Below the pieces are notes generated by a model. It was not told the origin of the DNA and searched no databases. It worked only from the letters and a program-made list of their open reading frames with translations. This document shows, in pieces, positions 1 to 64,000 of a stretch of 64,000 nucleotides of DNA. Both the position numbers and the translations under genes were made by a program. This DNA comes from Ferrimicrobium acidiphilum DSM 19497 (GTDB taxonomy: Bacteria > Actinomycetota > Acidimicrobiia > Acidimicrobiales > Acidimicrobiaceae): assembly GCF_000949255.1 (NCBI RefSeq), contig NZ_JXUW01000005.1:1-64000 (forward strand). Direction: 5' to 3'. Each line of letters opens with the position of its first letter. Positions within the stretch are counted from its first letter, which is position 1.

Positions 1-1
1 A

Positions 2-1261
2 AAACCAGCTCCGCGCTCGCTACGGCGTGCATCTGGGCGCCACCCTGGCAAGCAGCCAGGAGCAAAGGGAGCACGTCTTTTACCGGTCGCACACCCAGAC
101 AAGGTGCTCTATCATGCACCCTCGAACTGTAAGAGCTGTGGACGCGATCTCAGGGACGCAGACATCATCGACACTGAGGCCCGCCAGGTCTTTGACCTGC
201 CTCCTATGGCACCTGAGGTGATCGAGCACCGGGTACAAAGGCGTCGCTGTAGGTGTGGAACCTTGAGCGTCGCTAGCTTTCCCCCAGAGGCTAAGGCGCC
301 TACCTGTTATGGACCTCGGGTACGAGCGCTCGCAGTGTCACTGGTGATCGGCCAACACTTACCCTATGCTCGCACAGCAGAGGTGCTCAGGGACATGCTC
401 GCAACACCGGTGTCGACCGGAGCTATCTGTGCTATGGTCGCTGAAGCCTCCAAGAGAGTGGAACCATTCATAGAGACGCTGCGAGAGGGACTCAGTCGAG
501 CCAAGGTCGTGCATTTCGACGAGACGGGCGCTCGAGTAAGGGGCAAGCTCTGGTGGGTACATGGTGCCTCTAGCGAGTCGCTCACCTTGTACTTCGTGCA
601 CCCGAGACGAGGCATCTTAGCGATGGACGCGATGGATGTGCTACCAGGGTTCACCGGTGTCGCTCAACACGATGGTTGGAAGCCCTACCTACGCTACGAA
701 GATGCAACGCACGCTCTCTGCAATGCTCATCACCTTCGAGAGCTCGAGTACGTGTCTAGCCAGATGGGTCAGGGGTGGGCAAGCGAGATGGCAGGGTTGC
801 TCCTCGAGATCAAAGCAGCGGTGGGTCGGGCCTCTGACAAGGGCAAGGTCGCCCTCGATCCCCGTCTCCTCGGGCGCTACCTGGCCCGCTATGACCGCAT
901 CGTCGCTGCGGGCTTCGCCGCTAACCCTTTGCCCGAGCGAGTGTCGGGCAAGAGGGGACGCAGAGCCAAGTCCAAGGCTGCCAACCTGCTCGAGCGCCTC
1001 GATCGCTACCGCAGTGAGGTTCTGCGTTTTGGGACCAACTTCGCAGTGGACTTCGACAATAACTTGAGTGAGCGTGACGTTCGTATGCTCAAGTTACAGA
1101 ACAAGATCTCAGGTGGTTGGCGATCCGAGGAAGGGGCTCAAGCTTGGGTTCGAGTACGCTCTTACCTCTCCACTGCGAGAAAGCAGGGCCACAACGCAAC
1201 GGAGGTCCTAACCCAGCTCTTTGGGGGACACTGTTGGATGCCGACGCTTCCCGGTCCGTGA
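2..1261 (+). CDS. IS66-family transposase, 5' end beyond window edge
   Basis: DDE transposase of an IS66-type insertion sequence. The reading frame is open from base 2, so the GTG at 104 is internal. The 34 codons before it encode a Lys/Arg/Gly/Pro-rich stretch with GKQPGAKG, the usual IS66 segment ahead of the zinc finger. A zinc-binding region follows (CKSCG, then CRCG). The catalytic core shows DETGARV, then HDGWKPY, and near the C-terminus DNNLSERDVRMLK, the IS66 region that supplies the acidic residue. The end with TGA at 1259-1261 and the C-terminal length look complete, so this copy may be intact. The usual IS66 tnpA/tnpB accessory ORFs would lie left of the window. A convergent unknown gene ends 4 bp downstream, and no terminal inverted repeat could be defined here. 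Confidence 0.92.
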   Translation, partial: KPAPRSLRRASGRHPGKQPGAKGARLLPVAHPDKVLYHAPSNCKSCGRDLRDADIIDTEARQVFDLPPMAPEVIEHRVQRRRCRCGTLSVASFPPEAKAPTCYGPRVRALAVSLVIGQHLPYARTAEVLRDMLATPVSTGAICAMVAEASKRVEPFIETLREGLSRAKVVHFDETGARVRGKLWWVHGASSESLTLYFVHPRRGILAMDAMDVLPGFTGVAQHDGWKPYLRYEDATHALCNAHHLRELEYVSSQMGQGWASEMAGLLLEIKAAVGRASDKGKVALDPRLLGRYLARYDRIVAAGFAANPLPERVSGKRGRRAKSKAANLLERLDRYRSEVLRFGTNFAVDFDNNLSERDVRMLKLQNKISGGWRSEEGAQAWVRVRSYLSTARKQGHNATEVLTQLFGGHCWMPTLPGP

Positions 1262-1265
1262 ACGT

Positions 1266-1754
1266 CTACGAGAGCGATGCCTGATAGTCGCGCACCGTGG
1301 CAACTAGGCATGCCCCGATCTGCAAGGTGGCCTGGGCGACCACTTCGAGGGCCCTATTGCGTCGATCGAATGAGATCTTCGGCCCGAAGCGTTCAGAATG
1401 TAGCGCGGATGCGAGCTCCGTACAAAAGACGAGGACGTTAAAACCCATCCTTTTGCGCTCGGGTGCCTCGAGAGGGGTGGTCCCCAGCAAATCATTGGCC
1501 AGTTTGGCCCAGATAAGCAGCACCTCAGCGTGGGCTTCGATCATCGAAGGGTGCGAGGTCGATGCCTCCTCCTCGAGCGCCATGACCAAAGTGACCGGAC
1601 CGTCTGCGAAATAGACGGGTCCTCTCCCGCGCAGCCAGGTCGGTGACTCAGCCAACGCCTCTTCGGGTGGAGGCAGCATCAGGGCGTGGTGAGCACACCG
1701 AAGCATAACCGTGCCGCTAGCCTCTGGCCTCTTCGTCTTGCTCATTGCCATCAT
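1266..1754 (-). CDS. hypothetical protein next to IS66 transposase
   Basis: I do not recognise this 162-residue protein. It is soluble-looking and mostly helical in composition, with an acidic central part and no membrane segment or signal peptide. It converges on the IS66 transposase with only 4 bp between the stop codons, so it could be a passenger of the element or a host gene truncated by it. I chose ATG 1754 because a GGTGATGG stretch lies just upstream; in-frame ATGs at 1751 and 1745 are possible. Its open frame and balanced composition support a real gene, but nothing shows its function. Confidence 0.5.
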   Translation of the reverse strand: MMAMSKTKRPEASGTVMLRCAHHALMLPPPEEALAESPTWLRGRGPVYFADGPVTLVMALEEEASTSHPSMIEAHAEVLLIWAKLANDLLGTTPLEAPERKRMGFNVLVFCTELASALHSERFGPKISFDRRNRALEVVAQATLQIGACLVATVRDYQASLS

Positions 1755-1888
1755 GGTACCATCACCAGCTGCTAAGTGGTTGAGGGACCTGAATGGTTAC
1801 AATCCGACAAGGATAACGCTCATCTCACCAGAGAATGACCAAGATGATCGAGACGTGACAATCTCTTTACGTCATAGATACGTAAGTG

Positions 1889-2284
1889 TTACTGAATCAG
1901 CTCGGTCTCGTTGGGAAGCACTTCAGCGAGAGCCTGATCGAAGGTTGCGAGCAGACAACCCCGACTAGTGGCAAGTGCCGCGAGGTAGGCGTCGGTGACC
2001 TGCCTATGGCCAACGACATGTCGGAGGTCCGCTGCCGTGTACGAGATTGAATCCGGCCAAAAAGCGCATCGCGGTGAACCGTAGAGGACTGATAAGGCTC
2101 CCACCGCGGTGGTGTAACTCTCGCCCACCCGGACAAGGAATCGGACAAGGGCGCCCTCCACGATCGGACAAAGCGCAATCGCATCGACTTCGGCTGCCCA
2201 TCGCACCGCTGTGTCGTGGTGCTCGTGATCGGAGATCACGAGAGCGATCAGCGCGTTGGCATCCAGCAGATAGGTGACGCTCAT
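1889..2284 (-). CDS. PIN-domain toxin (VapC family)
   Basis: Probable ribonuclease toxin of a type II VapBC toxin-antitoxin pair. The 131-residue length is typical of VapC. The N-terminus YLLDANALIALV carries the first PIN-domain aspartate. A central glutamate sits in CPIVEGALVRF, and the C-terminal QVTDAYLAALA and LLATFDQAL supply the remaining acidic residues of the metal site. The start codon overlaps the stop of the upstream antitoxin gene by 4 bp (ATGA), so the two are translationally coupled. VapC toxins usually cleave tRNA or rRNA; the target here cannot be read from sequence. The pair sits between an IS66 transposase and a dead IS1595 gene, in mobile DNA. Confidence 0.88.
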   Translation of the reverse strand: MSVTYLLDANALIALVISDHEHHDTAVRWAAEVDAIALCPIVEGALVRFLVRVGESYTTAVGALSVLYGSPRCAFWPDSISYTAADLRHVVGHRQVTDAYLAALATSRGCLLATFDQALAEVLPNETELIQ

Positions 2285-2511
2285 TCGTCGTCCAGCGCGT
2301 TAGCCACCTCCGCAGCAGTGATTTGCCGACCAAGCGTGATCACCGGAAAGCCGCTCGTCGGATCGGTGGTTATCTCCAGAGACTCACCGAGCGCCGCAAG
2401 ACCGCGCACCGTCAGGTCCGCCACCACGGTCGAAAGGGACTGATGACGCTCCAAGGCGAGCTCTCGAGCGCGCCGATGAACGGCAGGTGGCAAATCAACC
2501 GTAGTTCTCAT
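2281..2511 (-). CDS. ribbon-helix-helix antitoxin (VapB family)
   Basis: Antitoxin partner of the downstream PIN toxin. The 76-residue protein begins MRTTVDLPPAVHRRARELA, a typical ribbon-helix-helix DNA-binding start in which the short beta strand (RTTVDL) is followed by two helices. The rest (about residues 45-76) is the flexible toxin-binding tail. Such antitoxins bind their own promoter and neutralise the toxin by occupying its active site. The gene precedes and overlaps vapC by 4 bp, the usual order. No Shine-Dalgarno sequence is visible. A TATGAT hexamer 6 bp before the ATG suggests a leaderless transcript. Confidence 0.85.
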   Translation of the reverse strand: MRTTVDLPPAVHRRARELALERHQSLSTVVADLTVRGLAALGESLEITTDPTSGFPVITLGRQITAAEVANALDDE

Positions 2512-2523
2512 GACTACATCATA
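2509..2523 (-). promoter_or_regulatory. putative vapBC promoter/operator
   Basis: On the minus strand TATGAT lies at 2523-2518, 6 bp before the vapB ATG at 2511, the spacing expected of a leaderless actinobacterial promoter. The same bases form an imperfect inverted repeat, ATGA-N5-TCAT, that spans the start codon and could be the VapB operator. This rests on pattern only. Confidence 0.3.
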
Positions 2524-2690
2524 ACAGCATCACCCATGATGCTGACCGACGTTGTTCCACGGAGTGCTCGACCCGCTGAGTGAAAATCAATCTGTACATC
2601 TAGGGTATGCCGACGGCAACCCGCTGGTATCGTAGTCACGCCCCATCATGAGGGAATGAGTAGAATTGGTGGGCCTCATGGTCGAATGTA

Positions 2691-3165
2691 CAGGACTTCG
2701 CCGGTCGTTCTGGTACCGGAGACCAATGCAGAGAGGCACTCTTTGACAATCGGTGGCCCAATGGCTTCGTCTAACTAAAGATGTGCAGGTAGCGCTTACT
2801 ACACCCGACCAACCAAGCAACTCATGCACGCCTCATTCAGTCACATAACGTCGTTGGCTTACAGGCACAGCAATGCACCACAATCAGGCTGAGCATACGT
2901 ACATGGTTCATGGCAATCCACCACGACACCGAGTCCAAGAAGGAGATCCGCGGAGTGGAGTTAGCCCCAAAGATCGGGGTGCGCTACACGAGGGTGTGGT
3001 ATTTGTTTCGCCGATTCCACGTCGTCATGAGCCGGCGTCAACGAGGAGTATCTACTCAATGGCGAGTTCGATGTATACGACATGCTCGCGGGCGGAGCAT
3101 GTCCTGAGGGGACTGAGACACCAAACCCGCAAAAGCTGCTGCCTCATCGCGGTGAGTCTCGATGA
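2691..3165 (+). pseudogene. decayed IS1595 (ISXO2-like) transposase
   Basis: Remnant of an IS1595-family transposase. In frame from 2691 the translation reads DFAGRS...CREALFDNRWPNGFV, the family's N-terminal signature before its zinc ribbon, then meets stop codons where the ribbon should be. The same frame resumes at 2904 with WFMAIHHDTESKKEIRG and LAPKIGVRYTRVWYLFRRF, the conserved helix-turn-helix block. A +1 shift is then needed at about 3046 to read LLNGEFDVYDMLAGGACPEG, corresponding to the start of the DDE domain with its first Asp. A stop follows at 3163 and the rest of the catalytic domain is missing. The gene is therefore dead: stops, a frameshift and a 3' deletion. Confidence 0.75.
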
Positions 3166-3184
3166 GCGCGCGTATCCAAAGTAG

Positions 3185-3585
3185 ATGTGGGCCCACACCC
3201 GCTGACGGCTATGGTAGGTCACTAGTTCTGCCTCGTCCAATCGCAGTTGAGACCCCGACCAGGCGTTTGTGGTAGAGTCTTTCAGCCCACCGACCCGGGC
3301 CAGTCTTCCCCGTGATTGGCGTCAACTTCCCAAGCGACCCACTATCCAAGCGAGTACGCGAGAATCGAGCGCACCGAACTCCTTGGGGGAGTTACCCTGA
3401 CAGCAGTGATTGTCCCAACCACAAACTACTGGGTTGAGTTATTCAACTACTGCTTCGATCCTCCCGATACTGATCGCTCTGCAACAATTTCGAGCCTGTC
3501 CACAAGAAGCGGGAAATACTACTGCCCCGACCATCAATTGCGAACAATCGGTTCGGGCCGCTGTTGGGCCCACCCCATGCGGATG
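3185..3585. other. gene-free stretch after IS1595 remnant
   Basis: No convincing coding region. Short open frames here lack start context or recognisable motifs. The segment is probably decayed mobile DNA between the transposase remnant and the convergent PLP-enzyme gene. Confidence 0.5.
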
Positions 3586-4671
3586 CTAGACGCCGACAGC
3601 AGCTAGTGCGTATTCGATATCGGCCCAAAGGTCGGCGGTCGACTCAAGCCCTACGCTAAGCCGAACGAGTCCACTCGGGAGCCGCTCCTCGCCACTGTAC
3701 TTCGAACGCCGCTCGGCAAGGCTCTCCACTCCTCCTAGCGAGGTTGCATGATGGAATACGCGTAGCTCGCTCACGAATCGATCAGCTCGCTCAGCCGAAT
3801 CGAGAATGAGCGACAACAGCGCTCCACCAGCGCTCTGCTGGCGGCCAGGTCCTACAAGAAGCCCATCAAAGCCTGGATAACGGACGGCGTCTTGGCCCAA
3901 TCGAGTCACGAGCGAGCCCGCAAGCTCAGACGCCGAATCGGATGCGTGCTTTACACGTACTCCAAGTGTCTTTGCACCGCGGTAACACAGGTAGGCCTCA
4001 ACCGGGCCCATCACCGACCCTACCACTGCGCGAACCTCGAAGAGTCGTTCGGCGAGGGCCTCATCCGCGACCACCACCAACCCAGCGAGGACATCCGAAT
4101 GGCCGGAGATAAACTTGGTCGCCGAATGTACGACGATATCAGCCCCGAGGCTCAACGGATTCTGCAGGATTGGGGTAGCGACGGTGTTGTCCACCGCGAG
4201 CAGCGCACCGTGATCATGGCAGGCTTGGGCGATCCCAGCGATGTCGTAGGTGACGAGGAGAGGGTTAGACGGTGATTCAAGCATGAGAACATCGCCCTCT
4301 TCGAGTCCGGTGATCTCCGTCGGCGTATGCAACAAGGCTTCTGTTACGTAGCTGCACTGCGCAAGATGGTTCTTGACCATAAAGTCGGCCAGATCCCGAG
4401 AACCCACGTAGGTGTCCTCCGAGATCACCAACCTACCAGCGGTCAACAGCGATGAGGCAAACATAGCCGCCTGGCCAGAGGCGAACGACACCGCGGTGCC
4501 ACCCTCGAGTTCGCCGATCAGCGTCTCGAGCGCCTCCCATGTGGAGTTGGAATACCTACCATAGACGACACGCTGCCCCTCATAGTAGGTAGCATTGAGC
4601 GAAACCGCCGGATTCGGACCGTGCAAACGATCCTCCACCACTGGGAGTTGCAACTTTGTAAAGATATCCAT
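3586..4671 (-). CDS. Cys/Met-metabolism PLP-dependent enzyme (cystathionine gamma-synthase/lyase type)
   Basis: Cytoplasmic transsulfuration-family enzyme that handles cystathionine, homocysteine or methionine through a PLP Schiff base. Visible family marks are YGRYSNSTWEALE near the N-terminus (the phosphate-binding Tyr/Arg of the neighbouring subunit), FASGQAAM, the PLP-binding VDNTVATP and the lysine motif HSATKFISGHSD. The C-terminal GLVRLSVGLE contains the substrate-carboxylate Arg. At 361 residues it is slightly shorter than the usual 380-400. The family does not separate synthases from lyases by motif alone, so I give no symbol. It lies 21 bp downstream of the DUF2469 gene on the same strand and may be read with the rplS operon. 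Confidence 0.85.
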   Translation of the reverse strand: MDIFTKLQLPVVEDRLHGPNPAVSLNATYYEGQRVVYGRYSNSTWEALETLIGELEGGTAVSFASGQAAMFASSLLTAGRLVISEDTYVGSRDLADFMVKNHLAQCSYVTEALLHTPTEITGLEEGDVLMLESPSNPLLVTYDIAGIAQACHDHGALLAVDNTVATPILQNPLSLGADIVVHSATKFISGHSDVLAGLVVVADEALAERLFEVRAVVGSVMGPVEAYLCYRGAKTLGVRVKHASDSASELAGSLVTRLGQDAVRYPGFDGLLVGPGRQQSAGGALLSLILDSAERADRFVSELRVFHHATSLGGVESLAERRSKYSGEERLPSGLVRLSVGLESTADLWADIEYALAAVGV

Positions 4672-4692
4672 CTATCCCCATCGCTAAGGAGC

Positions 4693-4986
4693 CTAGGAAG
4701 TGGGTTTCGAAATTTCCTCGATATTGACATCTTTGAACGAGATGACTCGCACTCTCTCGACGAATCGGACTGGGCGATACATATCCCATACCCATGCGTC
4801 TTCGAGTACTACATCGACAAAATTGACACCCTCTTGCTGCTTCGGCTCGACCTGCACTTCATTCGCCAAGTAAAAACGGCGCTCCGTCTCTACTACGAAC
4901 TTAAACAGGGGAAGCACTGCCTTATATTCCTGGTAGAGAGCAAGCTCTACCTCGGTCTCAAAGCGCTCGAGATCCTCGGAGCTCAT
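4693..4986 (-). CDS. DUF2469 family protein
   Basis: Small conserved actinobacterial protein of unknown role. The sequence MSSEDLERFETEVELALYQE, then KFVVETERRFYL, DAWVWDMYRPVRFV and VISFKDVNIEEI, matches the DUF2469 family closely. I place the start at ATG 4986 (98 residues, near the family's roughly 100). The longer open frame from 5097 would overlap rplS by 77 bp, and its extra residues do not fit the family. A GAGG lies 11-14 bp upstream of 4986. It follows rplS by 34 bp, close to where relatives occur in other actinobacteria, near rplS and rnhB. Confidence 0.85.
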   Translation of the reverse strand: MSSEDLERFETEVELALYQEYKAVLPLFKFVVETERRFYLANEVQVEPKQQEGVNFVDVVLEDAWVWDMYRPVRFVERVRVISFKDVNIEEISKPTS

Positions 4987-5020
4987 GCCAACCAAAGCCT
5001 CGGGCAGCGAGAGCTCGATG

Positions 5021-5362
5021 TCATCGCTTCTCTTTGATCTTTGCCTTCTTACCAATTCGATCACGCAAGTAATATAGCTTGGCACGTCGTACGTCACCGC
5101 GAGTGATGACCTCGATCTTTGCGATTATCGGGGAGTGAATCGGGAAGATGCGCTCGACACCAACACTGAAGCTGACCTTGCGAACCGTAAAGGTCTCTCC
5201 GAGACCAGACCCGTTCCTGGCAATGACAGCACCCTGGAAGACCTGGATACGTTCTCTGGAGCCCTCAACGACACGAACGTGGATCTTGAGGGTATCGCCT
5301 GGGGCGAAGTCAGGGATGTCCGTCTTCAAGGACTCCTGGTCTAGCATGTCGGTCGGCTTCAT
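5021..5362 (-). CDS. rplS: 50S ribosomal protein L19
   Basis: Component of the large ribosomal subunit at the 30S-50S interface. The 113-residue length and motifs are those of bL19: [51 protein letters not shown] and the basic end [18 protein letters not shown]. The start overlaps the trmD stop by 4 bp (ATGA). It belongs to the conserved rpsP-khpA-rimM-trmD-rplS operon. Confidence 0.97.
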
Positions 5363-6129
5363 CGCTCGAAACGCTCCTTGTCAATAGTTTGCAACAGTTC
5401 ATCATACCCGTAGCGATGAAGTAGCTCGACCTCTTCGGCCGAGATCCCACCACGAGCCTGAATCAGGTCTGGGCGTAGCTCCAGCGTACGCACCAGTCGT
5501 TGCGAGTGTCGCCAACGTGCGATCTCCGCATGGTCCCCCGAAAGAAGCACCTGGGGAACCTCGCGGCCATCAATCACTCGCGGACGGGTGTATTGAGGAT
5601 ACTCAAGCAGTCGATCGGAGGCGAAGGACTCCTCTCTCGGACTCTCCTCATTACCAAGTACCCCAGCGAGCAACCGTGCCGTCGCCTCGACGACGACTAG
5701 AGCTGCCAACTCACCGCCGGCGAGGACAAAATCACCGATCGAAAGCAGACGATCACAGCGTTGTTCGATGCGAGCATCGAAACCCTCGTAGCGTCCACAG
5801 ATCAATGTGAACCCCTCTAAGGTGCTCAACTCCTCTGCGTCGGCTTGGCTAAACGTCGATCCAATCGGGGAAAGCCCGATTACCGGTTGTACGATCCTGG
5901 GCTCCTCCGCCAGCACGCGCAGTACCGGCTCTGGCATCATCAACATCCCTGGACCGCCGCCATAGGGAGCGTCATCAATAGAGCGCCTGGGATCATCGGT
6001 ATAAGCGCGCAGATCCACAACGTCGACAGTCAACAACTCGCGCTCTCTAGCACGAGCGAGCAACGACGAGGTCAGATACTGCTCAATCATCTGTGGGAAG
6101 ATGGTCATTACGGTCACCCGCAGTGTCAT
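5359..6129 (-). CDS. trmD: tRNA (guanine-37-N1)-methyltransferase
   Basis: Methylates G37 next to the anticodon of tRNAs that read CNN-type codons, using S-adenosylmethionine, which prevents +1 frameshifting. The 256-residue protein shows the SPOUT/TrmD marks: [10 protein letters not shown] at the N-terminus, [29 protein letters not shown], and [14 protein letters not shown] of the trefoil knot. [23 protein letters not shown] corresponds to the conserved linker and C-terminal entry. It overlaps rimM upstream and rplS downstream by 4 bp each. Confidence 0.97.
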
Positions 6130-6635
6130 AGTTCGAACAATCCTTCGGGGGCGTCGATCACTACGCGATCATCGAGAACCTCGACGATAAAGAGTGTGGG
6201 AACAAGCGCCTCGTTCTCGAGTACCATCAGTTCGCTCGCAGGGTTCGCCTGAACCGCCACTACCCGTCCATGATCGACCGAGTGTTGATCGACGAGCAAC
6301 TTCCCGATGAGCTGGCCCACCAGGGTGACAGGGGGTTCATCTAGTGGCTCTGCATATAGCGTCATCCCTGAGAAGCGCTTCGCGTCTTCCATTGAGTAGA
6401 CGCCCTCAAGCCTGACCAACAATCGATCTCCGATTGGACGCAGCCCTGCTACAGTCACCTGCTGGCCGAGTTTTGTAGTGAGCGTAAGCCCTGGTCGAAC
6501 CCGATCAGGGACATCACTTAATGGTCGTAGGTAGAGCTCGCCGGCCAATCCATGGCTTCGTCCGAGCTGAGCTACCTCAACCTTGCCGACGTGGTCGGTC
6601 GTCTCGTCGTGGTCCACCACGCCTACCACCACCAT
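6126..6635 (-). CDS. rimM: 16S rRNA processing protein RimM
   Basis: Assists maturation of the 30S head and binds ribosomal protein S19. The core begins VEVAQLGRSHGLAGELYLRPLSD, the RimM N-terminal beta-barrel. The PRC-barrel half follows, with LVGQLIGKLLVD and the family end VPTLFIVEVLDDRVVIDAPEGL. I chose ATG 6635 (169 residues); GTG codons at 6617 and 6614 are also possible. Either choice overlaps the 3' end of the KH-protein gene by about 40-60 bp, where that gene encodes its Arg/Gly tail, so the same DNA codes for two proteins. The start is therefore uncertain, the identity is not. Confidence 0.92.
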   Translation of the reverse strand: MVVVGVVDHDETTDHVGKVEVAQLGRSHGLAGELYLRPLSDVPDRVRPGLTLTTKLGQQVTVAGLRPIGDRLLVRLEGVYSMEDAKRFSGMTLYAEPLDEPPVTLVGQLIGKLLVDQHSVDHGRVVAVQANPASELMVLENEALVPTLFIVEVLDDRVVIDAPEGLFEL

Positions 6636-7047
6636 TGCCGCCGCGCGATGGGCGTCCACGCCCGCCGCCAGGGCGACCATCGGAGAATTCAACCTGCGCA
6701 CTCAAACCAGAACGTTGAGCAGCAGCTCCAACGATGGTGCGAATCGCAGTAGCCGTTCTTCCGCCGCGGCCAATAACCTTGCCGAGCTCACCTTGTGGGA
6801 CGGTAACGGTTACCTTGATCTCACCGTCATGAGCTCCGGTGGCGTGACGAACCGTGATCTGGTCCTTGCCACCACGTACGAGCGAGCGCGAAAGATAGCC
6901 AACCAACGAGCTAATGTGCTCACCGGACTGGCTGACCGATCCAGTGGACTCGTCAACCTCCGGAGCGTTCACTTCAGCGTCGTCTGCGTCGGACTCTACT
7001 CCGTCGCTGACCTGGTTCTCATCAGATGTCTCTTCGTACTCACTCAC
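6577..7047 (-). CDS. khpA: KH-domain RNA-binding protein with acidic head and RG-rich tail
   Basis: RNA-binding protein of the KhpA/YlqC family, usually a 75-80 residue single KH domain encoded between rpsP and rimM, as here. This copy has 156 residues. An acidic N-terminal extension (residues 1-45, rich in Glu, Asp and Ser) precedes the KH domain (about 45-125), whose GELGKVIGRGGRTATAIRT holds the GxxG loop IGRGG. A tail of about 30 residues made of Gly, Arg, Asp and Pro follows, like eukaryotic RGG boxes. The tail should add non-specific RNA binding. The start overlaps the rpsP stop by 4 bp. Confidence 0.88.
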   Translation of the reverse strand: MSEYEETSDENQVSDGVESDADDAEVNAPEVDESTGSVSQSGEHISSLVGYLSRSLVRGGKDQITVRHATGAHDGEIKVTVTVPQGELGKVIGRGGRTATAIRTIVGAAAQRSGLSAQVEFSDGRPGGGRGRPSRGGNGGGRRGGPRRDDRPRRQG

Positions 7048-7295
7048 TGCTCACCCTCTTTACCTGCCAGCTCTAGAAGCTTTGAGACCCGCTCGGTAGC
7101 GGTTGCACCCTTATCGATCCAGCGCTTGGCGGCGTCGACATCGACGTGGAACTTGGACGGCTCGTTTCGCGGAGAGTACCAACCGATAATCTCGAGAAAC
7201 CGACCATCGCGAGCGACTCTGGAATCAGCGACAACGATGCGATAATGCGGTTGCTTCTTCTTACCGGTGCGAGCTAGGCGCAACTTGACTGCCAC
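7044..7295 (-). CDS. rpsP: 30S ribosomal protein S16
   Basis: Small-subunit ribosomal protein needed for 30S assembly. The sequence VAVKLRLARTGKKKQPHYRI, VVADSRVARDGRFLEIIGWY and WIDKGATATERVSKLL is typical of bS16. I set the start at GTG 7295 (83 residues) because GAGGAG lies 8 bp upstream; the longer frame would begin inside that ribosome binding site. It heads the rpsP-khpA-rimM-trmD-rplS group and lies 72 bp after the ffh stop. Confidence 0.96.
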   Translation of the reverse strand: MAVKLRLARTGKKKQPHYRIVVADSRVARDGRFLEIIGWYSPRNEPSKFHVDVDAAKRWIDKGATATERVSKLLELAGKEGEQ

Positions 7296-7349
7296 AGAAC
7301 TTCTCCTCAACAAACTTAGTTAACGTTGTAAACGATCAACCTCTAAAGT

Positions 7350-7371
7350 GTAGGCGCTCACGAGCGCCTAC
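7350..7371. terminator. perfect 10-bp hairpin at the ffh stop codon
   Basis: GTAGGCGCTC and GAGCGCCTAC form a perfect inverted repeat separated by AC. The right arm overlaps the ffh stop codon at 7368. No T-run follows on the minus strand, so this is either an intrinsic-like terminator or pause between ffh and rpsP, or a processing/stability element. Confidence 0.45.
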
Positions 7372-8702
7372 CTGCGCTTCTTACGCTTGCTCTTCGCGCG
7401 ACTACGCGTCGCCGATGGCGGACCAACTCCCATCTGACGCATCATCTTATTCATATCGCGGAACTGCTTGAGCAACGTATTGACCTGTAACTGGGTGGTG
7501 CCTGATCCAGATGCGATCCGCGCCCGCCGGGAGACATCGATGATAGAAGGGTTTTTACGCTCCGCCTTGGTCATCGAGGAGACGATCGCCTCGATCCGAC
7601 TTATCTCACCCTCATCGATATCTTGGTTCTTGAGCTCCTTTGGAACCCCAGGCAACATCGACAAGACACCCTTTAAAGGCCCCATCTTGCGAACCTGTCG
7701 AAGCTGCTCGAGAAAATCCTCGAGATCGAAATGCCCAGTTCGAAGGCGATCTGCACCCTTCTTGGCGACATCCTCATCCATGGTGTCTTGGGCCCGCTCG
7801 ATAAGGCTTAAGACATCCCCCATCCCGAGTATCCGCGATGCCATCCGATCGGGATAGAAGGGTTCAAAATCCTCAAGCTTCTCGCCAACGGAGGCGAAGG
7901 CGATCGGCTTGCCTACCACCTCCTTCACCGATAGCGCGGCACCACCACGGGCATCGCCATCGAGCTTGGTGAGGATAACCGCAGAGAGCTCAAGACGTTC
8001 ATCAAAGGCGCGGGCGGTCACAACAGCATCTTGGCCAATCATCGCATCCACGACCAGGAACCGGAGGTGCGCCTGCGTAGCCTTTTGGATCTCACTGACC
8101 TCATTCATGAGCGCATCATCAATAGCCAGCCGGCCAGCGGTATCGATGATCACCACATCTCTAGCGAGCCGTCTTGCCTCGGCGACGCCCTTGGTTGCTA
8201 CCTCGACCGGAGTAGTCGGTTCACTAAAGACAGGTACACCCGCCTGTTCGCCGAGGATCTCAAGCTGACGCACTGCACCTGGACGTGCAAGGTCAGCGGC
8301 GATCAGGTACGGGGACCGGCCTTGGCGCCGAAGCAGCAGAGCGAGTTTGGCCGCCGCCGTCGTCTTACCCGAACCTTGAAGACCTGCCAACAGCAAGATC
8401 GTCGGTGGAGTGGAGGCGAACCGGATACGGTAGGTATCCTGTCCCAACACATCGATGAGTTCATTATGAACCGCCTTGACCACCTGTTGTCCAGGGGTCA
8501 AAGAAGGTGAGGCCATAGCACCGACGGCCGCGACCCCAACCCGTTCGCTGATCAGGTTAACGACACCGATATTGACGTCAGCCTCGAGTAGGGCACGCCG
8601 AATCTCGGCTAGAGCTTCGTCAACATCAGCCTGGGTAAGCCGAGTCTTGCCGCGTATCCGCGACAGCGCGCCTTCGAGGCGTTCTCCAAGTGTCTCAAAC
8701 AT
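7368..8702 (-). CDS. ffh: signal recognition particle protein Ffh
   Basis: GTPase that, with 4.5S RNA, binds signal sequences of nascent membrane proteins and delivers ribosomes to FtsY. The N domain occupies about residues 1-100. The G domain shows LLAGLQGSGKTTAAAKLA (P-loop), DLARPGAVRQLEIL, VIIDTAGRL and LTKLDGDARGGAAL. The C-terminal M domain contains the Met-rich signal-binding segments and the RNA-binding RRARIASGSG, and ends in a Lys/Arg tail. The 444-residue length is normal. It overlaps the end of ftsY by 8 bp, so receptor and particle protein are co-expressed. Confidence 0.97.
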   Translation of the reverse strand: MFETLGERLEGALSRIRGKTRLTQADVDEALAEIRRALLEADVNIGVVNLISERVGVAAVGAMASPSLTPGQQVVKAVHNELIDVLGQDTYRIRFASTPPTILLLAGLQGSGKTTAAAKLALLLRRQGRSPYLIAADLARPGAVRQLEILGEQAGVPVFSEPTTPVEVATKGVAEARRLARDVVIIDTAGRLAIDDALMNEVSEIQKATQAHLRFLVVDAMIGQDAVVTARAFDERLELSAVILTKLDGDARGGAALSVKEVVGKPIAFASVGEKLEDFEPFYPDRMASRILGMGDVLSLIERAQDTMDEDVAKKGADRLRTGHFDLEDFLEQLRQVRKMGPLKGVLSMLPGVPKELKNQDIDEGEISRIEAIVSSMTKAERKNPSIIDVSRRARIASGSGTTQLQVNTLLKQFRDMNKMMRQMGVGPPSATRSRAKSKRKKRR

Positions 8703-9900
8703 CCGACTCTTCTCCTATCAGTGCCCCAACAAAGGCCTGCGGATCGAACGGGGCCAGATCCAAGAGCCCCTCTCCAAGCCCCACCAGCTTAATCGGGATA
8801 CCAAACTGGGACTCGATAGCGAGTGCTACCCCACCCTTGGCACTCCCGTCAAGCTTGGTCAGCACTATGCCGGTCACCTCGGCTGCACCATGGAATACTT
8901 CAGCCTGGCGTAGTCCATTCTGTCCGGTAGTCGCGTCTATCACCAGTAGCACCTCGGTGACCTCCCCAGAAGACTTTGCCGCAACCCTACGGATCTTCTT
9001 CAACTCCTCCATCAGGTTGGTCTTGGTCTGTAGACGACCGGCGGTGTCACATAGAACCACGTCACTCCCGACAGCTCGAGCATGCTCGATAGCATCGAAG
9101 ATCACCGAGGCCGGATCGGCGCCGGACTGGCCCGACACTACCTCGACCCCGGTCAGCGACGCCCAGACTCCCACCTGCTCGGTGGCCGCCGCTCGGAAGG
9201 TATCGCCTGCGGCGATCATCACCGAACGCCCTGAGGATGTGAGCAGGCTCGCGACCTTGCCTATGGTGGTCGTCTTGCCAGTACCATTCACGCCGACTAC
9301 CAAGATCACACTTGGCTTTGTAGTAACAGAGAACTGAAGCTCCCTAGATTCCTGTAAAAACTTGGACTCCAACAACTCCGTTAACTCCTGCCGCAGCGCG
9401 AGCGCTGTCGGACTTTTGCCGAGCTTACCCTTAAGATCGGTCACGAGTTCAGCCGCCAGGCCAGGACCCATGTCAGAGAGTATCAACGTCTCCTCGAGGC
9501 GAGTCCACTCGCCAGCTTCGATACCGGCATCGCTCGAACGTAGACGCGAGAACAGAGTGGCGAACGGACCACGCGAACGGGTTAGAGAGGATGTCATCGA
9601 GACGGGTTGCGTAGGTGCAGTGGGGACGCGATCAGGAGTCTCGCGAGCATCCTCCTCCTCTTCGGCGAGTCGATCCTCATCGGCTGGGGCCTCGGGCGCT
9701 AGTGAGTCGGTAACAGCCGTTGAGCTGTGCTGATCGGAGGGTCGTTCCTCTACCTCAGGAGCGCTATTACCATCAATCGCGCTCGTTTTACCCTTGTCAA
9801 TTCGCTGTCGATTCGCGCCAGCACGGGTGCGTACGAGCGCCAGCCCAAAACCAAGAATGACAAAGAGGACAACAACTATAAGCAATGATTCCATTGCCAC
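8695..9900 (-). CDS. ftsY: signal recognition particle receptor FtsY
   Basis: Membrane receptor for SRP. A single N-terminal transmembrane segment (about residues 5-23, LLIVVVLFVILGFGLALV) is followed by an acidic A domain of low complexity (about 30-100), as in many actinobacterial FtsY proteins. The NG domain carries ILVVGVNGTGKTTTIGKVA, GDTFRAAATEQ, LCDTAGRLQTK and LTKLDGSAKGGVAL. The end GVGE-type segment is seen as KLVGLGEGLLDLAPFDP. It is first in an ftsY-ffh pair overlapping by 8 bp. Upstream (9901-10450) is gene-free island DNA, so the promoter must lie there. Confidence 0.97.
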   Translation of the reverse strand: MAMESLLIVVVLFVILGFGLALVRTRAGANRQRIDKGKTSAIDGNSAPEVEERPSDQHSSTAVTDSLAPEAPADEDRLAEEEEDARETPDRVPTAPTQPVSMTSSLTRSRGPFATLFSRLRSSDAGIEAGEWTRLEETLILSDMGPGLAAELVTDLKGKLGKSPTALALRQELTELLESKFLQESRELQFSVTTKPSVILVVGVNGTGKTTTIGKVASLLTSSGRSVMIAAGDTFRAAATEQVGVWASLTGVEVVSGQSGADPASVIFDAIEHARAVGSDVVLCDTAGRLQTKTNLMEELKKIRRVAAKSSGEVTEVLLVIDATTGQNGLRQAEVFHGAAEVTGIVLTKLDGSAKGGVALAIESQFGIPIKLVGLGEGLLDLAPFDPQAFVGALIGEESDV

Positions 9901-10450
9901 TCATCGTAGAGTCTGAATCTCCCTTCTTGGCCACAAGCCCCCGATTTCAACACCACGAACCGCCCCGACTTTCGCGGAGACTCCTGATCTACAGAGAACA
10001 GGGCCTTGAGAGTAATTTCGGAGCTCCTCCCTGGAGGCAAGCGGATTCGGATAGCTGGGATCGCCGAGGGGATCGTCAATCACCTAGGGTCTCCTCGATT
10101 CCGCAACCAAAGCGGGTACGAGATCCATTTTCTTCTCGGAGCAATGACCCCGTGAGGCGACACAAGATCATTCCTGACGCCTGTACTACTCTTCCCTAGA
10201 GCTGCAACTCCGCTGACAGGGCCTTGGAGTGCAGCTCCGCTGACAGGGCTAGTACATATGTGTTCCGGGAGTTGCACCAACGTCAGGATCCATCCACGTT
10301 CAGCCGTGAACAGAACGGACACCGATCATCAGTGGAGCTTAAACGAACGGTCCGATACTGAAGAAAAGATTGCCCACCGCCAAGCATGCCTCCTCCACTG
10401 TCTCGATTCCTTCCAGGCCGGCGACCATCGATCATCAACTGAGCGGAGAG
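9901..10450. other. gene-free stretch upstream of ftsY
   Basis: No supported coding region in 550 bp. It holds the presumed ftsY promoter region on the minus strand and the short direct repeat listed at 10208-10249. It marks the left border of the accessory island. Confidence 0.5.
10208..10249 (+). repeat. direct repeat, 15 bp x2
   Basis: CTCCGCTGACAGGGC occurs at 10208-10222 and again at 10235-10249, with similar flanks (GCTGCAA and GTGCAG before each copy). It may be a duplication scar. Confidence 0.6.
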
Positions 10451-10750
10451 ATGGCTGACTATGTAGCAATAGCTCAAGAAGATGCCACCAACGCAGCAGC
10501 TCAGTCATCCTACTTGTTTGCTGTAACGGCTACGATATTCACCTATTCGCCGTTCCTGCTACGATCGGTTTCACAGGAGCTGAGATTCTTGGTTGGCTTG
10601 GGGTGGTGGGTCCTAGGTGCTCTTGGAATTACCGCCGTTGGATCGTCGCTACTTTTCGGTCTCCTTTGGAGGAGGCTTCGCCACTTACACAACGGATACC
10701 ATTTTCGATACAAGAGACACGCTGTCGTGGACGAGAGGCATGGATATTGA
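10451..10750 (+). CDS. small two-helix membrane protein, unknown
   Basis: An unrecognised protein of 99 residues. ATG 10451 is preferred over the longer frame from 10370 because GGAGAG lies directly upstream and the extra residues look random. Two hydrophobic stretches can be membrane spans: about residues 19-35 and about 45-70 (LGWWVLGALGITAVGSSLLF). A basic, His-rich C-terminal tail follows (RRLRHLHNGYHFRYKRH), probably cytoplasmic. No neighbour on the same strand gives a functional hint; an IS605-like end lies 50 bp downstream. Confidence 0.45.
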   Translation: MADYVAIAQEDATNAAAQSSYLFAVTATIFTYSPFLLRSVSQELRFLVGLGWWVLGALGITAVGSSLLFGLLWRRLRHLHNGYHFRYKRHAVVDERHGY

Positions 10751-10800
10751 CCACGCCCACGATATCTTAACGGTTTAGTTGGACAGACTAGGTTCCGCAT

Positions 10801-10836
10801 GACATCCTCCCCGTCCGTAATGGCGGGGAGGATGTC
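10801..10836 (+). repeat. orphan IS605-like end: perfect 13-bp palindrome arms
   Basis: GACATCCTCCCCG and CGGGGAGGATGTC are exact reverse complements separated by TCCGTAATGG. The right half closely matches the right ends of the two tnpB elements in this window (CCCCGTCTGTAAGGTCGGGG then AGGATGTCAC after the 20556 copy). No tnpB or tnpA adjoins it, so it may be a solitary end or a palindrome-type non-autonomous derivative. Confidence 0.6.
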
Positions 10837-10890
10837 ACAAAGGTATTGCGGCGACAGTGACGACAAGCCTTACGGGTGGCAACGTCGCAG

Positions 10891-11430
10891 CTAACGCGGA
10901 GGCACAGGAGGGCTGAACAACTCGAAAAGTAAGAATTTAGAGCGCGGAGGTAGTTGGACGTGCGGGTATGCCTCTTCTAGCGCTGTCATAGCCTCTGCAA
11001 CGTTGTTGAATCCAGTAAGAGGCCAGAGGGCCTTTAGATCATCTTCATCGCCTCCGATCCGGCTGGCGAATGCCTTGAGCAAGAATAGGTATCGCGGAGA
11101 CGCGACTCGAACGGTTAACCATTCACTCTCAAAGAAAACATTAGCTTCAGGGTCATCACCAGGAAGAAACCCCTTGACACCATCATTGAGCCACGACTCC
11201 GGGATTCCACGAGTGTCGGCGATCTCTCTCGCAATTTGGTAGACAATTGTCTTTGGCTCGAAGACCGCATCAAGATCGCGTGTCAGTCGTCGCGGTGAAT
11301 AACACAAGCTCATGGCGGAGCCTCCCACCAAGAATATCTCCGCTTTCGTGTTCCGTGCTTCGAGCGCAACCGACAATTCGTTGAGCAGTTCTACAACTTG
11401 TTCCCGATCGAAATAGATATCTTCAGACAT
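10891..11430 (-). CDS. nucleotidyltransferase-fold protein (DUF6036-like)
   Basis: Predicted member of the nucleotidyltransferase fold. FLVGGSAMSLCY is followed after a short gap by RLTRDLDAVFEP; GGS plus DxD is the fold's nucleotide- and metal-binding signature, as in AbiEii/MenT-type toxins and DUF6036 proteins. A helical C-terminal half follows. I chose ATG 11430 (179 residues) because the upstream gene ends at 11423, giving an 8-bp overlap, and the protein then begins with an acidic helix SEDIYFDREQVVELL. Such proteins often act with a small partner as toxin-antitoxin or abortive-infection modules. That role here is inference from fold and pairing. Confidence 0.72.
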   Translation of the reverse strand: MSEDIYFDREQVVELLNELSVALEARNTKAEIFLVGGSAMSLCYSPRRLTRDLDAVFEPKTIVYQIAREIADTRGIPESWLNDGVKGFLPGDDPEANVFFESEWLTVRVASPRYLFLLKAFASRIGGDEDDLKALWPLTGFNNVAEAMTALEEAYPHVQLPPRSKFLLFELFSPPVPPR

Positions 11431-11800
11431 GGGCCAATGCCGAACGTGGGAGGAATACACCTCGACAGGCAAATGCTGCCGGCGTATCGACAAAGCAGAG
11501 TGGTCTCAGACTCGGCGTATCGGTCGCGAACCACCACTTGTCGTCTACAGATCGCTCGGGGTTAAGAGCCCAGTGTGGGACTTTCATTCCGTGATGGAAG
11601 GCAAGGTGCTCGGCAAGTCCAGCAAGCATCGCATCGAACGCCCTACTCCCGGTGCTGCGCGGCTCGATGTAGAGCATTTCATGCCTGACGTGATCGTTTG
11701 CATCCTCAAAGTCGATACAGAACTGCTTGACACCACGGACAGCTTCAGGCCAGCCGTACCGATCCAACGCCACTACGATGGCACCTGCAAGGTCATCCAT
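11423..11800 (-). CDS. hypothetical partner of the nucleotidyltransferase-fold gene
   Basis: A 125-residue protein I cannot assign to a named family. It begins MDDLAGAIVVALDRYGWPEA and ends PAAFACRGVFLPRSALAHV. It is soluble-looking, with a mixed alpha/beta composition and several Trp residues in the middle (VPHWALNP, DDKWWFATD). The start at ATG 11800 follows a run of eight G residues acting as an unusual Shine-Dalgarno; the longer frame from 11902 has no such support. It overlaps the following nucleotidyltransferase gene by 8 bp, so the two are almost surely co-translated. It could be the cognate antitoxin or a cofactor. Confidence 0.6.
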   Translation of the reverse strand: MDDLAGAIVVALDRYGWPEAVRGVKQFCIDFEDANDHVRHEMLYIEPRSTGSRAFDAMLAGLAEHLAFHHGMKVPHWALNPERSVDDKWWFATDTPSLRPLCFVDTPAAFACRGVFLPRSALAHV

Positions 11801-11805
11801 TGTCA

Positions 11806-11813
11806 CCCCCCCC
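11806..11813 (-). promoter_or_regulatory. G8 homopolymer as Shine-Dalgarno
   Basis: Eight consecutive G residues (minus strand) end 5 bp before the ATG at 11800. They are the only candidate ribosome binding site. A tract this long is prone to slippage, which would change the spacing to the start codon. Confidence 0.45.
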
Positions 11814-11898
11814 AGTTTACCAGGGATGGCCATACCGTAATCCTCACCTGTTCCGACGACGAGCCCAAAACTTGGGCGAAGTACACACCTCCATAAGC

Positions 11899-12040
11899 AC
11901 ATGTGCGCAGTGAACGCCGTGAAATCCTCCCCGCCCTACGGACGGGGGTTCTTAGGCTGCTCACGCAGTTTCGGCTGGTTGACGCTTTACTGGGTCGCTG
12001 TGCTTGTTCGCGTGCGATGTCCCTCCACGTCCTGTGACCG
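11899..12040 (-). ncRNA. putative omega (right-end) RNA of tnpB copy 1
   Basis: In known IS605 elements the guide RNA covers the 3' end of tnpB and the right-end hairpin, with the guide just outside the element. By that rule the scaffold would end at 11919 and the guide would be the next 16-20 bases (minus strand 11918-11899, starting GGCGTTCACTGCG). Boundaries are inferred from where similarity to the other copies stops. Confidence 0.3.
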
Positions 12041-13253
12041 CAAGCCTTGCGGCAATGATATTCTTAGCTGCATTCACGTCTGCGTTATCGGTGTAGCCAC
12101 ACGCTTGGCAACAGAAGATGCTTGGTTCTTGCGGTTCTTCTGTTCTGTGTGACCACACTTAGAACAACGTAGGCTCGTGTATGCGGGGTTGATAGCGATG
12201 ATTTCTACTGGTGTTATGGCATTGATAGCTTTGTCAGTAAGCCGTTGGCGGAACAAGCCCCAGCCCTGTTCAAGAATTGACCTGTTAAGTCCGGACTTTG
12301 CCTTAACGTTCTTGCCAGGCTTGTCTTTCGTTCCTTTGGCTGACTTGGTCATGTTTTTGATCTTTAGTGCCTCTAGTGAGATTAAGTCGTAGTCGCGCAC
12401 CAGATCGGTTGTGGTCTTTTCGATCCAGTCCTTACGTCGGTCTACTTCTTTGGCTGCGAGCTTAGCTATGGCTAGCTTGGTTGCCTTGTAGCGGTTGGAG
12501 CCTTTGACTTGTCTGGCGAGTTTTCTCTGTAAGCGCCTCCTGCGTTGGCGCTGTCCTTTAGTCAGCAACTTCGGTGCTTTCAGGGATTTGCCTTCCGATG
12601 TAGCAACCGTAATCGCGATGCCCATATCTATACCGACGACGGACCCTGTTGATTGGCGCTCCATCTGTGGAGCTAGACGTGTGAAACTAACAAACCATCT
12701 ACCAGAACGATCTGAGGTGACGCGGGCAGATGATGCAGTTTCGATGTCGCTCCATTCGCGAGTGACGCGGAATTTGACCCACCCGCACTTAGGAACGAAT
12801 ACCTGACCCCATTTACGATTAATACGCCTAACAGACAGATCTCGTACAGCAAAACCTTCGTTTACACCAGCCTTGCGCCAAGTCGGACGTCCAAAGTGGT
12901 CTGGTCTCTTCCACCAGTTTTGAAACGCCTGGTTTAGGTCCCGAAGAGCTTGCTGCTGAACTGCGGCGGAACCTTCCTTAAGCCATGTCTCTTTACGAGC
13001 TTCGGCTAGTTCGTGAGCTTGGGTGTGATAGGTAATCTTTTGTGACCGTTCGCGTCTCCATGAGTTGCGCTGTTCGAGAGCGATATTCCATACAGAGCGA
13101 GCATCTGAGCAGTGACGCGCAAGAACAGGCAATTCCTGTTCTCTTGGGTATAGTCGCTCACGAATGCTCATGCTTATAGTGTTGGTCGAGGGTCTAACAG
13201 ACTTGACTTTGGGATGTAATCGAGGTCGCTCGATCCCGCCCTTAGAGACGGGG
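11919..13253 (-). mobile_element. IS605-type element with tnpB only, copy 1
   Basis: Element bounded by two related imperfect hairpins. The left end (13253-13235, minus strand) reads ACCCCGTCTCTAAGGGCGGGA; the right end (about 11950-11919) has CCCCGTCCGTAGGGCGGGG followed by AGGATTTCAC. The second tnpB element at 20462-21814 has matching ends. No tnpA (Y1 transposase) is present, so mobility would depend on a transposase elsewhere. The left end supplies the stop codon of the helicase gene at 13242. Confidence 0.65.
11961..13171 (-). pseudogene. tnpB: TnpB RNA-guided nuclease, frameshifted, copy 1
   Basis: TnpB of the IS605 group, an RNA-guided endonuclease related to Cas12. The start is ATG 13171 (MSIRERLYPREQELPVLA), after 31 codons of spurious upstream frame. 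Visible are VGIDMGIAITVA (RuvC-I Asp), LISLEALKIKNM (RuvC-II Glu) and the first half of the zinc ribbon, CSKCGH. A one-base frameshift near 12125 then breaks the gene. The remaining zinc ribbon FCCQACG and the RuvC-III DNADVNAAKNIIA lie in another frame, ending at 11961. Because the third catalytic Asp is cut off, the product should be inactive unless ribosomes shift frame. The sequence is highly similar to the copy at 20556. Confidence 0.85.
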
Positions 13254-14792
13254 TTTGCGATCATGCTTGGTCAATGTCCAAGGAGTGATAACGTCGACAC
13301 TCTTTGCGGCCGCCATCAACCGTGGGAGCAGTTGTCCGAGAGCACCACATGCGGGATCCTCTACAGTACCGCGCGCAAACAGCACCACCAGTTGCGCAAC
13401 ACCACCGTCAGGTTTTCGCCGAAGGATCCGACCAAGCCGCTGGATGAGCTGACGCTCTGAACCCGATGCGGTCGCGATGATCGCCAAACCTACCTCAGGG
13501 ATGTCGATTCCTTCGTCGAGCAAGCGAGGCGCCACCAATGCCTCGACTTCACCGCGTCCAAACCGCTCCAGCTGCTCGCGTCGGAGCACGTTACCAACTC
13601 CTGAGTGTAAGAATGCAGCCCTCACCCTATGTTGGAGAAGTGTGCTTGCTGCCATCTCGGCCGAAGCGATGCTCTGGCTGAAGACAAGGCAACGCCGGGC
13701 CTCATGAATCAGGGTCGCGAGCTGCCCTAGAACTGCAAACTTGGAGGATAGTCCATCGAGAAAGCTCCTCCGTTGAAACAGTGTTTGTTGTAACTTCAGA
13801 GCGGTGTCTTCGATCCCAGGCGACCTGGTACTATAAGCGCCACCGGTGGCCTTGATGAGTATGGGTAGAAAATCATCCCGTGGGATCGGACGACCAAACT
13901 GGGCCATGAACGCTCGAATCAAGCCTCCGATCACCCCACTGATATCATCATAGATCGTGCGCTCATCATCGGACATGGTGACCGGCACGAGGGAGAGGCG
14001 AAAGGGAGCGACAACCTCATCACGGACAGCCATATCGTGAGAGTAGCGGTAGATCACTGGGCCAAAGTAAGGAACCAAGTAGCGAAGATGCCCACTGTCG
14101 GGTCGTGCGATGGTGGCGCTTATCCCGAGACGATAGCCAAAGCGTTCATCGAGAATCCGAATATTGGCAGGCGTTGCACAGCGGTGAACCTCATCTACAA
14201 CCAAGAGGTCCGCTCCATGACGAACGGCAAAGTTTGCGTCTCTGGCAGAGTTCATCACGGAAACCACGATCTCCGGTTCGCTATAGATCCGTCGAGTCCG
14301 ATCACGTAGGGCCGCAACGACATGTTGCCCTGCAAAAGCCGCCTGGAGTTGGAACAGCCATTGTCCCTCAAGTTCAATGGTTGGAACGACGACGAGGGCG
14401 CGCCCACCTTGAGCGACGATCTCTCGGATCGCGTGCAGCGCCACCAAACTCTTCCCCGCTCCGGTGACGGCTTCGATCAGACCACGCGAACCAGCCGCGT
14501 GCCATGCCTCCAACGCTTCACGCTGCCAACCGAACATCGAGGGGAATCCCTCGAGGTCGAGCGATGCGTCTGCTGGTATCGCATGGGAGCGATGCGGACA
14601 ATGGCCAGTAAGTGACCACGCCTCTGAGCCAACTGCGCAGGGTTCAAACAGATCCTCATCCCCAAGCACCGCGAGGAGCGCATCGTGCGTGGGTTGCGCT
14701 GACACGAGTGATCTAGAGAGCGCCTCACCAAGTTCATCGATGGTACAGCATCCCTCGCTAGCCAGGATCAGTGCGACGACATCCGAGAGCAT
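13242..14792 (-). CDS. SF2 DEVH-box helicase of the ATPase/helicase operon
   Basis: DNA/RNA helicase of superfamily 2, resembling XPB-like and BREX BrxHI-type enzymes. After an N-terminal region of about 85 residues, possibly a winged helix (ASEGCCTIDELGEALS), come motif I EAVTGAGKS (residues 108-115), motif II VVDEVHR (DEVH at 200-203), motif III GISATIARP, then motif VI QLIQRLGRILRRK. The middle includes a roughly 100-residue insertion between the two RecA lobes. It is the last gene of a four-gene operon and starts 10 bp after the upstream ATPase stop. Its last residues and TAA stop come from the left end of an IS605-type element, so the native C-terminus was replaced or trimmed slightly. 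Motifs are intact, so activity is likely. Confidence 0.88.
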   Translation of the reverse strand: MLSDVVALILASEGCCTIDELGEALSRSLVSAQPTHDALLAVLGDEDLFEPCAVGSEAWSLTGHCPHRSHAIPADASLDLEGFPSMFGWQREALEAWHAAGSRGLIEAVTGAGKSLVALHAIREIVAQGGRALVVVPTIELEGQWLFQLQAAFAGQHVVAALRDRTRRIYSEPEIVVSVMNSARDANFAVRHGADLLVVDEVHRCATPANIRILDERFGYRLGISATIARPDSGHLRYLVPYFGPVIYRYSHDMAVRDEVVAPFRLSLVPVTMSDDERTIYDDISGVIGGLIRAFMAQFGRPIPRDDFLPILIKATGGAYSTRSPGIEDTALKLQQTLFQRRSFLDGLSSKFAVLGQLATLIHEARRCLVFSQSIASAEMAASTLLQHRVRAAFLHSGVGNVLRREQLERFGRGEVEALVAPRLLDEGIDIPEVGLAIIATASGSERQLIQRLGRILRRKPDGGVAQLVVLFARGTVEDPACGALGQLLPRLMAAAKSVDVITPWTLTKHDRKPRL

Positions 14793-14802
14793 GCGATCTC
14801 AC

Positions 14803-16086
14803 TCACCAAGGCGAGGTGGGTTCGTCCTCCGCTTGAATCGACTCACGAAGATCAACCTTTACGTCCGTTGACAGCGTGAAAGGGGTATAGCTTGGATCGA
14901 GATAGATCAGATCCCACTCGTTGATCCAAGATCGCACATACTGACGCATCCTGTTGGATGGGAGACGTTCGATACCGTGCACATCGGGTGGATCCCATTG
15001 GAGCGCCTCCCCGTGCAATGCTTTGATCGCACGGTAGGTGACATCAAGCTCTTCATTCGTCGGGGGTTCCAGCCGTATCTGATGATCACGCAGGAGTTCC
15101 ATGCCTCGTTTTGCCAACTCGAGGAGTTGGGGCGAACCCTGTGCCATTGCCGCCAGGCGCACCGGAATTTTCTCCAGATCATTCCGCGCAACCAAGACCT
15201 CGCTCTCGAAGTCGTCTACGGTTGTGAGCACGGTGGTTACGGGAGCCTGAGGATCGTGGCTCGCCCCCTGCAACCATTGAGCGAGCTCTGCATACGCTCG
15301 ACCACGTTGGAGTAGAGAGTACCTTCCGATCAACTCCACCTCATCGAGAAGAATGACCCAACCCGAGTAGCCTGCCGCCCCGATGAGTCGCGAGACGAAT
15401 GACAATCGATCTCGACATAGAACATCTTCTCGCGTCGAGCGGATGTTGTACTCGCTCAACCAACCGGCTTCACGCAGTCGTCGACGGATCTCTGCGACAG
15501 CGAATTGATCGCCAGCCCAGAACTGGAGAATCTTATCGACGAACTCCTCATCACCACCTGCAAACTGCTCAAACATTCGCAGAGTCGACGTCAAGCGATG
15601 ATCAACAAAGCTCCCGTCCGTCGCCAGCCATCGGTATAGCTGGGCAAAGCGGAGCGAGTCTGTTTGGAGTCCAGTAGCAATCTCGGTGATCGCCGACCCC
15701 GGTCTGCCGGGTACGCGCGCATCATTTATCGCAGCCCGATAGACAGCTGCGAGGTTGTAGAGGGGCGTCTCCTTAGAGATGACGACTCGTGACACAACAA
15801 AGTTCTGCTGAAGGGCTCGCTGGGCTAGGTACTCCAGGAGGTGGCTCTTGCCACTGCCAAAGCCACCCGAGATGAGCAGGCCCGCCGAGGCGCGATCCGT
15901 CGGCTCCCAGTTCGCCCGCCGAGCTGTCAACTCCAGATTTGCTAGGTACTTGTCTACCACCTGTGCCTGCATCGTGCCCAGATGGAGCACGCTCTCTCGA
16001 TTCGGCACTCCTGCGCGCAGCGCCTCCAACGCACGCAGCGCTGTCACAGTCCTCCGTTGTACATCACCTGGATCCAGAAGCGTCAT
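14803..16086 (-). CDS. BREX-type ATP-binding protein (BrxD/DUF2791-like), intact ATPase
   Basis: P-loop ATPase of the AAA+/STAND-like group seen in BREX systems. Walker A is GGFGSGKSH (residues 74-82) and Walker B is GWVILLDEVE (Asp248, Glu249). A possible sensor region follows in TTVLTTVDDFESE. The N-terminal 60 residues are helical; the C-terminal 120 residues look like a helical lid plus a tail ending in basic and acidic patches (RMRQYVRSWINEWD). At 427 residues it fits BrxD. It overlaps the upstream degenerate paralogue by 4 bp (ATGA). BrxD is known from BREX type 2, usually beside the helicase BrxHI, as here; the pglW, X, Y and Z genes are absent nearby. Function as phage defence or DNA processing is inference. 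Confidence 0.8.
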   Translation of the reverse strand: MTLLDPGDVQRRTVTALRALEALRAGVPNRESVLHLGTMQAQVVDKYLANLELTARRANWEPTDRASAGLLISGGFGSGKSHLLEYLAQRALQQNFVVSRVVISKETPLYNLAAVYRAAINDARVPGRPGSAITEIATGLQTDSLRFAQLYRWLATDGSFVDHRLTSTLRMFEQFAGGDEEFVDKILQFWAGDQFAVAEIRRRLREAGWLSEYNIRSTREDVLCRDRLSFVSRLIGAAGYSGWVILLDEVELIGRYSLLQRGRAYAELAQWLQGASHDPQAPVTTVLTTVDDFESEVLVARNDLEKIPVRLAAMAQGSPQLLELAKRGMELLRDHQIRLEPPTNEELDVTYRAIKALHGEALQWDPPDVHGIERLPSNRMRQYVRSWINEWDLIYLDPSYTPFTLSTDVKVDLRESIQAEDEPTSPW

Positions 16087-17078
16087 GACACATCTCCGTT
16101 TACTATTGAGAAAGTCGAAAACTCCTCGTGAGCTTCTCCCAGTCGAATCAATGCACCGAATGGATTGTCACGAGTCTCATCTCGGATCTCATCGTAGATT
16201 CTGAGCTTGAGGGCCTGGTAGAGATCCAAGCCGCGCGTGCGATCACTGACGAACTCCGGCGGCAGACAGACGATCGTCGCCATGTGCCCAAACTCATCGG
16301 TGTTGTCGATGAGTTGACGCAAGGATTCGTAAGCGTCGACGATCGCGGCCTTCGTATACCTGAGCGATAGATCAGTCGCGTCACGGAACCGCGGCAGGAA
16401 GAACTGCTGGAGATCGAGGGTGAGCAACAGCCCAGAGTAACCATTCTTGATCAACCACTGAACCAACGAGAACAACATAGATCGAGCATTCGCTCGGGTG
16501 ATGCGGCGAAAGATTCGCGTATTACGCAACAGTGAGATCTGGCTCAGTTCGCCTTGGAGCCACGCCCTTATCGCATCTGCCTCAGCGTCGGTTACCTGTC
16601 CAGTCTTGAACTCAAACTGGCACAGACGGATCATGGCAATCCGGAACTCCTGCACCATCGCATAGTCCTTGAAGATATCTGACTGAAAACCACGGTTGAC
16701 ATCGCGGAGCAGTTCGCGAGCATCATACCCATAGTGCTGGGCGAGCTCTGCGAGAGAGATACGTTGGTTCTCGGCGGGTACGCCATATCCCAACGAGTGG
16801 CAGACCCGATTCACCGTCGTCCTAGCGAGCTGATCCCAGTCAAGGGTGCGGGCGATCGCAGAGAAGAGCTGGTCTATCATCTGTACTTTGGTTTTCGCTG
16901 CATCGATAGTGACGCTCACCATGCCAGCCTGTCGTGCCATCTCCCCCAGAGACGCCTCGATCCGACCGAGGCTCGTCGGTTCACCGATGCAGAACTTGAC
17001 GGTGGCGCCACCCTCAGGGATGTAGCTCCGGAAGTAATGAGTCTGAAGAAAATCGCAGTAGCGATCAGTATCAATCAT
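16083..17078 (-). CDS. degenerate paralogue of the BREX-type ATPase (predicted pseudo-ATPase)
   Basis: A 331-residue protein whose pattern parallels the downstream ATPase. GGATVKFCIGEPTSLGRIEA (from residue 23) sits where the Walker A should be but lacks the GK[ST] lysine. GYSGLLLTLDLQQFF (from residue 213) matches the Walker B segment GYSGWVILLDEVELI but lacks the catalytic Glu (Asp222 then Leu). Downstream blocks also correspond (AYESLRQLIDNTDEFGHMAT). The most economical reading is a duplicated ATPase that lost hydrolysis and became a structural or regulatory subunit of a hetero-oligomer. I set the start at ATG 17078, 8 bp inside the upstream gene; the longer frame from 17123 lies in that gene's coding sequence. 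Confidence 0.72.
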   Translation of the reverse strand: MIDTDRYCDFLQTHYFRSYIPEGGATVKFCIGEPTSLGRIEASLGEMARQAGMVSVTIDAAKTKVQMIDQLFSAIARTLDWDQLARTTVNRVCHSLGYGVPAENQRISLAELAQHYGYDARELLRDVNRGFQSDIFKDYAMVQEFRIAMIRLCQFEFKTGQVTDAEADAIRAWLQGELSQISLLRNTRIFRRITRANARSMLFSLVQWLIKNGYSGLLLTLDLQQFFLPRFRDATDLSLRYTKAAIVDAYESLRQLIDNTDEFGHMATIVCLPPEFVSDRTRGLDLYQALKLRIYDEIRDETRDNPFGALIRLGEAHEEFSTFSIVNGDVS

Positions 17079-17865
17079 TGGCGTCCTCGAATGCAATCGT
17101 CGAATAGATCTTGACCTGGCCACCCTTTGCTACCGTCTCCAACAGACCACCACTACGGGTCGACGCACTTGCGGCAAAGCGTAGAATTCGACCATCTTTT
17201 GTCTCGATGCAACCACTCTGATCGAGGAGGTAGACATCACGCGCAAACTCTTGTTTCGAGTAGGCACGCGAACCATTGAGCAGCGTGAGGATTGAGTACA
17301 GGTGGATCAGTTTGACATGAGAACCCGGGCGCCCTCCCCGATGGGCTATCCACAAATCGTATACCGAGGCGAGTGCCTCGAGGAAAGGCTCTGGTCGGAA
17401 ACGCGAACGCCGCTGACTATTGGCGCGCAGCTGTGCGACGACTCGGCTGGGGCGAACCTCGCGTACCCGCTTGCGATCGATGGTGATCGCCAGATCCCCT
17501 GGGAGTATTTGGAGTACCGAAGGGTAGCACAAGAGTCTCGAATCGGACTCGACCATCGGGAGATGGGCAGCAGCGGCCAACTCCATGAGCTCCCGTTGAT
17601 AACCGCCAGACTCCATCCACGATGAAAGATCGTAATCGGCGCTCTTTAGCAGCTCACTGGTCATGCGTTGGAGGTCAGTCAGTCGTTCATGAACAGCAGT
17701 GATCGCCGCGATAAGTTCGCCCTGGTTGCCACTTGCACTCGCTCGTTGAGCCTTCCGAGCCGCAGCCAAAGCTGTCTGGGTCTCCTTTACCATGGTCGCG
17801 ATCTCGCGATCGAGGTGGTCAAGTTGACTTTCATAGCCAGTTTCCATCTGCTCTGCTTCAATCAC
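17071..17865 (-). CDS. coiled-coil protein, first gene of the ATPase/helicase operon
   Basis: A 264-residue protein with no family I can name. Residues 1-75 are a likely coiled coil (YESQLDHLDREIATMVKETQ and onward, rich in Glu, Lys, Gln and Ala). A middle region (85-160) is mixed. The C-terminal 110 residues (YDLWIAHRGGRPG, IHLYSILTLLNGSRAYSKQEF, LDQSGCIETKDGRILRFA) read like a winged-helix or similar small alpha/beta domain, possibly for DNA or partner binding. The start is GTG 17865; ATG 17847 is an alternative. It overlaps the pseudo-ATPase gene by 8 bp. Position and coupling suggest it is an adaptor or sensor of the same complex. Confidence 0.7.
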   Translation of the reverse strand: MIEAEQMETGYESQLDHLDREIATMVKETQTALAAARKAQRASASGNQGELIAAITAVHERLTDLQRMTSELLKSADYDLSSWMESGGYQRELMELAAAAHLPMVESDSRLLCYPSVLQILPGDLAITIDRKRVREVRPSRVVAQLRANSQRRSRFRPEPFLEALASVYDLWIAHRGGRPGSHVKLIHLYSILTLLNGSRAYSKQEFARDVYLLDQSGCIETKDGRILRFAASASTRSGGLLETVAKGGQVKIYSTIAFEDAND

Positions 17866-18259
17866 GCTTTCCGCCCTTCTCCATAGCTCCGCCAGAGACC
17901 AACTGGGTGGTACCCACGACCAACCCTGTCAGATGGTCAGCTGATCCCTCTTTCGGATCCGCACACCCATCGCTAGCTGCCACCTTAGTCAATGATCCCA
18001 GTCGGACCCATTCGCTGCGCTCTAGGCTATCACCAAGCCTGCATTCACTCCTGCATTGGAGAGCTTTCGTAAGCCATGGCAGATTGTGCGCAGCCTCGGC
18101 ACCAAGTAGTCCTCGTAAGCAAAGGCGTGAAGCTTCCTGGGTTTTGCGGAGACCCCGGGACGCTTCAATGTCTACCACTTGACAATTCGTCCAAGTGTGC
18201 ACGAGTATTGCGTCCCGACTAATGGGTAGTTTCAATCGCATGAGACGACTACCAACCAT
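17858..18259 (-). CDS. possible upstream ORF of the ATPase/helicase operon
   Basis: A 133-codon open frame that ends 8 bp inside the next gene, the overlap pattern used throughout this operon. The product has no recognisable motif and a slightly unusual composition (Cys- and Ser-rich, patches such as GLRKTQEASRLCLRGLLG). The overlap argues for it; the lack of a clear ribosome binding site and of any family resemblance argues against. It may be leftover coding sequence of a decayed gene. Confidence 0.25.
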   Translation of the reverse strand: MVGSRLMRLKLPISRDAILVHTWTNCQVVDIEASRGLRKTQEASRLCLRGLLGAEAAHNLPWLTKALQCRSECRLGDSLERSEWVRLGSLTKVAASDGCADPKEGSADHLTGLVVGTTQLVSGGAMEKGGKRD

Positions 18260-18349
18260 GGCAAGCGAGAGACTCAGGCGAAAGTGCCGACAAGAGACTG
18301 GGTCACCTGTTCAGATTCAGGAAAATCAAACAATGATGTGACTGCTTCC

Positions 18350-18677
18350 TGGTGGGCGAAGGAGTCGCTGAAGCGCCTTCTATCCCTATGGTTACCAAGA
18401 ACTCGCCAAAGATCACCTCGATACTAACATCGGTGACTTCGCCGACAAGGAGCGACCAGCAGAGATCGAGCTACTCAGGAGACGACTGCGTGCCTGGCAC
18501 GATGAGATCCTGGCACGATGAGATCCTGGCCCAATAGAGACAACAGGACTTACCGCATTCGTGACGAATCGGCCGACGGAATCGATGAACGGCCCCAAAA
18601 ACCAAATTACGGCTCGGATGACGAACTTTGCGAACTCCAGTATCCGAGCGCTCCTGATGGTTGAAAACCCAGGCTGG
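18350..18677 (+). pseudogene. ISL3-type transposase remnant (C-terminal part)
   Basis: Fragments in two frames match the C-terminal third of ISL3-family transposases. WWAKESLKRLLSLW (frame of 18350) corresponds to the conserved WxxKExLR block. Then, in the frame of 18396, come YQELAKDHLDTNIGDF and LLRRRLRAWHDEILAR, and after a stop, TNRPTESMNGPKNQI (18564-18608) with NFANSSIRALLMVENPGW. The family consensus there is TNGPTEAxNxxIKxIKR followed by F-x-N-x-x-x-x-RxRxLLxxGKPxW. A 16-bp tandem duplication at 18495 created one of the frame disruptions. The N-terminal two thirds are missing. Boundaries of the original element are not visible. Confidence 0.65.
18495..18526 (+). repeat. 16-bp tandem duplication inside ISL3 remnant
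   Basis: TGGCACGATGAGATCC is repeated head-to-tail at 18495-18510 and 18511-18526. Sixteen bases shift the frame by one, which puts a stop into the transposase remnant. Confidence 0.8.
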
Positions 18678-18699
18678 TCACTCCGCTCCAAGCTAGCGT

Positions 18700-19156
18700 C
18701 AGCTCCTTCAATCCATGGAGTTCTCCTTTCGCAGGCGAGACCTCTTGCGGAATCGAATATCTCTGATGAGCTTGTGTCTCCTCCCACCCATCGATAGGTT
18801 TTGAATCTTGTGCCCAGCGAATTGATCATTCTCCCTTGCTGAGCGCCGCTGCAAGATAGTCGGCTTACCGATTCTCGCTCGATTCTCGTCGCTGATTACC
18901 GCTTATCGCCTAAGACCCAGCAAAGATCTCCCTGGGGTAGGAGAAGTCACGAGGTGCTCTTGGAGGAGATGATAGAGCGACCCAGATTTCAGCAGCGTAG
19001 AACAGAATGCAGCAGTAGCGGTGAGATCCGCCAAACTATTCTTCCACCTCCATTGGGTAGCTTTCATCTGCGAGCCCATCGCGGAGGTGATCCGAGCCCT
19101 CGGGGTCAAATGATTCAAAATCACCCTATGGCAGGGCGAGTTCATCCACATGAATC
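18700..19156. other. gene-free stretch
   Basis: No supported gene between the ISL3 remnant and the isochorismatase-fold gene. Open frames on either strand are short, without ribosome binding sites or motifs. Confidence 0.45.
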
Positions 19157-19738
19157 TCAATACAACCGAACATCGGATGTTCTCACGATCCTGGCGAACT
19201 CACCACTCAGGTTAGTCAGGCTCATCGCGTGAATATCTTCTGCTAAGTGTCGATCACCATCTGGACCCGTACGGTCAAAGGTCCAAGTGGCATCACGCAC
19301 AAGCCACGGGTCAAAACCGAGGTTGCCCGCCATGCGTGTAGTCGTCTCAACGCAATGATTAGTAGTGGCGCCACATATCACAAGAGTATTGATTCCTACT
19401 TCACGTAATCGAGTCTCAAGATCGGTACCGATGAAGGCACTGTTGACCCGTTTTACCAGGACCGGCTCACCAACTCTTTCCTTTGCCTCCTCCTTTGGAG
19501 AGAATCCAATCCCTTCCGGTCGGAAATAGGAGCTGGCATCGGTACCTGCGTGCCGAATGTGGAAAATAGCGGCGCCTTCCGCTCGAAACAGGGCCAGCAA
19601 GCCAGCTATCTTGTCGATAGCATCTGGGTTGTTGCGACCTACTCCGCTGTCCTCAATCGCATCAAAGCCCCGCTGTACATCGATGACCAGCAATGCGGTC
19701 GCACTTCGCATCAACTTGGGCTCGGTCTGCACGTTCAC
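19157..19738 (-). CDS. isochorismatase-family cysteine hydrolase
   Basis: Cytoplasmic hydrolase of the isochorismatase/nicotinamidase fold. ALLVIDVQRGFD provides the catalytic Asp. The Lys of the triad is expected at LVKRVNSAFIGTDLETRL, and VICGATTNHCVETT holds the nucleophilic Cys. At 193 residues it is a normal length. The family includes nicotinamidases, N-carbamoyl-amine hydrolases and isochorismatases; the substrate cannot be told here. The C-terminal AEDIHAMSLTNLSGEFARI matches many uncharacterised actinobacterial members. It is monocistronic in the mobile island, and its flanks hold remnants of transposases. Confidence 0.88.
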   Translation of the reverse strand: MNVQTEPKLMRSATALLVIDVQRGFDAIEDSGVGRNNPDAIDKIAGLLALFRAEGAAIFHIRHAGTDASSYFRPEGIGFSPKEEAKERVGEPVLVKRVNSAFIGTDLETRLREVGINTLVICGATTNHCVETTTRMAGNLGFDPWLVRDATWTFDRTGPDGDRHLAEDIHAMSLTNLSGEFARIVRTSDVRLY

Positions 19739-20461
19739 TCAAGCTACTTTACCCAGTGAATCGACGCCCCTTGACACCCCAGCTGGATCCACCAAAATAC
19801 GAGATCTGCGATACCCCGACGTACTCCCCTCCGCTGCCCATCAAAGCTGGTGTGTTAAAATTAAGAGGCCAGCTAGTCGAGGATATTCATGAGCTACCCA
19901 ACAGGTAGGTTGTGAAACTACTCACGATACGTCCTTCTGTTTCCCATCTTCGTAGCGTCATGGGATGAACCTTAGAGTTCCTGTGCTGCCACTCCAATGG
20001 GAACTAACCTCATCGCATAGATATTACAGTCAACTAGTCTGAAACGTACTTAGATTAGAGGCAGCAGTAGTGTGCCCATCTCCGTTCACCTCGTGGTTGC
20101 AGCCATAGCCTTTCCTGGGCTGCCCACTTGGTGATCAGCTGGACGGGCAAACATGAGATCTCCCAGTTCTCGCGCATCAAGGTTCGGCGCGTGCTCAGGT
20201 TTTTTGACACCCACGGTTCGGCGGTGTCACACAATAACGTCGCCGTCGCTATTGTCTTCCACTTGTCATGACAGTGTCACCACCCTGGACTAACCCCATT
20301 TCGGGGCTCAATAGCTGGCCCGTACGTAGTGCTACCGACGCTTGGCCACGCCCTTACAGGTCGCCGACGCACGGCTTGCGAGCACCGTGGTGCGCTAGAC
20401 CTTCGGCGTAGGACTCTTTCATCCCCGCTCCAATACCGGTTCATCAGAGAGCGCCGGAAGA
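19739..20461. other. gene-free stretch
   Basis: Over 700 bp without a supported gene between the isochorismatase-fold gene and the second IS605-type element. It would carry the promoter of the hydrolase at its left end. Nothing else is recognised. Confidence 0.5.
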
Positions 20462-21814
20462 CCTCGTCCGTGAGGGCGGGGATGGATAGGCGCATACTGA
20501 GCTGGATATCTCCACATCAGTCAAAACTGTCAGACCCTCAAGCGATAATATAAGTATGAGTATTCGTGAGCGCCTGTACCCAGGAGAACAGGAACTACCT
20601 GTTCTTGCGCGTCACTCGCTATGTATGGAATATCGCTCTCGAACAGCGCAATTTGCGGAGACGCGAGCGATTACAAAAGATCACCTACAACACCCAAGCT
20701 CACGAACTCTCCGAAGCTCGCAAGGAAAGCTGGCTCAAGGAAGGTTCTGCCGCAGTCCAACAACAGGCTCTTCGAGACCTAAACCAAGCGTTTCAAAACT
20801 GGTGTAACAGACCAGACCACTTTGGACGTCCGACTTGGCACAAGGCTGGCATCAATGAAGGCTTTGCTGTACGAGATCTGTCTGTTAGACGCATTAACCG
20901 TAAATGGGGTCAGGTATTCGTCCCTAAGTGCGGGTGGGTCAAATTTCGCGTCACTCGTGAATGGAGTGACATAGAAACAGCATCGTCTGCCAGAGTCACT
21001 CTAGATCGTTCTGGCAGATGGTTCGTTAGTTTCACACGTCTAGCTCCACAGATGGAGCGCAAGTCAACTGGCGCTATTGTCGGTATCGACATGGGTGTCA
21101 CTCATACGGTGGCTACGTCTAACGGTGAGTTTCTCGATATGCCAGAACTTCTCACCAAAGGAGAGCATCAACGCAAGAGACGCTTACAGAGGAGGCTCGC
21201 CAGGCAAGTCAAAGGCTCCAACCGCTACAAGGCAACCAAGCTAGCCATAGCTAAGCTCGCAGCCAAAGAAGTAGACCGACGTAAAGACTGGATCGAGTGG
21301 ACCACAACCGATCTGGTGCGCGACTATGACTTGATCTCACTAGAGACACTAAAGATTAAAAACATGACCAAGTCAGCCAAAGGAACCAAAGACAAGCCTG
21401 GCAAGAACGTTAAGGCAAAGTCCGGACTTAACAGGTCAATTCTCGAACAGGGCTGGGGCTTGTTCTGCCAACGGCTTACTGACAAGGCTACCAATGCTGT
21501 AACACCAGTAGAAATCATCGCTATCAATCCCGCATACACGAGCCTGCATTGTTCTGAGTGTGGTTACACGGACAAGAAGAATCGCGATAGTCAAGCTCGC
21601 TTCCACTGTCTATCGCGTGGCTATACGGATAACGCAGACGTGAATGCGGCCAAGAATATCATTGCCGCAGGGCTTGTGGTCCAAGAGCGTGGAGGACAAT
21701 CGCACATTGTGTCTACCAAGACACAACACAGCGACCCAGCGAAGCGCACCACCACTCCTAAAGCTGCGTAAGCAGCTTGGGAAGCCCCGTCTGTAAGGTC
21801 GGGGAGGATGTCAC
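20462..21814 (+). mobile_element. IS605-type element with tnpB only, copy 2
   Basis: The left-end hairpin is CCTCGTCCGTGAGGGCGGGGA (20462-20482). The right-end hairpin is CCCCGTCTGTAAGGTCGGGG (21785-21804), followed by AGGATGTCAC ending at 21814. Ends and coding sequence resemble copy 1 (11919-13253) in the opposite orientation. No tnpA. Confidence 0.65.
20556..21771 (+). pseudogene. tnpB: TnpB RNA-guided nuclease, N-terminal frameshift, copy 2
   Basis: Second copy of the IS605-group tnpB. The true start is ATG 20556 (MSIRERLYPGEQELPVLARH). Compared with copy 1 an 11-bp segment (TGCTCAGATGC) is missing at about 20612, so the frame shifts and the rest, from YVWNIALEQRN on, is read in another frame that stays open to 21771. 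RuvC-I (VGIDMGVTHTVA), RuvC-II (LISLETLKIKNM) and RuvC-III (DNADVNAAKNIIA) are present in this part. In the zinc ribbon the first pair is intact (CSECG), but the second reads CLSRG, so one zinc-binding Cys is lost. A GTG at 20566 in the main frame could give a product with an abnormal N-terminus. Likely inactive. Confidence 0.85.
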
Positions 21815-21834
21815 AACTCTCGAGACGATCCCGA
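21690..21834 (+). ncRNA. putative omega (right-end) RNA of tnpB copy 2
   Basis: By analogy with characterised IS605 elements, the guide-RNA scaffold should cover the tnpB 3' end and the right-end hairpin, finishing at 21814. The guide would begin AACTCTCGAGACG at 21815. Start and end are approximate. Confidence 0.3.
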
Positions 21835-21851
21835 TCCCGATCCCGATCCCG
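21827..21851 (+). repeat. GATCCC hexanucleotide repeat x4
   Basis: Four head-to-tail copies of GATCCC just outside the right end of the IS605-type element. They fall within or beside the predicted guide region. Confidence 0.8.
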
Positions 21852-21952
21852 AGGCCGAGCTGTGAGCGACGGCAGATCGTTGATACCTGACAGGTGTGTT
21901 GGCATAGACGATCGAGGGTGACATGGTGCGTTGCGATCTGAGTGGGCGGCCC

Positions 21953-22879
21953 TCAGCAATGGATCATGTGATGGAGAATGATGAGTTGGGCGATCGCGAG
22001 GGGGGCTGAACGTTCGGTGGAGCTGATCCGCCCGAGGCTCGCCGGTATATCGCCACCGAGGCCGATCTTCTCCCACAGCTTCTCTTCGACCAACCTGCTA
22101 GCGGCTTCGGGTGCATGACCGTGGATGTGGAGAGCGTCAACGGGCTTGCCATCCTGGTCCCTGATCAGTTTGATATGTGCAGCATCGCGTGTAGCTGGTG
22201 TCAAGATGTCGTGGAGATCGGGTTGTGGGACGGTCGGACGTAGCAGGATCGTCGCGCTCAGGGAGCTACGGCCCTCGACCGGGGCGAAGGAGATGACCAG
22301 ATCGGCATGAGCGCGCTGCGGACGGATATACTTCTCGGACTCGGGTTCGCGTTGTTCCAGGTCGCTTAACACCTGCTCCGTCGTGTATCCACGTTTTGTG
22401 GTGTCGCGAGCGATTTTCCAAGCCCTACGGACGGTCTCGGGTGGATCGAGGTAGGCGGTGACGTCGAAGGTGGCACGTGAGAGCTTCGACCAAAGTGGGA
22501 ACAGCCCCTCGACGATCACAATTTCACTGGGTATGAAGAGCTCTGGGCGACCGAGCGTTCCGTCGGCATGGTGATACTTCGGCTTCAGGATAGGTTGTCC
22601 GAGGATGAGGAGCTGAAGGTGCTGCTCCATGATTTCAAGATAGTTACACTCTGGATTCAGCGGCGTGAACGGAAGGTTCTTGCGCTCTTTCCGGTCGTAG
22701 CGGTGGTAGTCGTCGGTGCAAAATGACGAGATACGATGCGTGCCGATTGCCTCTACCAGTCCCTTGGTGAGGGTAGTCTTGCCCGACGCAGAATCTCCGG
22801 CGATCGCGAACATTGCAACTCGTTCAGGGTGGGGCTCAGTGGCGGTGAGCTTCTGGATGGCTGCTATTCGGTGGGGCAT
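21953..22879 (-). CDS. prk: phosphoribulokinase
   Basis: Phosphorylates ribulose 5-phosphate with ATP to ribulose 1,5-bisphosphate, the CO2 acceptor of RuBisCO. The P-loop GDSASGKTTLTKG begins at residue 28. FCTDDYHRYDRKER supplies the catalytic Asp and substrate-binding His/Arg. PKYHHADGTLGRPEL and IVEGLFPLW follow the order seen in the plant/cyanobacterial class of the enzyme. Proteobacterial CbbP has DAFHRYDR and a long distinct middle not seen here. AAGGAG lies 6 bp before ATG 22879. It lies 66 bp after the transketolase-GlpX fusion on the same strand, so all three activities are probably co-transcribed. Confidence 0.9.
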   Translation of the reverse strand: MPHRIAAIQKLTATEPHPERVAMFAIAGDSASGKTTLTKGLVEAIGTHRISSFCTDDYHRYDRKERKNLPFTPLNPECNYLEIMEQHLQLLILGQPILKPKYHHADGTLGRPELFIPSEIVIVEGLFPLWSKLSRATFDVTAYLDPPETVRRAWKIARDTTKRGYTTEQVLSDLEQREPESEKYIRPQRAHADLVISFAPVEGRSSLSATILLRPTVPQPDLHDILTPATRDAAHIKLIRDQDGKPVDALHIHGHAPEAASRLVEEKLWEKIGLGGDIPASLGRISSTERSAPLAIAQLIILHHMIHC

Positions 22880-22945
22880 CGGTTCTCCTTTGTCGTGTTA
22901 GCGGTAGTCGATCGTACTGTCAAAGGGTCCGCAGACCGTCGGAGC

Positions 22946-25822
22946 TTATGGAACCAGACGGCGGACGACGCCATAGCGTCCCTCTTGGATCCAAAGACTC
23001 TCGAGTTCACTGAACTCGCCCACGGTTCGGGGCGGTCCCAGGGGATTTGCGCCGGTTATCGAGGTCGCAACCACGATGGAGCTTGGGTGTGCTAAATCGC
23101 TAGCGTCGAAGCAGCGCGTCGCATAATCAGGGTAATCCGCGGCGACGAGTGCAGCTTCTGTGTCACTCTGCGGTGCACACCTCGCCAGCATCTGACCTGA
23201 GAGTGCAAGCGTTGCGGCGGCGGAGATCACGCCCTCAGGAGTGCCTCCGATGCCCCAAAGCATGACAGTAGCGGGATCCCCCTTAAGAACGCGCAAACTT
23301 GCCATCACATCGCCGTCAGGTATCTCGATCACCGGCACTCCATGCGCCCGCAAGTCCGCGATCACCGCGGCGTGTCGTGGCTTGGCTAGGATAACGACAC
23401 TAGTTTCACCAACACCCAATCCAAGCCGACTGGCTACGCGTTTGATGTTCTCAAGGAGTGGCCGATTCAGGTCAATGACCCCGGCGGCACGCTCACCGAC
23501 GATCAGTTTCTCGAGGTAGTAGCCCGGAAGGCTTCGAAATCCTCCCGATTGAGCAGCGGCGATCACCGAGATTGCCCCCTCCCGGCCACTGGCGGCGAAG
23601 TTCGTCCCTTCTAGCGGGTCTACAGCGAGATCGATGTCAATGGTGCCGGTACCAAGGCGTTCACCAACATAGAGCATGGGGGCATGATCCTTTTCTCCCT
23701 CGCCGACGATCACGGTGGCCGATACCGGCAGGCGACTGAGTTCGGCTCGCATCGCGGTGACCGCCGCTTGATCAGCGCGATCTTTGTCACCGAGTCCAAC
23801 TTCGTCAAGTGCTGCGCAGGCGGCTGCCTCGGTCGCCCGGAGTAAATCGGACACCAGGTGAGACGGATGTCCAAGCCTATAGGAGTCCACGACAAGGTCA
23901 AGGGCGGCATCTGCTACTTTTTCGGCGGTGAAGCCGAAATGGGCGGCAACATCGTCAACTGGAGCAGAGGTGCCAAAATGATCTACACCATAGAGGCGAT
24001 CCCCAGGACTGAGAAAGGCGTGCCACCCGGTTCCGACTGAGGCCTCCACCACGAGGCGCGGGACTCCCGTGGGGGCAAGGGCATCTCGCTCTCTCGGCTC
24101 AATGGCAAGGAAGCGCTCACGCCATGGCACCGAAATGACTCTGGCCCAGACATCATCCTCTTCCTTCAAGATCTTGGCCACCTCGATCGCGAGCGCTACC
24201 TCCGATCCTGATGCGAGAAGGATGATCTCAGGGCTTGAGGGCGTATCGTAGACCACGCGCGCACCGATATCGGTGAGCCAGGTTGGCGACGGCGTTGGGG
24301 GCAGCTGTGGCAACGGTTGACGAGTAAGTGCCAGAATCGTTGGACGAGAGCGATCGCTGAGGGCGAGTTCCCAGCTCGCATAGGTTTCGAAGGCGTCAGC
24401 GGGCCGCAGGACATTCGTATTTGGGATGATCCGAAGTGCCTCGAGCTGCTCGATAGGTTGGTGCGTTGGACCATCCTCTCCCACCGCAAAGGAGTCGTGG
24501 GAGAATAGATAGATGACGCCAAGGCCCATGATGGCACTCAACCGAAGGGCTGGTCGGAGGTAGTCAGAAAAGACGAGGAAAGTCGAGACGTAGGGGGTGT
24601 AACCAGAGAGGGCGAGTCCGTTGGCGATCGCGGCCATTGCGTGTTCACGAATGCCGAAATGGATCGTTGACCCGGTGAAGTCGTTGGGTGCGAGCGCCTT
24701 GAGGCCTACGTTTAGACCGGTTGATTCGGCTAGGTCAGCCGAGCCACCGATGAGAGCCGTACTCTGAGCTGCCTGGTGAGCAAGGAACGTCGCCGATGCT
24801 GCGCGCGTCGCCACTGGTGAGGTAGGTAGCTCCAAAGTTGACCTACGGTTGCCGTGAACGAGGGGCGGGGATGGCGGATCGAACCGCGCGCCATAGGTTT
24901 GAGTCCACGTCTTGTGCGACTCTTGCTTGGCCACGATCTGCTCAGCCAGATAGGATCTGACATCCTCGGGAACAAGGAACGCGGGCTCGACAGGCCAACC
25001 GTAGGCGGCCTTGGTAGCAGTGATCTCCTCCGCTCCGAGCGGGGCCCCATGGGCCTTGGAGGTGTTCTGCTTCGTTGGAGCACCGCGCCCGATGATCGTG
25101 GGTGCGATGACGAGGCTCGGACGATCGTGATCGGCAATGGCTTCGCGGTATGCTCGCTCGATTTCGTCGACGTCTTCGGTGTCCGCAATGGTAATGACCT
25201 GCCAGCCATAACTCGTGAAGCGGGCGACGGGATCATCGGTGCAGGATTGGTGACGCGGTCCATCGATGGTGATGTCGTTGGAGTCGTAGGTTACGATAAG
25301 CCGGTCGAGGTGCAGATGGCCCGCGAGCGACGCGGCCTCGTGGCTGATCCCCTCCATGAGGTCCCCGTCTGAGGCGAGGACATATGTGTGGTGATCGATC
25401 GCCCCATGGCTGTTCTCACGCATCTTTGCTTCACCGATTGCCATGCCGACGGCGGTTGCAACACCCTGGCCAAGAGGGCCCGTGGTGGTCTCGACGCCCG
25501 GAGTGAGACCATACTCGGGATGCCCTGGGGTCCTTGACCCCAGTTGGCGAAAGCGCGCGAGCTCTGTGATTCCGACGTCGTAGCCGAAGAGGTGCATTAG
25601 AGCGTAGAGCAGGGCTGACCCGTGGCCAGCGGAGAGTATGAACCGATCGCGGTTCGGCCAGGTTGGGTCCTTGGGGTCAAAGTTCAAAATACGTGAGAAC
25701 AGCGTGTAGCCGATCGGAGCGAGTCCAAGCGGTAGTCCGGGGTGCCCAGAGCGAGCCGCCTCGACCTGATCGATGGAGAGCATGCGGACGGTGGTGATAC
25801 ATCGTTGATCAAGAGAGTTCAT
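22946..25822 (-). CDS. transketolase-fructose bisphosphatase (GlpX class II) fusion protein
   Basis: One continuous frame of 958 residues joins two Calvin-cycle enzymes. Residues 1 to about 655 are transketolase: RMLSIDQVEAARSGHPGLPL, LSAGHGSALLYALMHLFG, TTGPLGQGVATAVGMAI (thiamine diphosphate site), GDLMEGISHEAASLAGH, the pyrimidine-domain GIREHAMAAIANG and FSHDSFAVGEDGPTHQPIE. Residues about 660-958 are class II fructose-1,6-bisphosphatase: VIVGEGEKDHAPML, DLAVDPLEGTN, LEKLIVGERAAGVIDLN, IPDGDVMASL and WGIGGTPEGVI. The start is ATG 25822, with AAGGAG upstream; the longer frame from 25930 has no such site. The bisphosphatase makes fructose 6-phosphate, a substrate of transketolase, so the fusion links consecutive steps. 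Class II enzymes often also take sedoheptulose bisphosphate. Both halves keep their key motifs. Confidence 0.93.
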   Translation of the reverse strand: MNSLDQRCITTVRMLSIDQVEAARSGHPGLPLGLAPIGYTLFSRILNFDPKDPTWPNRDRFILSAGHGSALLYALMHLFGYDVGITELARFRQLGSRTPGHPEYGLTPGVETTTGPLGQGVATAVGMAIGEAKMRENSHGAIDHHTYVLASDGDLMEGISHEAASLAGHLHLDRLIVTYDSNDITIDGPRHQSCTDDPVARFTSYGWQVITIADTEDVDEIERAYREAIADHDRPSLVIAPTIIGRGAPTKQNTSKAHGAPLGAEEITATKAAYGWPVEPAFLVPEDVRSYLAEQIVAKQESHKTWTQTYGARFDPPSPPLVHGNRRSTLELPTSPVATRAASATFLAHQAAQSTALIGGSADLAESTGLNVGLKALAPNDFTGSTIHFGIREHAMAAIANGLALSGYTPYVSTFLVFSDYLRPALRLSAIMGLGVIYLFSHDSFAVGEDGPTHQPIEQLEALRIIPNTNVLRPADAFETYASWELALSDRSRPTILALTRQPLPQLPPTPSPTWLTDIGARVVYDTPSSPEIILLASGSEVALAIEVAKILKEEDDVWARVISVPWRERFLAIEPRERDALAPTGVPRLVVEASVGTGWHAFLSPGDRLYGVDHFGTSAPVDDVAAHFGFTAEKVADAALDLVVDSYRLGHPSHLVSDLLRATEAAACAALDEVGLGDKDRADQAAVTAMRAELSRLPVSATVIVGEGEKDHAPMLYVGERLGTGTIDIDLAVDPLEGTNFAASGREGAISVIAAAQSGGFRSLPGYYLEKLIVGERAAGVIDLNRPLLENIKRVASRLGLGVGETSVVILAKPRHAAVIADLRAHGVPVIEIPDGDVMASLRVLKGDPATVMLWGIGGTPEGVISAAATLALSGQMLARCAPQSDTEAALVAADYPDYATRCFDASDLAHPSSIVVATSITGANPLGPPRTVGEFSELESLWIQEGRYGVVRRLVP

Positions 25823-26359
25823 GTGGAGGCTCCTTGGGGTACGCGAACAGATCGTAACATCGTCAGGTTCAGGCTGGTTACCTTGGGATGGTTGTGCTGA
25901 GACAACCGGGCCAGGTAGAGAGTGACGCAAGCGTCAATCGGGCCTTTTGGTTGGGTGGAGATTGCTGGCGATGCAAGGATTCTCGCATCAACGTCCCAGA
26001 CGTTGGTACCTCCAAAACTTCGTCGATTGTGCACGTTGACACCGCTTGATCCAATACCGCCTGCGATACAAAGTTGATCCGACTGCGTTCGGCTTCGGGT
26101 TACGCGAGGCATGGGCGGGTACATTCCTTTCCTTCGCTGATGTCACTCAACCGCGAAAATGCAAAGAGTGCTGTCTTGGATCCGCTTTCATCGTGCACCA
26201 CAACCCCCCTGGATCGCAAACGTCATCCCAACCTAGTGGACGATCTCGAGTCGACTCCTCCCCAACATGGGTGATGGAGAGGGTGAGTTGGGACTATGTT
26301 CCCGGGCTGGACGAAGGTCGCTCGATTGCGCTGCTCACCACGCCTCCTCGTCGCAGCTA
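25823..26359. other. gene-free stretch before the transketolase fusion
   Basis: About 540 bp with no supported gene. It separates the histidine kinase from the transketolase-GlpX/prk unit and should hold the promoter and any operator for that unit on the minus strand. I could not pick out a convincing -35/-10 pair. Confidence 0.5.
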
Positions 26360-27553
26360 TCATGATTCCGTCGACGCACCATCCTCGATGACGGCTGGCG
26401 TGACTGGGACTCGTAGGCGTACTAGGGTCCCCTCCCCAGGGCTCGAAAAGAGCTCTAGATTGCCACCGATGATTCGTGCTCGCTCACGCATACCGCCGAT
26501 CCCGATGGTAGTGGTCGGTGTCGCGAGGTCGAATCCATCTCCTCTGTCCCGAATGACCACCACCAGATCACCACCGATCGTCGCCAGCCGAAGTTCGCAC
26601 CTGGCGGTCCCTGCGTGCTTCCATGCATTGTTGAGAGCCTCTTGAATGATGCGAAGGGTGGCCAACGCTCGTGTGGCTTCGAGCGTGTTGACGAGCATGT
26701 TCGTTCGATCCTCGACCGCGACGGTGAAGTCGGGGTACGAGTTGGCCAAGGTGTCGACGGCCTCGAGAAAGCCGAACTCATCGAGCACCTGTCGCGCTGA
26801 GTCCTGGATGAGGTGGCGCATTGCTTGGGTGCTGGCACGCAGGAGATCGGATGCTACCCGCAGATCTCTCGCCTCGTTCTCGTCGAGGCCTCTGGCCGCC
26901 TTGACGGCTTCAAGCCGATAGTACGCAGCGTGGACCTGTTGGAGAACGCCATCGTGAAGGTCGAGTTGGATGCGGCGGCGCTCCGCCTCCTGGGCGTCAA
27001 TGAGCTGTTGAGCAAACCCCTCTAGGGCTCGTTCATGTGCCGCCAATTTATCGACCAAGATAGCATGGTCGAAGGCACCGGCCAGGAAACTCGCCACTGT
27101 CGTCAAGACCTCCTGGTGGTGATCGAGATCCACGTCGTCGCGTTGCCAATGGACATTGAGGACACCCACCACGGTCCCACTGGGATTGAGCATTGGCACC
27201 GAGATCAACGTGCGAAATCGTTCTCCTTGGAGCTCGGGGAGGTATCTATACCGATGATCACTCCACTTGTCAGGCACAACCGCGACCTGGCCAGTCTGAG
27301 CAACCCAGCCAGCGATTCCGTCACCGAGACCTAGCGAGACACGACGACGATAGGTGTCAAAGGGCGGGGTGGCGCCGACCAATTCTATGCGAGTCGCCTC
27401 GTAGTTGACCAGATGAACAAAGCAGACACTGGCCCCAACGGCCTCAACAACGAGTTGGGCTGATCGAGCAGCCAGTCGATCGAGCTGCAGGCTCTCGGCG
27501 AGCACGCCGGCAAGCTTACGATAGAGTATGAGCTCCTCAGGTTCAAGGATCAT
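26360..27553 (-). CDS. GAF-domain sensor histidine kinase (NarL-type system)
   Basis: Cytosolic sensor kinase with no transmembrane segment. Residues about 20-165 form a GAF domain (SVCFVHLVNYEATRIEL, GDGIAGWVAQTGQ, TLISVPMLNPSGTVVGVLNV). The HisKA_3 dimerisation helix follows with EAERRRIQLDLHDGVLQQVH, whose His is the phosphorylation site. The HATPase domain shows RIIQEALNNAWKHA (N box), VIRDRGDGFD (G1) and GIGGMRERARIIGG (G2). The start overlaps the response regulator stop by 4 bp. Lying inside the Calvin-cycle cluster, it probably senses a soluble ligand or redox state related to CO2 fixation; that is inference, as the GAF ligand cannot be read. Confidence 0.9.
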   Translation of the reverse strand: MILEPEELILYRKLAGVLAESLQLDRLAARSAQLVVEAVGASVCFVHLVNYEATRIELVGATPPFDTYRRRVSLGLGDGIAGWVAQTGQVAVVPDKWSDHRYRYLPELQGERFRTLISVPMLNPSGTVVGVLNVHWQRDDVDLDHHQEVLTTVASFLAGAFDHAILVDKLAAHERALEGFAQQLIDAQEAERRRIQLDLHDGVLQQVHAAYYRLEAVKAARGLDENEARDLRVASDLLRASTQAMRHLIQDSARQVLDEFGFLEAVDTLANSYPDFTVAVEDRTNMLVNTLEATRALATLRIIQEALNNAWKHAGTARCELRLATIGGDLVVVIRDRGDGFDLATPTTTIGIGGMRERARIIGGNLELFSSPGEGTLVRLRVPVTPAVIEDGASTES

Positions 27554-28203
27554 CGGAAGGTGACATCCCTCAACGCGACCGCCACCGCTTCGGCACGGGA
27601 CTTGACCTTGAGTTTTCGGTAGATCGAGGAGAGGTGACTTTTGACAGTCTCTTCACCGAGGAAAAGGTTCTGAGCGATCGACTTCGTCGACATTCCCTTG
27701 ACGATAAGCTCGAGGATCTCACTCTCGCGATGGGTCAACCCGAGATGTGCTCCAGGCCAAAACTCACCGAGCTGTAGCCGTGCGGCGAGCAGCGCGACGC
27801 GACCAGCGATCGATGGGTCGATAGTGATTTCGCCCTCCATCACACGGGTCAAAAGACCTACCAGTTCGGTGCTCGTTGCCTGTTTGAGAATGTAGCCTCT
27901 AGCGCCTCCACGCAGAGCACGGAACAGGTACGCCTCATCATCGTAGGCGGTGTAGAACACGACCGGCGTCTCGATTCCTGCCCCCACGACCTGTTCGAGG
28001 AGTTCAAAACCGGACCCAATCTTGAGACGAGCATCGGTGAGGATAAGATCAGGAGACTGCTCGGCCAAGATCTGCATCGCTTCGGGCACCGTCTTGACGG
28101 CAGCCGACACCTCCACCTCATCAGCATGGCTGCGCAGCATTGCACGCACACCGTCGATGATGACTTCGTGATCATCGACCAATAGGAGCCTGATGATCGA
28201 CAT
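27550..28203 (-). CDS. NarL/LuxR-family response regulator
   Basis: DNA-binding response regulator paired with the overlapping histidine kinase. The receiver domain begins IIRLLLVDDHEVIIDGVRAM with the acidic pair DD; the phospho-acceptor Asp is in PDLILTDARLKIGSG, and VFYTAYDDEAY and GYILKQATSTEL hold the Thr and Lys switch residues. The C-terminal LuxR helix-turn-helix reads GLTHRESEILELIVKGMSTKSIAQ and EETVKSHLSSIYRKLKVKSRAEA. I prefer ATG 28203 (217 residues), which puts the receiver strand directly at the N-terminus; ATG 28227 is possible and neither has a strong ribosome site. Targets may be the nearby Calvin genes. Confidence 0.92.
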   Translation of the reverse strand: MSIIRLLLVDDHEVIIDGVRAMLRSHADEVEVSAAVKTVPEAMQILAEQSPDLILTDARLKIGSGFELLEQVVGAGIETPVVFYTAYDDEAYLFRALRGGARGYILKQATSTELVGLLTRVMEGEITIDPSIAGRVALLAARLQLGEFWPGAHLGLTHRESEILELIVKGMSTKSIAQNLFLGEETVKSHLSSIYRKLKVKSRAEAVAVALRDVTFR

Positions 28204-28499
28204 CAGCGTCGCCTGAGTCCGCGCCATTGCATCGGTATGCCCACTAACACGGATCCTCGCCCGTCGCCTGAGCCCCTTCGTCGGTGTCGCAGAGCCACCA
28301 AGCGAGCTGCCCGTGCTTGAGCCCCGGCGCTAATGACCCGGTTGGACCGTGCGATGTTTGCAATGGATTCCACGATAACCAGACTCTCCCGGTGTGCTAT
28401 GGTGGCCAAAGCTTAGACGCTGGCAAGCGGCACCAGCGCTGCCTGACTGCAGTGGCTGGGATTTGGACATCCTTCTGCCAAACGGCGGTAGACAAACTC

Positions 28500-29522
28500 T
28501 CAAAGCGTGACCAAGTCACGTGGTTCAAGCGCCGCGGCGGTGTCGACTACCCGTGACATCAGGCTTGCCTGAGTAAGTTCGCGGTCCTGACCTGAACTGG
28601 CCCAGACTTTGAGCGGGGTGTCCTGGAGCGCACGGCCGAACGAGAAGGTAAGCGGCCAGGGTAGTGGGTCCATGGCGTGCATCGCAGCCAGGTTTGTGGT
28701 GGCGGCCTCGTCGGATTGACCGCCGGACAGGAGGGCAATTCCCGCCACCGAGGCTGGTACGGTGTCGCGATAGCACGCGATGGTGGCCTGCGCGATCTCC
28801 TCGGGAGTAGCTGCAGGGCCAGCATCTCCAGGCGTGACCATGGAGGGCTTGAGTATCATGCCGGTAAGTGTGACGTCGAAGGAGCGGAGTTGCTCAAAGA
28901 CCGCCGTCAAGACGGTCCGCGTGACCGCTATGTTGGTGTCGAGGTCGTGCGTCCCCTCCATGAGTACCTCTGGTTCGACGATCGGCACGAGCCCGAACTC
29001 TTGACAGAGCCTGGCGTAGCGCGCCAGCGCGTGGGCGTTGCTCGCGATGCAAATCGGGCTTGGTTGGCCGACGTCGATGCGCAGGACGGCGCGCCATTTG
29101 GCAAAACGGGCACCCTTGTCGTAGTAGCGTTCCAAACGGGGCCCAAGGTTATCCAGACCCTCGGTCACGAGTTCGCCATCGGTGCCGGCGAGAGGTTTGG
29201 CGCCGGTGTCAACCTTGATTCCGCATAGGAGCCCCAGGCGGGCCAGGTAGTCAGGGAAGGCCTCATCGGATGTAAAGGTCCTCTGGTTGAAGGTTTCGTC
29301 GTAGAGGATAGCTCCTGAGACGAAGGCAGGCAGTCCGGGCGTGCTGACGAGCGTTTCACGCCAGGCACGCCGCGACTGCTCGTTCGATTCTATTCCGAGC
29401 GCCGTGAAGCGCTTGGTGAGGGTCGGGCTACTTTCATCAGCCGCGAGGATCCCTTTCGGGTGCTCGACCAATGCACGAGCGTTGTCGACGAGTTCATTGA
29501 TGGCGGTCAAGCGGTTGGCCAT
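28500..29522 (-). CDS. fructose-bisphosphate aldolase, class I
   Basis: Condenses glyceraldehyde 3-phosphate and dihydroxyacetone phosphate, or erythrose 4-phosphate for sedoheptulose bisphosphate, in the Calvin cycle; reversible in glycolysis. Class I marks are visible: GILAADESSPTLTKRF, GAILYDETFNQRT, CGIKVDTGAKPLAG, GARFAKWRAVLRI, and the Schiff-base lysine in GMILKPSMV. IALLSGGQSDEAATTNLAAM and LTFSFGRALQ complete the phosphate site. At 340 residues it is a typical length. Class I enzymes are less common in bacteria than metal-dependent class II. It precedes the two-component genes by about 270 bp on the same strand. Confidence 0.95.
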   Translation of the reverse strand: MANRLTAINELVDNARALVEHPKGILAADESSPTLTKRFTALGIESNEQSRRAWRETLVSTPGLPAFVSGAILYDETFNQRTFTSDEAFPDYLARLGLLCGIKVDTGAKPLAGTDGELVTEGLDNLGPRLERYYDKGARFAKWRAVLRIDVGQPSPICIASNAHALARYARLCQEFGLVPIVEPEVLMEGTHDLDTNIAVTRTVLTAVFEQLRSFDVTLTGMILKPSMVTPGDAGPAATPEEIAQATIACYRDTVPASVAGIALLSGGQSDEAATTNLAAMHAMDPLPWPLTFSFGRALQDTPLKVWASSGQDRELTQASLMSRVVDTAAALEPRDLVTL

Positions 29523-29574
29523 GGATCCTCCTGTTTGGAACTTTGCTCCAACTTAGGTTGGATGATTCGATCGC

Positions 29575-30507
29575 TTAGTCACCCAAAATGTGGGGTTGTG
29601 GGGTGAAATCAACCTCACCCGAGGCTTGGAGATAGCGTGCCAGGTCGATGATCGCGCTGGTGGGTGGTTCCCCGCTTCTCACCCCGAGACACCAGCTACG
29701 GCGCTGGGGTAGCGGTGGCACATTCAGTGAGACGAGTTCACCGGTCTCCAACTCGTGAGCCACCGACTCGGTGGAGATGACGGCGATGCCTAGGCCGAGC
29801 TCGACGAGGCGCTTCATAGCCAGATTCGATCCGACGGCAAGGGTGGGGGGTGTGATCGCGAGTTCACTAATCAGCTCTTCGGCCGATGCTCGGGTGCCTG
29901 AGCCGGGCTCTCGCACGAGCCAGGTTACGGCTCCCACCTGATCGATGGTCGGCTCGAGTGTCGGCCCAAACCACTGGTGTGCACGGGCTTCGTTCGCGAT
30001 CAAGGCGAGTTCGTGCACTCGGGTTGCGATGACCTCGACGGGTTCGCTTCGTGTCGGTCTGCCTGAGATGACCATGTCGACACGGTGATCGTCGAGGAGT
30101 TGGAACAGAGTGGTCTTGTTGGCGACCTCAAGGCTGACCGTCGCGTGAGGTCGTCCCGCGAGATAGCCCTGAAGCCAACGCGGAAGTAGCTCTTCCCCGA
30201 CGGTCGCTACCGCACCGATGCGAAGAACGAAGGTGTCAGGATCGTTGGCCTCCCGTGTTCGCACAAGGGCCTCCTCCATGACGCCAAGCAGGTTTGAAGC
30301 GTAGACAGCAAGCACTTCGCCGGCTGGAGTGAGTGCCATGCCGCGTCCGACACGTCTCGTGAGGGCTACACCCACCTCGCGAGCCAGGGCGGACATGGTT
30401 GAAGAGACGGCGGCGGATGTAACGAATAGACGTCGACTTGCTGCGCTGATTGACCCGGTTTCAGCCACTGCCAGCAGGGTTTTGAGTTGAGTGGTTGTCA
30501 TGTGCAT
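29575..30507 (-). CDS. cbbR: LysR-family regulator of the cbb genes
   Basis: Transcription factor of the CbbR type, encoded divergently from cbbLSX. The N-terminal helix-turn-helix reads QLKTLLAVAETGSISAASRRLFVTSAAVSSTMSAL with the linker helix after it. The effector domain (about 90-300) includes LRIGAVATVGEELLPRWLQG, FQLLDDHRVDMVISGRPTR, and LVREPGSGTRASAEELI. CbbR proteins sense metabolites such as phosphoenolpyruvate, RuBP or NADPH; the effector here is unknown. There is no clear ribosome site. A TATAGT hexamer 11 bp before ATG 30507 lies within a perfect palindrome, so the transcript may be nearly leaderless and self-regulated. Assignment to cbbR rests on location and family. Confidence 0.88.
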   Translation of the reverse strand: MHMTTTQLKTLLAVAETGSISAASRRLFVTSAAVSSTMSALAREVGVALTRRVGRGMALTPAGEVLAVYASNLLGVMEEALVRTREANDPDTFVLRIGAVATVGEELLPRWLQGYLAGRPHATVSLEVANKTTLFQLLDDHRVDMVISGRPTRSEPVEVIATRVHELALIANEARAHQWFGPTLEPTIDQVGAVTWLVREPGSGTRASAEELISELAITPPTLAVGSNLAMKRLVELGLGIAVISTESVAHELETGELVSLNVPPLPQRRSWCLGVRSGEPPTSAIIDLARYLQASGEVDFTPQPHILGD

Positions 30508-30515
30508 GAGTTTAG

Positions 30516-30531
30516 TTAACTATATAGTTAA
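30516..30531. promoter_or_regulatory. perfect 16-bp palindrome, probable CbbR operator
   Basis: TTAACTATATAGTTAA is its own reverse complement and sits 8 bp upstream of the cbbR start, about 100 bp upstream of cbbL. It contains T-N11-A spacing typical of LysR sites and overlaps the likely -10 of cbbR, which fits autoregulation plus activation of cbbL. Confidence 0.6.
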
Positions 30532-30549
30532 GAATAGACGGCGAATTCA

Positions 30550-32079
<1,530 letters not shown>

Positions 32080-32123
32080 TACCGGCTATTACCGACAGTC
32101 ACTAGCGAAAGGACACAAACATT

Positions 32124-32540
32124 ATGCACCTTACTCAAGGTCAATTCTCATTCTTACCACCCTTGACCGATGAGCAAATCATTGCTCAGATCCAATGGGC
32201 GCTTCAACATGATTGGGCAGTAGGGGTGGAGTTCACAGACGACCCGCACCCGCGCAATACCTACTGGGATATGTGGGGTTTGCCGATGTTTGACCTCCGT
32301 GATCCTGCCGCAATCCTCTATGAAGTCAACGAGTGCCGCCGGGCGTACCCGAATCGCTATATCCGGGTTACGGCGTTCGACTCGACGAGAGGTTGGGAGG
32401 CGCCTCGGATGTCCTACCTGGTCCAGCGACCCGAAGATGAGCCGGGCTTTGTTCTCGAGCGTCAGGAGACAGAGGGTCGTCGGGTGGTCTACTCGACGAG
32501 GAGCTACGCGGCAGATAAGCCAGCGGGGACACGCTATTGA
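32124..32540 (+). CDS. cbbS: RuBisCO small subunit
   Basis: Small subunit capping the L8 core in the L8S8 holoenzyme. [39 protein letters not shown] and [20 protein letters not shown] are characteristic. The 138-residue protein has the C-terminal extension of red-type small subunits (about residues 108-138, ending [11 protein letters not shown]), which forms beta hairpins around the solvent channel in form IC and ID enzymes. It follows cbbL by 44 bp; AAAGGA precedes the ATG by about 10 bp. Confidence 0.96.
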
Positions 32541-32598
32541 CACCAATGTTGATGGTTCCGCAGTTGCTGTTTGGCACTGACACGAACGGAGTTTGCGC

Positions 32599-33474
32599 AT
32601 GAGTGATGGCATCGATCTCGGTGCGCTCTATACCGAGACGAAGATCCAAGAGACGCTCGATGAGCTAGACCGGGAGTTGGTCGGGCTCAAGCCAGTCAAG
32701 ACGCGCATACGGGAGATCGCTGCCTTGCTGCTCGTGGATCGAGCGCGTGCACAGCTGGAGCTCATTGGTGGGCAGCCCAGTCTGCACATGAGCTTTACCG
32801 GCAATCCCGGCACCGGCAAGACCACGGTAGCGCTGCGTATGGCCGAACTTCTTGCTCGGCTTGGTTACATTCGACAGGGCCATGTCGTTGCGGTGACACG
32901 AGATGATCTCGTCGGACAATATATCGGCCATACTGCGCCAAAGACGAAGGAGGTCCTCAAGCGCGCGATGGGCGGCGTGCTCTTCATCGATGAAGCCTAC
33001 TATCTCTTCAAGCCGGAGAACGAGCGAGACTATGGCGCCGAGTCGATCGAAATCTTACTCCAAGTCATGGAGAACCAGCGTGATGATCTTGTCGTGATTC
33101 TGGCGGGTTACAAGGATCGCATGGACACCTTCTTCAGTTCGAATCCAGGCATGTCTTCGAGAATCGCCCACCATATCGACTTTCCGGACTACTCCGTACA
33201 GGAGTTACTGGCTATCGCGAAGCTGATGTTGGCTGCATGGCAGTACCAGTTCTCGGATGAGGCGCAGGAGGTCTTTGCACGCTACCTCGAATTGCGCATG
33301 ACCCAGCCGAATTTTGCTAATGCACGCAGTGTTCGCAATGCGTTGGACCGGACGCGCTTGCGTCAGGCGAATCGACTCTTTGAACGAAGAGGTAGGTCGG
33401 TGACCAAAACTGATCTCATGACGATCGAGCCGGAGGACATACTCGCCAGCCGAGTCTTTCAAACTTCTCCGTAA
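32599..33474 (+). CDS. cbbX: red-type RuBisCO activase CbbX
   Basis: AAA+ hexameric motor that pulls the C-terminus of the red-type large subunit to release inhibitory sugar phosphates. The protein shows the Walker [21 protein letters not shown], the pore-loop [14 protein letters not shown] typical of CbbX, Walker [13 protein letters not shown], and the C-terminal arginine-finger region [20 protein letters not shown]. The start is ATG 32599 ([11 protein letters not shown]), with GGAG about 12 bp upstream. It comes 58 bp after cbbS, completing the operon. The length of 291 residues is normal. Confidence 0.97.
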
Positions 33475-33889
33475 CAAGAGACAAGCACACCGATGGGTTA
33501 CACCATACAGGTACCATCCGTTAGACGACTCGAGTATCAAGCGTCGATGGTAAAGCCCCACGGCACCGGCCACTGCCAAGACCTCGTCGCTGACAGATCA
33601 CGAGGACGTACCGGCGAGGTCGTTGGCTTGGACACCGGGATCTATAGAGCACACTGATGTCGGCTGTAGGCTTATCTCAGCCGGTTGGCTCCTCTAGCGC
33701 TAACAAGCACACGGCCAAAGAGAATGACGCTCGAGTGATGGACCAAGGAGCGAACCCGCTCTAGCCAAGTCCACACCGAATGGAATAGCTCGGGAACCGA
33801 CGCGTTGGTTATAGTTGCAAATCATTTGGCATAGTGGCTCCATTGCCACGTATTAGCCAGCTCAATGACGAAAACTGAAAAGGAATGCC
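33475..33889. other. gene-free stretch after cbbX
   Basis: About 415 bp with no supported gene, separating the carboxylation operon from the redox gene pair. It should carry the promoter of the peroxiredoxin-like gene; no clear terminator hairpin was seen after cbbX. Confidence 0.5.
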
Positions 33890-34456
33890 ATGACGACATT
33901 ACCCGACACATCCAACACTCTCGTAAGTGAACAAGCGCTCACAGCTCCACCGGTGCCAACCCAACCAGCGCCATCCCTTGAGGTTGACCTGGTTGGTGGA
34001 GGTCGTTTCGTGCTGGCTGACTCCACACCGAAGAATTTCACTTTGGTGGTGTTCTATCGGGGATTACACTGCCCGATCAGCCGAGGTTTTCTAGCCCAAC
34101 TCGACCGAGCCCTAGGCGAACTCGCTGGGCTCGGCGTCGAGGTCGTGGCGGTGAGCGGCGACGATGAGGATCGCGCCAACCAAAGCGTTGTGGAATGGGG
34201 CATCGATCACCTGCGGGTGGGCTACGGCCACAGTGTGTCCTCCATGCGCGAATGGGGCCTGTCCGTGTCAAAAGGCATAAAAGACTCAGAGCCCGATTAC
34301 TTCGGTGAACCAGGGGTTTTCCTAATCAAACCCGATGGAACCGTCTTTATGGTAGCACTCAACTCTATGCCAGCAGCCCATCCGCGAATCGAGGATCTTG
34401 TCGGTACAATCCGGTTCTTCGTAGAGCGCGACTACCCAGCCCGAGGAGATGCATGA
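33890..34456 (+). CDS. peroxiredoxin-like (AhpC/TSA) protein
   Basis: Thioredoxin-fold protein of the AhpC/TSA type. After a Pro-rich, disordered N-terminus of about 30 residues, FTLVVFYRGLHCPISRGFLAQL supplies the peroxidatic-like Cys in the motif F-x-R-G-x-x-C-P. Then come LGVEVVAVSGDDEDRA and FGEPGVFLIKPDGTVFMVAL. Only one Cys is present in the protein, so it would need an external thiol partner. It overlaps the next gene by 4 bp (ATGA), a DsbA-fold protein that may be that partner. It likely removes peroxides or reduces small oxidants; the exact substrate is not known. Confidence 0.8.
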   Translation: MTTLPDTSNTLVSEQALTAPPVPTQPAPSLEVDLVGGGRFVLADSTPKNFTLVVFYRGLHCPISRGFLAQLDRALGELAGLGVEVVAVSGDDEDRANQSVVEWGIDHLRVGYGHSVSSMREWGLSVSKGIKDSEPDYFGEPGVFLIKPDGTVFMVALNSMPAAHPRIEDLVGTIRFFVERDYPARGDA

Positions 34457-35175
34457 TGGCCGATCTCGACTTCTACTTTGACCCAGTGTGCCCGTTCGCA
34501 TGGATGACCAGCAAGTGGGTTCGTACTGTCGCTAGCCAACGAAACTACCAGGTGGAATGGCGGTTTATCTCCCTGCGTATGGTGAACGCCGAGGTAGACT
34601 ACGATAGCCACTTCCCTCCCGGTTACGAACGCGGCCACACTGCTGGACTTGAGCTGCTCCGTGTAGCAGCAGCGCTACGTTCAACACACGGCGCCGAGGC
34701 AGTCGGTCGCCTCTATGCTGCGTACGGGGCCGAGATCTTCGACTCAGAACCCGGCAGACGGGAGGAGCTAAATCGTGACTCTGTGGCGTTTGTTACACCC
34801 ATCCTCGCCCAGCTCGGTCTCCCTACCGACCTCGCAGAGTCAGCATTGGACACCTCATTCGACCCCGAGATACGTGCCGAAACCGACCGAGCTCTATCTC
34901 TGACCGGCAGAGACGTCGGCACTCCGATTCTGCATTTTGAACCGCCAGAAGGAACCGCCTTGTTCGGGCCGGTAATCAGTCGGTTGCCAGACCCCTCCGA
35001 AGCGATAGCCCTGTGGGAGCACGTCGTCGCGCTTTCCCGTTTCGGTGGCTTCGCTGAACTAAAACGCTCACTCCGCGAGACACCACAGCTAAAGGGACTA
35101 GGCGTCGACGTGGGACAGATTGGTGCCGAGGAGGACTGGCAGCAAGGACATCGTCGAGACGCCGTCGACTCCTGA
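34453..35175 (+). CDS. DsbA-fold protein, mycothiol-dependent nitroreductase (Rv2466c)-like
   Basis: DsbA-family thioredoxin-fold protein. LDFYFDPVCPFAWMTSKWVR near the N-terminus resembles the Mycobacterium Rv2466c motif, which is CPWC, but here it reads CPFA, so the second Cys is missing. VEWRFISLRMVN, the helical insert LELLRVAAALRSTHG and the late GTPILHFEPPEGTALFGPVIS (cis-Pro region) also fit that family. With a single Cys it would work by a monothiol mechanism with a low-molecular-weight thiol such as mycothiol. No signal peptide is present, so it is cytosolic. It is translationally coupled to the upstream peroxiredoxin-like gene. Confidence 0.8.
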   Translation: MMADLDFYFDPVCPFAWMTSKWVRTVASQRNYQVEWRFISLRMVNAEVDYDSHFPPGYERGHTAGLELLRVAAALRSTHGAEAVGRLYAAYGAEIFDSEPGRREELNRDSVAFVTPILAQLGLPTDLAESALDTSFDPEIRAETDRALSLTGRDVGTPILHFEPPEGTALFGPVISRLPDPSEAIALWEHVVALSRFGGFAELKRSLRETPQLKGLGVDVGQIGAEEDWQQGHRRDAVDS

Positions 35176-35600
35176 TCAACCAGCCAACGTCGCACTAGTG
35201 TAATGTTCGGGCACAAAAAGAGTAGGTCAGAGCATCGGCCCTAACACAGCTGCGTAGGGCGAGTTGCGAGACCGCCTTAATCCTCCATAATTGCAAGTCT
35301 TCGGAGAGAGCGGAGACCGTCAGAACGTGAGTTGGGATTTGCTGATCCGCTCCTAGACAGGATCGCTCCTGGCGCTCCATTGGCTGTACCGTCTCGCCTG
35401 CGCGGCCAGTGAATCCCTGTCCAGTGTGTCGAGCGTTAAAAACATTGCTCGCCCACAGTGACAGCTGCCAGCTAGCTCTCCGAGAGGCAGCAAGCCGTGC
35501 GATGAGCGCTCCATGGGCCCGATGTCCCTATCGTCACCGTAGTCCAGACGACATGCAAACCTGACGTCCTTGAAACTGTGCACCGACGAGCTACGATAAG
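35176..35600. other. gene-free stretch
   Basis: No supported gene in about 425 bp between the DsbA-fold gene and an orphan ORF. Open frames are short on both strands and carry no motifs. Confidence 0.5.
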
Positions 35601-35603
35601 GTG

Positions 35604-36065
35604 ATGAGCCATATAGTTGACTTCACCAACGTCTCAACCGTCGGTCTTGAGTCCTCACCGGTAGCATCTTCACTTGCTGGCTTGCGAGCCAACGAGGCTC
35701 GCTACTTCAAGAACAAGTACGACTTCGTATTTACGGTTGAACCGGCTCAAGAGACGCAAACTATCGTCGATTGGGTGCACCATATCCTGCAAAAGGAGCG
35801 AAATATTGTCATCGCATCTCCTCCTCTCGAGACAGCTCTAGTCGAGGTCGATGACATTCGATGGCCGTATGTGTTCTATCAGAATGGACTCGCGATCAAC
35901 GTCCTGTACACGCTGAACGACGCAAAGAAACGAGCAGTTGGTTTCAAGCTTTCTGAGGGGATGGATATACCGTTCGAATTGAACACGTTCAAATTCGCGC
36001 GGCAGAAGTCGAAACTAGCCGGGATCATTCGGGGCTCTTATTTCGTTATCAAGGGCCAGTATTGA
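35604..36065 (+). CDS. hypothetical protein
   Basis: A 153-residue protein I do not recognise. It begins at ATG 35604 after AAGG (a GTG one codon earlier is possible). It is soluble-looking, with regular alternation of charged and hydrophobic residues (DFVFTVEPAQETQTIVDWVH, RNIVIASPPLETALVEVDDI, WPYVFYQNGLAINVLYTLND) that argues for a folded alpha/beta protein. There is no signal, membrane span or Cys cluster. It stands alone between gene-poor stretches, upstream of a tRNA-3'-end-like fragment, so it may be cargo of an integrated element. Confidence 0.55.
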   Translation: MSHIVDFTNVSTVGLESSPVASSLAGLRANEARYFKNKYDFVFTVEPAQETQTIVDWVHHILQKERNIVIASPPLETALVEVDDIRWPYVFYQNGLAINVLYTLNDAKKRAVGFKLSEGMDIPFELNTFKFARQKSKLAGIIRGSYFVIKGQY

Positions 36066-36160
36066 AACCTTCGAGTCCTAAATGCTAATGTCAATCTTTC
36101 CGTAGCATTCGGACTAGTAGAACCTACCAAAAACAAGGTGTTGGCCCAAGGAGGTCTATG

Positions 36161-36200
36161 GAGGTCCGAATGCCGAGGGTTCGACTCCTGCCGGGCCCAC
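36161..36200 (+). other. tRNA 3'-end-like fragment (possible attachment site)
   Basis: The 40 bases contain GAGGGTTCGACTCC, a T-arm with the invariant GTTCGA, followed by a 7-base acceptor-like strand CGGGCCC and an A, as at the 3' end of a tRNA. No matching 5' acceptor (GGGCCCG), D arm or anticodon arm lies upstream at tRNA distance. It may be the att scar left where an integrative element used a tRNA 3' end. Confidence 0.35.
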
Positions 36201-36232
36201 ATCATGAAGTCTCATAGTCATCATGAAGTCTC
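36200..36232 (+). repeat. direct repeat, 14 bp x2
   Basis: CATCATGAAGTCTC occurs at 36200-36213 and 36219-36232, starting at the end of the tRNA-like fragment. Confidence 0.7.
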
Positions 36233-36296
36233 GTTGTAGAGTTGTGCCATACCTTAACAGCTGGGCTCAAGGGGCCGTCCAGTTGCACAGTCCACG

Positions 36297-36962
36297 CTAT
36301 CCAATGAGCCCGGCAAGCTCAGGAAGGTTAGCAACCGTGTAATCAGGAACTAGAAAATAATCCGGATAGTTCTGGCCTCGGCGGTTGAGCCACGCAGTTT
36401 GTAATCCAGCCCGCTTGGCTCCGTCGATGTCCCAAGGGTGCACCGCGACCAAAATCATGTCGCCAGGATCGACAGAGCAGGTATTTGCTGCATAGGCATA
36501 AGCGGCTGGAGCTGGCTTCCATCCGTCGGTGTCCTCTACCGACAACAACCGTTCAAAATATTCAAGAATCCCTGCCCTCGTGAAGAGCTGCTCGGCTACT
36601 TGAGTTGAACCATTAGACAAGGTAATCAGGCGAATGTGACTCGCAGCCAGCGTTCGAACGCCATCAGCCACATCAGGGTGAACCGGAAGTTCAAGGAACC
36701 TCTTCATAATTTGATCAATCGCTGCGTCAAGCTCCCGGTTGAGCGGATGATCCGCCAAGACTGTGTCAAGAGCGCCGATAGCAAGCTTCGAAAACGGCTC
36801 TGCGGAACCCGCGGCAGTAAGTGCAAATCCATCACGCAATACGGACGCAAACCATAGCGGCACAATATCTCTGGGTGCACCAACTTCGACGAAGACCTGC
36901 TCCAGCGCGGAGAGATCCGACAGTGTTTCGTTAACGTCAAAAACCACAACCTTAGGTGTCAT
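36297..36962 (-). CDS. haloacid dehalogenase type II-like HAD hydrolase
   Basis: HAD-superfamily hydrolase resembling L-2-haloacid dehalogenases. Motif I KVVVFDVNETL has the nucleophilic Asp. Motif II is LITLSNGSTQVAEQL; motif III Lys is in GWKPAPAAYAYAAN, and motif IV is MILVAVHPWDIDGAKRAGL. The 221-residue length and the cap (about residues 15-100) fit the type II group. I chose ATG 36962, with GGGAG upstream, rather than the longer frame from 36992. Substrates may be haloacids or phosphorylated small molecules. It is monocistronic. Confidence 0.87.
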   Translation of the reverse strand: MTPKVVVFDVNETLSDLSALEQVFVEVGAPRDIVPLWFASVLRDGFALTAAGSAEPFSKLAIGALDTVLADHPLNRELDAAIDQIMKRFLELPVHPDVADGVRTLAASHIRLITLSNGSTQVAEQLFTRAGILEYFERLLSVEDTDGWKPAPAAYAYAANTCSVDPGDMILVAVHPWDIDGAKRAGLQTAWLNRRGQNYPDYFLVPDYTVANLPELAGLIG

Positions 36963-36992
36963 CCCAACTACTCCCAGTTCCTTGATAGCCAA

Positions 36993-37852
36993 ATCTTTCC
37001 AACTACATCGCCTGAACAGGCTGGCTCGATGTCTTCACTCTGGCAAAAAGGCTAGCTCCAAATATAGCCATCATCGCTAGGCACCGAATCCTTCCTATGT
37101 CCGCGGCTCTCAACCCGCTCACTTGCTGATACTGAGCCCTATGGAAAGGTTTGCTCATACTCGCAATCGAGCCATCTGCTATGGTCACCAACCGGCGGTC
37201 GGAGGCTGAAAACTCGTTTAGCGCCAACGCAAGACCAGCAGCCATGCCCACAGTTAGAGAACACACCGCAATCGACGAGGAAGAGCGGATGTGGGCAGGT
37301 CATTATCTCCTGCCTAAGCTGGCTCGGGAATCTCCGTCCCCGACAGTGGGGAGATCGTCAAGGTTCTGTTCGTACTCGTATGTCCTATCACGGAAGGATT
37401 AATGCGGTGGACCACGGTAGTGCTCTAATGTCGATTCTCGCCGACGACAACGTAACTGCAGTAGCGGTAGCGGTAGCCATCGAGGCGTCGGCTGGCAATC
37501 CAAGACAACGAGCTATTGTGCCCGGCGCACCTGCAACTGGGCGTCACGTACCGAGTGGAATCCGTTGCATTACGGCGACCGAGCGCTCCAGTGCCAAGGA
37601 GCCACCGTTACAAGAGATTAATGGCCCCTTACCCGGATCTGCCAAGCTAGTAGTCAGTTCATAGCGCCCTATCCTCTGGGCCTCAGCCGCCCGGGCGGGA
37701 ATTATTGGGTGGGAATTATTGGGTGGGAATCAAAATATGTCAGGCAAATCCAAACGAACGAGCATGGGTGCACAAGCGTTCAACGCTTATGCCAACAGGC
37801 TTCGGTCCAGTGGTAGCGATAGTCTCCTACGCCCGGACAGGAGCCAGCACAG
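36993..37852. other. gene-free stretch downstream of smc
   Basis: About 860 bp without a supported gene. It includes a 14-bp tandem repeat at 37697-37730 and a short GTAGCG repeat near 37460. Open frames lack ribosome binding sites and recognisable motifs; this is probably eroded accessory DNA. Confidence 0.5.
37697..37730 (+). repeat. 14-bp tandem repeat (2.4 copies)
   Basis: GGGAATTATTGGGT at 37697-37710 and 37711-37724, then GGGAAT. A recent slippage product in non-coding DNA. Confidence 0.8.
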
Positions 37853-40800
37853 TCACGCTGACCTGTCATCCACGCCGTCGACTGGCACCTCACCACTTAT
37901 GTAGTCTTGGGGTGCATCGGTGAGTACGTGGCGAACCACGTTAGAGAATCCTCTAGGCGACATAGATATCCCCACTAGCGAGTGAGCAACCTCCATCGTC
38001 CTGCGTTGGTGGGTTACCACGATCACCTGGCAGTCTTGACTGACGTCCTCGATGAGGGAGGCAAAAGCGGATAGATTCTTATCGTCGAGCGCGGCCTCAA
38101 CCTCATCGAGTACCACGAACGGTACAGGACGAACCTTAAGCACCGCGAAGAGGAAGGCGAGCGAGACCAGTGAGCGTTCTCCACCTGAGAGGAGGCCGAG
38201 TCGTCGCACCTTCTTGGCTGGAATCTTGATATCGAGACTGATGGAACTCGTGAGCGGTGCCGTCGGATCGTCAAAGATGATGGCACCAGTCCCTCCTCGG
38301 AAGAGACGCTCCATCAGTCGATCGAACTCGACTGTAACCTGGGCAACCATCTCGTTGATACGAGATGCCATCTCACTCTCGATCAGCACGAACGCCTTCT
38401 CTGCCTGTTGGTGTGCCTCACGCACGTCAGCGGTCTCGACACGAAAGCGTTCGAGCTCCTCCTCGAGCTCTCCGAGCTCTAGTGCCGCCAACGGGTTCAC
38501 CTGACCTACCTGGACGATCTGATCCTCAAGCTCTGCCAACAACGGCTCAGCGGCGGTAGGAGCGATGACATCGGGCAACACCGCTTGGCGAATATGGGCG
38601 ATCGGCAGTCCGGTTGCACGCACAGCCGCCTCCTCCTCGGTGAGAAGACGGCTCCGCAGCCGACTCTCCTCGGTGGCGGCATCCAAGCGCTGACTGGCCA
38701 AGGTCTCTAGTTCGAGCGCTCTCGCCACTCGTCGCTGCTCGGCTAGTTCCCTTTCCTTCTCCTCCTCTGCGCGCGCCTTGACAACTCGATCCTCTAGCGG
38801 CAACAGCAGATTCGCCTGTTGGCTCAACTGCTCGGCTAATGAACGCAGACGAGCTAGCAAGCCACGCACCTCAGCCAGTCCAATGACATGATGGTGGTCG
38901 CCACTCGTCGCACGTTGTCCCAAGACATCCGCTCGTGCATCGAGCTCTGCCAGTCGATCACTCGCAGCCTTGAGTTGTGCCGCAAGATCGGCCGCCTTCA
39001 ACCTGATGCTGACGTCGCTACGCTCTAACTCACCACGCTCGCGCTCGTACTCCTGTGTCAGAAGACGGCGCTCATCGAGTTGAGCGGTCACCTCCTCTAA
39101 CTGACGGTCGATAGCGGTGATCTCGGTATCAACAGAGCTCGCCATCTCTTCGGCGTCTTCGACAGGTGTCTGCAAAAACTCCAACTCAACCGCGAGCGTC
39201 CCTGACTCCGAGTGCAAGCTCGCTACACGGCTAGCAATCTGCTCGCCACGACGCGTCAGAGCCTTGAGCTCCCCCTCAGCCGCGTTGAGTGTCTCACGCG
39301 AGCTTGACGCCTTCGGGCGCAGCTCGGCGAGGCGTTTGGCGATCTCATCGTGCTCACGAGTTAGCTCCGCCAACTCTCTTTGATGAGTCGCGAGTTGAAG
39401 CTGGGCAACCGCTCGCTGCGAGGCACCCACTCGCAATAGCCCCGCACGAAACACGGTCCCACTCCGATCGACCAAGGTACCGGAGCTGTCACCTTGACGA
39501 AGAGAGTCAAGGACGCTATCGACTAGGCGAACCCCTTCAAAATGGGTGCTCAACCACTGTGGTGCCTCCTCGAAGAACGCCGATGCGTCACCGCTCCCCT
39601 CTTTAGATGGGACATAACCAACGAACGACTCCACAGGCTCGGCATCGAGTGCGGCGAGAAGCTCGTCGACGCTGTCATATACGTGAGCCTCGCTCAACTC
39701 TCCTAGAACGGCGGCAACCGCCTGAGCAAGCCCTGCACGCGGCATGAGCGTCTGGCCGAGGGAGGTTGCTGCGTCTGCACCAGCGAGCTTGGCAAGAGAG
39801 TTCACCTGGCTACCGAGCACGCGTAGCTGCCCCTGCAGCTCGCGCTCTCGACCGGCATAATCGGCCACCTCCACCTGCACACTCTCGAGTTCGAGCCGCT
39901 GTTGCTCAAGCGCCACCACCAGCTCACCACGCTGGGCCTCAACCTCGGCGAGCTCTCGCTCGCGCACTACGAGTTCGTCCTTGACCTCGGCGTTGCGAGT
40001 CTCGGCCCGCAGCCTACGTTGTTGTCGGGACTGCTCCTCACTATCACGGCGTTCACGCTCCATACGTTGACGACGTTGCTCAGCAAGCAGATGTGATCGC
40101 TGCCCCCTCAACTCGGCCACCAACGTCTCGAGCTCAACTGGTCGCACTGGTGCTCTCTCATCGAAGCGACGACGCTCGGCGCTTAACTCAGCCCTCTGGA
40201 CGGCAAGCTCCTCGCCCTCTCGTTCGAGTTCATCGATGCGCGCACTCACATCGCGCCGCGACCCGTTCACTCGGTCAAGCTCTTCGGTGACCATGGCTAG
40301 TTCGGCGTCGGTTCTAGCGATATTCGCCTCAAGCTCATTGAGAGGCGTCATCGCAGCCAATACCTCCCCACGAAGATCTGCGATCTCTTGCCGCGCTGAT
40401 CGAAGCCGAACAAGCAACGGCTCCAGCGTTGATGAGCGCCGCTCAACCACCTCTTGATGCTCCTGGAGTTCGCCTAGTCGCGCGGTGATGACTCGCAAGG
40501 TCTCGGCGGCCTGTTGTGCCTGCTCTCCGTATCCCTCTAGCCGTCGCCGGAGTACCCACAGCGCGACCGCATCTCGCCTTCGGGTGAGCTCTGCGCGCTG
40601 CTCATAGAGCGACACCTGCGCTCTCAACGGCTTGATTCGTCGCCGTAGCTCTCGCTCCTTGACAGCCACCTCACCCAAACTCTGAGTCACGCTCTCGACA
40701 TGGCGCTCAGCCTGGTTCAGCCGTCGCCGGAGCACAGACACCTGGGCGGCATCCTCGAGCACACCTCGAATCTCATCACCCTTGGCGTTTGCGAGCGACT

Positions 40801-41239
40801 CTATCTCTCCTTGCGAAATAATGACGTGCTGGGTCTTGCCGAGATTCGCCTCGCTCAGCGTATCGACTAGGTCAACCAGCCGACATTGAGCCCCGTTCAG
40901 TCGATAGAGGGCATCACCATTTCGAGTCATGGCCCGACTCATCGCAATCTCTGCCATCGGAAGAGCCACCTGCTGGTCGGCATTGTCGAACTCTATCGTC
41001 ACCTCAGCACGACCCAAGGGCTGGCGACCATCGCCACCAGCGTAGATCAGCTCCTCCATCTTTGCGAGTCGCATGAGTCTAGGACTCTGGGCGCCGAGCA
41101 CCCAGGCCAAGGCGTCGACCACGTTTGATTTGCCAGAGCCGTTGGGTCCGACGATCGCCGTAATACCGGCGTTAAACTCGATCGTCACTGAGTCGGCGAA
41201 GGACTTAAAACCCATCATCTTCAGGCGCTGTAGCTTCAT
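37853..41239 (-). CDS. smc: chromosome segregation ATPase SMC
   Basis: Condensin subunit that extrudes DNA loops and organises the chromosome with ScpA and ScpB. The N-terminal head has KLQRLKMMGFKSFAD and Walker A VGPNGSGKSNVVDAL; the Q-loop is in the following 100 residues. Two long coiled coils (about 170-480 and 650-960) flank a hinge (about 500-640, GYVPSKEG region). The C-terminal head carries LGLLSGGERSLVSLAFLFAV (signature) and PFVVLDEVEAALDD (Walker B). The start is ATG 41239 with GGAGG upstream; it overlaps the mutM stop by 4 bp. At 1128 residues the length is normal. No scpA or scpB lies nearby. Confidence 0.97.
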   Translation of the reverse strand: MKLQRLKMMGFKSFADSVTIEFNAGITAIVGPNGSGKSNVVDALAWVLGAQSPRLMRLAKMEELIYAGGDGRQPLGRAEVTIEFDNADQQVALPMAEIAMSRAMTRNGDALYRLNGAQCRLVDLVDTLSEANLGKTQHVIISQGEIESLANAKGDEIRGVLEDAAQVSVLRRRLNQAERHVESVTQSLGEVAVKERELRRRIKPLRAQVSLYEQRAELTRRRDAVALWVLRRRLEGYGEQAQQAAETLRVITARLGELQEHQEVVERRSSTLEPLLVRLRSARQEIADLRGEVLAAMTPLNELEANIARTDAELAMVTEELDRVNGSRRDVSARIDELEREGEELAVQRAELSAERRRFDERAPVRPVELETLVAELRGQRSHLLAEQRRQRMERERRDSEEQSRQQRRLRAETRNAEVKDELVVRERELAEVEAQRGELVVALEQQRLELESVQVEVADYAGRERELQGQLRVLGSQVNSLAKLAGADAATSLGQTLMPRAGLAQAVAAVLGELSEAHVYDSVDELLAALDAEPVESFVGYVPSKEGSGDASAFFEEAPQWLSTHFEGVRLVDSVLDSLRQGDSSGTLVDRSGTVFRAGLLRVGASQRAVAQLQLATHQRELAELTREHDEIAKRLAELRPKASSSRETLNAAEGELKALTRRGEQIASRVASLHSESGTLAVELEFLQTPVEDAEEMASSVDTEITAIDRQLEEVTAQLDERRLLTQEYERERGELERSDVSIRLKAADLAAQLKAASDRLAELDARADVLGQRATSGDHHHVIGLAEVRGLLARLRSLAEQLSQQANLLLPLEDRVVKARAEEEKERELAEQRRVARALELETLASQRLDAATEESRLRSRLLTEEEAAVRATGLPIAHIRQAVLPDVIAPTAAEPLLAELEDQIVQVGQVNPLAALELGELEEELERFRVETADVREAHQQAEKAFVLIESEMASRINEMVAQVTVEFDRLMERLFRGGTGAIIFDDPTAPLTSSISLDIKIPAKKVRRLGLLSGGERSLVSLAFLFAVLKVRPVPFVVLDEVEAALDDKNLSAFASLIEDVSQDCQVIVVTHQRRTMEVAHSLVGISMSPRGFSNVVRHVLTDAPQDYISGEVPVDGVDDRSA

Positions 41240-42075
41240 GACAACCTCCGCTGGCACTGCGGACAAAAATGCGAATACCGACCTTGATACCGTACTCGCT
41301 CAATCACTGAGTAGCAGAGCAAACAGCGTCGAAGCTGGCGTCTGTAGACCAAAAGGTAGGGGTAGTAACCACCCTCGCCCTCGAGATTTCGATATCCGCG
41401 GTCTTCGAATGTCGAACCACCAAAAGCTATCGCCTCGTCGAGTACCCGATGTATGCCCGCAACCAGCGATCGTAGACCCTCGTTGCCGAGCCTGGCACAA
41501 GGCTCCTCAGGATGGATACCCGCTCGGTAGAGCGCCTCATCTGCGTACATATTCCCCAACCCAGCCATCATCCTCTGATCCATGATAAAGGCCTTCACCG
41601 AACGTCGCGCTTGGCCAAAACGGGCACCAACCCGGTCTAACACCGTAGCGGCGTCCATGAGCAGATCGACTCCTATGTGAGATAGTACATCGGCGTGAGG
41701 GGGATCGAGAGACCATGCAGCGACATAGATCAGCTCCCCAAAGGTTCGTGGATCTACGAAATCGAGTACCTGCCCACTAGCAAGCGTCAACGAGCACTGC
41801 GTATGCATCGCTCGCCTCTCTCCAGTCGAGAGCCGCAGATGCCCAGACATTCCGAGATGCATCACCAGTGCCGAACCATTCAGCATCCGGATGGCCAGAA
41901 ACTTCCCAACCCTGTCAACGCCAACTACCTGTTGGGGAATCCAGCTTTGCAGTCCATCGGTGCTACCACGGCGGATCACGCGAGAGCCGAGAAGCGCCAC
42001 AGACTCAACGCTATCACCGACGATCTTGGCCTCGAGTTGCCGTCGAATCGTCTCTACCTCTGGCAGTTCAGGCAC
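41236..42075 (-). CDS. mutM: formamidopyrimidine-DNA glycosylase
   Basis: Removes 8-oxoguanine and formamidopyrimidines from DNA and cuts the abasic site. The catalytic N-terminal Pro must follow the initiator, so I place the start at GTG 42075 (VPELPEVETIRRQLE); the longer frame from 42120 would bury it. Visible are GKFLAIRMLNGSALVMHLGM (conserved Lys), LGNMYADEALYRAGIHP (helix-two-turn-helix) and the zinc finger CLLCYSVIERVRYQGRYSHFCPQC split by about 20 residues. The start overlaps rnc by 8 bp and the stop overlaps smc by 4 bp. Confidence 0.95.
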   Translation of the reverse strand: MPELPEVETIRRQLEAKIVGDSVESVALLGSRVIRRGSTDGLQSWIPQQVVGVDRVGKFLAIRMLNGSALVMHLGMSGHLRLSTGERRAMHTQCSLTLASGQVLDFVDPRTFGELIYVAAWSLDPPHADVLSHIGVDLLMDAATVLDRVGARFGQARRSVKAFIMDQRMMAGLGNMYADEALYRAGIHPEEPCARLGNEGLRSLVAGIHRVLDEAIAFGGSTFEDRGYRNLEGEGGYYPYLLVYRRQLRRCLLCYSVIERVRYQGRYSHFCPQCQRRLS

Positions 42076-42838
42076 GAGTTGGCCGTGACCCAGACCCGTC
42101 TGCAAAGCCGTGACCCTCATCGGCTAAAGCAACCCCAAACTCTGGAGCGAGCTCATCGGCTAGAGCAGCGAGTTCACGAAGCGCCTCCCGGCTGGCAGCC
42201 TGCTCAGCCTCTTTTCGGGAGTGACCGACACCCTCAACGACAGGCAGCCCTTCTACGCGAAGACGAACCTGAAAAACCCGCGCGTGGTCTGGGCCAGTCC
42301 AGCTGACATCGTAGCTAGGCGCACCTCGTCGAAGATGAGCCAACACCTCGTGTAGGTGTGATTTGAAATCCCCAAGGATGAGATCGTCGGTCAGCTCTGC
42401 CAACAACGGATCGAGGAGGTGTTCGACAAACCAGCGTGCGCCATCGAGTCCATGAACCTCATAGACCGCACCGATCAGAGCCTCAAGTGCGTTCGATAGT
42501 GCGTTCGCGCTCCTGGCATCTGCCTGACCGACGATCAAGAGTTGCCCTAGACCAAGAGCACTGGCACGTTCTGCAAGCACAGCGCGACTCACCAGTGCTG
42601 CACGCAGCTTCGTGAGTCTACCCTCTGTGGCACCTGGAAATTGGTGGAACAATCGATCGGTAACAACTAGCTCAACGACTGCATCGCCAAGGAGTTCTAG
42701 GCGCTCGTTTGAGGCCAGTGGCTCGTCTGTCCCAGAACGGTGTGTCATCGCCTGAGCGAAGAGAGCGTGATCGACAAAGCCAGAGGGCAGGAGCGCAAGA
42801 ATCCCTGGTTCAGGATCCGAGTCGTGCCGGCTGGCCAA
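42068..42838 (-). CDS. rnc: ribonuclease III
   Basis: Endonuclease cutting double-stranded RNA in rRNA processing and mRNA turnover. The signature SNERLELLGDAVVELVVTD contains the metal-binding Glu and Asp. A second catalytic cluster is in SNALSNALEALIGAVYEV. The C-terminal dsRNA-binding domain (about 155-225) shows FKSHLHEVLAHLRRGAPSYD and GHSRKEAEQAASREAL. It is followed by a short acidic tail. At 256 residues it is typical. It lies 2 bp after acpP and overlaps mutM, an order shared with mycobacteria (rnc-mutM-smc). Confidence 0.96.
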   Translation of the reverse strand: MASRHDSDPEPGILALLPSGFVDHALFAQAMTHRSGTDEPLASNERLELLGDAVVELVVTDRLFHQFPGATEGRLTKLRAALVSRAVLAERASALGLGQLLIVGQADARSANALSNALEALIGAVYEVHGLDGARWFVEHLLDPLLAELTDDLILGDFKSHLHEVLAHLRRGAPSYDVSWTGPDHARVFQVRLRVEGLPVVEGVGHSRKEAEQAASREALRELAALADELAPEFGVALADEGHGFADGSGSRPTRA

Positions 42839-42840
42839 CG

Positions 42841-43125
42841 TTACTGGCTGACCCCGAGTACCGAGGCGACGTAGTCGACTGCATCGCGCATCGTGCGAAG
42901 GTCCTCTAGGTCATCGTCCTCTATACGAAATTGGTGCTCATCTTTAGAGAACTCACCCTCGATCGCCTCGACCAACTCAATCAGAGCCAAGGAATCGGCA
43001 TCGAGATCATCAACAAACGATGAGCCCTCATGGATCCGATCCTCGCTGATCTCGAGGATCTCCGCCAACTGATGTCGGATAACCTGAAAAATTTGTTCTC
43101 GTGATGGCGGGTTACTCACCTGCAC
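42841..43125 (-). CDS. acpP: acyl carrier protein
   Basis: Carries growing acyl chains on a phosphopantetheine arm in fatty-acid synthesis. The attachment Ser is in FVDDLDADSLALIELVEAIE. The helical bundle and acidic composition fit, with REQIFQVIRHQLAEIL as helix 1. The 94-residue length includes a short N-terminal extension. It overlaps the end of plsX by 14 bp and precedes rnc by 2 bp, so lipid and RNA-processing genes share a transcript. Confidence 0.95.
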   Translation of the reverse strand: MQVSNPPSREQIFQVIRHQLAEILEISEDRIHEGSSFVDDLDADSLALIELVEAIEGEFSKDEHQFRIEDDDLEDLRTMRDAVDYVASVLGVSQ

Positions 43126-44095
43126 TCCCCTCTAGTCGTCTAATCGTCTGGACAACACCAGCCTCAGCGAGCTGACGCGCATTGCGAACTGCACTTGAGA
43201 CAGCTCGGGCATTCGAAGCACCGTGCCCGATCAAGAATAACCCGTTCACGCCGAGTAGCGCGGCGGCACCGGTATCGTCGGGTGTCATCTGATTCCACAA
43301 CGGCAACAGCTTGGGTAGCGCTGCATCTAGGACTCCATCATCACCCTCTGAGAGAGCGGCAAGAACCGCGTGTGCGAACAGATGCGCAGCCCCCTCAAGC
43401 GATTTGAGGACCACATTGCCTGTAAACCCATCGGTGACGACAACATCAACACGATCACTCATGATGTCTCGACCCTCGACGTTACCTAGGAAATTGATTG
43501 AGGGTTCTTCGGCTAGGAGCGGATAGGTCTCCTTGACCAAAGCGTTACCCTTACCGGCCTCCTCTCCGATGGAGAGCAGACCAACTCGTGGAAGATCGAT
43601 CCCAAGTCGCGCTGAACAGTAGACCGAGCCCATCACCGCGAACTGGTGTAACCATTGGGGAATCACCTCGGTGTTAGCTCCCGCATCGAGCAGAACCGTT
43701 GATGTCGTGCCTGGAACCGGCAGCTCGATAGTGATAGCTGGGCGAGCCACCCCACGGATTCGGCCCACCTTGACCAACGCTGTCGCCATTGCCGCCCCAG
43801 AGTTACCAAAGGTTATGAAGGCACTCACCTCTTGAGCTTTGAGCAGGGTTGCCCCTACGACCATGGAGGCATCACGCTTACGACGCGGAGCACTAGCAGG
43901 ATCGTCGCTCATGAGGATCTCCTCACTCGCATGCACGATACGGACCCGACTATCTCCAACTAGCGGACGGACAGCCTCCTCGTTGCCTACAACGACGATC
44001 TCTCCACCCATATCCTCGAGCGCGGCGAGGACGCCTTCGACGATCACCGCTGGGCCGCTATCACCTCCCATGAGGTCGACGGCAACTGGGTTCAC
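43112..44095 (-). CDS. plsX: phosphate acyltransferase PlsX
   Basis: Converts acyl-ACP to acyl-phosphate, the donor for PlsY in phospholipid synthesis. The protein begins MNPVAVDLMGGDSGPAVIVE. Other marks are VIVGATLLKAQEVSAFITFGNSGA-type sequence (here MVVGATLLKAQEVSAFITFG), LLDAGANTEVIPQWLHQFA and VDVVVTDGFTGNVVLKSLEG. At 327 residues it is a normal length. It lies 4 bp after rpmF on the same strand and overlaps acpP, the widely conserved rpmF-plsX-acp arrangement. Confidence 0.96.
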   Translation of the reverse strand: MNPVAVDLMGGDSGPAVIVEGVLAALEDMGGEIVVVGNEEAVRPLVGDSRVRIVHASEEILMSDDPASAPRRKRDASMVVGATLLKAQEVSAFITFGNSGAAMATALVKVGRIRGVARPAITIELPVPGTTSTVLLDAGANTEVIPQWLHQFAVMGSVYCSARLGIDLPRVGLLSIGEEAGKGNALVKETYPLLAEEPSINFLGNVEGRDIMSDRVDVVVTDGFTGNVVLKSLEGAAHLFAHAVLAALSEGDDGVLDAALPKLLPLWNQMTPDDTGAAALLGVNGLFLIGHGASNARAVSSAVRNARQLAEAGVVQTIRRLEGSAGE

Positions 44096-44099
44096 GTTG

Positions 44100-44282
44100 T
44101 TACGCTTCCACCTCTAGCGCCTGGCGACCCTTGTAGTAGCCGCAGCTTGGGCAGACGTAGTGAGGACGCTTGGGACTCGAGCAGGTAGGGCAAAGGCTTG
44201 AGGCTGGCGCCATCAACTTCCAAGAGGAAGCTCTTCGACTCCTCGTCTTTGCCTTCGACGTAGATCGCTTAGGAACCGCCAT
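44100..44282 (-). CDS. rpmF: 50S ribosomal protein L32
   Basis: Small zinc-binding ribosomal protein of 60 residues. The start MAVPKRSTSKAKTRSRRAS is typical of bL32. The zinc ribbon is formed by CPTC and CPSCGYYKGR. GAGGAG precedes the ATG. The four-Cys version means it depends on zinc. Confidence 0.96.
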   Translation of the reverse strand: MAVPKRSTSKAKTRSRRASSWKLMAPASSLCPTCSSPKRPHYVCPSCGYYKGRQALEVEA

Positions 44283-44462
44283 GACTACTCACTCCTCTAT
44301 CAAAACACAGTACCCAACGCGCACCTATGGCCTCGGTTGGGTCGTCAAGAATTCAAATTGACCAAGTAACTCTAATCGCTTGCGCAAAGAACCGAGTCCA
44401 CCTGCGCCAGTCTGACAATAGTCGAGCCACGTCTAGAGCCACCAGGAACGACTGCGGGTCGA

Positions 44463-44963
44463 CTAGAGCTGATCGAGGACCGCCCATCTCGGATCACCGG
44501 TGTCACCCTCACAACCACAGGGGCCATCGTTGAGGTCGGCACCACAGTATTGGCAGAGCCCTTTACAGTCATCTCGACACAGAGGCACCGGTGGCAGTAG
44601 CAATATACACAGATCTGAGACTGCAGCTGTGAGATCAAGTACCTCACCACGGTAGCCATAGTACTCTTCGGTATCATCGCCGTCTACGAAGAGTTCACGC
44701 GAACTGCCGAGAAGCACGCCAGTAACCTCGCCTAGACACCGAACGCACTCGCCAACGAAGCTTGTGCGAACCTCCAAGCTGACGAGCATTCCCTCCCCAA
44801 CAGCCTCGACCCGTCCTTGGGCATGGATTAGAGCATCGTCTGGGACCCTAGAGGAGGTTACAAACAGGTTCGCCAGCCTGCCCTCCAGAACGAACTCACT
44901 TAAGCGGTCGCTCCCTGTGAGTAGGTTCGAGATCGAGAGCTCGAAATCACGCATCAGCGGCAT
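44463..44963 (-). CDS. DUF177 (YceD-like) protein
   Basis: Conserved protein often encoded just before rpmF and linked to rRNA maturation or 23S stability. FELSISNLL at the N-terminus, VGECVRCLGEVTG in the middle and the Cys-rich PLCRDDCKGLCQYCGADLND near the C-terminus are the family marks; the Cys residues look like a zinc site. I chose ATG 44963 (166 residues), with ATG 44954 an alternative. Both lie within the 3' end of the upstream coiled-coil gene, giving an overlap of 17 or 8 bp. Order with neighbours matches Mycobacterium (coiled-coil gene then DUF177). Confidence 0.85.
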   Translation of the reverse strand: MPLMRDFELSISNLLTGSDRLSEFVLEGRLANLFVTSSRVPDDALIHAQGRVEAVGEGMLVSLEVRTSFVGECVRCLGEVTGVLLGSSRELFVDGDDTEEYYGYRGEVLDLTAAVSDLCILLLPPVPLCRDDCKGLCQYCGADLNDGPCGCEGDTGDPRWAVLDQL

Positions 44964-45516
44964 CACCACCGTCGCGGCGAGGGGGTGTTGGTGCACCCTG
45001 TTGCGACTGAAAAAAATCATCCGGGTGCTCGGGAGCTACTGGTCTTGGCTCAGAGCTCTCAGCGAGCCGTTGGCGTCCACGCCGCGTCTGATCGAGTAGA
45101 TCCGAGAGGATGATCTCGAAGTTGGCCAACCGTCGATCGATGTAATCCTCAGTCTGGCGCTTTAGTTGACTCGCCTGTTCGTTGGCTTGGCTGCGAATTC
45201 GACTGGCACCGGCGTGAGCTGCTCGAACGATCTCGCTCTCTGTGACCATCTCCTCCATCTGTCGATGAGCCTCAGCGAGCAGCTGATCAGCCTCGGCTCG
45301 CGTGCGTTCTAGCACCTGAGTCCGTTCCAATAGCACCTCGCGAGCCTCGGCAACCTCTTTAGGAGAGGCGGCTAGACAACGCTCTATCAGCGCGAGTGTC
45401 TGGTCACGAGGGACCAGTACCGAGGCTGAAAGCGGCACTCCCTTGGCGTCGGCCACGATCGTGCGCAACTCCTCGAGCAGCTCGACGATCGGCTCGTTAC
45501 CCTGCGCACCAGTCAC
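44947..45516 (-). CDS. SepIVA/DivIVA-like coiled-coil protein
   Basis: A 189-residue protein dominated by a coiled coil (about residues 50-155: SPKEVAEAREVLLERTQVLE, LLAEAHRQMEEMVTESEIV, QANEQASQLKRQTEDYIDRR). A short N-terminal segment (PIVELLEELRTIVADAKGVP, SASVLVPRDQTLALIERC) resembles the membrane-curvature-binding head of DivIVA-family proteins, and the C-terminal 35 residues are disordered, rich in Pro, Gln, Gly and Asp. Mycobacterium encodes the septal protein SepIVA at the equivalent position before DUF177 and rnc. The role in polar or septal wall synthesis is therefore inferred from shape and synteny. It overlaps coaD by 4 bp. Confidence 0.72.
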   Translation of the reverse strand: MTGAQGNEPIVELLEELRTIVADAKGVPLSASVLVPRDQTLALIERCLAASPKEVAEAREVLLERTQVLERTRAEADQLLAEAHRQMEEMVTESEIVRAAHAGASRIRSQANEQASQLKRQTEDYIDRRLANFEIILSDLLDQTRRGRQRLAESSEPRPVAPEHPDDFFQSQQGAPTPPRRDGGDAADA

Positions 45517-45995
45517 GACGGTCGGCCCCGCTCTCGGAGTGCCACATCCACCGCCTTTGGCACTAGCGATGAGACGTTGCCGCCGTAGGCTGCTACCTCC
45601 CGAATGAGCTTGGATGAGAGGTAGGAGTACTCCGACGATGTCGGGACAAAGAGGGTGTCGATGCCCGAGAGCTCCCGATTCATCTGTGCCATCTGTAGTT
45701 CGATCTCAAAATCGGATACCGCCCTAAGACCACGCACGATAACGTTGGCCTCGACCTCTCGGGCGAGATCAACCACCAACGAGGCGAGCGCGACCACGCT
45801 CACGTTCTGCATGCCATCAACTGCAAGCCGGACAAGATCCATCCGCTCCTCGAGCGAGAAGAGAGGACCAGCCTTTTGAGGGTTACGCATCGCAGCCACC
45901 ACCACCTCATCAAAGAGTTTACTGGCACGCTCGACCACCTCGAGGTGACCATTGTGGAAGGGATCAAAGGATCCGGGAAAGAGAGCACGTCTCAT
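45513..45995 (-). CDS. coaD: phosphopantetheine adenylyltransferase
   Basis: Transfers AMP from ATP to 4'-phosphopantetheine, the penultimate step of coenzyme A synthesis. The protein starts MRRALFPGSFDPFHNGHLEV, containing the T/SxGH nucleotidyltransferase motif as HNGH. The adenine-binding ISSTxxR-type segment is seen as SSKLIREVAAYGGNV, and ANVIVRGLRAVSDFEIELQM is the other family block. At 160 residues it is typical. It lies about 150 bp after rsmD, with a 14-bp triple repeat between them. Confidence 0.97.
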   Translation of the reverse strand: MRRALFPGSFDPFHNGHLEVVERASKLFDEVVVAAMRNPQKAGPLFSLEERMDLVRLAVDGMQNVSVVALASLVVDLAREVEANVIVRGLRAVSDFEIELQMAQMNRELSGIDTLFVPTSSEYSYLSSKLIREVAAYGGNVSSLVPKAVDVALRERGRPS

Positions 45996-46027
45996 CAGAA
46001 GTTAACCACCCCGTCTTTTCTATTCAT

Positions 46028-46069
46028 GATCGTCCATTCATGATCATCCATATGCGACCGTCCATCTGT
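46028..46069 (+). repeat. 14-bp tandem repeat x3 between rsmD and coaD
   Basis: GATCGTCCATTCAT, GATCATCCATATGC and GACCGTCCATCTGT follow head-to-tail; GAYCRTCCAT is common to all. It lies in the presumed 5' region of coaD. Confidence 0.7.
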
Positions 46070-46145
46070 GACTGCTCGTAGCTGCTTACCCGATACGCCC
46101 TGACACCATACAAACTGGACACCATCTGGACTGGAACTCCTCCAG

Positions 46146-46673
46146 CTACACCTGCTCGAAAAGCCCTAGACGGGTGTCTCCATAACGACGCCACCACTTC
46201 GCCTCCCAACGTGGACCTAGCGTCACCTCGCTAGTAGACTCTACCACTACGAACCGAGCAGGTGGCAGCCGGCTCCCCAGCTCCTCGAAACCCAGGTAAC
46301 CATAGGGAGGATCGAGGAAGATGATCCCGAACGCGTCATCGCGAAGCCGCTCGAGACACTGGAGCGCATCGAGTGCGTAGCACGTCATCCTCGCATCCAC
46401 CCCAAGAGCAACCGCCTCCTTACGCACCTGGTTGACGAGGGCGAGGTTGTGGTCGTTGTAGACCACACGCGGTACACCACGAGAGAGAGCCTCAAAGCCA
46501 ATCGCTCCTGAGCCCCCAAAGAGATCGAGCCACGACATCGTCTCGGGCGATACCCTGCTCGCCAGGATAGAAAAGAGCGCCTCCCGCAGACGTTCCGTCG
46601 TGGGCCGGACTCCAGCTGGAATACGGACTCCGAGCTTGCGCCCTCCGAGGGTACCGGCGACAATTCTTATCAC
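46146..46673 (-). CDS. rsmD: 16S rRNA (guanine-966-N2)-methyltransferase
   Basis: Methylates G966 of 16S rRNA in the P-site region of the 30S subunit. MIRIVAGTLGGRKLGVRIPA and RPTTERLREALFSIL open the protein. WLDLFGGSGAIGFEALSRG is the SAM-binding motif and IIFLDPPYG the catalytic DPPY. The 175-residue length fits. It lies upstream of coaD, the usual pairing in bacteria. Confidence 0.95.
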   Translation of the reverse strand: MIRIVAGTLGGRKLGVRIPAGVRPTTERLREALFSILASRVSPETMSWLDLFGGSGAIGFEALSRGVPRVVYNDHNLALVNQVRKEAVALGVDARMTCYALDALQCLERLRDDAFGIIFLDPPYGYLGFEELGSRLPPARFVVVESTSEVTLGPRWEAKWWRRYGDTRLGLFEQV

Positions 46674-47100
46674 TCCGCGCTACCGCCTCGTCGTGGCGGA
46701 TTCGCCAATAGCGCTGGACTCCATAGATTGAAACTACTCTCCCACCAACGCGAACTCCAGCAAGATCTATCGCAGCGCCAAGACTCATTCATAGATCTCA
46801 CCAGACTCGTATATCCCACCAGCCTCATAGGCGCGCCCGCAGTGATTATCGCTATCTGGGTGTCGACGAGGAACGGGGCAGAGGAAGAGGCTGGGCAACA
46901 ACCTATGCCCTGCCTCACCTCTCGTAGCGCTGGCATAGAGCGGACCCCGACAGCATTGCCCTCCATCGTGAACCACGGCCTAAGTTCCTACCTTCCGATC
47001 CAAAACTGCACCTCATCGCCAACGAGCAGGTGTAGGAGATATAGACCCAACCTAGCGGTTTGGACGCTTGAAGGCTAGCAGAACCGGGTTCGAGGTTCTC
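46674..47100. other. gene-free stretch between recG and rsmD
   Basis: About 430 bp with no supported gene. Minus-strand frames that approach the rsmD start have no motif or ribosome site. It presumably holds the rsmD promoter. Confidence 0.45.
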
Positions 47101-49281
47101 TCAGCTTCGTAGCAGGAAGTCGGCCTCATCCTCACCGAAGAGAGCCAGTATCATCGCTCGAAGCCTAGGGTGCTTCGCGAGCGACCTATCTAGAGCTATA
47201 ATCGCTCGTGCGTGTTGACGTGCCTCAAGAACCAGCTCTCGATCACGACTCAAAGACGCCACCTTCAGGTCGGTACGCCCCGCCTGGCGGCCACCCAACA
47301 CAGTGCCTTCACCCCGTAGCTCGAGATCTACCTCGGCCAAGGCAAATCCATCCTCCGTCGCCACCAGGGCACCAAGTCGTGCCTCAGCGACAGCAGTCTC
47401 GGCCTCTGAGAGAAGATAGCAGTACGACTGCTCTGCTCCACGGCCGACCCGGCCACGTAGCTGGTGAAGCTGGGCAATCCCGAAGCGATCGGCGTCCTCG
47501 ATGATCATCACGGTGGCGTTGGCCACGTCCACTCCAACCTCTATCACGGTGGTGGCTACCAGTACGTCGATCTCACGTGATCGAAAGGCGGCCATCACCT
47601 CCTCTTTGGCTTTGGAGTTCATCCTGCCGTGCACCAAGCCCAATCGAAGCCCGGCGAGTTCGGCGTTGTTGAGTCGTTCGTACTCATCGGTCACTGCCCT
47701 CACCTGGAGTTTGGTACTCTCCTCCACAACCGGGCAGACGACGTACCCCTGGCGCCCCTGGCCTACCTGCTGGCGAAGCAGCTCGAAGGCTGCCGTCGCC
47801 TCTGCCGGAGTCCGCGCCCAACGGGTCTCGATCGAACGACGTCCGGGAGGAAGTCCCTCAATCACCGAGACATCGAGGTCACCGTAGACGGTCATCGCAG
47901 CGGTTCGAGGGATCGGTGTCGCCGTCATCACCAAGGTGTCCGGAGAACTCCCCTGCTGGAGTGTCACACGATCGGTCAACGCCGAACGCTGCTCAACTCC
48001 AAAACGGTGCTGCTCATCGACTACCACCAGCCCTAAGGAGGCGAAGGAGAGCTCATCGTTGAAAAGAGCGTGAGTCCCAACGACAATATCTAGATACCCA
48101 TCGGCGAGCTCGGCGAGCAACTTGCGTCTGCGAGCTGCAGGTGTTGAGCCAGTAAGAATATCGATGGTCACTGGACGAGGAAGCCCCTCAAAGAGGCGGC
48201 CAGTCGAACTATCTGGTGTCTTCGTCTCTGCGAGTAGGGCGCTGATAGATCGGAAGTGTTGATCAGCAAGGACCTCTGTCGGGGCGACTAGCACCGCCTG
48301 ATGGCCGCTTTGTACCGCGAAGAGCATCGCCAGCACCGAGACCAGAGTCTTACCTGAACCGACGTCTCCTTGGAGCAGACGATGCATAGCCTTCTCCGAG
48401 GCCATATCCGCGGCTATCTCGCCAACCGCCGTCAGCTGACCGGTCGTCGGTGCAAATGGTAGGCGGGAGAGGAAATCCTCGACAAGGCGAGCCTCGCCAG
48501 CACCGAAAGGATGGGTGTCATGGACGGTTGCCACCGCCAACGCCTCGCGTTCCGCACGCAGCTGGGCGAGCTTTACCTGCAGTAAAAAGAGCTCGTCAAA
48601 CGCAACTCGCCTGCGGGCGATCTGGCGAGCCTGTTCGTTGGATGGGAAATGCAGCTGCCAAAGGGCTTGATAGACGTCGTACATGCCAAGATGATCCCTC
48701 AGCGAAGGAGGCAACACGTCCACGAAATCGGAGTAGGTCGAGAACACCTGCGCAACCGCTCTGGCGATGTCGGAGGAGTTTAACCCTGCCGCCTCACGAA
48801 GCGAGTACAACGGCACGATGGCACCTGTCTTGTCACCAATAGGGTCTACCAGCGGATTGGTCATCTGCCGACGACGTCGAAAGAGCTCCACCCGACCAAA
48901 GACCGCGACCTCACCGGCGATCGATGCCAACTGTTTGGCGCGATAGGGTTGCCCGAAGAACGTAAGCGTGATCTTGCCGGAGGCATCTACAAGCTGCGCC
49001 TCGACAATGACTCGACCTCCGCGCGTTGGTATACGACGAGCATCGACTACACGGCCGACCAGTAGAACCTGCTCTCCTGGCACCGCCTCACCGATAGAGA
49101 CCTGCCTGGAACGATCTATATAGCGTCGTGGAAAGTAGGTTACGAGGTCGTAGATCGTCTCTACCCCGAGCGCATTGAGAGCTCTGGCACGAGCTGGGCC
49201 GATGCCTGATAACTCCTCGACGCTGAGCCGCGTCAACTCGTCTAGCCTGACTGCTGTCGCCACAGCGATGTGCACCTCCAC
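47101..49281 (-). CDS. recG: ATP-dependent DNA helicase RecG
   Basis: Helicase that remodels stalled replication forks and branch-migrates recombination intermediates. The N-terminal helix-hairpin-helix and OB wedge domain (about 15-190) include LSGIGPARARALNALGVETI and DLVTYFPRRYIDRS. The motor has GDVGSGKTLVSVLAML (motif I), VVVDEQHRFGVEQR (motif II, DEQH), VMTATPIPRTAAMTVYGDLD (III) and QLHQLRGRVGRGAEQSYCYL (VI). The C-terminal LELRGEGTVLGGRQAGRTDL is the RecG-specific loop. At 726 residues it is normal. It follows the DAK2 gene by 167 bp on the same strand. Confidence 0.97.
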   Translation of the reverse strand: MEVHIAVATAVRLDELTRLSVEELSGIGPARARALNALGVETIYDLVTYFPRRYIDRSRQVSIGEAVPGEQVLLVGRVVDARRIPTRGGRVIVEAQLVDASGKITLTFFGQPYRAKQLASIAGEVAVFGRVELFRRRRQMTNPLVDPIGDKTGAIVPLYSLREAAGLNSSDIARAVAQVFSTYSDFVDVLPPSLRDHLGMYDVYQALWQLHFPSNEQARQIARRRVAFDELFLLQVKLAQLRAEREALAVATVHDTHPFGAGEARLVEDFLSRLPFAPTTGQLTAVGEIAADMASEKAMHRLLQGDVGSGKTLVSVLAMLFAVQSGHQAVLVAPTEVLADQHFRSISALLAETKTPDSSTGRLFEGLPRPVTIDILTGSTPAARRRKLLAELADGYLDIVVGTHALFNDELSFASLGLVVVDEQHRFGVEQRSALTDRVTLQQGSSPDTLVMTATPIPRTAAMTVYGDLDVSVIEGLPPGRRSIETRWARTPAEATAAFELLRQQVGQGRQGYVVCPVVEESTKLQVRAVTDEYERLNNAELAGLRLGLVHGRMNSKAKEEVMAAFRSREIDVLVATTVIEVGVDVANATVMIIEDADRFGIAQLHQLRGRVGRGAEQSYCYLLSEAETAVAEARLGALVATEDGFALAEVDLELRGEGTVLGGRQAGRTDLKVASLSRDRELVLEARQHARAIIALDRSLAKHPRLRAMILALFGEDEADFLLRS

Positions 49282-49448
49282 TCGTCTTGTGGCCCGTTGT
49301 TAACCCCAGGCTAGTGGCCACTCACACAGATCGCAAAGACTCAAGCACACCCGGGAAAATGCTGTGTACTCACGATCGAAACAACCTGAGTCGCCGGCTA
49401 TTCATCTGCACCTATCGGATCGAGCCGGTTATCGCCATGATCTGACCA

Positions 49449-51077
49449 TCACTCAACGCCGACTAGAAACGGATAGAGGGGCTGATCGCCATGAAGCACC
49501 TCTACCGTCAGTTGAGGGTAACTCTCCTCGACGCTACGACTTATGGTGCTCGCTAGATGGGCATCTACCCCCTCACCCACTAGCAGGGTTACGATCTCTG
49601 ACCCCTGATGCACCAGCGACGCCAACAAGGCTAACACCACCGTCTCAAGATCGTCATCGGCAGCACGAATACCATCGGCACTCAAACCGATGTAGGAGCC
49701 AACCCTGAAACTCCCGTGCTCATATGTGCCAGCGCGAACCGCAGTAGTGACCTCACCCCAGGCGACCCGTCTGGCAGCCTCGGTCATCCTGGCGAGGTTC
49801 GTCGCTCTATCCGACTCCGGATCAAAGGCCATGAGGGCAGAGAAGCCTTCGAGCACGTTAAGCGTAGGAATGATCTCGACTTGTTTGTCGACGAGCGACA
49901 CCACCGATTGCGCAGCTGCCTGGATATTGGAGTTGTTCGGGAGCAGGAGAACCGAACTCGAGTTGGCCGACTCCACCGCATCTAGCAACTCCTTGATGGA
50001 GGGGTTCTTACCCTGTCCCCCAACGACCACCGATTGCACCCCGAAGGACTTGAAGAGTCGCGCCACCCCAGCACCTGCAGCTACAGCCACAACAGCTGTC
50101 TGTTGGTCATGCACGGCCGTGGCTGGCAGGCTGAGTCCGTCACTGACCCAAGACAGTTCATCGATCTGATGTATGAGATCAGTGACGTTGATGTCTGAGA
50201 CCCTTCCGGCCTGAATCCCCGCCTCGATCGAGGGCCCAATCTCATTGGTATGGATGTGGCAGCGGTAGACCCCCTCCGCCCCGACCACAACTATCGAATC
50301 CCCAATCCCTGACCAAACCGTCTTCATGGCCTCGATCTGCTGTTCGCCGGACTCGAGCGAGAACATCACTTCGAAACGCATCTCCGACTCACCAGCACTC
50401 TCAAGCTCAACGGTAGAGAGATCGGGCAAGACCGCATCTGTAATATCTCCGGCGTGGTCGAGCCATGGGTATAAGCCAGCATCGTCAACCTCTACGCCAA
50501 GAGCCTCCGCAAGCGACTCGAGAACCACGATCAGACCAGCACCGCCAGAGTCAACGACACCGGCACGTGCCAACACCTCTAACTGTTCTGGAGTAGCTAG
50601 TAGCGCTCGCCGCATGGCGGCGAGACTCTCGCGAATGGTTCCAACCTCAGCCACAGCACCGGCTGCGATCACACTCAAGATAGTGCCTTGTTTTGGGCTC
50701 AGTACTGCACTAGTTGCAGCTCGTGACCCCTCAGCAAGAGCCTGATGCCAGGCATCTTCTAACGCGACATCACTGGTAAGTGCCTGTAGCACCGCCTGCA
50801 AGATCTGCGAAAGGATCACACCTGAGTTACCTCTGGCACCTAACAGCGTTGCCTTGGCTATTGTCCGGTGCCAGTCTGGGCTATCAAGATCATCGAGTTG
50901 ATCGAGCGCTACCACCCCGGCAGTCAACGTCGCAAGCATATTGTGCCCAGTGTCCCCATCGGGCACCGGGAACACATTCAGCCTATCGATCGCTGCACAG
51001 TGTCGCTCTAGTCCGGCACGCGCTGCACGCAAACCTCTCGCGACGTCATTGGAACGACGAAACTGCCCTGAATCCAC
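49449..51077 (-). CDS. DAK2-domain protein (FakA/YloV-like)
   Basis: Probable fatty-acid kinase catalytic subunit, phosphorylating fatty acids bound to a FakB (DegV-family) partner. The DAK2 domain (about 10-200) shows RLNVFPVPDGDTGHNMLATL, whose Asp cluster binds Mg-ATP, and LLGARGNSGVILSQIL. The middle and C-terminal regions include RCHIHTNEIG and LLLPNNSNIQAAAQSVV. The domain layout and 542-residue length match FakA. It is divergent from rpmB and followed by recG, the conserved rpmB-DAK2-recG order in Gram-positive bacteria. No FakB gene is in the window. Confidence 0.9.
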   Translation of the reverse strand: MDSGQFRRSNDVARGLRAARAGLERHCAAIDRLNVFPVPDGDTGHNMLATLTAGVVALDQLDDLDSPDWHRTIAKATLLGARGNSGVILSQILQAVLQALTSDVALEDAWHQALAEGSRAATSAVLSPKQGTILSVIAAGAVAEVGTIRESLAAMRRALLATPEQLEVLARAGVVDSGGAGLIVVLESLAEALGVEVDDAGLYPWLDHAGDITDAVLPDLSTVELESAGESEMRFEVMFSLESGEQQIEAMKTVWSGIGDSIVVVGAEGVYRCHIHTNEIGPSIEAGIQAGRVSDINVTDLIHQIDELSWVSDGLSLPATAVHDQQTAVVAVAAGAGVARLFKSFGVQSVVVGGQGKNPSIKELLDAVESANSSSVLLLPNNSNIQAAAQSVVSLVDKQVEIIPTLNVLEGFSALMAFDPESDRATNLARMTEAARRVAWGEVTTAVRAGTYEHGSFRVGSYIGLSADGIRAADDDLETVVLALLASLVHQGSEIVTLLVGEGVDAHLASTISRSVEESYPQLTVEVLHGDQPLYPFLVGVE

Positions 51078-51150
51078 TCAGGGCATGATAGCCTAGAGGG
51101 TCGACTAATGAGTCCAGTTGTTCAAAACCGTTTCCGAAGGGAGCCCCAGC

Positions 51151-51339
51151 GTGGCAAGCGTGTGCGAAATTTGTGGCAAGAAGCCTGGCTTCGGGATGAG
51201 TCTCTCGCACTCTCACCGACGTAACAAGCGTCGTTTCAACCCAAACATTCAGAGGATTCGTGTTCTCGAGAATGGAACCTCGCGTCGTAGGAACGTATGC
51301 ACCTCATGCATACGAACCAACAGACTGGTAAAGCCTTAA
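51151..51339 (+). CDS. rpmB: 50S ribosomal protein L28
   Basis: Large-subunit ribosomal protein of 62 residues. [20 protein letters not shown] and [15 protein letters not shown] are characteristic of bL28. Four Cys residues (CEIC and CTSC) suggest a zinc-binding form. The start is GTG 51151, with GGGAG 10 bp upstream. hemH follows after 7 bp. Confidence 0.95.
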
Positions 51340-51346
51340 CCTCACG

Positions 51347-52360
51347 ATGGCCAGACCAGAGCGCGGCATTCTCTGGCAATCCTTTGGATCGCCCGAGGGG
51401 CCCGATGATGTATGGCCGTTTCTCCAGAACGTAACTCGTGGACGAGGTGTTCCGGAGGCGCGTCTGCGCCTTGTCGCTGATCAGTACCTGGCCACCGGGG
51501 GGTCGAGCCCTCTCAATGCTCTGAATCGGGATCTGATTCGCCGACTCGGTGACTCACTTGGCGAACGTGGGGTGGAGCTTCCGATCTATTTCGGCAACCG
51601 CAATTGGCATCCCTACCTTGCTGATACCGTAGACGAGATGGCCCGCGACGGCATCCAAGAGGCGCTGATCATCCCGTCTTCAGCGTATAGCTCCTACTCA
51701 GGCTGTCGCCAGTACCGTGAGGACCTGATCGGCTGTCAAGTAACCTTCGACACCCAGACTCTAAAACCATTCTCTCAACATCCGCTATTTATGGCCGCCG
51801 AGGCCTCTGTCGTGGCAAGCTACCTTGCCACACGCCCCCCAATCGACGCGAGCACCACCGCCATCTTTGCAACTGCTCACTCGATCCCGACCGCAACGGC
51901 CGACAGCTGTGACTACCAACGCCAACTCGGCAGCGTCTGCGAAGTCTTGCGTGCGTTGCTCCCCAGCGATGCCCCGATCGAACTCGCCTATCAAAGTCGA
52001 TCTGGAGACCCTCGAACTCCTTGGCTAACACCTGACATAGCCGATGCAATCCATGCCAGCTTCGAGGCTAACCCAAATCTGCGTCGGGTGATCGTGATTC
52101 CAATCGGCTTTATCAGTGACCACCAAGAGGTCCTCTACGATCTCGATATCCTCGCGCGCAACGCAGCGCAAAGCCATGGGCTCGGCTTCGATAGATTGCC
52201 CACGGTAGGCGGTACATCCGAGTTCATAGAGATGCTCACCGAGTTGGTGCTTGTCTGGAACAGTGGAGGCGACCCCAACTCCGAGATCCCTGGAGCTGAA
52301 CATCTCTGTCACGATGGCTGCTGCCTCTCGGGTGCGCCACCGATCCCTACTTCACGCTAA
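51347..52360 (+). CDS. hemH: ferrochelatase (coproporphyrin ferrochelatase type likely)
   Basis: Inserts Fe2+ into a porphyrin in haem synthesis; actinobacteria generally use coproporphyrin III as substrate. The protein shows ILWQSFGSPEGPDDVWPFLQ, GGSSPLNALNRDL, IPSSAYSSYSGCRQYREDL, IFATAHSIP with the catalytic His, LAYQSRSGDPRTPWLTPDI and VIPIGFISDHQEVLYDLD with the second metal-binding Glu. The C-terminal Cys-rich end CHDGCC may be a metal-cluster ligand set, since some actinobacterial ferrochelatases bind a [2Fe-2S] cluster. It lies 7 bp after rpmB. Confidence 0.93.
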   Translation: MARPERGILWQSFGSPEGPDDVWPFLQNVTRGRGVPEARLRLVADQYLATGGSSPLNALNRDLIRRLGDSLGERGVELPIYFGNRNWHPYLADTVDEMARDGIQEALIIPSSAYSSYSGCRQYREDLIGCQVTFDTQTLKPFSQHPLFMAAEASVVASYLATRPPIDASTTAIFATAHSIPTATADSCDYQRQLGSVCEVLRALLPSDAPIELAYQSRSGDPRTPWLTPDIADAIHASFEANPNLRRVIVIPIGFISDHQEVLYDLDILARNAAQSHGLGFDRLPTVGGTSEFIEMLTELVLVWNSGGDPNSEIPGAEHLCHDGCCLSGAPPIPTSR

Positions 52361-52646
52361 CCACTTAAAAAACTGTTAGCGCGCTGTTAGGCCGGGGCCC
52401 CGCTAATCGGGCACTAACTCACGGCCCACTTGAAGCCTAGATACGACTCCTAACTCAGCTGAAATCTGCGGCCAAATGCCAGAGGAAGATAGAGCCAAGA
52501 GCATCGGCGAAGATGCTCTACTTTGGGTAATCACTAGCGTATCCATCCTGCACACCACGCAGTGTCCACAGCCTCGCAGCTCGACAAGCTCCTCTGCTGG
52601 GCTAGCATCATCACATACGAGCTCTGCCAGCCCAGCCACTGAGGGC

Positions 52647-54422
52647 TCAAGAATCTGCGTGGACTGCGCGTTCAAACTCCTCGAGTTCAGCCGCCAACCC
52701 TTTCGGTAGGTGGTCACCAAATCGGGCATAGTGCTCGCGGATCGATTCGACCTCTTCTTTGAGTTCGTTGACATTCATGGAGAAAAGATGATCAAAGGCG
52801 TCATCTCCAAGTTCGAGACCGTCCACGTCGAGGTCCTTTACTTTAGGGATCCTGCCGAGTGGAGTATCGATGCCCTCTACTCGTCCTTCGAGACGGTCGA
52901 TGATCCACGATAGCACTCGAACGTTCTCTCCATAACCGGGCCAGACAAACCTCCCGTCGGCCCCACGCCGGAACCAGTTGACGAGATAGATCTTTGGCAA
53001 CGCCTGAGGATCCTCCTCGGCCATACTCAGCCAGTGACCAAAATAGTCAGCCATGTTGTAACCGCAGAACGGCAACATCGCAAACGGGTCACGACGTACC
53101 CTGCCTACGGCTCCTTCGGCAGCCGCTGTCGTCTCCGAGGCCATCACGGAGCCGAGGAAGACTCCATGCTCCCATGACCGGGCCTCGGTTACCAACGGCA
53201 CCAACGTCGAGCGCCTACCGCCAAAGAGGATCGCAGAGATCGGCACGCCATCGCGCTCGGGCGCAAGGTTGGGCGCCTCGTAAATAGAGACGGTGAAGCG
53301 GGCATTGGGATGGGCGGCGGGTCCGTCACCGGTATAGGGCTTTCCCTGCCAATCGGTGAGCCCCTCGGGCACCTCCTCTGTCATCCCCTCCCACCAGATG
53401 TCACCATCAGCAGTCAACGCACAGTTAGTGAAGATGGTGTTCTTTGCAATCGTCGCCATAGCTACAGGGTTGGTCTTGACCGAGGTCCCAGGTGCGACCC
53501 CAAAGAAGCCCATCTCTGGGTTCACAGCCCACAGTCGTCCGTCCTCACCGCGACGTAGCCATGCGATGTCATCCCCCACCGTCTCCGCCTTCCAACCAGG
53601 ACGGGTTGGCACGAGCATCGCAAGATTGGTCTTACCGCACGCACTCGGGAACGCACCGGTGACGTAGTAGACCTCATTCTTCGGCGAGGTGAGCTTCAAA
53701 ATCAACATATGCTCGGCTAGCCAGCCATCGTCACGCGCGGCCACCGAGGCGATACGAAGGGCTAGGCACTTCTTGCCAAGCAAAGCGTTGCCGCCATAGC
53801 CTGACCCATAGGACCAGATCTCCCTGGTCTCCGGGAAGTGCACGATATAGGTGTCCTCCGGGTTGCATGGCCAGGCTATATCCTCCCGCCCCGCGAGTGG
53901 ATAGCCAACAGAATGAACCGCAGGCACGAACGAACCGGACGCGTCGATCGCCTTTAGCACCTCTTCGCCCACGGTCGCCATCGTCATCATCGACAGCGCA
54001 ACATAGGCTGAATCGGTGATCTCGATCCCATAGAGGGCAAAGGGAGAGCCCACCTCTCCCATCGAGAATGGGATCACGTACATGGTGCGACCGACCATGG
54101 AGCCTTTGTAAAAACCGCGCATCATTTCACGCGTCTCGGCTGGGTCACGCCAGTTATTGGTAGGACCTGCATCCTCTTCGCTGTGCGAGCAGATCAGAGT
54201 ACGGCTCTCGAGTCTGGCCACATCCCGTGGATCAGAACAGGCCAAGTAGCTACCCGGTCGCAGATCGGGGTTGAGCGCCCGCAACGTACCACGCTCCATA
54301 AGAGCAGAGACCAGCTGGTCTCTGGTCTCCTGACTATCGTCTAGTATCACGCTCCGCTCTGGCTGCATCAATGCTATCCATTCATCGAGCCAGTTGACTA
54401 CCTTTTGATTGGTAAACTTCAT
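52647..54422 (-). CDS. pckG: phosphoenolpyruvate carboxykinase (GTP)
   Basis: Interconverts oxaloacetate and phosphoenolpyruvate with GTP/GDP, linking the TCA cycle to gluconeogenesis. [20 protein letters not shown], the P-loop [15 protein letters not shown] and [20 protein letters not shown] are typical of the GTP-type enzyme. [15 protein letters not shown] and WVNWFRRG-like [20 protein letters not shown] follow. The 591-residue length from ATG 54422 ([15 protein letters not shown]) fits; GGAGGAGG is upstream. The longer frame from 54488 adds residues without family support. Confidence 0.96.
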
Positions 54423-54580
54423 CAGTGCCTCACTCCTCCTCCGCCATGTCTGCCAGACTCGCTCCATCGACTGAGACAGACGATGCACACCAACTCTAGG
54501 GTGTGATCAACACAGTAGATTAATTATGTCAAAATAATTGCATCCGGGACAACTTTTCAATCGAAGATCGGAGTGTGCAG

Positions 54581-55483
54581 GTGGATCGAGCGTGGGATGA
54601 ACTCGCAACCGCCGAAGGTATAGCTCGCCGCGCGACCTGGGATACTACCGGCAAAATCCTCGGAGATGATGCCGCCGTGGTGCCAGACCCAGGCGCCCCG
54701 CTCACTATCTGTGCCGATGCACTCGTCGAAGGGATCCACTTCGATCTCAGATACTGGACACCAACTCAAATAGGCTCCAAGGCGGTGACCGTCAACATCT
54801 CTGACTTAGCCGCGATGGCGGCACAACCGTTGTGGGTGCTCTCCACCATCGCCGCGCCGAAGCACTTTGACGTCGATCGTCTCCTCGAAGGCATCGAGGC
54901 TGGTGCAGCACGTTATGGTGCCAGGCTCATCGGCGGAGATCTCACTAGAGCAGAGACCGTAGTCATCTCGGTGACCGCGATCGGTAGCCAACTGCTACCT
55001 CCGTTACGAAGGAGTGGAGCACTGCCCGACGACACTGTATTCGTCACTGGCCCACTTGGGCTAGCCTCCGTCGCCCTGGAGCGTCTGTCAGGCGCGATGA
55101 TAGTAGACGAGCGCACTCGGCTAGCACTGTTAGATCCCAGTGCACGGCTTAATGAGGGTTTTGCCGCCTCACGGGCAGGAGCTAGCGCCGCCATAGACAT
55201 CTCCGACGGTTTTGCCTTGGACCTGCATCGACTCGCAAACGCCTCGGGAGTTGGTTTTGAGATCAGCCATCTTCCAGTTGCCGAGGGCGCAACCCGTAGA
55301 GATGCGCTCGGTGGCGGTGAGGACTATGAGTTGCTCTTCACCGCACCCGACCCGTCTCGGGTTGCAGAAGAATTCGCCAAGTTAGGGATCAAGCCGCCGC
55401 TGATGGTTGGAACAGTGCTCGCTGACCCCGAACAGCGCGCGCTGGAGGGTGAACCACTCGACCCGATCGGATATCGACACTGA
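54581..55483 (+). CDS. thiL: thiamine-monophosphate kinase
   Basis: Phosphorylates thiamine monophosphate to thiamine diphosphate, the cofactor used by transketolase. The family marks are ILGDDAAVV, CADALVEGIHFDLRYW, VTVNISDLAAMAAQPLWVL, GARLIGGDLTRAETVVISVT and AAIDISDGFALDLHRLA, with the late GGGEDYELLFTAP. I chose GTG 54581 because GGAG lies 7 bp upstream; GTG 54575 would sit too close to it. The 300-residue length is normal. It is divergent from pckG. Confidence 0.95.
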   Translation: MDRAWDELATAEGIARRATWDTTGKILGDDAAVVPDPGAPLTICADALVEGIHFDLRYWTPTQIGSKAVTVNISDLAAMAAQPLWVLSTIAAPKHFDVDRLLEGIEAGAARYGARLIGGDLTRAETVVISVTAIGSQLLPPLRRSGALPDDTVFVTGPLGLASVALERLSGAMIVDERTRLALLDPSARLNEGFAASRAGASAAIDISDGFALDLHRLANASGVGFEISHLPVAEGATRRDALGGGEDYELLFTAPDPSRVAEEFAKLGIKPPLMVGTVLADPEQRALEGEPLDPIGYRH

Positions 55484-55602
55484 CCACCTTGGGGCCTCGA
55501 TCAGCACCCTAGCTCAGACACGTCTCATCCTGGCCAACCAGCCTGCAGATACCGAACCTAGCTGGGCGAGATTCGCTACAATAGAAGGCGAGGAGGACGA
55601 CT

Positions 55603-55896
55603 ATGAGTTTGTTTGACAAGGTCAAGGAGCAGGCGCAGACGCTTGGTCAGAGTGCCACCGAAGCCGCCCAAAAGGGACAAGATAAGTTAGATCAACTCCA
55701 GACCAAGCGTCAGCTGGACTCTCTGTATCGCGAGCTAGGTTCGATCACCTACCGCGGCGCCAACGAAGATATCACTCCAGAGGTGCAGCGATCGGAGACA
55801 GAGCGCCTAATCAGTGCGATTCGCGCGCAAGAGGAGCAGATAAAATCAACCAACACCGACCCTCCGTCGAGCGGCACGAGCGCGCCACAGAGTTAA
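55603..55896 (+). CDS. small conserved helical protein
   Basis: A 97-residue protein of a type widespread but uncharacterised in actinobacteria. MSLFDKVKEQAQTLGQSATEAAQKGQDKLDQ forms a long amphipathic helix in two runs. QTKRQLDSLYRELGSITYRG and TERLISAIRAQEEQI continue the helical hairpin, and the last 15 residues are a Ser/Thr/Pro tail. A membrane-surface or stress role is possible, but nothing here shows one. GAGGAGG-like sequence (GCGAGGAGGAC) precedes the ATG. Confidence 0.75.
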   Translation: MSLFDKVKEQAQTLGQSATEAAQKGQDKLDQLQTKRQLDSLYRELGSITYRGANEDITPEVQRSETERLISAIRAQEEQIKSTNTDPPSSGTSAPQS

Positions 55897-56001
55897 TCAA
55901 CCACAGCTCTTCGGGCCTCGCGTTTTGCCAGAGGCTACCGAGTGCACAACAAGGTAGGCTGCCAACCAGAGATGATTCGCCCTTGACTCAGTGAGGATCC
56001 C

Positions 56002-56547
56002 ATGGCCACCTATCGACCTAGCTATCGGCGCGCCCTAACCATTCCCGTTGTCTTAGCAGTGATCTTCATCGCTGTTGGACTCATCCTTGGGCAGACGCTG
56101 GGCAGTCATCAACGACTGGTAAACCAACAGAACGAGTGCCGTGCTAAACAAGTGACCGTGAGGATAGCAAGTATTACGGCAGCGACGAGCGAGCATGCCT
56201 CTTTCGAGGTGATAACGATACGCCCGCACAAGGGTATCTCCTGTACGCTCGCAGGGTATCCCACGTTGGTCACCCACAGCTTGAGCTCCATCGTCGTCAC
56301 CCATCTAGGACCAACATTCGGACTCACTGCAGTGACGTTAACAACGACCCCCACCGCTCCTGGTGAGCTCCTGATCTCACCGGCGGTTACCCCATACGGA
56401 CTGCGGCTGCCTGGTACGAACGGCCTACTTGTCGTCAACTCTAGTGCCAAGCCTTCGACCACGCGCTACAGACTCACACCCATCTTTGCGAGCAAGAATA
56501 CGGGGACGGTCAGATCGCTCGCCGCAACCGATCTAAGCGTCGGGTAA
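56002..56547 (+). CDS. membrane-anchored extracytoplasmic protein, unknown
   Basis: A 181-residue protein with a short basic N-terminus (ATYRPSYRR) and one transmembrane segment (about 11-31, ALTIPVVLAVIFIAVGLIL), followed by an exported domain of about 150 residues. The domain is Thr/Ser/Val-rich and predicted beta-sheet, with two Cys (NECRAKQ and GISCTLAGYP) that could form a disulfide. The spacing and the CxxxGYP feature recall DUF4232-type exported domains, but this is a weak similarity. It is not clearly in an operon. Confidence 0.6.
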   Translation: MATYRPSYRRALTIPVVLAVIFIAVGLILGQTLGSHQRLVNQQNECRAKQVTVRIASITAATSEHASFEVITIRPHKGISCTLAGYPTLVTHSLSSIVVTHLGPTFGLTAVTLTTTPTAPGELLISPAVTPYGLRLPGTNGLLVVNSSAKPSTTRYRLTPIFASKNTGTVRSLAATDLSVG

Positions 56548-56607
56548 GCCTAGCCATCGGCTGAATCAACTGCAATGCTGCGCTCCAAAAGGCTGGTATC
56601 TTGGATG

Positions 56608-56686
56608 ACTGGCACCCCGAAACTGGACTGGCACGGGCAGAACTGGCATGTACACAGCTGGCATGTTTGGGACTGGCATCGGCATA
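56608..56686 (+). repeat. 15-bp-period repeat with ACTGGCA core
   Basis: ACTGGCA or GCTGGCA occurs at 56608, 56627, 56642, 56657 and 56672, spaced 19, 15, 15 and 15 bp. The last three units align over their length as (A/G)CTGGCAT plus seven variable bases. It lies in the intergenic gap between convergent genes. Confidence 0.75.
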
Positions 56687-56715
56687 GGCGAACTCCAGAG
56701 CCCCTCGGTTCCGGA

Positions 56716-57303
56716 CTAGCCGCTTAACTCCTGGTATGGACGTTCTTGTAGATGAAACTCGTAGTCAAGATAGGGCATCCACTCGTCACGGACGAGACCC
56801 AGGAGGATGATCGCCGATGTGCGCCCACGCGGCACTTGTGGCGGTCGATGGAGCACGAAACTGGTCTCTGAAAGCAATCGATCTCGTTTCCGGGAGTTGC
56901 ATGACCGACAAGACGCCACTACATTGTCCCAGCGATGTGGCCCGCCACGACTGCGTGGTATCACGTGATCGACGTTCTCGGCAGGAGCGCCACAATACTG
57001 ACACTGATAGTGATCGCGTGCGAAGATCGCCCGTTTAGTGGGGGCGACTCTTCGAAGATGCGGAACTCGCACAAAGTATCTGAGACGAATGACCGAGGGT
57101 TCAGCGATCACCATTCGAGCTGAATGTAACAACGTCGACGTCTCTAGTACCACGTCAGCCTTGCCAACCACGACTAGGCCAATCGCCCGGTGGGTCGAAA
57201 CAACACAGAGAGCCTCGTAGCTCGCGTTCAGAACGAGGACCCCTGCCACGGCGTTACCTAACCAACCCCGTCTCAACACCATGACAGCGATGCTCGAACG
57301 CAT
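56716..57303 (-). CDS. HNH endonuclease-family protein
   Basis: Protein of the actinobacterial HNH family that begins VLVLNASYEALCVVSTHRAI. The nuclease fold shows RDHYQCQYCG (first zinc pair), VDHVIPRSRGGPHRWDNVV (catalytic His and Asn) and SCRSCNSRKRDRLL (second zinc pair and final His-like position). The last 50 residues form a tail of mixed character. Members are widespread as single chromosomal genes and their cell role is unclear. At 195 residues it is slightly longer than many. Several in-frame starts exist near the N-terminus. Confidence 0.88.
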   Translation of the reverse strand: MRSSIAVMVLRRGWLGNAVAGVLVLNASYEALCVVSTHRAIGLVVVGKADVVLETSTLLHSARMVIAEPSVIRLRYFVRVPHLRRVAPTKRAIFARDHYQCQYCGAPAENVDHVIPRSRGGPHRWDNVVASCRSCNSRKRDRLLSETSFVLHRPPQVPRGRTSAIILLGLVRDEWMPYLDYEFHLQERPYQELSG

Positions 57304-57382
57304 GATGCAGGGGGGCGGTCATCGCCGAGCGACCATCGGTATGGAACCGAGCATCACACATCGACTCTACTCTCCATGGACG

Positions 57383-57586
57383 CTAGTCTAACCGCCTCCA
57401 GCTGGCTCTCTCCCTCGCTGACCATCGAAGAAAGCGAGCGACCTCGCTGGCGCGCATGCCTCCTCCTTCGCCGGCATAGGTCTCCATGCGAAACCTCAAC
57501 CAACTCAACTGTCTCTTGATCGACCAAGGTCGACCGCGCGAGCCAAACGTGAGTGCCCAGAGCTGACGAAATCCCTCAACTATCAT
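57383..57586 (-). CDS. possible small basic protein coupled to acyl-CoA dehydrogenase
   Basis: A 67-codon frame whose ATG overlaps the acyl-CoA dehydrogenase stop by 4 bp (ATGA), the coupling seen across this genome. The product is strongly basic and Trp-rich (RQLWALTFGSRGRPWSIKRQLSWLRFRME) with no known motif. The overlap supports it; the lack of any family support keeps confidence low. Confidence 0.3.
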   Translation of the reverse strand: MIVEGFRQLWALTFGSRGRPWSIKRQLSWLRFRMETYAGEGGGMRASEVARFLRWSARERASWRRLD

Positions 57587-58848
57587 GATCTAGGCTCGCG
57601 TGGAAGGCCTAGCAAGCGCTCGCCAATGATCGACCGCTGAATCTCAGAGGTGCCGGCGTAGATAGTACCAGCTCGGGCATGCAAAAAGACCTCATCCCAC
57701 GATCGAGTGGAGTTTGGAGCGCCAACGTCATCGGTCCGAAAGGCAGAGGAGCTCGGTCGACCAACTGGGAGCAACGCATCCTCGCCGAGCGCATCCACTG
57801 CCAACTCGGTGACGAGCTGATGATACTCAGACCAAAATAGCTTGAAGATCGACGACTGTGCACCCTGTTCGGCACCTGATAGAACGCTCGATAGCCAGCT
57901 ATATCCCATTGCGCGAAGCGCGAAGAGTCTGGTCTGACAACCCATGAATCTGTCGAGCAGATCAGGATCATCGAACTTGCCTTTGACTGTCAGTAGATCA
58001 CCAAGCCGATCGAGTTCAGCCTGGAATCTGATCGGAAGTGTCGCCGCCGTCTCGCCTCTCTCAAAGCCCAACAACGTCATGGCAACCGCCCATCCCTGAT
58101 GAAGTCCACCGACCACATAGGAGAGTTTGGAGCGAGTGCCGGTAAAAAAGACCTCGTTGAACTCAGATTTCCCCGAGATCATACGAATGGGACGAATCTC
58201 TACACCGTTGTCGGTGGACGTAGGCATAGAGCTAGCATCAGCAGAGTCATCGGCGCCGGATCCGAGCGGAACCAGCACGAAGGAGATACCTCTATGTTTG
58301 GGGGCGTCGGTATCGGTGCGGGCCAGCACAAACATCCAGTTGGCCAGGTGCGCCTCCGAGGTCCAAATCTTTTGGCCATCGAGTATCAACTCTTGGCCAT
58401 CTATGCGCCCACGGAGCGCCAACGCAGCAAGATCCGAACCAGCGTTCGGCTCAGAGTACCCCTGCGCGAATCGATAGCTACCGTCTACAATCCTTGGCAA
58501 AAAGTGGCTTCGCTGCTCCTCGGATCCATGCACTAGCAAGGTATTGCCGAGCATCTGAATCCCGAAATGATCATTTGGTCCACCGGTAGGTACGCCTGCG
58601 ATAGCGCTCTCTTGGGCTATCACGATCTCACTTTCGACCGTCAGGCCACGACCACCGTACTCCTTGGGCCAGGAGACTGCAAGAAATCCATTTTCATAGA
58701 GACGCGTACGCCACCAGGCGATAAATTCGGGAACCGCCTCGATTTCGAGACCGCCAACCCCTACAAAATCCTTCGGAAGCTCGCGGGCTAAGAAGGAGCG
58801 GAACTGGCGCCGAAAATCCTCAGCCTCGCTAGATAGAGAGAGGTCCAC
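57583..58848 (-). CDS. acyl-CoA dehydrogenase
   Basis: FAD-dependent enzyme that oxidises acyl-CoA thioesters at the alpha-beta bond. The 421-residue protein begins MDLSLSSEAEDFRRQFRSFL. FAQGYSEPNAGSDLAALALR is the acyl-CoA dehydrogenase signature 1; GQKIWTSEAHLANWMFVLAR is the FAD-binding beta domain. The C-terminal GTIYAGTSEIQRSIIGERLL matches signature 2. The catalytic base position varies between subfamilies and I cannot fix the chain-length preference. No other beta-oxidation gene lies adjacent. Confidence 0.92.
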   Translation of the reverse strand: MDLSLSSEAEDFRRQFRSFLARELPKDFVGVGGLEIEAVPEFIAWWRTRLYENGFLAVSWPKEYGGRGLTVESEIVIAQESAIAGVPTGGPNDHFGIQMLGNTLLVHGSEEQRSHFLPRIVDGSYRFAQGYSEPNAGSDLAALALRGRIDGQELILDGQKIWTSEAHLANWMFVLARTDTDAPKHRGISFVLVPLGSGADDSADASSMPTSTDNGVEIRPIRMISGKSEFNEVFFTGTRSKLSYVVGGLHQGWAVAMTLLGFERGETAATLPIRFQAELDRLGDLLTVKGKFDDPDLLDRFMGCQTRLFALRAMGYSWLSSVLSGAEQGAQSSIFKLFWSEYHQLVTELAVDALGEDALLPVGRPSSSAFRTDDVGAPNSTRSWDEVFLHARAGTIYAGTSEIQRSIIGERLLGLPREPRS

Positions 58849-58909
58849 TGCCAGTTACCCGGCTACCAATACAGGAGCGCAAACCAGGTCCAAGAGGCCG
58901 ACAACCAAG

Positions 58910-59266
58910 CTACTGATCATCACCCCGAAGCTTCTTGCCCATCGACTTGAAGCCGCCCTGCTTGAACTGACGGGTTGAGAGATCCTGGAGTGAGGCACGA
59001 CCTACCCGTCGAAGGTTGCGTTCGAAGTACACCGCAGAGCCCAGCATGATCAAGAAACCGAATGCACCTAGGACAACAGAGATGGTAAAGGTCAAGATAG
59101 TAAAGGCGAGGCCAACAACGAACCCAAGCGTGGCCCATTTGAGATTTCTGCCAGAATGTTTGTAGACGGTCTCAGAGCGAACCCGGTCTGCAAACTCAGG
59201 GTCGTTCTCGTAGAAGGTCTTTTCAATCTCTTGGAGAATCCGCTGCTCATCCTCATTTAGCGGCAT
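58910..59266 (-). CDS. DUF3040 membrane protein
   Basis: Actinobacterial small membrane protein of the DUF3040 family. MPLNEDEQRILQEIEKTFYE and NDPEFADRV are the family's N-terminal signature, followed by two membrane spans (about 47-65 and 68-85: ATLGFVVGLAFTILTFTISV, LGAFGFLIMLGSAVYFE). A basic cytoplasmic tail follows. The start is ATG 59266 with GGAGGAG upstream, 118 residues. Its function is unknown; relatives often lie near cell-division genes, which is not the case here. Confidence 0.85.
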   Translation of the reverse strand: MPLNEDEQRILQEIEKTFYENDPEFADRVRSETVYKHSGRNLKWATLGFVVGLAFTILTFTISVVLGAFGFLIMLGSAVYFERNLRRVGRASLQDLSTRQFKQGGFKSMGKKLRGDDQ

Positions 59267-59404
59267 GACTCCTCCTCTCCTCGCATCCAACCTTCACACG
59301 TTGTAACACCCATTATTGTAGTCGTTCGCGTTGCCACGGTCTCTAAAACATCGGCCGCATGGCCAGAATTCCAACGCTGGATGCTAGCTAATCTTGTAAA
59401 TCCT

Positions 59405-59764
59405 TCAGGAATGGCCATCAACCACTACCCCTTGTTGTCGGAGCGCCTCTACCTCCTCTAAAGATAGTTCGTCAGCTGCACCATAGAGACCAAGTACATC
59501 AGCGCTAGCACGTAGTTCGATCACGGTTACCTCCTCAGGTACTTCGTTGATCAGCTCTTCGCTGGATGCCACTCCATGGAGACCCTCTCCAGAAAGCAGT
59601 ACTCGAGAGGCACCCTGATCGAGAACGCCGGCGATGTCAGCGGCCAACCGCGGACGAATATCCATCCGCACCCATAGCTGACGGCCAGATGATGCAAGCA
59701 CCCTTGTCACCAGCGCAGCTAGCTCTGATCGTTCATGATGGCCAGGTCCTCGAATCTCGAGCAT
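59405..59764 (-). CDS. hypothetical protein downstream of PIG-L deacetylase
   Basis: A 119-residue protein with no family I can name. It is alpha/beta in appearance, with alternating hydrophobic strands (QLWVRMDIRPRLAADIAGVL, ASRVLLSGEGLHGV, EEVTVIELRASADVLGLYG). The length and pattern resemble STAS or ferredoxin-like folds, but this is a guess. It starts directly after the PIG-L gene stop (no gap), so they are co-translated; AGGAGG lies in the end of that gene. It may therefore support the same small-molecule pathway. Confidence 0.6.
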   Translation of the reverse strand: MLEIRGPGHHERSELAALVTRVLASSGRQLWVRMDIRPRLAADIAGVLDQGASRVLLSGEGLHGVASSEELINEVPEEVTVIELRASADVLGLYGAADELSLEEVEALRQQGVVVDGHS

Positions 59765-60469
59765 CTAAGCACCTCCTCGCACCAATCGGAAAAGCTCCGC
59801 CTCTCCGGTCCCTCCAACCATTCTGGCCGCCTGACGCGCACGTTCAGCCACCACCCGATCGAGAGAGTCCTGATACCTAGCCAACTGTGCACGATGAGCA
59901 CGCATAGCGGCGACCTTCTTGTCTACCAGCCCATCGATACCTATCCAAGTGTTTGGCTCCAGCGTTGCAGCGAGTAGCACCTCAAGCTCCTCAACCGGAT
60001 CACCGGCCTCTGGAAAATAGGCACGTTGGCGCGCTGCAGGAAAGACGGCGTCAAGAACCGCCCATCCGAGTTGACGATGATCACGATGGTTGTAATAGAG
60101 ATCACCAAAGAAGACCGCAGTCGGATCCCCGGTGAGTACTACCTCTGGACGAAAACTTCTCATGAGCGTTACCAGCCTTCGCCGAAACTCTATCGTATTC
60201 TCGAGCTCTCCATCCAGATAGGCGAGCTGGATCACGTCATTGACTCCGAGCACTCGGCCGGCCTCTAGCAGTTCACGAGTCCGCTCTTCAGAGAGACGTC
60301 CAGGATCATCGCCGTCCCCTCCTTTGTCCCCTTGGGTGGCCACCGCGAGGATAACATGACACCCTTCGCCCGCCCATCGAGCCAGCGTTCCTCCACAGGC
60401 GATCTCTGCATCATCTGGGTGCGCGAAAATAGCAAGCGCGGTATCCGGAATCTTGGTGTATGTGTGCAT
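59765..60469 (-). CDS. PIG-L/LmbE-family deacetylase
   Basis: Zinc-dependent de-N-acetylase of the family that includes MshB and Mca of mycothiol metabolism and GlcNAc-PI deacetylase. LAIFAHPDDAEIACGGTLAR contains the AHPDD metal motif and the following Glu. The third ligand is in YYNHRDHRQLGWAVLDA, and VILAVATQGDKGGDG and RTRELLEAGRVLGV are typical blocks. At 234 residues it is normal. With an Rv2466c-like protein elsewhere in the window, a link to mycothiol is possible, but the family also includes bacillithiol-type and lipid deacetylases. Confidence 0.9.
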   Translation of the reverse strand: MHTYTKIPDTALAIFAHPDDAEIACGGTLARWAGEGCHVILAVATQGDKGGDGDDPGRLSEERTRELLEAGRVLGVNDVIQLAYLDGELENTIEFRRRLVTLMRSFRPEVVLTGDPTAVFFGDLYYNHRDHRQLGWAVLDAVFPAARQRAYFPEAGDPVEELEVLLAATLEPNTWIGIDGLVDKKVAAMRAHRAQLARYQDSLDRVVAERARQAARMVGGTGEAELFRLVRGGA

Positions 60470-60483
60470 TCTGTCCTCGATAA

Positions 60484-61500
60484 CTACAGACTCGCAAGAA
60501 TGCGACTCGCGGCAAGTTCGATGGCGCGATCATCGAGATCATAATGCGTGACAAGACGGACATCACCGGCGGGCAGAACGTTGCAGAGTACGCCGTGCTC
60601 ATGAAGGCGCGCTAGGTATTGGTGTGGCTCTTGCACCTTCAAAAGGACGATATTGGTTCGCACCCCAAGGACATCGGCAGTCGCGCTCGGCAGTTGAGTC
60701 TTTATCGACGCCGCAAGGCTCCTGGCTCGTCGATGATCGTCGGCGAGACGGGACATATTGTGATCGAGGGCATAGAGGCCACCTGCCGCCATGATGCCCG
60801 CCTGACGAAGACGTCCACCCAGCCTGGCTCGCTCTATGCGAGCGCGTTCGATAAACTCCTGGGAGCCGGACAGAACCGATCCCATCGGCGCCGCTAACCC
60901 CTTCGACAGACAGGTACTCACCGCTATCGCCCCTTGGCAGAGCCCGGCTGGGGTTACATCCAGAGCTACTGCGGCGTTCCACAGTCGCGCGCCATCGATA
61001 TATATCGGCGTTCCATCAGCCGCCTCAATGATCGCGTTCATGACAGTCTGATCGATCGGAACCCCTCCGCTCGGCATGTGGGTGTTCTCAACGGCGATCA
61101 GTCGTATTGGATTATGGAGTCTGCGGTACTGCCTAACCAAGTCGGCCACCTGGTCGGGGTCTGGGTATCCGTGCCTATCGTCTACCGCGAGTAGCTGGAT
61201 ACTCGAGTTCTTCGCGGAGGCACCAGCCTCAAATTGGAGAAGGTGAGCGCGAGCAGACACGATGACCGGATCACCAGGCTGAGTCAACGTGCGCAGAGCA
61301 ACCTGATTACCCATCGTCCCTGAGGCGACAAAGAGGCCAGCTTCGAAACCAGTGAGGGCAGCGACTCGACGTTCCAAGGCACTGACGGTTGGATCCTCAC
61401 CATAACCGTCATCACCCACCTCGGCCTCGATCATGAACGCGCGCATCGCTGGGGATGGTTTGGTGACGGTATCGGAGCGGAGGTCAATCACTTGCATCAT
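60484..61500 (-). CDS. ltaE: low-specificity L-threonine aldolase
   Basis: PLP enzyme that splits L-threonine and L-allo-threonine into glycine and acetaldehyde. [20 protein letters not shown] and [20 protein letters not shown] open the protein. [26 protein letters not shown] and [14 protein letters not shown] (PLP-ring Asp) follow, then the lysine motif [15 protein letters not shown]. The [20 protein letters not shown] segment is also conserved. I set the start at ATG 61500 (ATG 61497 possible), because GTGGGG lies directly upstream. It is divergent from the inositol-phosphatase-family gene, whose longest frame would overlap it. Confidence 0.93.
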
Positions 61501-61557
61501 CCCCACTTTAGGCCCCTCGGCTACCAGCAAGGTGACTTATGCACTAACTTGGTGGGT

Positions 61558-62343
61558 GTGAATCATGAACTGCTACCACTGGCCCTCGACGCCCTCGCGG
61601 AGGCTCGCACCTCACTTGCAACCCAATCCCGACGGGTGATTGATACCAAGTCCTCAGACACCGACCCGGTTACAGCGGCCGACCGAGCGCTGGAACGAGC
61701 GATTCGTGAGACCATAGCCAAACAGCGACCCCACGATAGCTTCATCGGTGAGGAGTATGGGCTGACCAGACAAGCCCAGAGTAACACGCGATGGATAGTT
61801 GATCCCATCGACGGGACCGTGAACTATAGCTATTCGATACCCTCATACGCGATCTCCATAGCCGCAGAGGTCAACGGACGGATCGAGGTTGGCCTCGTCT
61901 TTGACGTCGGCCATAACGAACTCTTCCAAGCCGTGCGTGGCCAGGGAGCGACCTGCAACGGAGAACCGATACGCCCAAGCGACCAGACCGAACTGGCCCA
62001 AGCCCTCTGTGGGACCGGGTTTGGCTACAGCGCTGCGACCCGCAAGCTACAGGCACAAGTGCTACTAGAGGTCATAGATGAGATCCGTGACATTCGTCGC
62101 TTTGGAGCGGCAGCCATTGACATCTGCTGGGCGGGTGCAGGCAGAATAGACGGTTACTTCGAGACCGGACTCAAGGTATGGGACTACGCCGCCGCCTCAC
62201 TCGTCGCCACCGAGGCGGGAGCTAACTTTATCACCGATCTGCCTGGAATCGGAGATGACGGACTCACCATCGTCGCCGGGCCAGCACTCTTCGAAGCGCT
62301 TCAGGCACGCATCGCTGGGCTCTATCGACAAGCTAACAGCTAG
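61558..62343 (+). CDS. inositol monophosphatase-family phosphatase
   Basis: Mg-dependent phosphatase of the inositol monophosphatase fold, whose members dephosphorylate inositol phosphate, histidinol phosphate, fructose bisphosphate or PAP. DTDPVTAADRALERAIRE, DSFIGEEYG and RWIVDPIDGTVNYSYSIPSY (WIVDPIDGT is the metal motif) are clear. The C-terminal LKVWDYAAASLVATEAGANF is the second family motif (WDxAA). I favour GTG 61558 (261 residues), with GGTGG upstream; the frame from 61492 would overlap the ltaE start. In actinobacteria such genes serve inositol or histidine synthesis; the substrate is open. Confidence 0.92.
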   Translation: MNHELLPLALDALAEARTSLATQSRRVIDTKSSDTDPVTAADRALERAIRETIAKQRPHDSFIGEEYGLTRQAQSNTRWIVDPIDGTVNYSYSIPSYAISIAAEVNGRIEVGLVFDVGHNELFQAVRGQGATCNGEPIRPSDQTELAQALCGTGFGYSAATRKLQAQVLLEVIDEIRDIRRFGAAAIDICWAGAGRIDGYFETGLKVWDYAAASLVATEAGANFITDLPGIGDDGLTIVAGPALFEALQARIAGLYRQANS

Positions 62344-62567
62344 CGCGATGCTCTCCAGTGAGAGGCGGCATGCTCTTTTGCCAGTGGCCGACTCATAAAC
62401 CGAACCATCGGTCAGCACTTGTGCTGTCACGCTCGGTTTGCACAAGCTCCGCAGCAAGCTAACTAGAGACCAACGTGAGTTCATGTGCGCGCAAGGACCC
62501 AAAGCGCAACCGCGTGCGACTTCGCACCGAGTCATCGCTCAGCGCCGACATCATCTCAGTCGAATTC

Positions 62568-63005
62568 TTATCCTTGGGCTTCGAAATGCTGCTTGAGTTT
62601 GGCCAGCGTCCGCACCATCGAGGTGAGGTTACGACTGGGTACACCGAAGAGTTCATAGAGGTACCGCAGTGGAGCCTTGCCCCATTCGAACGACTCAGTG
62701 ACCCTAGTATCTCCACCGCCTAAGTCTTGGAGCTGGTATCGCCAGACATGACGGCCCGAATGTCGCCAGGCGATCTCGCTGTTCTCTGCAAAGGTCACGA
62801 CAGTATTGGTGATCGTATAGGGCACGACCATATACATTTTCATCCGAAACTTCGCTCCCGGGTAGAGACGGTCAGGTCCAATCAGCACCTGTCGCACGGT
62901 GTTTGAGCCGTCGACGGAGACGTGATTAGCAGGACGGGCAAGGTAGTCAAAGAGCTCGGACGCCTGTGCGTGAATGATGATATCTGTACTCTTGACTCGG
63001 TTCAC
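62568..63005 (-). CDS. SRPBCC-family protein
   Basis: Small ligand-binding fold (START/polyketide-cyclase type). STDIIIHAQASELFDYLARPANHVSVDG is the typical N-terminal strand and helix pair. GAKFRMKMYMVVPYTITNTV and RYQLQDLGGGDTRVTESFEW are the beta sheet. The C-terminal helix reads NLTSMVRTLAKLKQHFEA. The 145-residue length fits. Members bind hydrophobic ligands or act as immunity or modifying proteins, and the role here is unknown. The start overlaps the nrdR stop by 4 bp. Confidence 0.85.
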   Translation of the reverse strand: MNRVKSTDIIIHAQASELFDYLARPANHVSVDGSNTVRQVLIGPDRLYPGAKFRMKMYMVVPYTITNTVVTFAENSEIAWRHSGRHVWRYQLQDLGGGDTRVTESFEWGKAPLRYLYELFGVPSRNLTSMVRTLAKLKQHFEAQG

Positions 63006-63490
63006 TCCCGGCCTCCTTGATCTTCCTTCTTACGCAAAGTAAAACTGCGATCGTCGATCTCCAAAACCTCGCGGCGAAAGTCATCGACTCCGTCAAAGTT
63101 CTTGTAGACACTGGCGAATCGAAGGTAACCCACCTCGTCGAGCGTCCGAAGTTGCTCGAGTATCCGCAGTCCAATCTCGGTCGAGGTAACCTCGGCGAGC
63201 GATCGCAACTGTTCTTCAAGTTCTGACACGATCCGATCAACCTCGGTAGCAGTTACCGGCCGATTCTTCAAAGCCGCCAGCATTCCGCGGACGATCTTCT
63301 CGCGATCAAACTCTTCGCGCTCGCCTGTTCGCTTTATCACCACCGTTTTGACGCCTGCATAGCGCTCAAAAGTGGTAAAGCGACGTGAACAGCTGCTACA
63401 TTCGCGACGACGGCGAATCGCCTCGCCATCTTCGACTACTCGAGATTCAATGACTCGCGTATCGTCCGCATTACAATAGGGACATCGCAC
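63002..63490 (-). CDS. nrdR: transcriptional repressor NrdR
   Basis: Repressor of ribonucleotide reductase genes that senses ATP/dATP. It begins MRCPYCNADDTRVIESRVVE, with the second zinc pair in RRRRECSSCSRRFTTFERY, giving the NrdR zinc ribbon. The ATP-cone follows (VIKRTGEREEFDREKIVRGM and EIGLRILEQLRTLDEVGYLRFASVY). At 162 residues it is typical. It is divergent from lexA, so two dNTP- and DNA-damage regulators share a 120-bp promoter region. Confidence 0.96.
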   Translation of the reverse strand: MRCPYCNADDTRVIESRVVEDGEAIRRRRECSSCSRRFTTFERYAGVKTVVIKRTGEREEFDREKIVRGMLAALKNRPVTATEVDRIVSELEEQLRSLAEVTSTEIGLRILEQLRTLDEVGYLRFASVYKNFDGVDDFRREVLEIDDRSFTLRKKEDQGGRE

Positions 63491-63557
63491 CTAATTCGGT
63501 TTCCTTTACTGGACCTACACCGCTCAGCTTAACCGCTGCGCAGCCGCAATAGCTGGT

Positions 63558-63587
63558 AAACATATGTACGAGAACATCTGCTACACT
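63558..63587 (+). promoter_or_regulatory. possible lexA promoter with SOS-box-like sites
   Basis: AAACATATGTAC (63558-63569) and GAACATCTGCTA (63572-63583) each differ in two positions from the Gram-positive/actinobacterial LexA box GAAC-N4-GTTC. A TACACT -10 candidate lies at 63582-63587, about 25 bp before the lexA GTG, so both sites would block the promoter. Confidence 0.4.
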
Positions 63588-63612
63588 AGTGCTAACGAAA
63601 GGGGTCCACAAA

Positions 63613-64000
63613 GTGCCGCGTACAAACGATGATGTGAGGATCGAGATCGTTAGTTTCCTAAAAGAGACCCTCGATCAAAGAGGATACCCACCATCTATCC
63701 GTGAGATTGGTGCACACGTTGGCCTCTCCTCTCCTGCGTCAGTCCAACACCATCTTCGGCGGCTCGAAGCCGATGGACTGATCCATCGCGATCCCACTCG
63801 CTCTCGTGCGATCTCGCTCTCCAACGAGCCTCCGCGTGCGATCGAGATACCCCTCCTCGCCTCCGTCGGCGCCGGCTATTCGGTTGTCGCCGAGACAAGC
63901 GCAAGTGAGATGCTCGCCGTCCCATCTTCGATGCTTGGAAGCGGCGATCACTTCGCGCTCCAGGTTCGCGGCGACTCGATGATCGACGCTGGCATCTTCG
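63613..64000 (+). CDS. lexA: SOS repressor LexA, 3' end beyond window edge
   Basis: Self-cleaving repressor of the DNA-damage response. Start is GTG 63613 (MPRTNDDVRIEIVSFL). The N-terminal winged helix shows QRGYPPSIREIGAHVGLSSP and SVQHHLRRLEADGLIHRD. The Ala-Gly cleavage site is in LLASVGAGYSVVAE, and the catalytic Ser in QVRGDSMIDAG. The Lys of the dyad and the C-terminus fall outside the window. It is divergent from nrdR with SOS-box-like sequences before it. Confidence 0.95.
   Translation, partial: MPRTNDDVRIEIVSFLKETLDQRGYPPSIREIGAHVGLSSPASVQHHLRRLEADGLIHRDPTRSRAISLSNEPPRAIEIPLLASVGAGYSVVAETSASEMLAVPSSMLGSGDHFALQVRGDSMIDAGIF

Follow-up and report, generated by a model that had tools for sequence, protein, structure and literature searches.

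Genes and reading frames of the operon

The window, i.e. the whole stretch of 64,000 nucleotides that was analysed, carries a minus-strand operon of four genes in the order CC, ATPd, ATPa and HEL. The four minus-strand genes of the preliminary description were confirmed by the ORF coordinates. The ORFs matched exactly, as did the junctions: an 8-bp overlap between CC and ATPd, a 4-bp overlap between ATPd and ATPa and a 10-bp gap between ATPa and HEL. The genes and their key motifs are as follows.

17071..17865, minus strand: CC, a 264-aa protein with a helical hairpin and a folded C-terminal domain (ORF list, model, homologues)
16083..17078, minus strand: ATPd, an AAA+ paralogue from the BrxC/D family, predicted to be inactive (PF10923, fold, conserved degeneration)
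16962..16985, minus strand: pseudo-Walker A GEPTSLGR of ATPd, residues 47-54 in GTG numbering (alignment)
16200..16202, minus strand: Arg308 of ATPd in GTG numbering, candidate trans arginine finger (alignment)
14803..16086, minus strand: ATPa, a catalytic AAA+ ATPase of the BrxC/D family (PF10923, Walker A and B)
15844..15867, minus strand: Walker A GGFGSGKS of ATPa, residues 74-81
15340..15345, minus strand: Walker B Asp-Glu of ATPa, residues 248-249, within LLDEVE
13242..14792, minus strand: HEL, an SF2 translocase/helicase, XPB/PbeA-like (profile matches)

The start of ATPd is likely the ATG at 17078 because the homologues start at that methionine, and this start accounts for the overlap of 8 bp with CC. 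A GTG further upstream (17123), taken from the mechanical ORF list, is probably not used. All four genes were under purifying selection (dN/dS 0.02-0.14; 0.09-0.14 for CC), so the reading frames are no chance structure. An ORF of 133 aa upstream of CC (17858-18259) found no match in family searches and was left out of the operon parts.

Protein families and folds

Both ATPases matched PF10923 (Pfam BrxC_BrxD) above the curated cut-off of 22.2, ATPa with 5e-22 (78.8 bits) and ATPd with 9e-13 (48.4 bits). They could be aligned with each other by profile-profile comparison (E 2e-4), which paired GYSGLLLTLD of ATPd with GYSGWVILLDE of ATPa. In the tree, ATPa and ATPd were each monophyletic (100/100) and apart from BrxD and SngB. 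The three approaches agree with the earlier view of a live and a dead paralogue within the BrxC/D family. The two tree topologies match, and the genes are always neighbours and co-evolve.

The Walker A motif GGFGSGKS is unique in the window (one match in a degenerate search, 0 expected). The P-loop Lys and Gly and the Walker B Glu were kept in 18 of 18 ATPa homologues and missing in 17 of 17 aligned ATPd homologues. Every ATPd homologue lacked Walker A and the Walker B Glu as well as the C-terminal lid; judged by these sequences, the dead state of ATPd is a family trait. One column behaved differently: it holds Arg in all 17 ATPd homologues and in the ATPases of BrxD (6/6), SngB (3/3) and the HTH system (2/2), i.e. 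28/28, vs 11 Arg, 6 Lys and 1 Tyr in the ATPa homologues. The invariant Arg308 of ATPd is probably the arginine-finger position, which is set by alignment only, and the ATPa-ATPd alignment nearby is uncertain at such divergence.

The ATPd model showed an AAA+ core of the ORC/Cdc6 type, with archaeal Orc2/Cdc6 as best matches (1w5t: Z 10.8, rmsd 3.2, 167 aligned) and BrxC (9zdx: Z 9.2) and TnsC-like AAA+ proteins also among the structural matches. This fold comparison covers the ATPd model, while ATPa was assigned from sequence. Foldseek with ATPd gave no significant E-value, and the VIA re-alignment alone was informative.

CC is conserved in 33 loci. It had been described as a coiled-coil protein. 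The model (pLDDT 89) shows an antiparallel helical hairpin at the N-terminus (residues 11-76) and a folded beta/helix domain at the C-terminus, so that CC is no plain coiled coil. This domain possibly is a winged helix, and CC is predicted to be a DNA- or partner-binding subunit. No family was found for CC in Pfam, PADLOC, NCBIfam or PHROGs. The PDB fold search returned generic helical hairpins only, and nothing for the C-terminal domain.

HEL consists of ResIII/DEAD and Helicase_C domains (Pfam) and an 85-aa N-terminal extension, with no nuclease domain. The expected BrxHI-type helicase was not found: the match to BrxHI was 4e-9 vs 3e-59 to PbeA and 6e-54 to XPBII, and HEL is XPB/PbeA-like instead. 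XPBII/Rad25 were the nearest relatives in the PDB, and TIGR04095 matched with 6e-40. The match to SngC (9e-8) was restricted to the helicase C domain. The alignment with PbeA begins at position 253 only, and none of 11 HEL homologues carried an HKD motif.

Distribution and mobility

The trio CC-ATPd-ATPa was found in fixed order at 33 loci, with CC always ahead of the ATPase pair. The hosts are Actinomycetota, from the window's order and beyond it, and Alphaproteobacteria. An XPB/PbeA-like helicase accompanied 21 of the 33 loci and an SNF2-type helicase four; seven had no adjacent helicase, and one was unreadable at a contig end. HEL was present in 10 of 14 trio genomes, nearly always adjoining the trio. 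Hence, the proposed four-gene unit stands for the trio and not for the helicase, which is swapped or absent: the conserved obligate unit is the trio, not all four genes. On the tree, the helicase types formed a single HEL clade and SNF2 branches, needing 4 label changes vs 10.3 when shuffled. This swap on one ATPase core points to the motor as an output that can be exchanged. Twelve trio loci had an HTH-like protein X upstream. Searches with the 250-aa N-terminal extension of one SNF2 protein (L120) and with a 216-aa ORF at the end of another locus (L121) gave no match.

Several observations show that the operon moves between sites and has been transferred across phyla, in line with the mobile module suggested earlier. 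The genes smc and ftsY are neighbours in five congeners but lie 28 kb apart in the window genome, and the congener G005 carries the operon at another site. An alphaproteobacterial locus (L122) nests with L120 and L121 of the window's order (support 100/99).

No relative was found in viral contigs or phage records, and a phage origin was rejected on this basis. Plasmids held no ATPd and only two distant ATPase matches, one of them annotated BrxD. At L046, the copy adjoins defence genes (mREase_IV 5e-274, PDC-S11 1e-127), while the flanks at most loci are metabolic or housekeeping and not defence islands. A PADLOC bulk scan of 93 flank ORFs returned mostly SNF2-related helicase models, and chosen proteins were re-scanned.

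From the kinship of the proteins, their mobility and a few neighbourhoods, defence against phages or other invading DNA is the likeliest role of the operon. The operon could instead be a host machine for DNA repair, replication restart or transcription-associated work, in which an ORC-like loader serves an XPB-like or SNF2 motor. The XPBII/Rad25 relatives of HEL, a fold typical of loaders, the ordinary genes around many loci and the existence of trio-only loci fit such a machine. We consider it unlikely, at about one chance in four, given the patchy spread of the trio: 24/397 genomes in the window's order, 3/396 in the phylum and 2/385 in the alphaproteobacterial class, with the operon missing from 4/7 congeners. 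Transfer across phyla and a decayed copy (L032) are likewise rare for housekeeping machines.

A function for a mobile element, such as transposition target selection or plasmid replication, is improbable. TnpB copies flank the window operon, a relaxase and a tRNA-Arg lie near L038, IS607-type genes and a tRNA-Arg near L040, and the TnsC-like structural matches point the same way. Across the loci, however, the trio has no recurrent neighbour of the transposase, integrase or replication type, and the viral and plasmid results above also speak against it.

Proposed mechanism and relation to known systems

Our main reading, to which we assign a probability of roughly 55%, is that the operon encodes a split DNA machine of the ORC/Cdc6-type AAA+ class, in which ATPd completes the active site of ATPa while an SF2 motor is brought in by the pair, likely against invaders. 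ATPd would dock next to ATPa and provide the arginine finger in trans; ATPa would then fire in the mixed complex only. CC, together with the HTH-like X where present, may place the complex on DNA. The complex would then recruit or license the presumed double-strand DNA motor of SF2 that usually follows the trio, an XPB/PbeA-like one in the window and an SNF2-type one on other branches; the proposal for the BrxD-BrxHI dyad runs along the same lines. Invading DNA would most likely be translocated, or its replication disturbed, and not cut, because neither a nuclease nor a methylase belongs to the module. The pairing fits the hetero-oligomeric, helicase-loading motor of the preliminary description. 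Nevertheless, the seven trio loci without an adjacent helicase mean that helicase loading cannot explain everything.

No named system in PADLOC-DB 2023 was matched by all genes, which agrees with the initial suggestion of a new system. We rate at even odds that the operon represents an unnamed defence family with an obligate core of a live and a P-loop-less ORC/Cdc6-like ATPase and a coiled-coil protein, to which XPB/PbeA-like or SNF2 motors and, optionally, a sigma/HTH-like targeting protein are added. If so, the core of such systems is the ATPase pair and not the helicase.

The pairing of a BrxD-like ATPase with an SF2 helicase recurs in BREX type 2 and Shango, where the ATPase role has only been proposed so far: BrxD of BREX type 2 as an ORC-Cdc6 loader of BrxHI (PMC12839542). 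The natural live/dead split, with a probable catalytic Arg on the dead half, reduces this question to the mutants ATPd R308A and ATPa K80A.

A BREX type 2 or Shango derivative working within that system is very improbable. The ATPases do match both families by profile search (BrxD: 1e-16 for ATPa, 8e-11 for ATPd; SngB: 3e-10 and 6e-6), and the ATPase-plus-helicase logic is the same. However, the BrxD equivalog test gave 61.7 bits vs a cut-off of 350. PglZ was absent from the window operon and its flanks. Among the 14 trio genomes, a strong PglZ match occurred in G138 only, on a separate contig; the other 13 had none or a partial one (about 60/179 positions, 20-26 bits vs a 25-bit cut-off). PglZ is therefore not required and the gene set is not limited to loci with pglX or pglZ, in line with the reported lack of pgl genes nearby. 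With ATPases outside the BrxD clade (100/100) and a non-BrxHI helicase, BREX type 2 was rejected. CC had no TerB match and no profile similarity to SngA. Shango was rejected on the lack of TerB, the position outside the SngB clade and the confined SngC match.

A role as restriction arm in a phosphorothioate or Pbe-like system can practically be dismissed: despite the PbeA helicase module and the TIGR04095 match of HEL, the HKD nuclease on HEL, DndC (14 trio genomes) and PbeC and PbeD (operon) were not found, and PbeABCD was rejected.

Compared with the BREX type 2 dyad (PMC12839542), the operon likewise has an ORC/Cdc6-clade BrxC/D ATPase adjoining an SF2 helicase, with helicase loading proposed. 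Unlike there, separate live and dead subunits make up the ATPase, the motor is XPB/PbeA- or SNF2-type, and BrxC, PglX, PglZ and PglW are not required. Shango SngABC (PMC10250203) also combines an accessory protein, a BrxD-like ATPase and an SF2 helicase with no recognised nuclease, whereas the operon has no TerB domains, an extra dead ATPase, another helicase family and a separate ATPase clade. The PbeABCD / CxC ABC-ATPase systems share the SF2 helicase module of PbeA with HEL, and a replication block without cleavage was reported for Pbe (PMC6459918, PMC10853773); here, there is no HKD nuclease, ABC ATPase or DndE, and no DndC in the genomes. In paired Orc/Cdc6 conflict operons (PMC10853773), a degenerate second copy adjoins an active one as well. 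Theirs keeps Walker A, has a disrupted Walker B and comes with a KAP NTPase; the dead copy here has lost Walker A as well as the Walker B Glu and the lid, and it is accompanied by CC and a motor of SF2. Clamp loaders are AAA+ hetero-oligomers in which some subunits are inactive and arginine fingers work in trans (PMC3331839), but they belong to another AAA+ clade, and the operon has no clamp. Modules of a BrxD-like ATPase and an SF2 helicase are known; the operon differs from them in the live/dead split of such an ATPase with a swappable SF2 motor.

Operon structure and conservation of the core

The open reading frames in the window confirmed four minus-strand genes with the junctions of the preliminary description: 8-bp (ATPd/CC), 4-bp (ATPa/ATPd) and +10 (HEL/ATPa).

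Genes of the operon in the window
13242-14792, minus strand: HEL, SF2 helicase, ORF
14803-16086, minus strand: ATPa, live BrxC/D-family AAA+ ATPase, ORF
16083-17078, minus strand: ATPd, AAA+ paralogue lacking the P-loop, ORF; most likely ATG start, from homologues
17071-17865, minus strand: CC, coiled-coil-type protein, ORF

The mechanically called ATPd start, GTG 17123, is probably not real, because homologous proteins begin at the Met of ATG 17078. All four genes were under purifying selection, with dN/dS values of 0.02–0.04 (ATPa), 0.09–0.13 (ATPd), 0.09–0.14 (CC) and 0.12 (HEL); values against the related locus L016 are rough because dS there is near or above saturation.

Homologues were gathered from whole genomes and GTDB contigs. 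CC-ATPd-ATPa (the trio) occurred in the same order and on one strand in 33 loci including the window, the genes mostly overlapping or tens of bases apart. The proposal that all four genes form one unit therefore holds for the trio, but not for the helicase: the next gene was HEL in 21 loci, an SNF2 helicase in 4 (L025, L046, L120, L122), no helicase in 7 (L019, L020, L022, L023, L028, L029, L045) and unreadable at a contig end in 1 (L121). HEL was not found anywhere in trio genomes G009, G028, G138 and G174. Where present, it almost always adjoined the trio; the single separate copy was on contig C549 of G086. In G086, L078 (9822-11591, minus strand, 3.6e-130) is that genome's second HEL relative; it lacks the N-terminal 80 residues and an adjacent trio.

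Contig ends interrupt L018, L024, L027 and L108. Of these, L024 (3-864) comes from Acidithrix ferrooxidans PY-F3, which has its complete trio on a different contig (L029), and is a second, truncated copy of ATPa. L032 has decayed: CC is missing and ATPa is frameshifted. An HTH-like protein of ~450–590 aa belongs to the operon in many relatives, lying upstream of CC in 12 HEL-clade loci (L038, L039, L107, L110-L117, L119), and is missing from the window. Its sigma-70 region 4 match was weak in one member, with weak sigma-70 region 4 or HTH matches in some.

A live and a dead ATPase

Pfam BrxC_BrxD matched both ATPa (5e-22) and ATPd (9e-13), and both matched PADLOC BrxD and SngB weakly. CC matched no family in profile searches. 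Modelled with AlphaFold2 at a mean pLDDT of 83, ATPd best matched archaeal Orc2 and Cdc6 (Z 10.8–10.2); BrxC 9zdx scored Z 9.2. In the joint alignment, the P-loop Lys and Walker B Glu were missing in 17 of 17 ATPd proteins, and all retained the Walker B Asp. The C-terminal lid is lost because the chain stops just past beta-5. A column ahead of beta-5 was Arg in every ATPd (17/17), BrxD (6/6), SngB (3/3) and HTH-linked system relative (2/2), and R11/K6/Y1 in ATPa. On this alignment, the simplest reading is that ATPd would supply an arginine finger to ATPa.

In the tree, ATPa and ATPd were each monophyletic (100/100) and separate from BrxD and SngB; a long branch blurs the placement of ATPd among other ATPases. 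The internal topologies of the two agreed, which argues that the dead copy is old and was co-inherited with ATPa. Helicase type clustered strongly on the 34-locus ATPa tree (2 changes for HEL versus 9.4 when shuffled). This fits a single gain of HEL with one subsequent loss in L019/L029, and SNF2 on deeper branches.

Mobility, location and a possible defence role

L122, from the alphaproteobacterial class sample, nested with L120/L121 of the window's own order (100/99 in the ATPa tree), which implies cross-phylum transfer. The distribution was patchy: 24 of 397 genomes of the order and, by CC, 3 of 396 in the phylum sample. The counts were 2 of 385 in the alphaproteobacterial class and 3 of 7 in the window's genus.

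In the congeneric genomes G001-G005, smc and ftsY are adjacent, but in the window they are 28 kb apart, and the operon sits inside this gap. We read the gap as a conserved junction that was either rearranged or received an insertion. G006 (L079) has the same ftsY-side junction; in G005 the operon is on contig C7 and smc-ftsY on contig C53.

Other features in and around the gap
9900-37853: the gap, with the operon, two TnpB copies, transketolase, RuBisCO, CbbX-like ATPase and fructose-bisphosphate aldolase
12074-13264, minus strand: TnpB flanking the operon, overlapping the HEL 3' end; C-terminal zinc ribbon apparently frameshifted relative to the other copy; a 438-aa TnpB at the matching place in G006
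20566-21771, plus strand: second flanking TnpB
10891-11902, minus strand: gene for a DUF6036/AbiEii-like nucleotidyltransferase, overlapping that of a 159-aa partner; the pair is possibly toxin-antitoxin-like and is kept in G006 (L079)

We put a defence role for the module at slightly over one half. Kinship to BREX and Shango ATPases, mobility and patchiness favour it, as do some neighbours: a type IV restriction enzyme (5e-274) and PDC-S11 (1e-127) adjoin the L046 copy, and, more weakly, PDC-S01 lies near L038 and PDC-S27 near L040. Most flanking genes, however, are ordinary. The split-ATPase architecture is rated considerably higher.

Comparison with named systems

In at least one tested defining feature, the operon departed from each of the three named systems, BREX type 2, Shango and Pbe. 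The trio does not require PglZ of BREX type 2 (14 trio genomes), DndC, the Pbe-type phosphorothioate partner, was absent from all 14 trio genomes searched, and TerB, a feature of Shango SngA, was not found in CC. The helicase family differs from those of BREX type 2 and Shango. The earlier assignment of HEL as BrxHI-type has to be dropped: its best PADLOC match was PbeA (3e-59), versus BrxHI at 4e-9 and SngC at 9e-8, and its profile was closest to XPBII/Rad25 in the PDB (6e-54). As HEL aligns with PbeA over the helicase portion only, and the HKD motif was not found in 11 HEL homologues, HEL is without an attached nuclease.

Another compact set, at L070 (4752-9675) and L071 (6647-10300), combines an HTH_17 protein with a BrxD-like ATPase, joined in L070 by an SF2 helicase. 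It matches SngB at only ~1e-60 to 1e-56, lacks TerB and may be a further variant, still without a name, of the Shango/BREX-2 dyad. L041 (6010-17034), from the same order, is a BREX-like locus with BrxC-like, PglZ-like, BrxD and DUF262/GmrSD-like proteins and a BrxHI-type helicase.

Of the described systems, the closest to this pairing with a degenerate copy are operons carrying a second Orc/Cdc6 copy, Walker A kept and Walker B disrupted, and a KAP NTPase (PMC10853773); the lost motif and the partners differ here. BrxD is an ORC-Cdc6 ATPase in a tight dyad with BrxHI, for which helicase loading has been proposed (PMC12839542). The operon shares this logic, but here the ATPase is split and the motors are exchangeable.

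Follow-up and report, generated by a model that had tools for sequence, protein, structure and literature searches.

The 64,000-nucleotide stretch of Ferrimicrobium acidiphilum DSM 19497 DNA analysed here (the window) carries on its minus strand a gene in which a transketolase (tkt) is fused to a class II (GlpX-type) bisphosphatase (glpX; 22946..25822). The gene starts with ATG, encodes 958 aa without internal stops, and ends with a stop codon at 22946–22948. The single uninterrupted frame and the coordinates given in a preliminary description of this DNA are therefore correct; the strand, which it left unstated, is minus. The first listed start is a TTG at 25930, and the ATG at 25822 matches the starts of homologues. 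Orthologues of the fusion are 48–96% identical to it along the full length.

The transketolase part (residues 1–644, 23891..25822, minus strand) contains the ThDP-binding, pyrimidine and C-terminal domains (PF00456/PF02779/PF22613) in that order: Transketolase_N at 5–310 (E 2.7e-123), Transket_pyr at 336–505 (1.1e-50) and Transketolase_C_1 at 520–632 (4.2e-24). The protein also scores above the curated cut-off of the NCBIfam transketolase model TIGR00232. The bisphosphatase part (residues 655–958, 22949..23860, minus strand) matches FBPase_glpX (PF03320) at 656–955 with E 2.4e-90, covering profile positions 3–302 of 307 and thus the full length; with the glpX equivalog model TIGR00330 it scores 257.2 bits, just below the cut-off of 259.3. 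The junction between the two parts (residues 645–654, 23861..23890, minus strand) was placed with an AlphaFold2 model and the alignment. In the model, the last transketolase helix (633–650) and the first GlpX helix (653–672) are separated by a two-residue break; mean pLDDT is 82.5 and pTM 0.65, a value at which the orientation of the domains is unreliable. The best Foldseek matches of the model are transketolases, with no GlpX among the 50 best listed, and the GlpX fold assignment thus rests on sequence.

Both active sites are intact. All 21 of the E. coli TktA positions compared (H26 to R520; ThDP- and substrate-binding residues chosen from general knowledge) have the same residue in the window protein, and 20 have it in all fusions. 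The active site of E. coli GlpX consists of Asp33, Glu57, Asp85, Glu88, Thr90, Tyr119, Lys164, Arg166, Asp188 and Glu213 (PMC5892879). In the alignment, all ten are identical in the window protein, where they are D684, E708, D735, E738, T740, Y769, K814, R816, D838 and E863. The metal-binding and nucleophile positions of GlpX are invariant in the fusions and in the split forms described below, wherever the sequence is complete; in one sequence, the split form of G402, Glu replaces Asp186. With the Pfam domains in order and both sites preserved, the earlier proposal of a full transketolase and a GlpX-type bisphosphatase in one predicted polypeptide holds, and the fusion is a real, conserved joining of two complete enzymes in one frame. 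Both activities are predicted from the intact sites. Sedoheptulose bisphosphatase (SBPase) activity, which is unreadable from sequence, is suggested only by the Calvin-cycle context. Transketolases are dimers. For GlpX enzymes, a 222 homotetramer is described (PMC5892879). Combining the two would make a large assembly, the formation of which is not trivial.

The fusion lies in a cluster that also contains RuBisCO and phosphoribulokinase. The phosphoribulokinase gene (prk; 21953..22879, minus strand; PF00485, NF005655) begins 66 bp downstream of the fusion, as had been noted, with the gap at 22880–22945, and it follows the fusion in those genomes of the family whose contig covers that place. 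A short distance downstream of prk, on the other strand, is a gene for a TnpB-family RNA-guided nuclease (20566-21771; NF040570). On the other side of the fusion, likewise on the minus strand, are genes for a GAF-domain histidine kinase (26360..27553; Pfam GAF, HisKA_3, HATPase_c) and a NarL/LuxR-type response regulator (27550..28227; Response_reg, GerE), both present in related clusters, followed by a class I fructose-bisphosphate aldolase (28500..29522; PF00274, NF033379) and a LysR-type regulator (29575..30507; PF00126/PF03466), which is CbbR-like by position and divergent from rbcL. On the plus strand are the RuBisCO large subunit (rbcL, 30631..32079; PF00016/PF02788), the small subunit (rbcS, 32124..32540), assigned by its place after rbcL and 52% identity to an annotated Allomeiothermus silvanus small subunit, and the RuBisCO activase CbbX (32593..33474), which scores above the TIGR02880 cut-off. 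The cluster is conserved in the family, with some differences in gene order and orientation from one genus to another.

Among 42 genomes of this Acidimicrobiales family, the fusion can be read across the junction in 28, which span six genera; three have adjacent split genes, ten have neither, and one (G418) is a contig-end case. The fusion is carried by the finished chromosome of Acidimicrobium ferrooxidans (G014), whose genome is a single replicon of 2,158,157 bp (PMC3035218). A genome search found no full transketolase in A. ferrooxidans besides the fusion, so the fused transketolase half must work as one in this species. The ten family genomes without phosphoribulokinase and RuBisCO (nine of genus g6, plus G417) all lack the fusion, and all those with phosphoribulokinase have either the fusion or the split pair; this co-occurrence represents one or a few phylogenetic contrasts, not 42 independent ones. 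Most family genomes also retain a separate canonical GlpX, and a separate transketolase is likewise kept by genus g1 and several others. Thus, the fusion is not in every case the only enzyme for these steps.

Outside the family, searches of 397 genomes sampled from the order and 396 sampled from the phylum yielded no fusion at a threshold of E <= 1e-190, which a fusion at the level of the distant relatives should pass and a very divergent one might not. Beyond Actinomycetota, coverage consisted of a contig scan (best 80 matches) and a plasmid search. Among the best 80 matches listed in the contig scan, only L042 and L043 are fused, and L044 is cut by the contig end. These three apparently correspond to the records G414, G415 and G416.

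The window genome (G000) carries another copy of the fusion on contig C8 (L009:8405-11284), 77% identical to the first. This copy stands alone, with no Calvin-cycle neighbours, and since its surroundings are common to a copy in G409, it is a genuine paralogue. Its neighbours include a ferric-reductase-like gene and an ApbE-like gene. The genome also encodes a stand-alone canonical GlpX (contig C4) and a stand-alone transketolase (contig C2). In the tree, the unfused transketolase of this genus (L011:4068-5954) is at the end of a very long branch (0.96), apart from its fused counterparts.

In phylogenetic trees, the fused transketolases together with their re-split forms are a single clade (support 0.968), as are the fused GlpX domains with theirs (0.987). 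The fused GlpX, which shares about 41% identity with the canonical GlpX found in the same genomes, branches separately from it and is nearest to GlpX of G950, G1042 and G855 and the Calvin-cycle GlpX of A. silvanus; its placement indicates that it belongs to a Calvin-cycle lineage. In G950, an actinobacterium outside the family, genes for the response regulator, histidine kinase, aldolase (fba), transketolase, GlpX and phosphoribulokinase occur together in the same order as at the fusion locus, with an rpe-like sequence upstream of tkt. Here, however, tkt and glpX are separate, and the stop of the former overlaps the start of the latter as ATGA. G1042 has the same cluster minus tkt at that place, and in G855 glpX lies beside rbcLS-cbbX. 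The presence of an unfused, overlapping pair in the same cluster makes fusion of coupled neighbours the likely origin and the simplest route. A single origin is probable, in the common ancestor of those members of the Acidimicrobiales family that have the Calvin cycle.

The three species with adjacent split genes (G399, G402 and G403; loci L144, L146 and L152) all belong to genus g4. In these, tkt stops within the junction and the GlpX start follows 5–13 nt later. In a concatenated tree of PRK, RbcL, RbcS, CbbX, histidine kinase and response regulator, they are placed beside the fused G214 inside the fused g4 (0.999), and the transketolase tree likewise nests them inside fused g4 (0.942). The GlpX tree differs, with the split species on long branches at the base of g4. 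Given the nesting in the cluster-gene and transketolase trees, ancestral separation in these species is judged unlikely. The ratio of dN in GlpX to that in transketolase is 0.32–1.49 for fused forms (253 pairs) and 4.4–5.6 for split forms (three pairs that share one ancestor and so count as one event); dN ratios alone were used, as dS is saturated in many pairs. Part of the high ratio in the split forms is due to slow change in transketolase, in addition to the faster GlpX; the split GlpX of G403 is shorter at its C-terminus. The shift in rate is read as decoupled constraint after separation, not as proof that fusion is beneficial. As three g4 species have a split gene, the fused state can be dispensed with.

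A dual FBPase/SBPase makes two products, each of which transketolase can use as a ketose donor, and the fusion thus ties supplier and consumer together in a 1:1 ratio. We consider the best overall explanation, held with fairly good confidence, to be a bifunctional Calvin-cycle enzyme that arose by a single fusion of coupled genes, with fixed 1:1 supply and co-location of its two activities. In the ancestor, tkt and glpX would have been neighbours with coupled translation before they became joined. The C-terminal GlpX would dephosphorylate fructose 1,6-bisphosphate at C1, and probably sedoheptulose 1,7-bisphosphate too, and the resulting fructose 6-phosphate and sedoheptulose 7-phosphate would then serve the N-terminal transketolase as ketose donors. 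The transketolase would in turn yield pentose phosphates leading to the substrate of the kinase encoded by the next gene. We infer a benefit of the fusion; its main effect is most likely the fixed supply and co-location, with any channelling being modest.

Two alternatives would deny that a working fusion exists. An assembly or frameshift error might have joined two genes, given that the window genome is a 68-contig draft; however, the frame runs through the junction in 28 genomes, including the finished A. ferrooxidans chromosome, and a second fused copy occurs in the same genome. An assembly join, a concern raised in the preliminary description, is thus ruled out and such an error can be dismissed for practical purposes. 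The separate GlpX, and often separate transketolase, in the same genomes would allow one domain of the fusion to be catalytically dead and to serve oligomerisation or regulation. All catalytic residues examined are, however, kept in both domains, and the search of A. ferrooxidans gave no full transketolase apart from the fusion. The dead-domain reading is highly improbable, and was rejected because no active-site loss was found in either domain.

More weight attaches to the reading that the fusion is near-neutral, the stop between two coupled genes having been lost so that two independent enzymes are joined with no gain over the 1:1 supply that already existed. The overlapping unfused pair of G950, the re-splitting in three g4 species, where GlpX starts 5–13 nt past the transketolase stop, and the wide variation in junction length between genera in the alignment all favour this, whereas retention of the fusion in six genera and 28 genomes, the observation of just one re-split clade, and the coupling of rates between the halves only while they are fused argue against it; we regard it as a serious contender that falls somewhat short of an even chance. 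Direct passage of fructose 6-phosphate and sedoheptulose 7-phosphate from the GlpX site to the transketolase site, a possibility raised in the preliminary description, seems unlikely: the products of one domain are the substrates of the other and the modelled junction is very short, but structural evidence for facing active sites is lacking, transketolase needs a second substrate too, and the split species manage without fusion. A bolder form of the bifunctional reading, which we put forward as a doubtful though slightly better prospect, is a natural multienzyme in which a dual-specific GlpX passes both products preferentially to the attached transketolase, perhaps with GlpX tetramers linking transketolase dimers. 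If so, the re-split species would show the outcome of lost coupling.

Each half of the fusion resembles well-known enzymes. The N-terminal half shares the domain order and the ThDP and substrate residues of bacterial transketolases of the TktA type (TIGR00232/PF00456), with about 38–46% identity to solved structures, but the protein continues in frame into the bisphosphatase. The C-terminal half has the active-site residues of class II GlpX (PF03320; E. coli 3D1R, M. tuberculosis 6AYY) and belongs to the same sequence family; it differs in being tied to transketolase and in having a shorter C-terminus than E. coli GlpX. The closest plasmid match to the fused GlpX is the Calvin-cycle GlpX of A. 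silvanus pMESIL01 (52% identity over 77%). The pMESIL01 cluster, like that of the fusion, contains rbcLS, cbbX, prk, fba and tkt, but the genes are separate and tkt is not adjacent to glpX. In Bacillus methanolicus pBM19, the same enzyme set (glpX-fba-tkt) is clustered for a ketose-phosphate cycle; in contrast to the fusion, its genes are separate and belong to a methanol cycle, with no RuBisCO.

While the enzymes themselves are known, the tkt–GlpX domain architecture is new: no description of a transketolase–GlpX fusion was found in a literature search with sparse coverage of subscription journals. The novelty inferred earlier stands to this extent, but the fusion is not unique to the window genome, being present in 28 of the 42 family genomes and in a second copy. 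The A. ferrooxidans sequence has been public since 2009 (PMC3035218), and protein databases therefore probably list the architecture without comment. In these iron-oxidising, acid-loving bacteria, two enzymes from the regenerative phase of the Calvin cycle are naturally fused, and as the unfused coupled pair, the fusion and the re-split form all occur in living relatives, what enzyme fusion gains in carbon fixation can be tested directly. The gene could also be used as it stands in synthetic CO2-fixing pathways.

The histidine kinase and NarL-type regulator genes (26360-28227) are conserved in the Calvin clusters of the family, G950 and G1042. This pair is a candidate two-component system controlling carbon fixation, in addition to the LysR regulator.
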